From: Methanosphaera sp.
Lineage (GTDB): Archaea > Methanobacteriota > Methanobacteria > Methanobacteriales > Methanobacteriaceae
Direction of reading: 5' to 3'
Assembly (NCBI GenBank): GCA_017431845.1
Contig: JAFRKG010000005.1
Location: 1-32,320, forward strand
DNA: 32,320 nt
The notes beneath the pieces were generated by a model. That model did not search any database. It saw only the letters and a program-made list of their open reading frames with translations, and had not been told where the DNA came from. The position numbers and the translations under genes are program-made. Position 1 is the first letter of the stretch. Every line of letters starts with the position of its first letter. Of the stretch, positions 1 through 32,320 are shown piece by piece.

Positions 1-169
1 ACAAAAAACAGTCAAACAAAAACACAAAAAACAGTCAAACAAAAACAGAAAAAACAGTCAAACAAAAACACAAAAAACAGTCAAACAAAAACACAAAAAA
101 CAGTCAAATATAAATACGTAAAACAGTCAAATATAAATACGAAAAACAGTCAAATAAATAAAAAAATAT
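1..169. repeat. 23-bp tandem repeat array, at least seven units
   Basis: The core CAGTCAAA begins at positions 9, 32, 55, 78, 101, 124 and 147, an exact 23-bp period with no spacers. Positions 1-8 match the tail of a further unit, so the array continues past the left edge. Units 1-4 (9-100) are almost identical, with one C-to-G change in unit 2. Units 5 and 6 (101-146) share a diverged second half that includes TATAAATACG, and unit 7 decays into plain AT-rich sequence. The array ends about 10 bp before the ATPase start. Its function is unknown; iteron-like protein binding sites or a simple expanded minisatellite are both possible. Confidence 0.92.
132..139 (+). promoter_or_regulatory. Putative TATA box inside repeat unit 6
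   Basis: TATAAATA in unit 6 lies about 45 bp upstream of the ATPase ATG. This would place transcription start near 160 and leave a leader of about 20 nt. The same motif occurs in unit 5 (109-116). Units 1-4 have CAAAAACA in the same place and lack it. Which copy is used cannot be told from the sequence. Confidence 0.4.
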
Positions 170-179
170 AGATGATTAC

Positions 180-1472
180 ATGAAAAAATATTTAAAACGA
201 TTAATTGAACAGGATTTAAAAGATTATTTAGAAATTATAGGAGCTGTTCTATTAGTTGGACCAAAATGGTGTGGTAAAACAACAACTGCAGAACAATATG
301 CTAATAGTGTATTAAAATTACAAGATCCTGATAATAGAAAATCCTATTTACAATTAGCGGAAATTAAACCATCCAAATTATTAGAAGGTGAAAAACCAAG
401 ATTAATAGACGAATGGCAGTTAGCACCAGTTCTATGGGATGCTGTACGAATTAGTGTAGATAATGCTGATTCTAAAAATTTATACATAATGACCGGATCA
501 ACAACAGTAAATGAAAAAGAAATAAAGCATTCAGGAACTGGGCGAATACATCGTTTATTAATGTATCCTATGAGTTTATACGAAAGTGGGGATTCAAATG
601 GTAAAATTTCATTACAAAAATTATTTGAAGATGAAAAATTAGATATCAATGGCATAGAATCATTTCTTACTTTAGAAGACTTATTACATGTAGCTTGTCG
701 TGGAGGATGGCCAGAAACGCTAAATATAAAAGATAAAAACAAACAGTTAAAAATTGCAACATCATATGTTGACCATATATGTCAAACAGATGTATCGGAA
801 ATAGATAATGTAAAGAGAGATCCGGATAAAATTAAATTACTACTGCAATCTTATGCTAGGAATATCTCAACCCTTGCAAAAAATACTAATATTCTTAAAG
901 ATGTTAATTCAACATATACTACCCTTGATAAAAGCACTTTCTATTCCTATATTGCTGTACTGAAAAATATATATGTTATAGATGATATAAAGGGATGGTC
1001 ACCAAATATTCGTTCTAAAAATGCTATACGAAAAGGCCCTAAAAGACAATTTATAGACCCTTCAATAGCAACGGCAGTTCTTGATTTAACACCACAAAAA
1101 TTAATTTATGATTTAAATACTTTCGGATTTATATTTGAAAATCTATGTATACGTGATTTAAAAATTTATTCACAATCATTAGGTGGAAAAATATATTATT
1201 ATCATGACAACACAGATTTAGAAGTAGATTGTGTAATACAATTAAAAAATGGAAATTATGGATTAATTGAATTTAAATTAGGTGGTAAAGAGGAAGAAAA
1301 AGGAGCTAAAAATCTTTTAAAAATAGATAAATTGATTAAAGAAAAAATAAAAAGCAAGGATGATGTAGATATACCTGAACCATCCTTTTTAGCAATTATA
1401 ACTGGGGGCAAATTCGCTTATACAAGAGATGATGGTATAAAAGTAATTCCAATAGGGTGTTTAAGAAATTAA
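180..1472 (+). CDS. AAA-family ATPase with C-terminal DUF4143 domain
   Basis: This is a cytosolic P-loop ATPase of the AAA_14/DUF4143 type, a family common in many copies in archaea and bacteria whose cellular role is not settled. Walker A is GPKWCGKTT (residues 27-35), the Walker B-like segment is RLIDEWQ (74-80), and a sensor-like YIMTGST follows at 102-108. The C-terminal part carries an EVD...GLIEFKLG pattern resembling the PD-(D/E)XK nuclease fold reported for DUF4143. The 430 aa length is normal for the family. The ATG is preceded only by a weak GATGAT, so ribosome binding is poorly defined. The gene stands alone on the plus strand, directly downstream of the 23-bp array and convergent with ferritin. 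It could be part of a toxin-antitoxin or element-borne cargo, but nothing else here supports that. Confidence 0.88.
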   Translation: MKKYLKRLIEQDLKDYLEIIGAVLLVGPKWCGKTTTAEQYANSVLKLQDPDNRKSYLQLAEIKPSKLLEGEKPRLIDEWQLAPVLWDAVRISVDNADSKNLYIMTGSTTVNEKEIKHSGTGRIHRLLMYPMSLYESGDSNGKISLQKLFEDEKLDINGIESFLTLEDLLHVACRGGWPETLNIKDKNKQLKIATSYVDHICQTDVSEIDNVKRDPDKIKLLLQSYARNISTLAKNTNILKDVNSTYTTLDKSTFYSYIAVLKNIYVIDDIKGWSPNIRSKNAIRKGPKRQFIDPSIATAVLDLTPQKLIYDLNTFGFIFENLCIRDLKIYSQSLGGKIYYYHDNTDLEVDCVIQLKNGNYGLIEFKLGGKEEEKGAKNLLKIDKLIKEKIKSKDDVDIPEPSFLAIITGGKFAYTRDDGIKVIPIGCLRN

Positions 1473-1489
1473 GAAGAAGGAAAAAAAAT

Positions 1490-1999
1490 TTATTCTTCAT
1501 CTTCTTCTTCGCCAGTGAATTCACCGTATTCTTTGTCAAGTAAGAATAAAAGTTCTGGTGAATTTACAGACATTTTAACTTTTCTAAGGTCTTCTGCTGC
1601 AAGTTCTTCTTCTTCTACTTGTTCTTCTACAAACCATAATAAGAATTGGTTGGTTGCATGGTCTTTAAGTTTTATGCTTAAATCTACTAGGTCATGGATT
1701 AATGATGTTACTAATTCTTCGTGTGACTGGATTTCTTCATATACTTCTACAATGTTATTCCAGTCTCTTTTTGGTTCGTCTATTGCTTGTAATACTACAC
1801 TTCCACCTTTTCTTAAGATGTAATCATAAAATTTCATTGCATGTTCTAATTCTTCTTCTGCATGTACTCTTAATGAATTTGCAAAACCTGGTAAATCGTT
1901 GTCTTCAAAATAAGTTGCCATTGATAGGTATAAGTATCCTGATTGCATTTCAGCATTTAATTGGTCATTTAATGCTTGTTCCATTTTTTTGTCTAACAT
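1490..1999 (-). CDS. ftnA: Ferritin (FtnA-like, non-haem)
   Basis: This cytosolic iron-storage protein oxidises Fe(II) and stores it in a 24-subunit shell. The four-helix bundle is complete at 169 aa. All ferroxidase ligands known from E. coli FtnA fall at the same residue numbers: Glu17, Glu50, His53, Glu94, Gln127 and Glu130. The C-terminus ends in an acidic EEEDEE tail. GGAG lies at the expected distance before the ATG. The gene follows idsA by 101 bp, but a U8 tract and a separate TATA box in that gap suggest its own transcript. It converges on the ATPase gene, with only 17 bp between the two stop codons. Confidence 0.95.
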   Translation of the reverse strand: MLDKKMEQALNDQLNAEMQSGYLYLSMATYFEDNDLPGFANSLRVHAEEELEHAMKFYDYILRKGGSVVLQAIDEPKRDWNNIVEVYEEIQSHEELVTSLIHDLVDLSIKLKDHATNQFLLWFVEEQVEEEELAAEDLRKVKMSVNSPELLFLLDKEYGEFTGEEEDEE

Positions 2000-2043
2000 T
2001 ATTTATTCTCCTAAAGTTTGATAATATTATTATGTAAGACAAG

Positions 2044-2055
2044 TATTTATAATTA
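2044..2055 (-). promoter_or_regulatory. Putative TATA box for ferritin
   Basis: Read on the minus strand, the sequence is TAATTATAAATA, centred about 50 bp upstream of the ferritin ATG. This predicts a leader of about 20 nt that contains the GGAG ribosome binding site. Confidence 0.5.
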
Positions 2056-2058
2056 TTC

Positions 2059-2066
2059 AAAAAAAA
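2059..2066 (-). terminator. U8 tract after idsA
   Basis: A run of eight A on the plus strand gives U8 in the isoprenoid-operon transcript, about 35 nt after the idsA stop. Archaeal RNA polymerase terminates on such tracts. The ferritin TATA box begins just beyond it. Confidence 0.5.
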
Positions 2067-2100
2067 TGTAAAGGAATATTGGTGGTGAAAAAGTGTATAA

Positions 2101-3084
2101 TTATGCTTTTCTTGTGTATACAAAATCAGCTAATTTCATTAATGCATCTTTTGCATCAGAATCAGGAATAACAACTAATGATTCCTTAGCTTTTATAACA
2201 CAGTCATATGCTAGTGCTCTAGCATATTGTATTGCACCATACTTTTCAAGTATACTCATTGCTTCAGGGATGATACTATCATCATTTGCTTCAAGTAATT
2301 CTATGAGTCTGTCATGATCTTCTTTACTTGCTTTTTCAAGTGCATATAATACCATTACTGTTTTTTTACCTTCAACAAGGTCACTGCCCACTGGTTTACC
2401 TATTGATTCGTCCCCAGTTAGGTCTATGTAATCATCTTGTATCTGGAATGCTAGTCCGACATTTCGACCATATTCTTGTAATGCATTTATTTGCATTGAT
2501 GTTGCTCCACCAATTATTGCTCCTGCACCTGTTGCACCTGTAATTAATGCTCCTGTTTTTTTGTAGATCATGTTCATGTATTCATCTTGTGTAACTTCGA
2601 AGGTGTCCTCGAATGACATGTCTAATGCTTGTCCTTCACAGATTTTTATACAAGAGTCTACGAGTACTTTTAGTGCATCAATTGCTCGTTCATATCCTAC
2701 ATTGTCGTCTGCTGTTTTTATGATTGTTTCATATGCTTTTGCAAAGAGTGTGTCACCTGCTAGTATTGCTAATGGTTCTCCCCATACTTTATGCACTGCT
2801 TTCATTCCTCGTCTTGTATCATCATTGTCCATGATATCATCGTGTATTAGGCTGAAAGTGTGGATTAATTCTAGTGCTGCTGCAGCTTTTAATGCTTTTT
2901 CTGTGTTTCCTCCTACTGCTTGACAGCTTAGAATTGTTAATGCTGGTCTGAATTTTTTTCCTCCGGCTTTTATTAAGTGTGATGATGCATCTCTTAGCTC
3001 TTCTGGTTCGAGTGTTTTTAATGCGTCATCTATTTCTGTGTCAACTTCTGCTGAGTATGCTTTTAATATTTCCATTACATCCAT
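2101..3084 (-). CDS. idsA: Short-chain polyprenyl diphosphate synthase (GGPP/FPP synthase)
   Basis: This enzyme condenses IPP with allylic diphosphates to make farnesyl and geranylgeranyl diphosphate, the side-chain precursors of archaeal ether lipids. GGKKFRP (41-47), the first Asp-rich motif DDIMD (82-86) and the second DDYID (217-221) are all present. The 327 aa length fits the family. Phe77, five residues before the first motif, is the position known to influence chain length; I would not predict product length from it alone. The start lies 6 bp after the RNase J stop, so the two genes are probably translationally coupled. It is the last gene of the isoprenoid operon. Confidence 0.95.
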   Translation of the reverse strand: MDVMEILKAYSAEVDTEIDDALKTLEPEELRDASSHLIKAGGKKFRPALTILSCQAVGGNTEKALKAAAALELIHTFSLIHDDIMDNDDTRRGMKAVHKVWGEPLAILAGDTLFAKAYETIIKTADDNVGYERAIDALKVLVDSCIKICEGQALDMSFEDTFEVTQDEYMNMIYKKTGALITGATGAGAIIGGATSMQINALQEYGRNVGLAFQIQDDYIDLTGDESIGKPVGSDLVEGKKTVMVLYALEKASKEDHDRLIELLEANDDSIIPEAMSILEKYGAIQYARALAYDCVIKAKESLVVIPDSDAKDALMKLADFVYTRKA

Positions 3085-3090
3085 TTTTAA

Positions 3091-4434
3091 TCACCTATTA
3101 AATACTTGTGCTTGTCCATTTCTTAGTATGTGTACATCATTTCCTAGTTTATATCCTTCTTCTTCTGCTAATTCTACGAATGCTGCTAAGTGACTTAAGT
3201 CCCCGTGTGATGGGATTAAGTGTTGTGGGTTTAGCATTCTTATAAAGTCTCTTATGTCTTCGGGTCCTGCGTGACCTGATACGTGAACATTATTATATAT
3301 TCTTGCTCCTCTTTCTTTTAGTCTTCTGTTTAGTAAGTCCCTGTTTGCTAGGTTTATTGGGTTAGGGATTGTTGTTGCTGAGAATATTACGTTGTCTCCA
3401 GGTTTTATTTCGAAGTTTGTTTTGTTGTTTGCTATTCTTGGTAGTAGTGCGTCTGGTTCTCCTTGGTGTCCTGTTACTATGAGCATGTATTTTGTTCTGT
3501 TTTCGTTTGCTCTTGCTAGTGCTTTGTTGATTGATTTTGAGTTACCGTATATGCTTACATTTCTTGGTAAGTTTAGTATTCCGAGTGATTCTGCTATTGA
3601 ACAGTATCTTTCCATTGAGCGTCCGAGAAGTAGTACTTTTCTTCTGCTTCTTTCTGCTATTTTTGTTATTGCTTGTATTCTTTCTATGTGACTTGAGAAG
3701 GTTGTTACTATTAGTCCTTTTCTTTCTTCTAATGGTCCTTTAAGTACGTCTTTTAGAAGGTCTCTGGCTATTTTTTCGGAGTGTGTTTTGCTTTCTTTTA
3801 CTTCTTTGATGTTTGTTGTATCCATTATTGCTACTTTTACTCCTTTTTTACCTAGTTCTCTGAATCTTCTGTAGTCCGGTGGTGGGGATACCATTTGGTG
3901 GTTGTCAAATTTAAAGTCGTTTGCGTATATTACTACTCCTTCTGGTGTGTGTAATGCTGCTGTGATTGTCTGTGGTATACTGTGTGTTGTTCTTACAAAT
4001 TCTAGTGTGAGGTTTGGTGATATTTGTATTTTTTCTCCAGGGTTTACTGTTTTTAGTGGATTGTTTACTTTGAATTTTCTTTCGCCTTTGATTGTTTTTT
4101 CTATTAGTGCTATTGTGTATGGTGTTGCTATGATTGGTGCTTCGTATCTGTGTGCTAGTTTTGCTATTGCTCCTATGTGGTCAAGGTGACCGTGTGTACA
4201 TACTATTGCTCTTACTTTTCCATCTACTTCTCTCATTAATGTGTCGTCTGGTATTACTCCTCGTTCTATGAGGTCAAGACTGTGCATACGTGATATGTCC
4301 GTGTCTTCGTGTATGTGAAGTCTGTCAAGGTGTATACCCATATCGAATATTACTACGTCATCATTTACTTTTACAGCAGTCATGTTTTTTCCTATTTGTT
4401 CATATCCTCCGACTGCTATTACTTCTATTGTCAA
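3091..4434 (-). CDS. rnj: RNase J, beta-CASP ribonuclease
   Basis: This is a 5'-3' exoribonuclease (possibly also endonuclease) of the metallo-beta-lactamase/beta-CASP family, acting in mRNA decay. The zinc-binding HGHLDH motif is at residues 81-86, and further conserved histidines follow (for example SGHAGPED and PSHGD near the C-terminus). I place the start at a TTG (4434-4432). A perfect AGGAGG lies 7 nt upstream of it, whereas the in-frame ATG at 4452 sits in front of that ribosome binding site and would translate it. The resulting protein has 447 residues and starts 1 nt after the stop of the IPP isomerase gene. RNase J is an embedded member of this isoprenoid cluster in Methanobacteriales. 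Confidence 0.93.
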   Translation of the reverse strand: MTIEVIAVGGYEQIGKNMTAVKVNDDVVIFDMGIHLDRLHIHEDTDISRMHSLDLIERGVIPDDTLMREVDGKVRAIVCTHGHLDHIGAIAKLAHRYEAPIIATPYTIALIEKTIKGERKFKVNNPLKTVNPGEKIQISPNLTLEFVRTTHSIPQTITAALHTPEGVVIYANDFKFDNHQMVSPPPDYRRFRELGKKGVKVAIMDTTNIKEVKESKTHSEKIARDLLKDVLKGPLEERKGLIVTTFSSHIERIQAITKIAERSRRKVLLLGRSMERYCSIAESLGILNLPRNVSIYGNSKSINKALARANENRTKYMLIVTGHQGEPDALLPRIANNKTNFEIKPGDNVIFSATTIPNPINLANRDLLNRRLKERGARIYNNVHVSGHAGPEDIRDFIRMLNPQHLIPSHGDLSHLAAFVELAEEEGYKLGNDVHILRNGQAQVFNR

Positions 4435-4435
4435 A

Positions 4436-5485
4436 TTATATCCTCCTAGCATATTTTGTTGTATCTATATTTAGTTGTGTTAATATTTCCCTGGTTTTTC
4501 CGGTGATTATTAATCTTTTCTGTTTTAATTCTTCTATATTGGATGCTCCAACTAGGAACATTGCTGTTTTTAGTTCTCTTGTGAATTGGTTTATTTTTTC
4601 TTCTACCTTTTCCGGGTTAGCATATGCGTGTTTCAGGAAGGGTAATGCCATTCCAGCACAACTTGCTCCCAGGCTTATTGCTTTTGCTGCTTCTAATCCA
4701 TTGCGTATTCCACCACTGGATATTACGGGTAGTTGTGTTGCTTCTATTGTTTCGATTGTGCTTACTGCTGTTGGTATTCCCCAATCCCAGAATAGGTTTC
4801 CTAGGCTTGGATTTTCACTACGGTATGTTTCTACTGCAGCCCAGCTTGTTCCTCCTACTCCTTGAACGTCTATTGCATCTACTCCAATTTCTTCAAGTAT
4901 TTTTGCATCTCTGCCATCTATTCCTGCACCGGTTTCTTTTGCTATTATTGGAATGTCTGTTGTTTCGCATATGTTTCTTATTGAGTCCACATATCCTTTT
5001 GCATCAACATCTCCTTCTGGTTGGATGATTTCCTGTAATGGATTCAGGTGTATTGCCAGTGCATCACAATCCAGCATTTCTATTGCTTTTGGTGCATATT
5101 CTACTTGTGGTGCTCCTATGTTTCCGATTATCATGGATTTTTTTGCATGATCTCTTACTATTGTGAATGTTTCTGTTAGTTCTTCATTTGTTATTCCTGC
5201 TCTTTGGCTTCCAACTCCCATTGCAATATTAGTTTTTTCTGTGGCTATTGCAATGTTTTCGTTTATTTGTTTGCTTGCTTCGTGTCCACCAGTTATTGCA
5301 GAGATTATTAATGGAGTATCTAATGTTTTTCCTAAGAAATTGATTGATGTGTCTATTTCTTCAAAGTTTACTTCAGGCAGTGTTCTGTGTACTAGTTCTA
5401 TGTCTTCGAATCCTGTTGTTCGATGGTGTTCTACATCTTCGTTTTTACAGATTTCTAGATGTGCTAGTTTTCTGTCTGATATCAC
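4436..5485 (-). CDS. fni: Isopentenyl-diphosphate delta-isomerase, type 2 (FMN)
   Basis: This enzyme interconverts IPP and DMAPP using reduced FMN, supplying the allylic primer for prenyl chain growth. Family features are RKLAHL (5-10), AITGG (63-67), GSQRA (92-96), HLNPLQE and a GVGGTSW phosphate-binding segment. The 349 aa length is typical. The start codon is GTG, with AGGGAGG eight bases upstream. It sits between isopentenyl phosphate kinase (47-bp gap) and RNase J. The enzyme has no sequence relation to the type 1 isomerase. Confidence 0.95.
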
Positions 5486-5532
5486 TATCCTAACCTCCCT
5501 TATTACATTTTTTTATGTGAATAAAATGAATG

Positions 5533-6321
5533 TTATTTTATTAATGTTCCTTTAACTTTTTGGCCGGATACTGCTTTTTTTAGGTTTCCTTCTTTTTCTG
5601 CATTTATTATTAATGATTCTATTCCTTCTTCTGCCAGGCTTAGTAGTTCATTAACTTTTCCTGCCATTCCACCTGTTACATCGGCTTGGTTTTCATTATT
5701 TGTTAAAGTTAGTTTTGTGTCTTTTGTTACTATATCTACTAATTTAGCTTCAGGGTTTGTTCTTGGATTGTCTGTGTATATTCCATCCACGTCTGAGGAT
5801 AATATTACTTTGTTTGCTTTTAATTGTTTTGCAAAGTATGTTATTATCTGGTCTCCTGAGATTATTGCAAATTTAATATCGTCATTTTTGTCAAGTACTG
5901 CATCTCCGTATATTACTGGTACAAATCCTTCTTTTATGTAACGTTCTATTGTTGATGTGTCACATGTGGTTATTCTCTGATTTTCTGTTACTATGAATGA
6001 TGATGGTTTTATACCTACTGCGGGGATTCCTTTTTCTTGTAATTTCTCTACTACAATATAGTTCAATAATTGTACGGATGCTTGTGTTTTAGCTAATCCT
6101 TCAATTTTGTACAGGTTTTCTTGAGCATTTGTTATTTTTTCTCCGATTGCATACTTTTTTGCGTGTATGTGTCCGTATGATCCTGCTCCATGTACTATTA
6201 TCATATCATCATTGTAGTATGATACTTCCTCTGCTATTCTGTCTAAATTAATTTCATCTATAGTTGGCTTGTTTGCATCTTTTATTGTTAATGCACTTCC
6301 ACCTATCTTTAATATCATCAT
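5533..6321 (-). CDS. ipk: Isopentenyl phosphate kinase
   Basis: This enzyme phosphorylates isopentenyl phosphate to IPP, the last step of the archaeal alternative mevalonate route. It belongs to the amino-acid kinase superfamily: KIGGSA (5-10) binds nucleotide, and HGAGSYGH (44-51) carries the His that distinguishes this kinase from its relatives (His51). The 262 aa length is normal. Two consecutive ATGs are available; AAGGT lies nine bases before the first. The gene starts 15 bp after mevalonate kinase. Neither the decarboxylase nor the dehydratase that makes isopentenyl phosphate is encoded in this window. Confidence 0.94.
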   Translation of the reverse strand: MMILKIGGSALTIKDANKPTIDEINLDRIAEEVSYYNDDMIIVHGAGSYGHIHAKKYAIGEKITNAQENLYKIEGLAKTQASVQLLNYIVVEKLQEKGIPAVGIKPSSFIVTENQRITTCDTSTIERYIKEGFVPVIYGDAVLDKNDDIKFAIISGDQIITYFAKQLKANKVILSSDVDGIYTDNPRTNPEAKLVDIVTKDTKLTLTNNENQADVTGGMAGKVNELLSLAEEGIESLIINAEKEGNLKKAVSGQKVKGTLIK

Positions 6322-6336
6322 AATAATTTTACCTTA

Positions 6337-7308
6337 TTATTTTTCAATGATTCGTGCAGTTACTCCTTCATCAGATTGTTCGCATTTGAAGGTAGGGTAT
6401 TTGTTGTTTAGTTGACTGTATATTTCTTCGATATTGTCTGGGCAGTATGCGATTATACATCCTCCTCCACCACTACCTGTGAGTTTTGAACCTTTTGCTC
6501 CAAATTTTCGGGCCATATAAACCATGTCGGATAATTCTTGTGTGTTAACTCCTATTGAGTCCAGTAATCCCTGGTTTAAGTTCATGTAGTCCCCGATTAA
6601 TTCTGAGTTCCCTTCTTCCAGAGCGTTTTTTGCACCTTTTGCAACTTCTTGCATTGCATTAAAAATATTTCCTACAACTTGTGGGTATTTCACATATTTT
6701 TGTCTAACAGATTCAACTAGTTTTCCTGTGTTTCCTGTTAATTCACAGTTTGATATTACTAGTGGTAAATCCATGTCGAAGTTTATTCTTTCTAATTCAA
6801 ATTCTTCATTTATGTAGATTATTCCACCGTATGTGCTCATTGATGTATCTATTGGGCTTGCCGCTCCCTGAATTTTTATTTCAATATTTCTTGCTTCATG
6901 GGCTATGGTGTTTTTATCCATTTCTTTGCCTGCAAGGATGGATAGTGCTTTCATACAGCTTACTGTTACTGCTGCTGATGATCCTAGTCCTGCTCCCAGA
7001 TACATTTTTATGTCTACTGTTAGATTAAAGCCTTTTTCAAATTCAAATAAGTTTATTACTTCGTATATGTAGTCGGTTATCATTTTGTTTTGGTCGTCTA
7101 ATTCGTAGATTAGTTTCTTGTTAACCAGTTTTGATTGTGATGAATAATTGATTAGGGGTACGTTTATTTGTACTGTGTTGTCTGTTCGACTTGTTAGTTC
7201 TATGTTTACTCCCCTGTTTATTGCTACAGCTATTGCAGGTTTTTTATGTACTACTGAATGTTCACCAAACAGTATTACTTTTCCTGGTGCAAATGCTTCT
7301 ATTTTCAT
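6337..7308 (-). CDS. mvk: Mevalonate kinase
   Basis: This GHMP-family kinase phosphorylates mevalonate. The substrate loop PGKVILFGEHSVVH spans residues 8-21, the ATP-binding GAGLGSSAA 105-113, the presumed catalytic Asp is 154 in SPIDTS, and the C-terminal glycine motif GSGGGG is 278-283. The 323 aa length is usual for the archaeal enzyme. GGAG precedes the ATG at good spacing. It is the first gene of the isoprenoid operon; upstream lies a 416-bp gap rather than another operon gene. Confidence 0.95.
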   Translation of the reverse strand: MKIEAFAPGKVILFGEHSVVHKKPAIAVAINRGVNIELTSRTDNTVQINVPLINYSSQSKLVNKKLIYELDDQNKMITDYIYEVINLFEFEKGFNLTVDIKMYLGAGLGSSAAVTVSCMKALSILAGKEMDKNTIAHEARNIEIKIQGAASPIDTSMSTYGGIIYINEEFELERINFDMDLPLVISNCELTGNTGKLVESVRQKYVKYPQVVGNIFNAMQEVAKGAKNALEEGNSELIGDYMNLNQGLLDSIGVNTQELSDMVYMARKFGAKGSKLTGSGGGGCIIAYCPDNIEEIYSQLNNKYPTFKCEQSDEGVTARIIEK

Positions 7309-7724
7309 AATTATTCTCCATTATTTTCAAAAAGGAAGGTGTTTTAGTAAATAAAATTAGTTAAACAAAAAATAGTAAAATAATATTATGTTATATCTTA
7401 TATTATCCAATATTTACTTAGATAAAGAAAAAATGTAGTTCTATCAAATAGATATACTACCATGGTTTATCTAAAATTATTTAATCTAATTCCAATACAT
7501 TACCTGCTATTTGCAAGTACCCCTTAAAATGATTCCCGAATAGTACAAAAAACCATTTGTACCGTTACACGTAGTAACAAATAATGATTACATTAATCAA
7601 TTATCTTATAAGAATCTGTTAATAATATATATTGAAATCATATATAATAAAGTTAACCATTTTAGCTAAAAATAATCCATTTTTCAGATTAGAAAAAGAA
7701 AGAAAAAAAGGAATTTAAGATAAA
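7309..7724. other. 416-bp intergenic region with two inverted repeats
   Basis: No convincing gene is seen here. The region separates mvk from the DUF4013 gene, both on the minus strand, and should hold the isoprenoid-operon promoter. TATA-like stretches such as AGATATAAC (minus strand, near 7390-7400) exist, but none stands out in such AT-rich sequence. Two adjacent inverted repeats occur at 7543-7562 and 7564-7578, in a part that is less AT-rich than its surroundings. Confidence 0.6.
7543..7578. promoter_or_regulatory. Pair of adjacent inverted repeats
   Basis: GTACAAA (7543-7549) pairs with TTTGTAC (7556-7562) across 6 nt. One base later, GTTAC (7564-7568) pairs with GTAAC (7574-7578) across 5 nt. 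They lie about 235 bp upstream of mvk and 150 bp downstream of the DUF4013 stop. They may be operators or a structured RNA end; no function can be assigned. Confidence 0.35.
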
Positions 7725-8522
7725 TTATTTGGTCTCCTGCATTATAATATAAAATGCATTGGTTGCAAAGAATAATAGGAATGCTTCAAGAAAAGCTGAA
7801 ATAAGCACATCTCTTATCAGAAAGTCTAATAACCATACTAAATTAAATGATAATACCAATATTAAAGACATGATCCCTACGAATTTCAAATATCTTTTAT
7901 AACCTATCCTATAAATGTACCCGTTTATTACTCGAAAATCTAATGATTTAAATAAATTACCTGACATGTTTAAATTTATTTTTCCAATAAATGAAAATGA
8001 TAAGAAGAAAACAAAAATTATTATGCTTATCAATGCATTTAATTGAATACTATGTGTTAAATCTATCTGTAATGATACTGGTAATTCAGCGGATAATTCA
8101 CGTAAAGTAAAAATTGTAGTGTCAATATCCATACGGATTATGTACTCATGTATATGTAATAGATTAGAATAAACACCTGTTGGTACAATGAAAAATGATG
8201 AAAGTAGTGCCGTTAAAAACATGTAATATAATGTTATGATATATTCTCTTAGTCCTTCGATAAAATTTTCTAAAAAATCATAATAATCAACAGAACTGTT
8301 ATCTACTACACTGTTTGTTAAACTTATCATTAATCCAAAAATTATTAAGGTAACTACGGAATTTAATATGAACAGTAAAATTGTCCATTGTCCTATATGA
8401 ACTTTATTGAATAATTCTGTTATTACTTCACATAATAATGCTAAAAGGAATACTAATATGAAATGTTTATATTCTTTGAATGGTAGTAGAAATGATTCTT
8501 TTACAATATGCCTTATCCTCAT
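7725..8522 (-). CDS. DUF4013-type membrane protein
   Basis: This is an integral membrane protein of 265 aa with about six hydrophobic segments (roughly residues 20-40, 48-70, 96-115, 160-185, 213-235 and 240-258). Overall layout and context resemble DUF4013 proteins, a family frequent in methanogens with no known function. It differs from the second copy at 17641 in lacking the long hydrophilic tail and C-terminal zinc ribbon. The start lies 6 bp after the NudC1 stop, and an AGGTAGGT inside the end of nudC1 serves as ribosome binding site, so the two are co-transcribed. The family call is by eye and less certain than for the second copy. Confidence 0.65.
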   Translation of the reverse strand: MRIRHIVKESFLLPFKEYKHFILVFLLALLCEVITELFNKVHIGQWTILLFILNSVVTLIIFGLMISLTNSVVDNSSVDYYDFLENFIEGLREYIITLYYMFLTALLSSFFIVPTGVYSNLLHIHEYIIRMDIDTTIFTLRELSAELPVSLQIDLTHSIQLNALISIIIFVFFLSFSFIGKINLNMSGNLFKSLDFRVINGYIYRIGYKRYLKFVGIMSLILVLSFNLVWLLDFLIRDVLISAFLEAFLLFFATNAFYIIMQETK

Positions 8523-8528
8523 AAAATC

Positions 8529-9338
8529 TTAACCTACCTTATTACAAAAGTCTTCAATTAATAATGAGTATATGCTAATATCATTATCAACTTTTTCTAT
8601 TTCTTCCTTTTTAAACCATTTTGCCGTTAATATCTCATCACCATCTACCTTAATTTCACCGGATTCATAATCTGCCTTGTATGCGCACATTAATGAATTT
8701 GGAAATGGCCATGGTTGACTTCCCATATACTGTATGTTACATATATTTATTCCTACTTCTTCTTTAACTTCTCTTTGAACTGCTTCTTCTATTGTTTCAC
8801 CCATCTCAACAAATCCTGCTATCAGTGCATAGTTTACTGTTGTATTATAAGTGTGACGTGCCATGAGCAGCTTATCATCTTTATGTATTGCTATGATTAC
8901 TGCTGGTTGAATTATTCCGTGCACGACTTTTCCGCATCTGGGACATTTAAATGCCATGCTGCCCTTTTTAATTTTGTTTTTTGAACCGCATCGTCCACAG
9001 TACCTGTTATCCTTGTACCAGTCATTTATTAGTACTGCTCTTGTTGCAATTTGATAAATTTCCTTGTCGATTAAATATAAATCTCGTAAATCTATGTAAT
9101 CTTCGTTATCTGTTACATTTACGACAAAACATTCTTTTCCCCTGTATTTTCCAATGTATAATTTGAAATTTACATTGAAATTGTTTAAAAAAGAATCTTT
9201 TTCTAGGGGAATCTGATAATTCTCTGATAAGTATATTTTACGTTCTTGATTAATGATGTAATAATATGCATCATCCTCTGTATTGTATTTCTCATTAAAT
9301 TCTATTTCATAATCAGAGTATAAGTATTTATCAATCAT
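8529..9338 (-). CDS. nudC: NudC-type NAD(H) pyrophosphatase, copy 1
   Basis: This Nudix hydrolase is of the NADH pyrophosphatase group, which splits NAD(H) into NMN(H) and AMP and in bacteria also removes NAD caps from RNA. The zinc ribbon has Cys114, 117, 132 and 135. The Nudix box runs from Gly175 through RE (189-190) and EE (193-194). SQPWPFPNS (207-215) is the diagnostic NudC signature. I start at the ATG at 9338, because it aligns exactly with the start of copy 2 (16627-17439); the frame stays open to a TTG at 9383. No clear ribosome binding site precedes either. After the ribbon this copy has VVHGII where the family usually has HYPR or similar. It heads an operon with the DUF4013 gene. 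Confidence 0.9.
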   Translation of the reverse strand: MIDKYLYSDYEIEFNEKYNTEDDAYYYIINQERKIYLSENYQIPLEKDSFLNNFNVNFKLYIGKYRGKECFVVNVTDNEDYIDLRDLYLIDKEIYQIATRAVLINDWYKDNRYCGRCGSKNKIKKGSMAFKCPRCGKVVHGIIQPAVIIAIHKDDKLLMARHTYNTTVNYALIAGFVEMGETIEEAVQREVKEEVGINICNIQYMGSQPWPFPNSLMCAYKADYESGEIKVDGDEILTAKWFKKEEIEKVDNDISIYSLLIEDFCNKVG

Positions 9339-9633
9339 GTTAATATATTTAATATTCTTAATTAATCTAACTTTTCTATACAATATTTCGAAGATTATAA
9401 TGAAGTTATGAAATGGAATAAAATATTTGATACTTCATAGCATCATAATTAATTTTAGTTTAAAAAAAGCTTGTTTTTTAAAGTATCTTGGATAGAACTA
9501 TTATATACTCATTATTTCCATATTAGAGTTATATGATACGTTTATATTAACTAATAAGTTATGTTAAACAGAATTTTCAATGATAATTGATAAATCATCT
9601 GAAAAATTTACAAAATTTTAATGGAGATAGATT
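9339..9633. other. Divergent intergenic region, nudC1 / MFS exporter
   Basis: This AT-rich gap of about 295 bp has no gene. It must hold promoters in both directions. On the plus strand TTTATATTA (9541-9549) is the best TATA candidate for the exporter. On the minus strand a TTATAAT-like stretch near 9394-9401 could serve nudC1. ATGAAGT (9400-9406) and ACTTCAT (9432-9438) form a widely spaced inverted repeat of uncertain meaning. Confidence 0.45.
9541..9549 (+). promoter_or_regulatory. Putative TATA box for the MFS exporter
   Basis: TTTATATTA lies about 90 bp upstream of the ATG. Transcription would begin near 9570 and leave a leader of about 60 nt. GGAG (9622-9625) precedes the ATG at workable spacing. 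Confidence 0.4.
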
Positions 9634-11001
9634 ATGTATTCAACACAAGAGAAATATATTATTGCTGCAGGATCTTTAGCTACAGTTATTGTTGCATTCC
9701 TCTTAAATGCAGCTCCTGTAGCCTTGCCTTCCATTGCCAAATCATTTGCAATGAATAATGTCTTACAAAACTGGGTTGATACTCTTTACTTATTAACAAT
9801 TGCAGTGTTTTCTATTCCATGTGGAAAGATTTGCCAGAAGTATGGTTTGAATAAAATATTAAAATATGGAATTATTATTTTCCTCATAGGTACTGTCGGT
9901 ACTGGTGTTTCATTTAATGCTTATATGTTATTATTGTTTAGAGTAGTTCTCGGTATAGGTTCTGCCGTACTTAATGTTGCTTCAATAGCTTTAATTGTAG
10001 AATCAATGCCTAATGATAAGAAAGGACCTGCCGTGGGTATTGCGGTGGCTGCCGTGTATATTGGAATTGCCTTGTCACCTATTCTTGGTGGAAGTTTAAT
10101 TTTTAATTTTGGTTGGCAGAGCTTGTTCTTTGCTACGATTCCATTTATTTTGTTAAATTATTATCTTATTTACAAAGTTAATGGTGAATGGAAACATGAT
10201 GATATGTACAGATTTGATAGTACTGGTACTGTTCTTTATAGTATTGGGATAATTTTATTTGTCTATGGTTTTACTAGAATATTAGAAATTACCGGACAGT
10301 TGATTACAGTGACTGGTATTGTTTTACTTGTCGGTTTTGCTTTATGGGAGTTAAGGAGTAATAATCCTGTATTTGATATGAAATTGTTTAAGAATGTTCG
10401 TTTCACTGCTGCTAATTTAGCTTGTTTATTCAGTTATTTTGCAACATTCATGATTACTTATGTTTATAATTATCATTTACAGTACATTATGGGTATGAGT
10501 TCACAGACTGCTGGTATGTTTCTTATCATCACGCCGTTTATTATGATTTTCATGTCGTTACTGTCTGGTTGGCTTATCAAGAAATTCAGGGGTGAAATAA
10601 TTACTGGTGTCGGTTTAGCTATATTAGCTATTGCTTTTATGTTGTTATGTACTTTAAATAGTTCCACGCCTCTTGAATTAATTTTGGTTGCTATGTTTTT
10701 ACATGGTGTTGGTTATGGATTGTTCTCATCACCGAATACTGTTCTTATAACTACTAGTGTTCCTGAGGAGGAGGCTTCTAAGGCTTCGGCTTCATTGTCT
10801 GCTATGAGGTTGATTGGTCAGACTGTTAGTTTAGGTATTTTTACTACTGTGTTTGCTATTATTATGGGAAATGTTGTTATTGAACCTCGGTATTATAATT
10901 TGTTGATGGATAGTTCTCATGTTGTAGCGATTCTTGCTGTGGTTTTTGTTGTTATTGGTAGTATTATATCTTTTTATGGTCTTAAGGGAATTAGTGATTA
11001 A
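9634..11001 (+). CDS. MFS multidrug-type exporter (DHA2-like)
   Basis: This is a membrane proton-driven exporter of the major facilitator superfamily. Motif A is GKICQKYGLNKILK (64-77), between the second and third membrane helices. The antiporter motif C region VYIGIALSPILGG (141-153) carries the Gly-Pro and Gly-Gly typical of drug:H+ antiporters, followed by the FGWQSLF loop. At 455 aa, with roughly 14 hydrophobic segments, it fits the DHA2 branch. Substrate cannot be predicted. It is monocistronic by appearance: U-tracts follow the stop. Codons end mostly in T, unlike the next gene on the same strand. Confidence 0.88.
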   Translation: MYSTQEKYIIAAGSLATVIVAFLLNAAPVALPSIAKSFAMNNVLQNWVDTLYLLTIAVFSIPCGKICQKYGLNKILKYGIIIFLIGTVGTGVSFNAYMLLLFRVVLGIGSAVLNVASIALIVESMPNDKKGPAVGIAVAAVYIGIALSPILGGSLIFNFGWQSLFFATIPFILLNYYLIYKVNGEWKHDDMYRFDSTGTVLYSIGIILFVYGFTRILEITGQLITVTGIVLLVGFALWELRSNNPVFDMKLFKNVRFTAANLACLFSYFATFMITYVYNYHLQYIMGMSSQTAGMFLIITPFIMIFMSLLSGWLIKKFRGEIITGVGLAILAIAFMLLCTLNSSTPLELILVAMFLHGVGYGLFSSPNTVLITTSVPEEEASKASASLSAMRLIGQTVSLGIFTTVFAIIMGNVVIEPRYYNLLMDSSHVVAILAVVFVVIGSIISFYGLKGISD

Positions 11002-11009
11002 TTCCATTA

Positions 11010-11048
11010 TTTTTTTCTATTTTTTTATCCAAATTGTTGTTCTTTTTT
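11010..11048 (+). terminator. Triple U-tract after the MFS gene
   Basis: T7 at 11010-11016, T7 at 11020-11026 and T6 at 11043-11048 follow the stop codon within 50 nt. This is the usual archaeal termination signal; no hairpin is needed. Confidence 0.6.
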
Positions 11049-11055
11049 AGTTAAT

Positions 11056-11103
11056 ATTATATACTAATACATCAATAATCATCTATATAGATTAATATAA
11101 ATA
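11056..11103 (+). promoter_or_regulatory. acr3 promoter region with 12-bp palindrome
   Basis: Two TATA candidates are present: ATTATATAC (11056-11064) and AATATAAATA (11094-11103). Between them lies the perfect palindrome ATCTATATAGAT (11081-11092). It sits at the start site expected from the first box, or just upstream of the second. It is a reasonable operator candidate for the downstream ArsR, though AT-rich palindromes can arise by chance here. Confidence 0.35.
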
Positions 11104-11135
11104 TAAATAAATATCTATTAACAAAAAAAAAGGTG

Positions 11136-12182
11136 ATGAAAATAAGCCAAAGCACAAAAATTAGCTTCTTTGACAAATACCTGACAATATGGGTAATAAT
11201 CTGTATGATAATAGGTATACTAATAAGCCAATTCCTGCCAATAATACCAGAATTCCTAAACCAATTCGAATATGCTCAAATATCAATACCCATGGCAATA
11301 CTAATATGGATAATGATCTACCCAATGATGCTGAAAATAGACTTCAAATCAATAAAAAAAGTAAAAGACAACATACGAGGAATACTACTCACATGGTGCG
11401 TAAACTGGTTACTACAACCATTCAGCATGTACCTCATATCATTACTATTCTTCACAATACTATACCAAGGAATAATAACACCAGAACTATCCACACAATA
11501 CCTCATAGGAGCAGTACTACTAGGAACAGCACCATGTACAGCAATGGTATTCGTATGGAGCGAACTAACAAATGGAGACCCAGCATACACACTGGTACAA
11601 GTAGCAACCAATGACATCATCATACTATTTGCATACGTGCCAATAGTAACATACCTGCTCGGAATATCTAATATCAGCATACCCTATGATACACTTATAC
11701 TATCAGTAATACTATTTGTAGTAATACCATTCATAGCAAGTATAATAACAAGAAACTACTTAACAAATAATAAAGGAAAAGAATACCTCGAAGAACAATT
11801 TATACCAAAATTCAAAAACATAACAATAATAGGATTACTATTAACACTCATATTCATATTCTCATTCCAAGGAAACCTAATACTATCCAACCCACAAGAC
11901 ATAATACTCATAGCAATACCATTTACAATACAAATATTCCTAGTATTCACAGTAGGATATCTCTCAGCAAAATTACTGAAAATACCACAAAACATAGCAG
12001 CACCCGGATCAATGGTAGGAGCAAGTAACTTCTTCGAACTAGCAGTAGCAATAGCAATAGCATTATACGGACTAGGAAGCCCAGTAGCACTAGCAACAAC
12101 AGTAGGAGTACTCATAGAAGTACCACTAATGCTAACACTAGTAAAAATTATCAACAATACAAAAGAATGGTATAAGAGATGA
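11136..12182 (+). CDS. acr3: Arsenite efflux transporter, ACR3 family
   Basis: This membrane carrier expels arsenite (possibly antimonite) using the proton gradient. It has about ten hydrophobic segments over 348 aa. The family-defining Cys134 in GTAPCTAMVF and Glu301 in GASNFFELAVA, both needed for arsenite transport in ACR3 proteins, are present. An in-frame GTG at 11133 overlaps the AGGTGAT ribosome binding sequence, so I use the ATG at 11136, although the spacing is unusually short. arsR follows 49 bp downstream, making a compact arsenic module. Codons end overwhelmingly in A or C (ATA, CTA, ACA), in sharp contrast to the neighbouring MFS gene, which hints at a different origin or an inversion. 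Confidence 0.93.
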   Translation: MKISQSTKISFFDKYLTIWVIICMIIGILISQFLPIIPEFLNQFEYAQISIPMAILIWIMIYPMMLKIDFKSIKKVKDNIRGILLTWCVNWLLQPFSMYLISLLFFTILYQGIITPELSTQYLIGAVLLGTAPCTAMVFVWSELTNGDPAYTLVQVATNDIIILFAYVPIVTYLLGISNISIPYDTLILSVILFVVIPFIASIITRNYLTNNKGKEYLEEQFIPKFKNITIIGLLLTLIFIFSFQGNLILSNPQDIILIAIPFTIQIFLVFTVGYLSAKLLKIPQNIAAPGSMVGASNFFELAVAIAIALYGLGSPVALATTVGVLIEVPLMLTLVKIINNTKEWYKR

Positions 12183-12231
12183 AAAATCTCCCAATCATTT
12201 ATTTTTTCTAACAATACAGGAGTTGTTAAAA

Positions 12232-12540
12232 ATGAAAACAGAAAACATAATTTCAATAAGTAAAGCATTAAGTGATAAAAACAGGGTAGAAATAATTAAA
12301 CTGTTATCTGAAAATGAATTATGTGCATGTCACCTCCTTGAACATTTTGAAATAACCCAACCAACATTATCTCACCATATGAAACAATTAAAAGAATCTG
12401 GATTAGTAAACGTAACAAAAAGAGGAACATGGAACCATTACTCAATAAATAAAGAAACAATTGACGAATATACAGATTTCTTACAAAGCACCTGTAAAAA
12501 AAATAATCAAAATGGAATGTGTACTTGTGATAGTAAATAA
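12232..12540 (+). CDS. arsR: ArsR-family arsenic-responsive repressor
   Basis: This is a winged-helix DNA-binding repressor of 102 aa, expected to leave DNA when As(III) binds. The recognition region is ITQPTLSHHMKQLKESG (41-57). The metalloid-binding ELCACHLL (29-36) has Cys31 and Cys33, as in classical ArsR at the start of the DNA-binding helix. Further cysteines are Cys88, Cys97 and Cys99 in the tail. The ATG at 12232 is chosen because AGGAG (12218-12222) lies nine bases upstream; a TTG at 12223 would directly abut that site. It presumably controls the upstream acr3, with which it appears to form one transcript. Confidence 0.92.
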   Translation: MKTENIISISKALSDKNRVEIIKLLSENELCACHLLEHFEITQPTLSHHMKQLKESGLVNVTKRGTWNHYSINKETIDEYTDFLQSTCKKNNQNGMCTCDSK

Positions 12541-12558
12541 TAAGAATATATCTAAAAA

Positions 12559-13065
12559 TTAACGGAGTAGATACGGTGTTTTATTTTTTGTTATTTCCAT
12601 TGCTATCTCTGTTAGTTGTTCGGGTGTTTCTTTCATATCATTTTCTAACCAGCAAATTAAAAAATTATAAATTCCTCCGATGTGATAATACACATCATAT
12701 TGTTCAGTTTTATTTTTCAGTAGTAATTTTTGAAAGTATTCCGGAATTACCTGTTGTATAAGATATGATTGTTTTTGTTGATGAATTATTTTGAGGAATG
12801 ATTCATATTTTTGGAATATGTTAAATAGTATTGTGAAGTATTGTTTTTTTGTATTTTCCTCTTGATTATCATATGTTTCCAAGTATTCATCCATTATCAT
12901 GGAAAGTTTGTATTTAATAATATCTTCTTTTGACTCAAAATTTCTATAATATGTTGACCTGTATATTCCTGCTTTTTCAGAAATCTCTTTTACTGTAATT
13001 GTTTCAAATTTTTTTTCTTGCATTAACTTTGTTAAACTTACTGTTATTTTTTCTTTAGTTTTCAT
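12559..13065 (-). CDS. TetR/AcrR-family transcriptional regulator
   Basis: This is a small TetR-type repressor of 168 aa. The N-terminal helix-turn-helix ITVKEISEKAGIYRSTYYRNF (23-43) is typical; the C-terminal ligand domain has no feature that names a ligand. AGGTG lies seven bases before the ATG. It converges on arsR with an 18-bp gap. A palindrome wrapped around the likely TATA box upstream suggests that it represses itself. The target gene is unknown; the DUF169 gene directly upstream carries a different palindrome, so it is not an obvious target. Confidence 0.85.
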   Translation of the reverse strand: MKTKEKITVSLTKLMQEKKFETITVKEISEKAGIYRSTYYRNFESKEDIIKYKLSMIMDEYLETYDNQEENTKKQYFTILFNIFQKYESFLKIIHQQKQSYLIQQVIPEYFQKLLLKNKTEQYDVYYHIGGIYNFLICWLENDMKETPEQLTEIAMEITKNKTPYLLR

Positions 13066-13114
13066 TAATGTACACCTTTAAATGTATCTGTTGTTTGGTG
13101 TTATTTTCATATTT

Positions 13115-13132
13115 ACTAAGTTTATACTTAGT
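13115..13132 (-). promoter_or_regulatory. tetR promoter: palindrome flanking a TATA box
   Basis: On the minus strand the sequence reads ACTAAG-TATAAA-CTTAGT: perfect 6-bp arms around a TATAAA core. The core lies about 58 bp upstream of the tetR ATG, giving a start site near 13098 and a leader of about 33 nt with its ribosome binding site. A TetR dimer bound here would exclude TBP. Confidence 0.55.
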
Positions 13133-13219
13133 TTATGCTTTATTTACTACATTATATACTATATTAGTGCTTTTGTTTATTAATACTGATTATTTAGAAG
13201 TTTATAGTTCATAGTATTA

Positions 13220-13906
13220 TTATGTTTGTTTAGGATGTTGTGATTGTATGATTAATGCTTCTGTTATTTCTTCCAATTGATTTACTGGTATGGATATTAT
13301 TACTTGGTCTTCTTTTAGTTCTGTTGCCATGTGGGATCCCATGCATCCGAAAGATATTTTAGCTTCATTGGTTTTGTAGGTGTTTACTGTTATATCACCA
13401 CATAATGATTGTGTTCCCCCAACATCACACTCTATTCGTTCACCATTTGCATATGCATGTGCCCGTATTAAGTCAAATATTTGTCGTGGTTTGGCTATTA
13501 TTACGATTAAATCTATGTCTTGTGGTGCATTTTCTAGTGGCATGTATGCTATTGCTTCGACTGGTTTATCCATTTTTGGTATTTTTTTGTAGAATTTTTT
13601 TCCTATTTCTTGTGTTTTAAGTACATTCATTTTATTAAGTGAGATTCCTTCTTTAAATTCATCTTGAAAATTTATTAATCCTAATGTTGCTATTCCAAAT
13701 GGGCATCCTAGTTCTTTTTTTGTTGCGTAAAATGTGTTTCCTTTTCCTGCTGTTATGATTGCTTGACAATGCATGATATTGTCTTCTATTTTATTAAATG
13801 TTTGTGCTTCTTCTTCTTTTTCATATATTTTAATTGCTGTAGGGCTTGTTTCTAAATTTATTTTTTCTTTAATGATTTCTGCATATTTTTTGTAATGATT
13901 TGACAA
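13220..13906 (-). CDS. DUF169 family protein
   Basis: This soluble protein of 228 aa belongs to the DUF169 (COG2043) family, found widely in methanogens and anaerobic bacteria and of unknown function. Five cysteines stand in conserved-looking contexts: Cys47 (HCQAI), Cys68 (LGCPFG), Cys160 (IECDVGG), Cys169 (SLCGD) and Cys188 (FGCMGS). This would suit metal or cofactor binding, but that is inference. The start codon is TTG at 13906; GAGTGAT ends four bases upstream, and no ATG occurs before residue 45. The upstream region holds two related palindromes. The gene lies 154 bp upstream of tetR on the same strand. Confidence 0.85.
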   Translation of the reverse strand: MSNHYKKYAEIIKEKINLETSPTAIKIYEKEEEAQTFNKIEDNIMHCQAIITAGKGNTFYATKKELGCPFGIATLGLINFQDEFKEGISLNKMNVLKTQEIGKKFYKKIPKMDKPVEAIAYMPLENAPQDIDLIVIIAKPRQIFDLIRAHAYANGERIECDVGGTQSLCGDITVNTYKTNEAKISFGCMGSHMATELKEDQVIISIPVNQLEEITEALIIQSQHPKQT

Positions 13907-13936
13907 TTATATCACTCTTTATTAAATTTCAAAAAA

Positions 13937-13950
13937 GCTACATATGTAGC
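13937..13950. promoter_or_regulatory. 14-bp palindrome, promoter-proximal site
   Basis: GCTACATATGTAGC is a perfect palindrome 30 bp upstream of the DUF169 start. It lies between a TATA-like TTAATATAAT (minus strand, about 13951-13960) and the expected transcription start, a classical repressor position. On the minus strand it is followed by T6, so it could also fold into a short hairpin with a U-tract. Confidence 0.55.
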
Positions 13951-13999
13951 ATTATATTAATATTTATGAAAAAGGCAGCATATAAAACTAACTAAAAAA

Positions 14000-14015
14000 T
14001 GCAACATATGTTGCA
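14000..14015. promoter_or_regulatory. 16-bp palindrome, distal site
   Basis: TGCAACATATGTTGCA is a perfect palindrome sharing the form GCWACATATGTWGC with the site at 13937. The centres are 64 bp apart. It lies 26 bp downstream of the SDR stop and is also followed by T6 on the minus strand, so it may additionally act as terminator of the SDR transcript. An imperfect half-site GCAGCATAT sits between the two at 13975. Confidence 0.55.
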
Positions 14016-14041
14016 AAAAAATAATATTTAAAAAAAATAGA

Positions 14042-14866
14042 TTATGGTTTTAATTTACCATAAAAATAGGAAGCAGTAGCACCACCATCAATCAAGAAAT
14101 CAGAACCAGTAATAAACGCTCCCCCCTCATTTAACATTAACTCAGCAACATTAGCAACCTCATCAGCAGTTCCCGGCCTTCCAGATGGACAATTAGCAAA
14201 CATATTCTTATAGAAATCTCCACGAGGACCATTAAATTCATCAATAGCCAATGGTGTAACAATTATGCCCGGACTAATAGAATTAATTCTAGCACCTTTT
14301 TCTCCCCAACGACATGCTTCATACATCACCCTTTTAACATTACACCTTTTAGCTAACTGATATGCATGAAGAGTATCCTCAATATTTTCAGGCTGAAGAA
14401 CATCCAAACTTAACAACTCATCCGTTGGAGTTGTTGCCAACTGTTCATCTATTGCTGCACCCAATTGTTTCATCCTATGACCAGACTGAGAAGAAATTAT
14501 AACACCAGATCCACCTTCTTTTATTACTTTACCTATCTCTTCCAACAGTACAGCAGTACCATACAAATCTACTTTAAGTATAGTTTCTATTGGTGCTTGA
14601 GAAGGAGATACACCTGCTGCATTAATGAAATTACTGATTTGACCATGTTCAAGTGCTTTATTAATTAAATCTCTTATAGACTGTCTACTAGAAATATCAC
14701 ATTCAGTATATTCCACATCAAAACCTGCCTCTGTCATTATCTTAGATATTGATTTGGCATTTTCAATGTTTTTATCACCTATAACTATTTTTTTACCATA
14801 TCCTATTCTTCTTGCAATTGCCATTCCTATCTGGCCTGCTCCGGTTAAAATTATTACATCATTCAT
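14042..14866 (-). CDS. Short-chain dehydrogenase/reductase
   Basis: This is an NAD(P)-dependent oxidoreductase with a Rossmann fold. The nucleotide motif is TGAGQIG (8-14), a variant of the classical TGxxxGxG. NAAG is at 82-85, a catalytic serine in ISSQSG (Ser125 or 126), and Tyr169-x3-Lys173. SPGIIVTPL and the C-terminal GSDFLIDGG are typical. About 30 residues between the serine and the tyrosine form an unusually long insertion (residues 128-165). The substrate is unknown. I start at the fourth codon (ATG 14866), because a weak GATGAT precedes it and nothing precedes the ATG at 14875. Codons end mostly in T. The gene is divergent from the pyridoxal kinase. Confidence 0.85.
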   Translation of the reverse strand: MNDVIILTGAGQIGMAIARRIGYGKKIVIGDKNIENAKSISKIMTEAGFDVEYTECDISSRQSIRDLINKALEHGQISNFINAAGVSPSQAPIETILKVDLYGTAVLLEEIGKVIKEGGSGVIISSQSGHRMKQLGAAIDEQLATTPTDELLSLDVLQPENIEDTLHAYQLAKRCNVKRVMYEACRWGEKGARINSISPGIIVTPLAIDEFNGPRGDFYKNMFANCPSGRPGTADEVANVAELMLNEGGAFITGSDFLIDGGATASYFYGKLKP

Positions 14867-14893
14867 AAATATCATCTTATAAAGTTTAAAGTT

Positions 14894-14910
14894 AATTTAT
14901 AATTATATAA
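14894..14910 (-). promoter_or_regulatory. Putative TATA region for the SDR gene
   Basis: On the minus strand, TTATATAATTATAAATT lies 28-45 bp upstream of the start codon, which would give a short leader of about 15 nt. Confidence 0.35.
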
Positions 14911-14992
14911 TCATTTCAATATAAAATCTTTTATTTCAAAAATTAGAATATGAAACAAGTTTATTGTCTGTGTTTCTAATGAATTGAGAACA

Positions 14993-15002
14993 AATATAAA
15001 TA
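14993..15002 (+). promoter_or_regulatory. Putative TATA box for the pyridoxal kinase gene
   Basis: AATATAAATA is centred about 36 bp upstream of the ATG at 15034, implying a very short leader. GTGAT (15026-15030) could still act as a ribosome binding site. Confidence 0.4.
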
Positions 15003-15033
15003 TTAATTAATTAAAAATAATAATAGTGATAAA

Positions 15034-15882
15034 ATGAGTAAAGGAGTTAAAATTTTAACGATTCAAGATATTTCTTGTTATGGACAATGCTCAATCACCG
15101 TAGCTTTACCAATTATTTCTGCTTTTGGGATAGAAACAGCAGTACTTCCCTCTGCCGTATTATCCACACACACGTCTAGTTTTTCAGGTTACACTTTTAG
15201 GGATTTGACTGAAGATTTACCTGCTATTCAAAAACACTGGGAAAAAGAAGACATATACTTTGATGCTATATACACAGGATTTATCGGTTCAATCAAACAA
15301 TTAGACTATATAAAAAATATTATTGAATCAAGACTTAAACCTGGAGGACAAGTATTTATTGATCCGGCAATGGCTGATTATGGTGAATTTTATAACATAT
15401 TTGACCAAAAGTTTGCAGATAAAATGGGCGAATTTTGTAAACTAGGTGATTTTATTCTACCAAATACTTCAGAAGCATGTTACTTATTACATAAACCTTG
15501 GAAACCCGATTTTACAAAGGCTGAAATGTTAGACATTGCAAGGGAATTATCCTCATTCACAAAAAGATATGTGATACTTAAAGGAGATAATCATAAGAAA
15601 GATAAGATGGGCATGATTATTCTAGACAAAGAGGATGAATCTTTCACTAAATTTGTATACAATGATAAGGTTGAACACATGTCTTTTGGTACGGGGGATG
15701 TTTTTGCATCAACTTTTGTTGGTTCTGTTTTGAATGGAAAATCTCCTGAGGCTGCGGCTAAAATTGCTGGCGAATTCACTAAAAAATGTATTGAGAACAC
15801 CCTGGATGATCCAAAGCATGATTATGGGGTGAAATTTGAGGGTGTAATCCCTGAAATGTATGATTTGCTTAAAAAATATTAA
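15034..15882 (+). CDS. pdxY: Pyridoxal/pyridoxamine kinase (PdxY/PdxK type)
   Basis: This ribokinase-fold enzyme phosphorylates pyridoxal, pyridoxine or pyridoxamine for cofactor B6 salvage. The N-terminal QDISCYGQCS (11-20) and the STHTSSFSGYTF stretch (44-55) match pyridoxal kinases. DPAMADYG and the anion-hole/catalytic GTGD (219-222, Asp222) follow. The 282 aa length is typical. This form resembles the enzyme of Firmicutes and related gut bacteria, so acquisition by transfer is plausible but untested. It stands alone, divergent from the SDR gene and convergent with the Ser/Gly-rich protein gene. A hydroxymethylpyrimidine kinase role is the main alternative. Confidence 0.85.
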   Translation: MSKGVKILTIQDISCYGQCSITVALPIISAFGIETAVLPSAVLSTHTSSFSGYTFRDLTEDLPAIQKHWEKEDIYFDAIYTGFIGSIKQLDYIKNIIESRLKPGGQVFIDPAMADYGEFYNIFDQKFADKMGEFCKLGDFILPNTSEACYLLHKPWKPDFTKAEMLDIARELSSFTKRYVILKGDNHKKDKMGMIILDKEDESFTKFVYNDKVEHMSFGTGDVFASTFVGSVLNGKSPEAAAKIAGEFTKKCIENTLDDPKHDYGVKFEGVIPEMYDLLKKY

Positions 15883-15899
15883 ATTAGATTTATCTCCCC

Positions 15900-15981
15900 T
15901 TTTTATTCTATTTTTAAAGTTTAAATATTTGAGTTATATTTGTCTTGAATATGTAATGATGCATATTTCTTCTATTTTTTT
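15900..15981 (+). terminator. U-tracts after the pyridoxal kinase gene
   Basis: T5 at 15900-15904, T5 at 15911-15915 and T7 at 15975-15981 follow the stop codon. The remaining sequence to 16078 is AT-rich with no gene seen. Confidence 0.4.
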
Positions 15982-16078
15982 CATAATTTTATTTTAGATG
16001 ATTACATTAAGAAATTAAAATAACTTAATAATATGGAAAAAAACTAGATTAATACTAAAATAAAATTAAAATATAATA

Positions 16079-16114
16079 AAAAAAGTTGAATAATAGTTAT
16101 CTTATTAGATAACT
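16079..16114 (-). terminator. Hairpin plus U-tract after the Ser/Gly-rich gene
   Basis: On the minus strand, AGTTATCT (16114-16107) and AGATAACT (16102-16095) form an 8-bp stem with a 4-nt loop that begins on the stop codon. A U7 tract follows about 10 nt later (16085-16079). Confidence 0.5.
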
Positions 16115-16620
16115 TAGTTAATGGAATAATCTCCATCTGGTGCACTTATTGCTGGACTTGAAGCACTGGAACTTCCGGAACTACTTGAACCACTAGAACT
16201 GCCAGATCCACTAGAACCACTACTTGAACTACCAGAACTACTTGAACCACTTGAACTACCGGAACTACTTGATCCACTAGAAGAACTTGATCCTGAGTGA
16301 CTTGAAGATGATGAACTACTTGAACCACTACTTGAACTTCTAGATGAACTACTTGATGATGGTGTGGTACTTGGTGTAGAGCTTCCAGTTATACCATTGG
16401 ATACTTGTTGTAATGTATCTTTAACTGGTGATGTTAATTTATCAAGTAAACTTCCGTTTGTATTGTTTTCAGGAGTAGTATTATTATTTACATCTAATGT
16501 AACATTACCTGAATCTGTTAGATTACTAAAGTCTATGTATGATGCAGCTACTGCTACCAGTGTGCCTATTAGGGCAATTGCAACTATTGCAATTACCATT
16601 AATTTTACTCGTTCTCGCAT
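16114..16620 (-). CDS. Membrane-anchored Ser/Gly-rich surface protein
   Basis: This is a 168 aa protein of no recognised family. After MRERVK comes one hydrophobic segment (7-28) that could be a signal anchor. Residues 30-57 then hold several N-glycosylation sequons (N33LT, N39VT, NNTT at 46-49, N52NT, N55GS). A predicted short helical linker follows to about 75, then a low-complexity Ser/Gly tract from about 86 to 158, and a short PAISAPDGDYSIN tail. Topology suggests the Ser/Gly part lies outside the cell, as a stalk or wall-spanning spacer. The start lies 6 bp after NudC2; the GGGTGAT ribosome binding site contains the nudC2 stop codon, so the pair is translationally coupled. The repetitive DNA is prone to length change. 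Confidence 0.75.
   Translation of the reverse strand: MRERVKLMVIAIVAIALIGTLVAVAASYIDFSNLTDSGNVTLDVNNNTTPENNTNGSLLDKLTSPVKDTLQQVSNGITGSSTPSTTPSSSSSSRSSSSGSSSSSSSSHSGSSSSSGSSSSGSSSGSSSSGSSSSGSSGSGSSSGSSSSGSSSASSPAISAPDGDYSIN
16160..16370. repeat. Degenerate Ser/Gly codon repeat
   Basis: Within the surface-protein gene, short units reading on the plus strand as CTTGAACCACTAGAACTACC-like blocks recur with variable phase, encoding SSSG and SSG blocks. This is imperfect tandem repetition of 9-15 nt units. Confidence 0.7.
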
Positions 16621-16626
16621 TAATTA

Positions 16627-17439
16627 TCACCCTTTATGGTTCTTTATATATTCATTTATTAACCAGGAGGAAATACTTATAGTTGATGATGGAATTTCTA
16701 TTTCTTCTGGTTTAAACCATTTTGCTTCTAATATTTCATCACCATCTACTTTTATTTCGCCACTATCATAGTCAGCTGTGAATCCTAACATTAATGAATT
16801 TGGGAAAGGCCATGGTTGACTTTTCACATATCTGATATTTTTTATTTCTATGCCAACTTCTTCTTTGACTTCTCTTCGTACAGCTTCTTCTATTGATTCT
16901 CCTGCTTCGACGAATCCTGCTATTAATGAATAACTATGTGTTTTATGATAACTGTGTTTTGCCATTAGTAGTTTGTCATTGTTGTTTATTGTTACTATGA
17001 TTGCAGGTGCTATTCTTGGATAATGCATTTGTCCGCATTTTGGACAGATTAACATCATATCTTTTTTGTCTATGATAGTTTTTGTACCACAATGTCCACA
17101 GTATTTGTGTGACATGTACCAGTCTCGTACAAGTACTGCTCTTGAGGCCATCTGGTAATCTTCATGGTTAATATCATATATTTCAAATAAATTATGAAAA
17201 TCTTCTGTTTCTATATTAGTATTTGCTACTATAACTTCTTTTTGTTTATAATTTCCTATGTATAATTGAAATTCTAATTTTAAATCTTTTATCATTTCTT
17301 CTTTTACATAAGGTATCGAATTATTTAATAGGTATAATTCTCTTTTGTTATTAAATATAAAATAGTACGCTTCATTTTTGGTACTATAATTTTCTTTGAA
17401 GTTTATAGAATAATTTTCATAAAAATATTCTTCTATCAT
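16627..17439 (-). CDS. nudC: NudC-type NAD(H) pyrophosphatase, copy 2
   Basis: This is a paralogue of the gene at 8529-9338, with the same length (270 aa) and with all motifs at the same residue numbers: zinc ribbon Cys114, 117, 132, 135; Nudix box from Gly175 with RE (189-190) and EE (193-194); SQPWPFPNS (207-215). By eye about half the residues are identical between the copies. Unlike copy 1, this one keeps the HYPRIAP segment (139-145) usual for NudC. Likely activity is hydrolysis of NAD(H), possibly of NAD-capped RNA. No ribosome binding site is visible, but a TATA-like box lies 26 nt before the ATG, which suggests a leaderless message. It is followed by the coupled surface-protein gene and is divergent from a DUF4013 gene. 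Confidence 0.92.
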   Translation of the reverse strand: MIEEYFYENYSINFKENYSTKNEAYYFIFNNKRELYLLNNSIPYVKEEMIKDLKLEFQLYIGNYKQKEVIVANTNIETEDFHNLFEIYDINHEDYQMASRAVLVRDWYMSHKYCGHCGTKTIIDKKDMMLICPKCGQMHYPRIAPAIIVTINNNDKLLMAKHSYHKTHSYSLIAGFVEAGESIEEAVRREVKEEVGIEIKNIRYVKSQPWPFPNSLMLGFTADYDSGEIKVDGDEILEAKWFKPEEIEIPSSTISISSWLINEYIKNHKG

Positions 17440-17460
17440 AAGATAATCTTTATATTCACT

Positions 17461-17470
17461 ATAATAAATA
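17461..17470 (-). promoter_or_regulatory. Putative TATA box for a leaderless nudC2 message
   Basis: On the minus strand, TATTTATTAT is centred 26 nt upstream of the A of the start codon. That is the usual TATA-to-start-site distance in archaea, so transcription may begin on the ATG itself. Confidence 0.45.
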
Positions 17471-17555
17471 TGTTGTGTTATTAAAGTAATTTTTTAAATA
17501 AAATTATTTTAGGTTCTTGTTTAATTAATCTATAACTCTGTATTATCTTATTTTA

Positions 17556-17587
17556 ATTACAAATTGTAATATTTAATCATTTATAAT
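17556..17587 (+). promoter_or_regulatory. DUF4013 promoter with 15-bp palindrome
   Basis: ATTACAA-A-TTGTAAT (17556-17570) is a perfect palindrome around one central base. It lies immediately upstream of TTTATAAT (17579-17586), the best TATA candidate for the gene at 17641. The expected leader is about 34 nt and contains AGGAGG. Confidence 0.45.
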
Positions 17588-17640
17588 GATAATTTAATAA
17601 GTATAAAAAATAAAGAGAATATTAAAGGAGGAATGATAAT

Positions 17641-18660
17641 ATGGACACTAATGACATTGTTAATGATGCTTTACATTATCCTCTATCGGATTATAAGAAG
17701 TTTCTCATGTTAGGTTTACCTAATCTTGTGTTATCAATATTTTTCATTGTATTTATTATTCAAGCAGTAGGATTAGAAGGAATATCAGATTTACCTAGTA
17801 ACATGATAGTTTATTCACCATTATTTAGTACTTTTATATTAACTACCATGATTTTTATAGTAGTGTTGATTATTGGTACATTGATTATAAGCGGTATTCA
17901 ATTATCTGTTATTCGTGAAACAATTAAGGGCAATAATATTTTACCCAACTTAGAGATTGGTAAGAACTTTGTTGATGGTTTAAAAGTAACCGTTTTATCA
18001 ATGGTTTATATTGCTATTCCTGTTATTATTTATATGTTAATCTTGTTTGGATTAATATATCTTTTAAAAGATAATGCTTTTATAGGCATTATATTACTTT
18101 CAGCAATATTAGTAATTGTTTCAATTTTCCTATCAATAATATTAATTGTAGCTTTAGGAAGATTAGCTGAAACTAATAGTTTACAAAAAGCATTGGAATT
18201 TGGAATAGTTTATGAGAGAACTAAGGTTATTGGTTTTGGTAAAATATTTTTATTCATAGTATTCTCAGTATTGCTAAGTTTTGTTATTTCAATTATTGGA
18301 TCTGTTCTTGGATTAATTCCTATACTTGGTTTTATTATATCAACATATGTATTGTATACTTACTATTTCCTAGTATTATCCAGATGTTATGGTCTGCTAT
18401 ACAAGGAGAATTTCAGTGTTATGGATGGATATAATAATAATGGTGTTCATGAGAATAATGATTTAAAAATCATAAAAGAAGAGAAAATAGTATCTGATAA
18501 AGAAGTAGTTAAAGAACGAAATGAAAATACTAAATTAGATTATCAACAAGATAAGGACAATAATGTTAAATCATTAGATGCATTTAAAAAGTGTAGTAAT
18601 TGTGGTTTTTCAAACCCTGATTATGTGAATTATTGTTCAAATTGTGGAAATAAAATATAA
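17641..18660 (+). CDS. DUF4013 membrane protein with C-terminal zinc ribbon
   Basis: This 339 aa membrane protein has about six hydrophobic segments between residues 22 and 250, then a charged, flexible stretch (about 265-312). A C-terminal zinc ribbon carries Cys318, Cys321, Cys332 and Cys335 in CSNCG...YCSNCG. DUF4013 proteins with such ribbons are typical of Methanobacteriales; their function is unknown. AGGAGG precedes the ATG. It is divergent from nudC2, so this pairing repeats, in another orientation, the nudC1/DUF4013 operon at 7.7-9.3 kb. The ribbon presumably faces the cytosol. Confidence 0.82.
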   Translation: MDTNDIVNDALHYPLSDYKKFLMLGLPNLVLSIFFIVFIIQAVGLEGISDLPSNMIVYSPLFSTFILTTMIFIVVLIIGTLIISGIQLSVIRETIKGNNILPNLEIGKNFVDGLKVTVLSMVYIAIPVIIYMLILFGLIYLLKDNAFIGIILLSAILVIVSIFLSIILIVALGRLAETNSLQKALEFGIVYERTKVIGFGKIFLFIVFSVLLSFVISIIGSVLGLIPILGFIISTYVLYTYYFLVLSRCYGLLYKENFSVMDGYNNNGVHENNDLKIIKEEKIVSDKEVVKERNENTKLDYQQDKDNNVKSLDAFKKCSNCGFSNPDYVNYCSNCGNKI

Positions 18661-18679
18661 CTCACCACCCATTTTCCTA

Positions 18680-18685
18680 TTTTTT
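18680..18685 (+). terminator. U6 tract after the DUF4013 gene
   Basis: A T6 run about 20 nt after the stop is a likely archaeal termination site. The rest of the convergent gap to 18830 is AT-rich with no gene; an A7 run near 18786 could terminate the opposing transcript. Confidence 0.4.
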
Positions 18686-18830
18686 AAAAATAAAACACAG
18701 TACATGTAGATTATATGATTTATATATTAATAAAATCCATATAAAACATTTAAACAAAAATAATTATTAATAATAATTATAATTAGTAAAAAAAGTATTA
18801 AAAATATAAAAGGTAAATGTAAGTAAAATA

Positions 18831-19394
18831 TTATCTTACAATTTTGTTACCAACCATTATAGCCTTATTAAGTTGATCCTCTTTAGAAGAAATACTATTC
18901 TCCCTAGCATTACCAATCAACAACTCAACATCCTCAACAACAAAACCCATACCACGAATAACATCAACACTAGTTTCAAGATTATGCTTAATATACTCAT
19001 ACATAGGCGGATCCACAGCAGCCTGACTGGCAATCACAGAAAACTTCTTACCACTGACACCATAAAAGTCAACACCATTCATAACAGCATACATTCTATC
19101 CATAAAAATCTTGGCAAGACTAGAAACATTACCCATATAAATAGGAGTACCAAGAACAATACCATAAGCATCCTTGATTGCACTATAAACCTGCTGCAAA
19201 TCATCATCCTGACAACAAGTACCATTATTACTAGCACAGTAATCATCAGCCTGACAAGTCCTTATATTCATAGAATTCAAATCAAACAACTGTGTATCAG
19301 CACCTTTCTGAGCAGCCGTGCTAAGAGCTTTTTCTAAAGCAATACGGGAATTACTGCCCTTTCTGGGACTAGTATTTATACCAATAATCTTCAT
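18831..19394 (-). CDS. Flavodoxin-fold NAD(P)H-dependent oxidoreductase
   Basis: This FMN-binding protein of 187 aa belongs to the NADPH-dependent FMN reductase / iron-sulfur flavoprotein group. SPRKGSNS (9-16) is the phosphate-binding loop for FMN, and GTPIYMGNVSSLAKIFMDR is the second flavin-binding segment. The Cys cluster region has Cys47, Cys53, Cys60 and Cys61; where iron-sulfur flavoproteins have CxxCxxC, this protein has CQADDYC, so the second ligand is Asp. A 4Fe-4S cluster is therefore doubtful. GGTGAT directly precedes the start. It follows the ribosomal operon but is separated from it by a terminator. Electron donor and acceptor are unknown. Confidence 0.85.
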   Translation of the reverse strand: MKIIGINTSPRKGSNSRIALEKALSTAAQKGADTQLFDLNSMNIRTCQADDYCASNNGTCCQDDDLQQVYSAIKDAYGIVLGTPIYMGNVSSLAKIFMDRMYAVMNGVDFYGVSGKKFSVIASQAAVDPPMYEYIKHNLETSVDVIRGMGFVVEDVELLIGNARENSISSKEDQLNKAIMVGNKIVR

Positions 19395-19453
19395 TAAATC
19401 ACCATAAAAAATCTATAATAATGATTATGTAATTTAAAGTAAAAATAGATTCT

Positions 19454-19531
19454 AAAAAAATAATTTAAGGGGTGGTTAAAAAATAAGTAAGTGATAAAAA
19501 AGCTTTAAACCTTATAAGTTTGCTAAAGCTT
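19454..19531 (-). terminator. Hairpin and U-tracts ending the ribosomal operon
   Basis: On the minus strand, AAGCTTTA (19531-19524) and TAAAGCTT (19507-19500) form a perfect 8-bp stem. Its 16-nt loop contains the L14e stop codon. The stem runs straight into U6 (19501-19496). Further U6 (19483-19478) and U7 (19460-19454) tracts follow. Confidence 0.65.
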
Positions 19532-19733
19532 CTTTAACTGCTTCAATATCATCAGATACTTCTACAGTTTCATCCACTGGTTCTAAGTGTTTAATGTTAC
19601 ATCTTTTGTTTTTAACTTCGTTTCCAACGATTTCAACAAAGTTTTCATCAATAACATCTACGATAACACATTTTTTCCCAGATTCTCTTCCTGCGATTTT
19701 AACACATACTCTTCCTTTTTCTATTGCTGGCAT
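19512..19733 (-). CDS. rpl14e: Ribosomal protein L14e (eL14)
   Basis: This large-subunit protein is shared by archaea and eukaryotes. The 73 aa chain has the KOW-like N-terminal beta barrel (RVCVKIAGRESGKKCVIVDVIDENFVEI) and the conserved RCNIKHLEP ending, followed by an acidic tail. It lies 19 bp after Cmk and is the last gene of the ribosomal operon. In many archaea a Cbf5 (tRNA/rRNA pseudouridine synthase) gene follows L14e; here a terminator and an unrelated gene follow. Confidence 0.93.
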   Translation of the reverse strand: MPAIEKGRVCVKIAGRESGKKCVIVDVIDENFVEIVGNEVKNKRCNIKHLEPVDETVEVSDDIEAVKEALANL

Positions 19734-19752
19734 TTATTTCACCTATTTATTT

Positions 19753-20265
19753 TTATTCAATACATTTAGTTATAATATTTAACGTTGCCTGTTCATCAAA
19801 AGTACCAGTATTAATTATAATATCATAAATACCTAAATTATCAATATCAATATCATGAATTTCCTGATATCTTTTCTTTTCACTAGCAGTACGTTCTTTG
19901 ATTTCTTTTATAACCGTATCAAGGCTTTTGTCTTCTCTGTAACTAATGCGTTCTGCTCTAATGTTATCCGGAGCCATAAGCCAAATACGATAATCAGCAT
20001 TAACAAAAAATGCTGAAATTCGACCTTCAACAATTAAATTATCAGCTTCATTAGCTATCTTTGCTTGTCGCTTATCGAGTTCAATATCAATTTCATCATT
20101 ACCCTCAGCAAACTCGTTGAACTCTAACACACTCATGTTATGTTCCTTAGCTAACTGTCTAAAAACATCACCTGCAGAAATGTAGGGGATATTCAAATAA
20201 TCCGATAAATGTTTGGCTGCAGTTGACGTTCCAGTACCTGCGAGTCCACCGATAGTAATAATCAT
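19753..20265 (-). CDS. cmk: (d)CMP kinase, archaeal type
   Basis: This enzyme phosphorylates CMP and dCMP. The P-loop is GLAGTGTST (7-15), the archaeal variant in which Thr replaces the usual Lys position. The NMP-binding region [10 protein letters not shown] follows at about 31-40, and the lid region has basic residues (RISYREDK). The 170 aa length is normal. It overlaps L34e by 4 bp (ATGA), so translation is coupled. It lies in the L34e-Cmk-L14e arrangement known from other archaea. Confidence 0.93.
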
Positions 20266-20531
20266 AATGATCTTGCCTCTTCTTTTAATAATTGTTTAGT
20301 ACAGTTTGTACAGTACATTCCACCGTAAGGTCTGTTTGGTCTTCTTTGATTTTTAGATAATTTTCTAATTTCATATGGTCTTCCACGTGGAACTGCATCT
20401 AATACTTTTCCACATTTAGCACATACGTGTTTAGAAGGTTTCTTTTTGTTGTAGTGTACAACTCTTCTTCCACCAGGAACTCTTTTTTCTCTTTTCTTGA
20501 ATGTTCCTGTTCTAAATCTAGGTGCAGACAT
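20262..20531 (-). CDS. rpl34e: Ribosomal protein L34e (eL34)
   Basis: This is a large-subunit protein of 89 aa with a zinc ribbon formed by CAKCG and YCTNC. The N-terminus [15 protein letters not shown] is the expected one. The ATG at 20531 is chosen because GGAGG ends eight bases upstream; the in-frame upstream start at 20549 would place that site within the coding region. Its stop overlaps the start of cmk by 4 bp. Confidence 0.95.
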
Positions 20532-20607
20532 TGCTTTTCCTCCTATCAATTAATTATAATTATTAAATGTATTTTCCCTTATACCTTAATAATTTATTCT
20601 CTACTTT

Positions 20608-20642
20608 TATGTTTATAACTGATAACTATAAAATTGTTATCA
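20608..20642 (-). promoter_or_regulatory. Possible internal promoter with palindrome
   Basis: The 116-bp gap between DUF106 and L34e is wide for this operon. GTTATAAAC (minus strand, 20619-20611) is a TATA candidate giving a leader of about 55 nt. Just upstream, TGATAAC (20620-20626) and GTTATCA (20636-20642) form a 7-bp inverted repeat with a 9-nt centre. Confidence 0.4.
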
Positions 20643-20647
20643 TAGAA

Positions 20648-21184
20648 TTACATAGTTTTTAATCCAAGAATTCTTCTGAATACAAAACTCATAGCAAATG
20701 ATGAGAGAATGTACCAACCGAAGAAGTTAATTGTTAATGGATTAGACTGTGTCCAGAATATATTCCATATTGGCATTAACAGCATATAAAACTGTGATGA
20801 TGCGATATTAATAACAACATTACTTAAAACATGGTTACTTACCATACCATAATAAATTATCATTATTGGAATAATTGTAATAAATGATGGTTTCATTTGC
20901 ATAACCATTAAGTCTTTCTGTTTAGGCATTAAATCCATCTGTTTTTTCTGCACTTTAGCTAATGCCTTTGGATCTCCGGATTGTTGAGCAGCCCTCATCT
21001 CCTTCTGTAATTCTTTTGTTTCGGCTTGAAGTTCCTCCATCTTATCATAGTCAATTAAAAACTTCTGCAATACTACAATAATAAATGCAATAATTGTTGC
21101 AATTAAGAATATTGTAAATATCGGATTTGATGGATTAGGATCCAAGCTTATTAATGGATTTAAAAGAAAATCTAAATAACTCAT
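20648..21184 (-). CDS. DUF106 membrane protein (EMC3/TMCO1/YidC-related)
   Basis: This 178 aa membrane protein has three main hydrophobic segments (about 20-42, 100-118 and 150-172). A charged coiled-coil-like hairpin at about 45-90 lies between the first two. This layout is that of archaeal DUF106 proteins, which are related to the YidC/Oxa1/EMC3 insertases and thought to help insert membrane proteins at the ribosome. Its position two genes after secY in the ribosomal operon agrees with that role. It starts 11 bp after adkA. Confidence 0.9.
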   Translation of the reverse strand: MSYLDFLLNPLISLDPNPSNPIFTIFLIATIIAFIIVVLQKFLIDYDKMEELQAETKELQKEMRAAQQSGDPKALAKVQKKQMDLMPKQKDLMVMQMKPSFITIIPIMIIYYGMVSNHVLSNVVINIASSQFYMLLMPIWNIFWTQSNPLTINFFGWYILSSFAMSFVFRRILGLKTM

Positions 21185-21195
21185 AATCTAGTCCT

Positions 21196-21753
21196 CTAAG
21201 ACAAAATATCCACTATTTCAGATACTGCTTTATCTAATCCATTATCATTGTTTTGAACCATAGCTACTGTTGCACCAGTCTGAACTGCATAACTCATTGC
21301 TGTAGCTCTTGACATTCTCTGATGTAAATCTATTTCATCAGTATATTCAATGTCACGTACACGAGTGTCATCGTTCATTCTTCTGTACATAATTTCACTA
21401 GGTTTTGCTTCGATTAAAATAAACTGTGTTGGTTTTAGTTCATCTAATACCCATATTGGTAATCCTGGTAAAAAACCTTTTGGGGTTTTAATAGTACAGT
21501 GTGTATCGATGATAACATCATCATTTTGTGCTAATAAATGAATTTGTTCAGCAGCTTTTTTTTGCACTTCTTTTTGAATTTCAGGATCTAATTTTCTCAT
21601 ATCGTCACGAGATTCTACTAATCCTTTTTCTTGTGCAATTTCAAACATTATGTTACCATAATTAATATTGACATAGTCAATTTCTTCTAAAACTTTGTTA
21701 AGTACTGTTGTACTACCAGTTCCAGGTATACCTGCAAGTACTACTATGTTCAT
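21196..21753 (-). CDS. adkA: Adenylate kinase, archaeal type
   Basis: This enzyme equilibrates ATP, AMP and ADP. The archaeal AdkA family differs from bacterial Adk; the P-loop here is GIPGTGSTT (8-16). DTHCTIKTPKGFLPGLP and RRMNDDTRVRD mark the NMP-binding and lid regions. The ATG at 21753 is used because GTGAT ends four bases upstream; the in-frame GTG at 21762 is itself part of that ribosome binding site. The protein has 185 residues. The 82-bp gap after secY could hold its own promoter. Confidence 0.94.
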   Translation of the reverse strand: MNIVVLAGIPGTGSTTVLNKVLEEIDYVNINYGNIMFEIAQEKGLVESRDDMRKLDPEIQKEVQKKAAEQIHLLAQNDDVIIDTHCTIKTPKGFLPGLPIWVLDELKPTQFILIEAKPSEIMYRRMNDDTRVRDIEYTDEIDLHQRMSRATAMSYAVQTGATVAMVQNNDNGLDKAVSEIVDILS

Positions 21754-21835
21754 TATAATCACTTCAATATTTATTATTTTTATTGTTTATTAAAAAATTA
21801 TAAAGTAAAAATATTATAATTTTTACCCATAATTA

Positions 21836-23185
21836 TTATTCGTCACCTAAGAATCTTCTTAACATAGGGTTTACATCCATAAGTTGTTCTTTAGCGATTT
21901 CTTCATATAATCTGTAAACAACACCTACTGTAAGTAATACCCCTGTACCTCCTCCGAGTGCCCCGGTAAGGTCTGCTGCAAATGCAAGTAAACCTACGAA
22001 TGCACCACCGAGAACGGTAATTGTTGGGATGTACTTATTCATTATTCTTTGGAATTGAACTTTACTACTTCTGAATCCAGGTACTTGAACACCCATATTA
22101 GAAAGTTGTTGAGCAACTTGTTTTGGTCCAATACCACTTATTTCCACCCATAGTAAAGCAAATCCAACGGATAATGCTATAAACACTATTGCATATATAA
22201 GAACTTTCAATGGATCCGTGAATAATACAGATACACTTGAAGGCGTACTTAAGTAATATGCAATACCACTAATTGCTTGACCTTGTGATACTTCTCCTAA
22301 GATTGGGAATCCTGCTGATTGGAACAAACCTGCAAATAACTGTACATTTAAGAACAATGCACTTACTAATATAACAGGCATGTTACTAGCATAAACAAAT
22401 CTTAAAGGATATTTTGATCTAGCTCCTTTAACTCCACCATATGATAATGGAATTTCTACTCTCATACTTTCAGCATATACTACAACAAGGAATACTATAA
22501 TTGTAGATAAAACTGGAATCAATAAACTGAAATTAGGTTGTCCAGTCATTAATGAATATATAAATGCAGGTATTCTTCCTGCAGGAGCTGAAGTTGCTGC
22601 AGTCGGTAGGAAATTAAATGTACCAACAATAATTGTTTGAGCTACACCTGCGGCAATGAATAATCCAATACCACTACCGAATCCCCATTTACTTACAACT
22701 TCATCCATATAGATTATTAATATACCACCAAGAAGCATTTGTAATATAAGTATTAACGTATAGTCTCCACTGATTGGAGGTAAAGAACCTGTAAGTACAA
22801 GTACTGCTGCCTCAAATAAAGTGAAAAGCATAGCTAATAGTTTCTGAGTTCCTTGGAATGCAGCTTTATCTTCGGCTAATGATAAATCCAAATTAATCAA
22901 TTTACCACCAACTAATAATTGCATTACAATTGATGCAGTAACTATTGGACCAATACCTAAAGTAAGGATAGTACCAAAGCTACCTGCCATTACTGATCTT
23001 AACTGAGCGAATTGGTCTACAGCCGTCGGACTTAAACCAAATAATGATACTTCTGCTAATATGAAGTATAATACTAATATTATTCCTGTCCATTTAATTT
23101 TCTCTTTAAACCCAAGCCTTTTATCTGGATTAGCAACTTGAGGTAAAAGGGAATAAAATGGTTTTAGAAAATCTAGTGATGACAT
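21836..23185 (-). CDS. secY: Preprotein translocase subunit SecY
   Basis: This is the channel-forming subunit of the SecYEG translocon in the cytoplasmic membrane. Ten membrane segments are expected over 449 aa. Typical elements are the N-terminal RLGFKEKIKWTGIILVLYF, the plug-region QLRSVMAGSFGTILTLGIGPIVTAS, SYGGVKGARSKYPLRFVYASNMPVI and the C-terminal loop ending in RRFLGDE. The ATG at 23185 is preferred over 23197 because GGGAG lies five bases before it. It follows L15, as in archaeal ribosomal operons generally. Confidence 0.96.
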   Translation of the reverse strand: MSSLDFLKPFYSLLPQVANPDKRLGFKEKIKWTGIILVLYFILAEVSLFGLSPTAVDQFAQLRSVMAGSFGTILTLGIGPIVTASIVMQLLVGGKLINLDLSLAEDKAAFQGTQKLLAMLFTLFEAAVLVLTGSLPPISGDYTLILILQMLLGGILIIYMDEVVSKWGFGSGIGLFIAAGVAQTIIVGTFNFLPTAATSAPAGRIPAFIYSLMTGQPNFSLLIPVLSTIIVFLVVVYAESMRVEIPLSYGGVKGARSKYPLRFVYASNMPVILVSALFLNVQLFAGLFQSAGFPILGEVSQGQAISGIAYYLSTPSSVSVLFTDPLKVLIYAIVFIALSVGFALLWVEISGIGPKQVAQQLSNMGVQVPGFRSSKVQFQRIMNKYIPTITVLGGAFVGLLAFAADLTGALGGGTGVLLTVGVVYRLYEEIAKEQLMDVNPMLRRFLGDE

Positions 23186-23242
23186 ATTTACTCCCATGGA
23201 AAGATATAATTCTTCAAATTATACCCACTAATATAATTGTTT

Positions 23243-23680
23243 TTATATAATTTCAGCTATTCCGCCTACTTCTTCGATTTTTTCAATAGCACCTTTAGAG
23301 AATTTAGGTGATTTGATTGTCAATGAAGTGGATAATGAACCTTTTGCTAAAACTTTGTTGTAACCTAGTTCAGTTACATCTAACACAATTTGGCCATCTT
23401 CTTCTACTGCAATTTTATCTGCTAGATATTTTTCAAGATTGTTATCAATATCTAGAAGATTGATAGGTTTAAATTGTTGAATAGTTTTTGTAGGACGTGT
23501 GAAACCATATTTACCGAAGTGTTTAGGATCGTTAATAACCATCCAAGTTTTGTGGTGTTTGTTTAAACCTGCGTTTCCACGACCTCCACGGTGTCCTGCA
23601 CCTCGACGTTTTTTAGTACATCCTCCACCAACAGATCTTGAACCTCGTAGTTTTCTGATTTTTTTAGTTTTTCTTATCAT
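23243..23680 (-). CDS. rpl15: Ribosomal protein L15 (uL15)
   Basis: This large-subunit protein of 145 aa has a basic, glycine-rich N-terminus (KIRKLRGSRSVGGGCTKKRRGAGHRGGRGNAG in part) that winds into rRNA. The central HHKTWMVINDPKHFGKYGFTRP is typical of archaeal and eukaryotic members. It is placed 17 bp after L30 and 57 bp before secY. Confidence 0.96.
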   Translation of the reverse strand: MIRKTKKIRKLRGSRSVGGGCTKKRRGAGHRGGRGNAGLNKHHKTWMVINDPKHFGKYGFTRPTKTIQQFKPINLLDIDNNLEKYLADKIAVEEDGQIVLDVTELGYNKVLAKGSLSTSLTIKSPKFSKGAIEKIEEVGGIAEII

Positions 23681-23697
23681 TCATGACACCTACAAAT

Positions 23698-24156
23698 TTA
23701 AATCATTTTTTCAAGTAATTCATTAATATTCTCAGATCTGTAACCAAGTGATCCTCCTTCTGTGAAAGGTTGTCTTGTTCCTTCGTAACCTTTTCTTGGA
23801 GGGTTTAAACGGAATAATGGTTTTAATCCATTTTCTTTAAGGGTGGTTTCACCATTGAATATTGCTACAGATAAAGCTTCTACTGAATCATATTCAGTGT
23901 TTTCTTTAACATATTCATCTGTTACTCTTCTGTTACCGGAAAGTCTTCCTCTTTCAGAAACTAAAGTTTTAAATGTTTCTTCAGATACTTCTCCCCAGGT
24001 AATGTAATCTTTTGCTTTTTGTAACATTCCTTTGTAACTTGGTGTTTCTGGAATTACAACTGCATGACTTATTCTTGTAAGATTAAGCATATCAAGTGTA
24101 TCTGCGATGTTTTTTCTAATTCCAGTTCTTCCACGAATTCTTATAACTGCATACAT
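23698..24156 (-). CDS. rpl30: Ribosomal protein L30 (uL30)
   Basis: This is a large-subunit protein. The 152 aa chain is the long archaeal form: the bacterial-type core ([24 protein letters not shown]) is followed by the archaeal extension with [13 protein letters not shown] and [18 protein letters not shown]. It starts 14 bp after S5. Confidence 0.96.
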
Positions 24157-24170
24157 AATAAAAACCTCAC

Positions 24171-24854
24171 TTAATCAATTACTCCAAGAGCTTTAAGTTC
24201 TTGTTCACTTGATTTTACACTAGATAATGCTTTAAGAGCATCAAATACTGCTCCTGCAAAGTTAATTGTAGTTTGTGTTTGACCACTGGTCATACTCCAT
24301 ACATCAGCAATACCTGCTAATGAAAGGATGGTTTTACCTACATTTCCTATTGCAAGGTTTACTCCTGCTGGTGCTGGTATAAGTGTTACTTTTACACTGC
24401 TTCTTTTACCTTCAACTTTGTAAGGTACTGTGTGTCTTCTACCGCAACCGCAACCCCAGTCACCGCATCCTCTTCGTACTTTAATTAGGTTGTATTTTGC
24501 ATCATCAACAGCTTTTCTGATAGCAGGACCTACTTCTTGGGATTTACCTTGACCTAATCCTACGTATCCATCTTTATTTCCAACTGCTACGATTACTCTA
24601 AAGTTAACTTTTCTACCAGATTTGTGCATTCTTTGAACAAGGTTAACATCCATAACTTCTTCTTCAAGATCTGGTAATAGTGCGTCAACAATTTCTAATT
24701 CCATTATAGGAAGACCTTTGTCTAATATTTGATCAATATCAGTTATTTCGCCTTCTTTAACTTTTCTACCAAGTTCTGTTTTTGGTTCCCATGCTTCAAC
24801 ATTGAACTTGTTAGTAGAATTCTTGTTGTTTGATCTATTTGATCTTTTGCTCAT
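24171..24854 (-). CDS. rps5: Ribosomal protein S5 (uS5)
   Basis: This small-subunit protein of 227 aa takes part in decoding accuracy. It has the double-stranded RNA-binding region ([21 protein letters not shown], about 99-119) and the archaeal Cys-rich loop [18 protein letters not shown]. An archaeal N-terminal extension of basic Asn/Ser-rich residues is present. It overlaps the end of L18 by 4 bp. Confidence 0.96.
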
Positions 24855-25432
24855 TGTGTTGCCTCATCTATTTTATTTTTAACGCTTTCAAAATGATCTG
24901 GTATTTCTTCTGGAGATAATCCACATCTTATGTAATTTGCGAATTTTGCGTTTTTCTCATCATCATCCATGTTTTCTGCATATTGTGCAATATGTTCTCC
25001 TCTGATTCTTGAGTCATCAGGTAAGATGGATTCATTGTGAGGTATGTATAATCCTGCATCTAAAGCTCCTTTTAGCACTGCATAAATTTTTGTACCTTTT
25101 ATTGCTGGTTGTAATCCTATGTCTAAAATTGTTTCATCATAGTCTTCATTAAGTGCTCTTTTACCAAATAAGTATCCGGTAAGGTAAGCTGCAGATGTAT
25201 TTTTACCATTTCCTAACCATCCATAATCTTTTAGTTGTTTGGATGTTGCTGAAACTAATGTTTCATCCCCGTTTTCTCCAATTTTAACTAGTTGTGTTAT
25301 GGTGTGGTTTGATGTGATTCTTACAACCATTCTGGTTTTGTCGAGGTCAACTAATTTATATCTTTTGTTGTAATTAGTTTTTCCTTCTCTTCTTCTTTTG
25401 AATTGTACTTTATATGTTGCTCCACGTGCCAT
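24851..25432 (-). CDS. rpl18: Ribosomal protein L18 (uL18)
   Basis: This large-subunit 5S rRNA-binding protein has the long archaeal/eukaryotic form (193 aa). Conserved stretches are [18 protein letters not shown] at the start, [12 protein letters not shown] and [15 protein letters not shown]. It starts 3 bp after L19e and overlaps S5 by 4 bp. Confidence 0.96.
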
Positions 25433-25435
25433 AAT

Positions 25436-25894
25436 CTATTCCCCCGTTTCTTTTAGCATTCCGTGGTCTTTTGCATAAGTTTTCATGTATGATTTACTTC
25501 TAAATGCTCCACCTTTTGCCATATTATATAATTTACGGTATGTAGTTCTGTCGATTTCATCGTTAGCACGCATGTCTTTAAGAACAACTCTTAAAGAACG
25601 GATTGTACTCATCCATGCTTCTTTCTTAGGAGTTCTTGCTTTTTTAGCCCCTTTGATACTACCATGGCCTCTTCTTCTACCTTTTTTCTTTTGTTCAGCA
25701 TTCTTTTTTGCTCTGTAACTGCTTATTCCATTAACAGGTTTGGCTTTAATAACACCGTCATTAATCAAAGCTTTGATACTATTTCTAGTGATTGCCCTGG
25801 ATACTTCTTCGAGGTGATCTGGATCAATCCATACTCTGTTAACTCCTACTTTAAGTATTTTTGCAGCTAATTTTTTCTGTGTGGTAAGATTCAT
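25436..25894 (-). CDS. rpl19e: Ribosomal protein L19e (eL19)
   Basis: This is an archaeal/eukaryotic large-subunit protein. MNLTTQKKLAAKILKVG and the basic GRRRGHGSIKGAKKARTPKK segment identify it. The ATG at 25894 gives 152 aa and has GGAGG seven bases upstream; the in-frame ATG at 25924 lies before that site and is rejected. The 81-bp gap to L32e has no gene. Confidence 0.95.
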   Translation of the reverse strand: MNLTTQKKLAAKILKVGVNRVWIDPDHLEEVSRAITRNSIKALINDGVIKAKPVNGISSYRAKKNAEQKKKGRRRGHGSIKGAKKARTPKKEAWMSTIRSLRVVLKDMRANDEIDRTTYRKLYNMAKGGAFRSKSYMKTYAKDHGMLKETGE

Positions 25895-25975
25895 GAAAAT
25901 CCTCCTTAATATAATAAACTTCATTAAGATTTTTACATAATGTATTCAACCTTGAACCATTACTAAAAACAAATC

Positions 25976-26305
25976 TTAATTTAATAGTTTTACCCCGTTT
26001 TCTTTAGCGTATGCTTCAATTAACTGTCTTTTTCTATTTCCTACTGTAGCAGCTATTCTTGCTGCATCAGTTTCAGGATTTAAAGCTTTGATTTGTTCAA
26101 CATTTTCGACTAATACATCTTTAAAACCTGAAGGATGTAATCCTCTAGTAGCTTTTGGACATCTGTATCCAACTCTAGCCATTGCAGGTTTTCTTGCTTG
26201 GTATCGTCGTCTTTTACTTAGTTTACCTCTAGGTCTACGGTAACTGTCACCAAGTTTTTTGTATCTCCAATATTCTTGTCTTTTGAAAGTTGGTTTTTTA
26301 GTCAT
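25976..26305 (-). CDS. rpl32e: Ribosomal protein L32e (eL32)
   Basis: This is a large-subunit protein. FKRQEYWRYKKLGDSYRRPRGK and the HPSGFKDVLVENVEQI stretch are diagnostic. At 109 aa it is shorter at the N-terminus than many archaeal versions. AGAGGAAG precedes the ATG at normal spacing, so the short form is probably real. Confidence 0.94.
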   Translation of the reverse strand: MTKKPTFKRQEYWRYKKLGDSYRRPRGKLSKRRRYQARKPAMARVGYRCPKATRGLHPSGFKDVLVENVEQIKALNPETDAARIAATVGNRKRQLIEAYAKENGVKLLN

Positions 26306-26327
26306 AATAACTTCCTCTTTAAAAATC

Positions 26328-26885
26328 TTATTCTAATTCTTCCTGTCTTTTATCTACTAAGTAAATTCCGTCTTGGAATATACGAGGATCACGTCTTTTA
26401 ATTTTGGTAGCTTGTTCAATGTTAGCCATTGTTTGACCTACGTGTTCTTTGTTAACACCAGTGATAGTTACATCGTCACCTTTAACTTGAACTTTTACAT
26501 CATCACCAATAATTTTTGCTACACGTGGACTTCTTTCCCCTAGGAAGTTGTCAATTGTAACTTTTTTACCTTGAACTTTCACAGTCATTGGAAAGTGAGC
26601 ATAGACGATTTTCATTTTGTAAGTAAAACCATGTTTTACACCATAAATCATGTTTGAAATATGTGATTTAATAGTTCCTACCATAGCTTTATCTTTTTTG
26701 TTTGGGAATGCTACAAATATTGTAACATTTTCATCATCTTTTGTTACGGTAATATTGTTATGGTTGAAGTTTCTCTTAATTTCTCCGCCATTTCCTTTTA
26801 CAGTAACATCATTGTTTGCTTCTACTGTTACTGTTACATCTTCAGGAATAGGGATTATCTCTGTTATATCTGCTAATTTAACCAT
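26328..26885 (-). CDS. rpl6: Ribosomal protein L6 (uL6)
   Basis: This 185 aa large-subunit protein has two tandem alpha/beta domains. The archaeal pattern shows in IPIPEDVTVTVEANNDVTVKG in the first half and HFPMTVKVQG...FLGERSPRVAKI in the second. GGTG precedes the ATG. It starts 8 bp after S8. Confidence 0.95.
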   Translation of the reverse strand: MVKLADITEIIPIPEDVTVTVEANNDVTVKGNGGEIKRNFNHNNITVTKDDENVTIFVAFPNKKDKAMVGTIKSHISNMIYGVKHGFTYKMKIVYAHFPMTVKVQGKKVTIDNFLGERSPRVAKIIGDDVKVQVKGDDVTITGVNKEHVGQTMANIEQATKIKRRDPRIFQDGIYLVDKRQEELE

Positions 26886-26893
26886 TTTTTCAC

Positions 26894-27286
26894 CTAATAT
26901 ACATAAACTAATAATCTTCCACCAATTCCAGCTTCTTTAGCTTCGTGGTGGGTCATTACACCTTGTGGTGTAGTTACGATAAGAATACCGAAGTTCTTTG
27001 CTGGTAAGTATCTTTTCTCAAATTCTTCGAATTCATCGTTTTTTACAGCGTGACGAGGTTTGATAACACCACATTTGTTGATGTTACCTGCTAATTCTAC
27101 ATTAAATATTCCAGCTTTACCGTCATCTACTAATTCAAAATTTCCTATATAATTTTCCTTTTGCATTACGCTTAATACATGTCCAATGAGTTTGGATGCA
27201 GGTTTGATAGTTGCACTATCATTACCTTGTAACTCGTTGTTTCTGATGTTTGTTAAAGCATCTGCAAGAGGGTCCATAAGAGACAT
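26894..27286 (-). CDS. rps8: Ribosomal protein S8 (uS8)
   Basis: This small-subunit protein of 130 aa binds central-domain 16S r[21 protein letters not shown] and the C-terminal [19 protein letters not shown] are characteristic. It starts 17 bp after the small S14 gene. Confidence 0.96.
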
Positions 27287-27303
27287 TCTATAAACACTCC
27301 TGT

Positions 27304-27447
27304 TTAGTTATATTTTTTAAATCCGATTTTTGGAGCTATTTCTCTGAAGCATTGACGACAAAGGTTTAAACCATATCTTCTTACTATTGCTGAGTGATCT
27401 CCGCATCGACTACATTTTCTTGCTGCTTTCCCGTATTTTCTTGGCAC
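27304..27447 (-). CDS. rps14: Ribosomal protein S14 (uS14), zinc form
   Basis: This small gene was found by translating the gap between L5 and S8 on the minus strand. It begins with GTG at 27447, has 47 codons and ends with TAA at 27304. The product starts [18 protein letters not shown] and has the zinc-binding Cys12, Cys15, Cys30 and Cys33 pattern (CSRC...CRQC), ending in [15 protein letters not shown] ends four bases before the GTG. Position between L5 and S8 is the normal place for S14. Confidence 0.95.
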
Positions 27448-27459
27448 AATAATCACCTT

Positions 27460-27966
27460 CTATTCTATAGTAACTTGGAATTTTTCTTTCATTAATTCCA
27501 TTGATTCTTCTTTTGTAACTCTTTGTGCTTTTGGTATTTTTTTAGGTCTGATTCTTCTTTCTTTAATTCTGTGACCAGGTTTTTGGAAAGTTACTGAAAC
27601 ATCCATACCAAAAATTCCAATATCAGGATCATATCTTACACCAGGAATATCAATGTGTTCTCTGATACCGAAGGATACGTTACCTTCTTTATCAAATTGA
27701 GAAGCTTTGATTCTGTTTTCTAATCCAGCTAATACCATAGATATGATTTTTTCAGCTTTTTCTCCTCTTAATGTAACTTTACATGCAATTGGTTGTTTTT
27801 TACGAATACCAAATTCAGGGTTTGTTACTTTTGAGTATGTTCTTACAGGTGTTTGATCTACAAGAGTTTCAATTAATTTTTCTGCTCTTGTTAATTTTTC
27901 CCCACCTTCACCAACACCAATGTTGATGGTTGCTTTTGCTATGTAAGGTTTTTCCATCACATTCAT
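27460..27966 (-). CDS. rpl5: Ribosomal protein L5 (uL5)
   Basis: This large-subunit protein of 168 aa binds 5S r[51 protein letters not shown] and [18 protein letters not shown] (in part) identify it. The ATG at 27966 is chosen because AGGAG lies nine bases upstream, inside the end of S4e; the ATG at 27975 directly abuts that site. The gene ends with TAG, so TAG is a real stop in this operon. Confidence 0.95.
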
Positions 27967-27967
27967 A

Positions 27968-28696
27968 TTAGTCATCTCCTAATAATGATATGACAGGTTT
28001 ATCTGTACCTACAACAAATACATATTTTGCTAAGGTTAAGAATGAACCTTCTTCTGTTGCAATTAATACTGTGTTTGATTTTGAAGATTTTGTGATGTTA
28101 ATTTCTTCGATTTTACCGATTTCACCAGTGTGTTTACCACCAGTAATTAATGCTAAAGAACCTACTTCAAATTTTATTGAATCTGAAATGTTTTGTTCTG
28201 GTACATTTAATAATAATACATCACTTGTTTTGTAATCATCTTCTTCGATGATAACGTTTCTACCATCATGTAAGTTTAATTGAGTTTTTCCACCTTTGAT
28301 TGTGGTTTTGTTTTCAATGCTTACTAATTTGAATGATGCATCTTTTTCTTCAATTTCGTTTAGTACTAATCTTCCTTTGTAGTCAGGTATTAAACGGTAG
28401 TATTTGTTTAGTTTAGGAATGGAAATAACATCCATGAAACCTACAGGGAATCTGTGGTCTTTTCTTGCTGTTCCATCTACTAATACATCACCATTGTTTA
28501 AGATAATTTTTGCTTCACGAGCATTTTCTGCTACGTTTAAGATATCTCTTAATACCATTACTAAAGGTAATGATTTATCTAAAGCATGTGGCCCTGCACT
28601 TGTTTTGGTTGTCCATTTTTCTTCTTTTTTGTGTATAGGCCAGGTTTTAGGTGCTTTAAATCTTTTTAAGTGTTTACTTGATCCCATATTTGCCAT
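27968..28696 (-). CDS. rps4e: Ribosomal protein S4e (eS4)
   Basis: This small-subunit protein is found in archaea and eukaryotes, 242 aa. [18 protein letters not shown] is the conserved start region, an S4 RNA-binding segment follows (about 43-100), and a C-terminal KOW-like part contains [24 protein letters not shown] precedes the ATG. The start lies 2 bp after L24. Confidence 0.96.
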
Positions 28697-28698
28697 GA

Positions 28699-29052
28699 TT
28701 ATACCTTCCTATTTAATGCACTGTTTCTTCTTTCATCATCTAAATAAATATCTGTAATTACTAAGTTTGATGGGTGAATTGGTTGGTATAATTTTGTACC
28801 ATCTTGTTTTTGGCTTGAAGCACCGTCAACAAGTACACGGTAATTTTTAAGATCTACACCTTCAACTATTCCTTCAGTTCCTTTAAAGTCACCACGTACG
28901 ATTTCAACTTCATCTCCTTTTCTTACAGGGAATGATCTTCTGTTGAATTCTTTTCTTAAATCATCAGATAAGTGTACGCTCATTGAGTTGTGACGTTTAT
29001 GTAGTGGAGCTGTATATAACGCTTTACGTTGTTTTCTTGGTTGTTTTGACAT
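28699..29052 (-). CDS. rpl24: Ribosomal protein L24 (uL24)
   Basis: This large-subunit assembly protein has a KOW motif (VRKGDEVEIVRGDFKGTEG). MSKQPRKQRKALYTAPLHKR is the archaeal N-terminus. The ATG at 29052 (117 aa) is preferred: GGGTGA lies six bases upstream, and the in-frame GTG at 29061 is part of that ribosome binding site. It starts 11 bp after the L14 stop. Confidence 0.95.
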   Translation of the reverse strand: MSKQPRKQRKALYTAPLHKRHNSMSVHLSDDLRKEFNRRSFPVRKGDEVEIVRGDFKGTEGIVEGVDLKNYRVLVDGASSQKQDGTKLYQPIHPSNLVITDIYLDDERRNSALNRKV

Positions 29053-29063
29053 TTTTTTCACCC

Positions 29064-29462
29064 TTATACGATTATACTTGCAGCACTACCAATTGCAGGC
29101 CAAAGATCTGCAGCTTCTTTTGCAATAGGTCCTCTGATTTCTGAACCTTTAAGTACACCATCTTCTGTGATGATTACAGCTGCGTTGTCTTCAAATTTTA
29201 CTCTAAGACCATCAGCTCTTCTGTACTCTTTTTTCTGACGTACTACTACTGCTGTTGTAACTTCTCTTCTCATGTCAGCTGTTCCTTTTTTAACGGAAAT
29301 AACTACCATGTCACCTACACCTGCAGATGCAAGTCTTCTTCTAACACCTTTAAATCCTTTTACAGAAATTATTTCTACTTCTCTTGCTCCAGTATTGTCT
29401 ACACATTTAAGTCTAGCACCAATAGGAAGTGATTTGGAGACTTTTGATGTAATTGCTTTCAT
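29064..29462 (-). CDS. rpl14: Ribosomal protein L14 (uL14)
   Basis: This 132 aa protein lies at the subunit interface. [21 protein letters not shown] and [18 protein letters not shown] are diagnostic of the archaeal form. GGAG precedes the ATG. The gene starts 5 bp after S17. Confidence 0.97.
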
Positions 29463-29467
29463 TTTAT

Positions 29468-29788
29468 CTATTCTCCTTCTTTAACTTCTACTAGCACGAA
29501 ATGTTTAGTTTTACTAAGTTGTCTGCATTCTGCTATTTTTACAGAATCTCCAACTTTTACATCAATACAATCTGGTTTGTGTGCTTGTATTTTTGAATTT
29601 CTTTTTTCGTATCTTTCGTATTTTTTAATAAACTTATAGAAACTTCTTTCTACAGTTATTGTACGATCTGCCTTATCACTTGTAACTGTTCCTTCTATAA
29701 CTTGACCTCTTACAGAGAGTTCACCGTGAAATGGACAGTTAGGATCGTGACATTCGTTTTCTGGTTCTTTAACATTAATGCCTACCAT
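29468..29788 (-). CDS. rps17: Ribosomal protein S17 (uS17)
   Basis: This small-subunit protein has an OB-like fold. [17 protein letters not shown] in the N-terminal extension is typical of archaeal members, followed by the core [16 protein letters not shown]-like stretch and [20 protein letters not shown]. It is 106 aa and starts 4 bp after rnp1. Confidence 0.96.
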
Positions 29789-29792
29789 TGTT

Positions 29793-30074
29793 TCACCTAA
29801 TTTTTTTAAATTTCTTTTTTATCCGGTCTTCAGGGCGGGCTAAAATAACTTTCCCATCAATTGAAACTTTATCACCATTTGGTAATGTAAACAATAATGT
29901 TACATTCTCTTTTGGGATAATTTTCTCATCTTCCCCCGTATCTATTTTAATAGTATTACGAGTTTCATCAATAATTATTCCATGTATTCCAATTAATCCT
30001 TCATGATTACTGTCAATAACTTCAACAGTTAATCCAATAAATTCATGTCGAAATACGTTTTGTGGAGTTATCAT
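29793..30074 (-). CDS. rnp1: RNase P protein component 1 (Rnp1/Pop4/Rpp29)
   Basis: This protein subunit of archaeal RNase P supports cleavage of tRNA 5' leaders by the catalytic RNA. The 93 aa protein has the Sm-like barrel with [22 protein letters not shown]-type start and [13 protein letters not shown]. It lies between SUI1 and S17, the usual archaeal position. Its ATG overlaps the end of an open frame that continues past the SUI1 stop. Confidence 0.94.
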
Positions 30075-30109
30075 AATAAAACTTCACATAAATGAATTTT
30101 TATTCCCTG

Positions 30110-30131
30110 TTCAATATCATAAAATATTGAA
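30110..30131. other. Inverted repeat between SUI1 and rnp1
   Basis: TTCAATAT (30110-30117) and ATATTGAA (30124-30131) are perfect 8-bp arms with a 6-nt centre. No U-tract follows, so this is not a standard terminator. It may be an RNA-processing hairpin within the operon message, or chance in AT-rich sequence. Confidence 0.4.
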
Positions 30132-30157
30132 TTATCATCTGAATCTTCTAGATTAAT

Positions 30158-30463
30158 CTATTTAATTTCTATAGTATCTGAGGAAAAACCCATACCTGCT
30201 AATACTTCTTTAACTTTACGTTTATGGTCTCCTTGTAATTCAATTTGACCTTTTTTAGCAGTTCCACCACAAGCACATTTAGACTTAAGAGTCTTAGTTA
30301 ATTCACGTATATCTATATCGTGTTCATCGATACCTTCAACAATAGTCATGAGTTTACCAAATCGACGACGTACTGTATATACTTTAACTTTTTGTACTTC
30401 ACGTGCAATTTCTTCACATACACATAGATCTTCTGGAAGACCGCATATTTCACAGATTTTCAT
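30158..30463 (-). CDS. sui1: Translation initiation factor, SUI1/eIF1 family
   Basis: This is a small (101 aa) archaeal aIF1/YciH-type factor acting on the 30S subunit in start-codon selection. An N-terminal zinc-like knuckle [13 protein letters not shown] (residues 4-16) is followed by the SUI1 domain with [33 protein letters not shown] and a [10 protein letters not shown] ending. It sits between L29 and rnp1 as in related methanogens. It ends in TAG; the same frame stays open for 28 more codons after it. Confidence 0.94.
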
Positions 30464-30471
30464 CTCTATTC

Positions 30472-30678
30472 TTATTCTCCCTGTTGTTTATTTTCATTCA
30501 TTATAGTAAGAACACGGGCAATAGTTCTTCTAGTTTCTCTAATTTTACCAGGGTTATCTACTCCAGATACTGCTCCTTTACCAACTAATGTATCATATTC
30601 AGCATGAAGTTCATTAAGTTTAGTTTGAAGGTCAGATGGACTTAGTTCCCTAATTTCTTTACTTCTTAAAATAACCAT
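30472..30678 (-). CDS. rpl29: Ribosomal protein L29 (uL29)
   Basis: This short (68 aa) helical hairpin protein lies near the peptide exit tunnel. [22 protein letters not shown] and the conserved [18 protein letters not shown] are present. GGAG precedes the ATG. It lies 13 bp after S3. Confidence 0.96.
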
Positions 30679-30691
30679 AAGTGACTCCCCA

Positions 30692-31447
30692 TTATTCTTC
30701 TAAAGTTTCAATGTCTTCTTCTTCGGTAATTTCTTCAACTTCAGCTTCTGCTGAAAGTTCTTCTAATATGTCTTCACCAGTGATTTCTTCTTCAATTTCA
30801 CTTTCTTGAACTGCTTCAGTTGATACTGGAGCTTCTTCAACAATGTCAGATTCTTCAGGTTCACTAATTTCAACATAGTCTGGTAAAATTACTTCAGGTG
30901 GCATGATTCTTACATAAATTCCGAGTACACCAGGTTTTAGAGTTACTGTAGCAAATCCTTCTTTTACGTGTCTGATTGATGGTTCTCCACATTTTTTAAT
31001 GTATCCATCATTGAATTTTGCACAAGCAGATCTTGAACCTCTGATTTTACCAGAAATTGTAATTTCTACCCCTTGAGCACCTGCATTCATAATTCTTCTA
31101 ATGTTTGCGTATGCTACTCTTCTGAATTGCATTCCTCTTTGTAACATTGAAGCACATTTATGAGCCATGATTCTTGGGTTTAATTCAGGTACTTTAACTT
31201 CTTTAACTTCAACTTGAGGGTTTTCAAGATCGAAATTGTTTTGAAGAGTTTTGGTAATTGATCTTACGGTTTTTCCACCTCTACCAATAACCATACCTGG
31301 TTTTTCAGCGTAGACAATAACCATTGTTCCTACAGGTGTTACTTGAATATCCATTCCACCATATCCTGCTCTTTCGAGTTTAGTTTCAAGATATTCATCT
31401 ATTCGAGTTCTTTTTAATCCTTCTTTAACGAAATCTTTTTCAATCAT
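30692..31447 (-). CDS. rps3: Ribosomal protein S3 (uS3)
   Basis: This small-subunit protein lies at the mRNA entry channel. The KH domain carries GRGG at 55-58, followed by the C-terminal S3 domain (RGSRSACAKFNDG, GVLGIYVRIMPPEVILPDYV). The 251 aa chain ends in a long strongly acidic tail from about residue 195, as in some other methanogens. GGAGG lies within the end of L22, 11 bases before the ATG. Confidence 0.97.
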   Translation of the reverse strand: MIEKDFVKEGLKRTRIDEYLETKLERAGYGGMDIQVTPVGTMVIVYAEKPGMVIGRGGKTVRSITKTLQNNFDLENPQVEVKEVKVPELNPRIMAHKCASMLQRGMQFRRVAYANIRRIMNAGAQGVEITISGKIRGSRSACAKFNDGYIKKCGEPSIRHVKEGFATVTLKPGVLGIYVRIMPPEVILPDYVEISEPEESDIVEEAPVSTEAVQESEIEEEITGEDILEELSAEAEVEEITEEEDIETLEE

Positions 31448-31453
31448 TTGTAC

Positions 31454-31918
31454 TTAGGCCTCCCCCAATACGATTTGAATATGTGTTGTAGGTGTATTTG
31501 AAGGGCTAGCTCTACCAAATGCTCTTGGAGTCCAACCTCTTATGATAACCCCTCTGTTTGCTGATGCATGAACTAATTTAAGGTTTTCTACATCTAATTC
31601 TTCGTTTTCTGCATTTGCTTCAGCATTTTCGAGTACTTTTAAAATTGCTGCTGCTGCTTTAACTGGGTATCTACCAGATGGCCAACCTTTTAAATCACTT
31701 CTGTGACCAACTTTTTTGTTGTGTCTTTTGAAAGGTACTACTGTTTTTTTCTCAATAACATCTTCTAAAAATGCTTTAGCATCTTCTAAGTACATGTTAC
31801 GTATAGTTCTACAAATTTCCACTGAATGTTTTGGAGAAATTTTTAAACTGTGACCTGATGCTTTTGCTATTTTTTCATCTGGTTTAGCTTGATATGAGTA
31901 AGTATTTTTCTTTGCCAT
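31454..31918 (-). CDS. rpl22: Ribosomal protein L22 (uL22)
   Basis: This large-subunit protein lines the exit tunnel. The archaeal form is 154 aa: [50 protein letters not shown] and the C-terminal [18 protein letters not shown] precedes the ATG. It starts 15 bp after S19. Confidence 0.97.
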
Positions 31919-31933
31919 ATATATTTCTCCTAT

Positions 31934-32320
31934 CTATTTAAGTGGTACGAACATTGATGATCTTGTAGCACCCATACCAGGGTCTCCGTGTTGTACTCTG
32001 CTACGTGTTTGTGCAAATTCACCGAAGTAGCATCCAATCATTTCTGGTTTGATTGTTACTTCAACAAATTCTTTACCATTATAGATACCAAATGTGTATC
32101 CTACCATGTTAGGAAGTACAATTAAGTCACGACAATGTGTTTTGATAACTTCTGGTCTTCCATTATTATTTTCAATATCAACTTTTTCCATTTTAGCAAG
32201 AACTTTTTCTTGTCTTGGTAAAAATCCTCTTTTCAAGTATCTTCTTTGTCTTGAAGTTAATAATTCTATTACTTCTTCAAGGGACATTTCTTGAAGTTCT
32301 TCAAGTGTGTATCCTCTATA
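31934..32320 (-). CDS. rps19: Ribosomal protein S19 (uS19), N-terminus cut by window edge
   Basis: This small-subunit protein sits at the head of the 30S subunit. The reading frame stays open to the right edge: upstream of the internal Met at 32287 it reads [11 protein letters not shown], which is the normal archaeal S19 N-terminal region. The true start therefore lies beyond position 32320. [30 protein letters not shown] and [12 protein letters not shown] identify it. About ten residues are probably missing. Confidence 0.96.

Follow-up and report, generated by a model that had tools for sequence, protein, structure and literature searches.

The window, by which we mean the whole 32,320-nucleotide stretch of a Methanosphaera sp. 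genome analyzed here, opens with a 23-bp tandem array (1..158, plus strand), followed on the same strand by a gene for a 430-aa AAA_14-DUF4143 ATPase-nuclease (180..1472). Seven cores (CAGTCAAA) start at window positions 9, 32, 55, 78, 101, 124, and 147, an exact 23-bp step, and the inner unit reads CAGTCAAACAAAAACACAAAAAA. Tandem Repeats Finder, run on the window, places the array at 1–158 with a period of 23, 6.9 copies, 93% matches, and 0% indels. Its end at 158 lies 21 bp before the ATPase gene, which begins with an ATG at 180. An initial annotation of this DNA, made from the letters alone, had described seven spacer-less cores directly before an ATPase gene, and both parts of that description are borne out. 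Regular direct repeats beside a defense candidate recall CRISPR, but the units in the window abut head to tail at period 23 with no spacers, and a CRISPR array was rejected. Low-complexity chance was likewise rejected as an explanation of the array. Elsewhere in the window (16114–16620, minus strand), a 168-aa ORF runs across tandem repeats of 9, 27, and 39 bp.

A second contig of the same genome, C120, terminates in the same array, sharing 112 bp with window positions 1–112 at one mismatch; the break in the draft assembly thus falls in the array. To the left of the shared part, C120 carries a single degenerate unit (CAGTTTCAGCATAAACAC) and then a divergent gene. If nothing was collapsed, the window's contig (C22) and C120 combined hold seven cores and one degenerate unit. 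The leftward extension proposed at the outset thus yields one more, degenerate, unit, and the claim that the array continues off the left edge is right to that extent and no further. The complete genome G156, from the same species, has eight cores at the equivalent place, compared with seven in the window. Inner units end in CACAAAAAA in the window, and all of them end in CACGAAAAA in G156; the arrays have therefore been homogenized separately in two members of one species, in keeping with the original reading of the near-identical units. Within the window's genome, the unit has no other occurrence when up to three mismatches are tolerated. In two gene-proximal units, a TATA-box-like word (TATAAATA, 109–116 and 132–139, plus strand) takes the place of the inner units' CAAAAACA, making these units a candidate archaeal core promoter. 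Across archaeal arrays, such words occur in 5 of 40 last units, 4 of 40 penultimate units, and 3 of 121 inner units, which is a weak gene-proximal enrichment.

The adjoining gene product has Pfam matches to AAA_14 (1.3e-14) and DUF4143 (8.7e-34) and to no other domain. Most of the protein (residues 1–390) matches PDLC04790, a PADLOC model of the single-gene phage-defense candidate PDC-S01, at 1.7e-60. The initial annotation recognized no known system, a statement that this match refines. Profile searches of NCBIfam and PHROGs gave no useful name, and a sequence search of solved structures found nothing convincing (best E 0.086). Across 119 sequences, conserved residues 27–34 (GPKWCGKT, 258..281, plus strand; G27, K29, G32, and K33 invariant) and 75–78 (LIDE, 402..413, plus strand; D77 and E78 invariant) are what we take to be Walker A and Walker B. 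All three residues of D350 ... E364-x-K366 (1227..1277, plus strand) are also invariant in this set, and we assign them to a PD-(D/E)XK-type nuclease motif. That assignment agrees with passages of PMC12988326 that describe S01 as an ATPase fused to a PD-(D/E)XK domain, so the window's gene is like PDC-S01 both in its HMM match and in the fusion. The pairing of ATPase and PD-(D/E)XK nuclease is seen here in the invariant residues, the Pfam matches, and a high-confidence structure model.

That model was built from the 119 sequences (pLDDT 93.7, pTM 0.93) and was used in place of one from 14 sequences that had a poor AAA domain (mean pLDDT 72). It contains a winged-helix-like region at residues 205–285 (792..1034, plus strand), with helices at 215–227, 235–245, and 251–263 and a strand at 270–272; this region is a candidate DNA reader, given the model and a modest co-variation with the repeat unit. 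The closest folds are two STAND-like archaeal ATPases, PABY2304 (2qen; Z 14.3, 258 aligned, rmsd 4.3) and SSO1545 (2fna; Z 12.8, 260 aligned, rmsd 4.9), and NB-ARC and CED-4 proteins come next. Foldseek also returned ORC/Cdc6 and CARF-nuclease chains at low TM-scores. Because of these neighbors, we read the modeled protein as STAND-like: an AAA+ module that carries a winged helix and is joined to a PD-(D/E)XK domain. To our knowledge, PABY2304 and SSO1545 have no known function. In NLR/CED-4 proteins, the winged helix serves protein contacts, and the fold alone therefore does not guarantee DNA reading.

The locus differs among close relatives. The G156 copy of the ATPase has a broken frame near codon 356 and is separated from a ferritin gene by an insert; this insert of about 850 bp (L216, about 8120–8970) has copies of the ferritin 3' end on its flanks, and by eye its ORFs resemble a nucleotidyltransferase/HEPN pair. 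The related genome G007 keeps both neighbors with a cysK-like gene between them and lacks both the ATPase and the array at this place; its homologue, 77% identical, is found on a separate contig and carries a different unit. Only ATPase remnants are left beside ferritin in G006, G012, and G015. Given the cysK-like gene in G007 and the decayed remnants in the other three, we found no clean empty site for the locus among these genomes. Defense genes are readily gained, broken, and lost, and the broken, absent, and decayed copies among these relatives show that the same holds for this gene. Two of the genomes with a decayed ATPase, the close relatives G006 and G015, have a different 23-bp array (unit TTATCATTATAAAAAACAATAAC; L277 844–917 and L278 1396–1443) 58 bp upstream of ferritin.

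Looking upstream of the gene's homologues, we found a match in 16 of 41 related genomes, where most intact copies with enough upstream sequence have a period-23 array of their own and the unit varies from copy to copy. We extended the sample to 80 genome loci, the best 80 of a longer list, and six viral contigs, which widened the range to Bacteroidota, Clostridia, Treponema, and an Acholeplasmataceae bacterium. In a first test on these best 80 loci, the best upstream period was 23 in 63 and 46 in 4. Shuffled sequences gave no array in 397 of 400 cases and none at period 23, and control windows from the same loci gave no array in 849 of 881 and period 23 in two; in both of these, the array is a second copy of the unit belonging to the gene itself, a short way downstream. 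When all loci with at least 90 nt upstream were pooled (archaea, Bacteroidota, Clostridia, Spirochaetes, and viral contigs), 112 of 123 had a period-23 upstream array at a score of at least 15, compared with 0 of 1230 dinucleotide shuffles; we note that these rows are related sequences and not independent events. The remaining 11 loci, such as L081, L099, and L130, fall below the threshold. The initial annotation had envisaged that no copy of the array might be associated with any gene class, and the pooled result is the opposite.

These arrays span 1.7 to 10.7 units (median 3.6). Mobile elements carry them as well: the best upstream period is 23 on the Bacteroides uniformis plasmid pBUN1, two Collinsella plasmids, and a faecal phage contig, with the second Collinsella plasmid under threshold at a period-23 score of only 13.5. 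Neither of two unit-pair patterns of Bacteroidota type has an exact match in the viral contigs. Seeded from randomly chosen units with both strands allowed, the orientation of the array relative to the gene was the same in 107 of 112 cases, and 106 of 112 arrays have a positive A/T skew, meaning an A-rich coding strand. With the register seeded by a bacterial consensus, units share a loose framework, CAAAA-n6-AAA-Y-AAA-n5, with variable positions between, and the window's units fit it too.

Such arrays are scarce away from the gene. In 40 pieces of 20 kb (800 kb) of G156, 16 tandem arrays score at least 25, six of them outside long ORFs, and the sole period-23 array (L326 8164–8267) lies directly upstream of a frame-broken clade homologue, the only one of the five clade copies in G156 that this sample covers. 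In eight bacterial genomes, a Bacteroidota-type motif pair at 23-bp spacing matches 23 times, and 22 of these matches are at DUF4143 genes by position. The other, L345 (G044:C13), comprises two Bacteroidota-type 23-bp units before a toxin-antitoxin-like pair (HigB/HigA-like by eye) with no ATPase nearby. Another array without its gene is L358 5899–6097 (G090:C1), an orphan of 8.6 units at 23 bp with the clade's AAAGTAAA framework; the 12 kb read there hold no clade gene, and a DUF4143 gene from the 33-bp clade described below lies 270 bp downstream of the array.

The initial annotation had left open whether the array was a binding platform or a neutral minisatellite, that is, functionless slippage beside a gene. 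Homogenized units and a copy number of seven or eight within one species are what slippage would produce, but it would hardly give one period at 112 of 123 homologous loci over two domains of life, a shared orientation (107 of 112), a shared promoter phase (see below), and rarity of period-23 arrays elsewhere in the genome. The minisatellite option is contradicted by these data, and we regard it as barely credible; the same recurrence, together with the promoter phasing, favors a binding platform.

Array period follows the protein clade. Among 70 more distant DUF4143 ATPases, 35 have upstream direct repeats at 32–34 bp within the last 200 nt, compared with none at 27–29 or 37–39 bp, three at 22–24 bp, and 0 of 700 shuffles; the other half have no repeat at threshold. 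Conversely, a period of 32–34 was found in one of 123 loci of the 23-bp clade. On a FastTree phylogeny of 115 rows (45 from the 23-bp clade, namely every third locus plus eight named ones, and the 70 others, with arrays of this second set credited only within 120 nt of the start), a single change separates the 23-bp and 32–34-bp states. Three of the distant ATPases were checked, and all match PDC-S01 models. By eye, some 33-bp units look palindromic, whereas the 23-bp units do not. The PF01637 ATPases of the window's genome are alike in that some have upstream arrays, of period 28 (4.5 units; L266, G000:C17) and 45 (L264, G000:C146). This feature is not general, as most of the 10 PF01637 loci scanned have no clear array.

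The sequence of the unit, in turn, follows the individual gene. Three clade paralogues in the window's genome encode proteins that are 53–57% identical and have units 30–74% alike, and the G156 orthologues of two of them are 97% and 90% identical in protein with units 96% alike. Over 112 loci, proteins of higher identity had more similar units (Mantel r 0.42, p 0.001). In 69 thinned loci, the winged-helix region (205–285) had a partial correlation with the unit of 0.21 once the remainder of the protein was accounted for, a value reached by 16 of 500 random column sets. The blocks with the highest co-variation were 241–260 (0.23) and 1–20 (0.21), with others ranging from -0.32 to 0.17, and the best single co-varying columns (344–345) are in the nuclease domain. 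The excess co-variation of the winged helix with the unit is therefore suggestive only.

Arrays are also placed in register with promoters. A TAnnTTTG word, which we take to be the Bacteroidota-type -7 box, follows the array in 38 of 63 non-archaeal loci at a median of 26 bp from the array end, and in 28 of these 38 it sits at unit phase 17 or 18, where about three would be expected (two of 23 phases). In a sigma-70 test on 18 other bacterial and viral loci, nine have a TTGACA-TATAAT-like pair with a score of at least 10 of 12, with the -35 box beginning 4–7 bp after the array. The -35 box was at unit phase 18–20 in all 11 loci picked from this test for a phase check. Sites at the promoter of the neighboring gene, as would be expected of an operator, are thus found in bacterial homologues through the -7 and -35 phase lock. 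Period is set by the protein clade, the word by the individual gene, and place and phase by the promoter. Since the register to the core promoter is kept across phyla while the sequence changes, the array is best read as a site bound by some factor that acts on transcription, and the phasing makes it very probable that it acts in transcription.

Promoter phasing leaves room for a reader other than the ATPase, such as a host regulator, a nucleoid protein, or RNA polymerase contacting an A-rich upstream element. Upstream elements sit at the upstream edge of sigma-70 promoters, which is where the arrays end, and the A-richness of the coding strand in 106 of 112 arrays would suit such an element. 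Against another factor, the period goes with the ATPase clade (23 versus 32–34) across archaea and several bacterial phyla, which have no obvious regulator in common; moreover, paralogues of one genome have different units, and G007 lacks array and gene alike at this locus. We consider an operator read by some other factor unlikely, though worth keeping in mind.

A further alternative is that the array is no operator but marks where a mobile cassette, composed of array and ATPase-nuclease, ends or recombines. The patchy distribution (16 of 41 genomes), the copies on plasmids and phage contigs, and the decayed copies are in line with mobility. In four loci, a second copy of the gene's own unit lies just past the stop codon (L106 4485–4569, L102 4306–4356, L105 4307–4330, and L133 4357–4384), which leaves direct repeats on both sides of the gene. 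However, 103 of 112 loci have no further unit copy in the surrounding DNA examined, an unsystematic look noticed no target-site duplication, and strict promoter phasing is not expected of a transposon end. On balance, a cassette boundary seems quite improbable. The gene-less arrays, the copies past the stop codon, and the 11 of 123 clade loci below threshold are exceptions that the operator reading does not account for.

The initial annotation also likened the array to iterons. Iteron-controlled rep genes and parC-type centromere arrays autoregulate their own operon, and the locus shares with them tandem direct repeats just upstream of the gene for the presumed binding protein, with autoregulation expected. 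It differs in that the window's clade has several paralogues per genome, each with a private unit, in that the period is fixed by the protein clade, and in that the gene encodes an AAA+-nuclease instead of Rep or ParR. The likeness therefore stands for the look of the locus, regular direct repeats beside a probable DNA-binding ATPase gene, and fails for function, because Pfam shows no replication initiator and the arrays are phased to promoters. An iteron-type origin was rejected, as the adjacent gene has only AAA_14 and DUF4143 in Pfam. More broadly, repeats serving as replication iterons or a partition centromere, with an ATPase acting on DNA replication or segregation, would fit both this look and the resemblance of AAA+ plus winged helix to ORC/Cdc6 at a low TM-score (2qby). 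Such a role is hard to reconcile with the lack of an initiator or partition domain in Pfam, up to 20 DUF4143 matches per genome, the decayed copies, and the promoter phasing, and we give it hardly any weight.

We favor the interpretation that the array is a multi-copy operator of the adjoining ATPase gene, probably bound by the encoded ATPase for autoregulation. Only the ATPase is shared by every locus, and for this reason we infer that the ATPase reads the array, which would serve it as an autoregulatory operator; binding of the array by its cognate ATPase is, taken alone, likely. Each 23-bp unit would be one binding site, with units stacked directly against the core promoter in a fixed register. 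The STAND-like AAA+ ATPase-nuclease would read its own unit through the winged-helix domain and so control transcription of its own gene. As a first guess, negative autoregulation would limit the amount of a nuclease that could be harmful until something triggers it; that the effect of binding is repression is a tentative proposal, to which we give slightly less than even weight.

The finding bears on a widespread group of genes. According to passages of PMC12988326, PDC-S01 ranks as the fourth most common defense system across prokaryotes, with 9986 archaeal and 29,494 bacterial instances, and experimental validation is pending for most PDCs. S01 is described as abundant in the rumen in part of PMC13356809, one AAA_14-DUF4143 gene is among changed transcripts in Thermus in a passage of PMC4406477, and COG1373 is listed among genes shared by transfer in an excerpt of PMC10782964. 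An antiviral role for PDC-S01 is reasonably likely, given its status as a PADLOC candidate. The array differs from the known system in that it is not part of the PADLOC profile, and the text of PMC12988326 consulted on PDC-S01 mentions no repeats, with "tandem" and "direct repeat" absent from it. We found no description of these arrays in the open-licence PMC literature searched.

The array provides a handle on this common defense candidate, being a cis-element whose period is specific to the clade, whose sequence is specific to the locus, and whose promoter phase is fixed. From it follow predictions of the ligand, of the domain that binds, of the stoichiometry over 23 or 33 bp, and of orthogonality among paralogues, and the natural pairs of protein and DNA word are a possible source for learning a winged-helix recognition code. 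A more far-reaching reading, which we offer as speculation and think unlikely as a whole, is that the array is more than an operator and forms a working part of the defense system, on which ATPase-nucleases would assemble at private DNA addresses and be held inactive. The proteins would form a regular filament or stack, with one protomer or dimer per 23 bp (32–34 bp in sister clades), and viral interference with the promoter or the assembly would free active nuclease. Rapid joint change of the array and the reading domain would insulate paralogues in one cell. If this were true, "array plus reader" would be the general design of one of the commonest defense candidates of archaea and bacteria.
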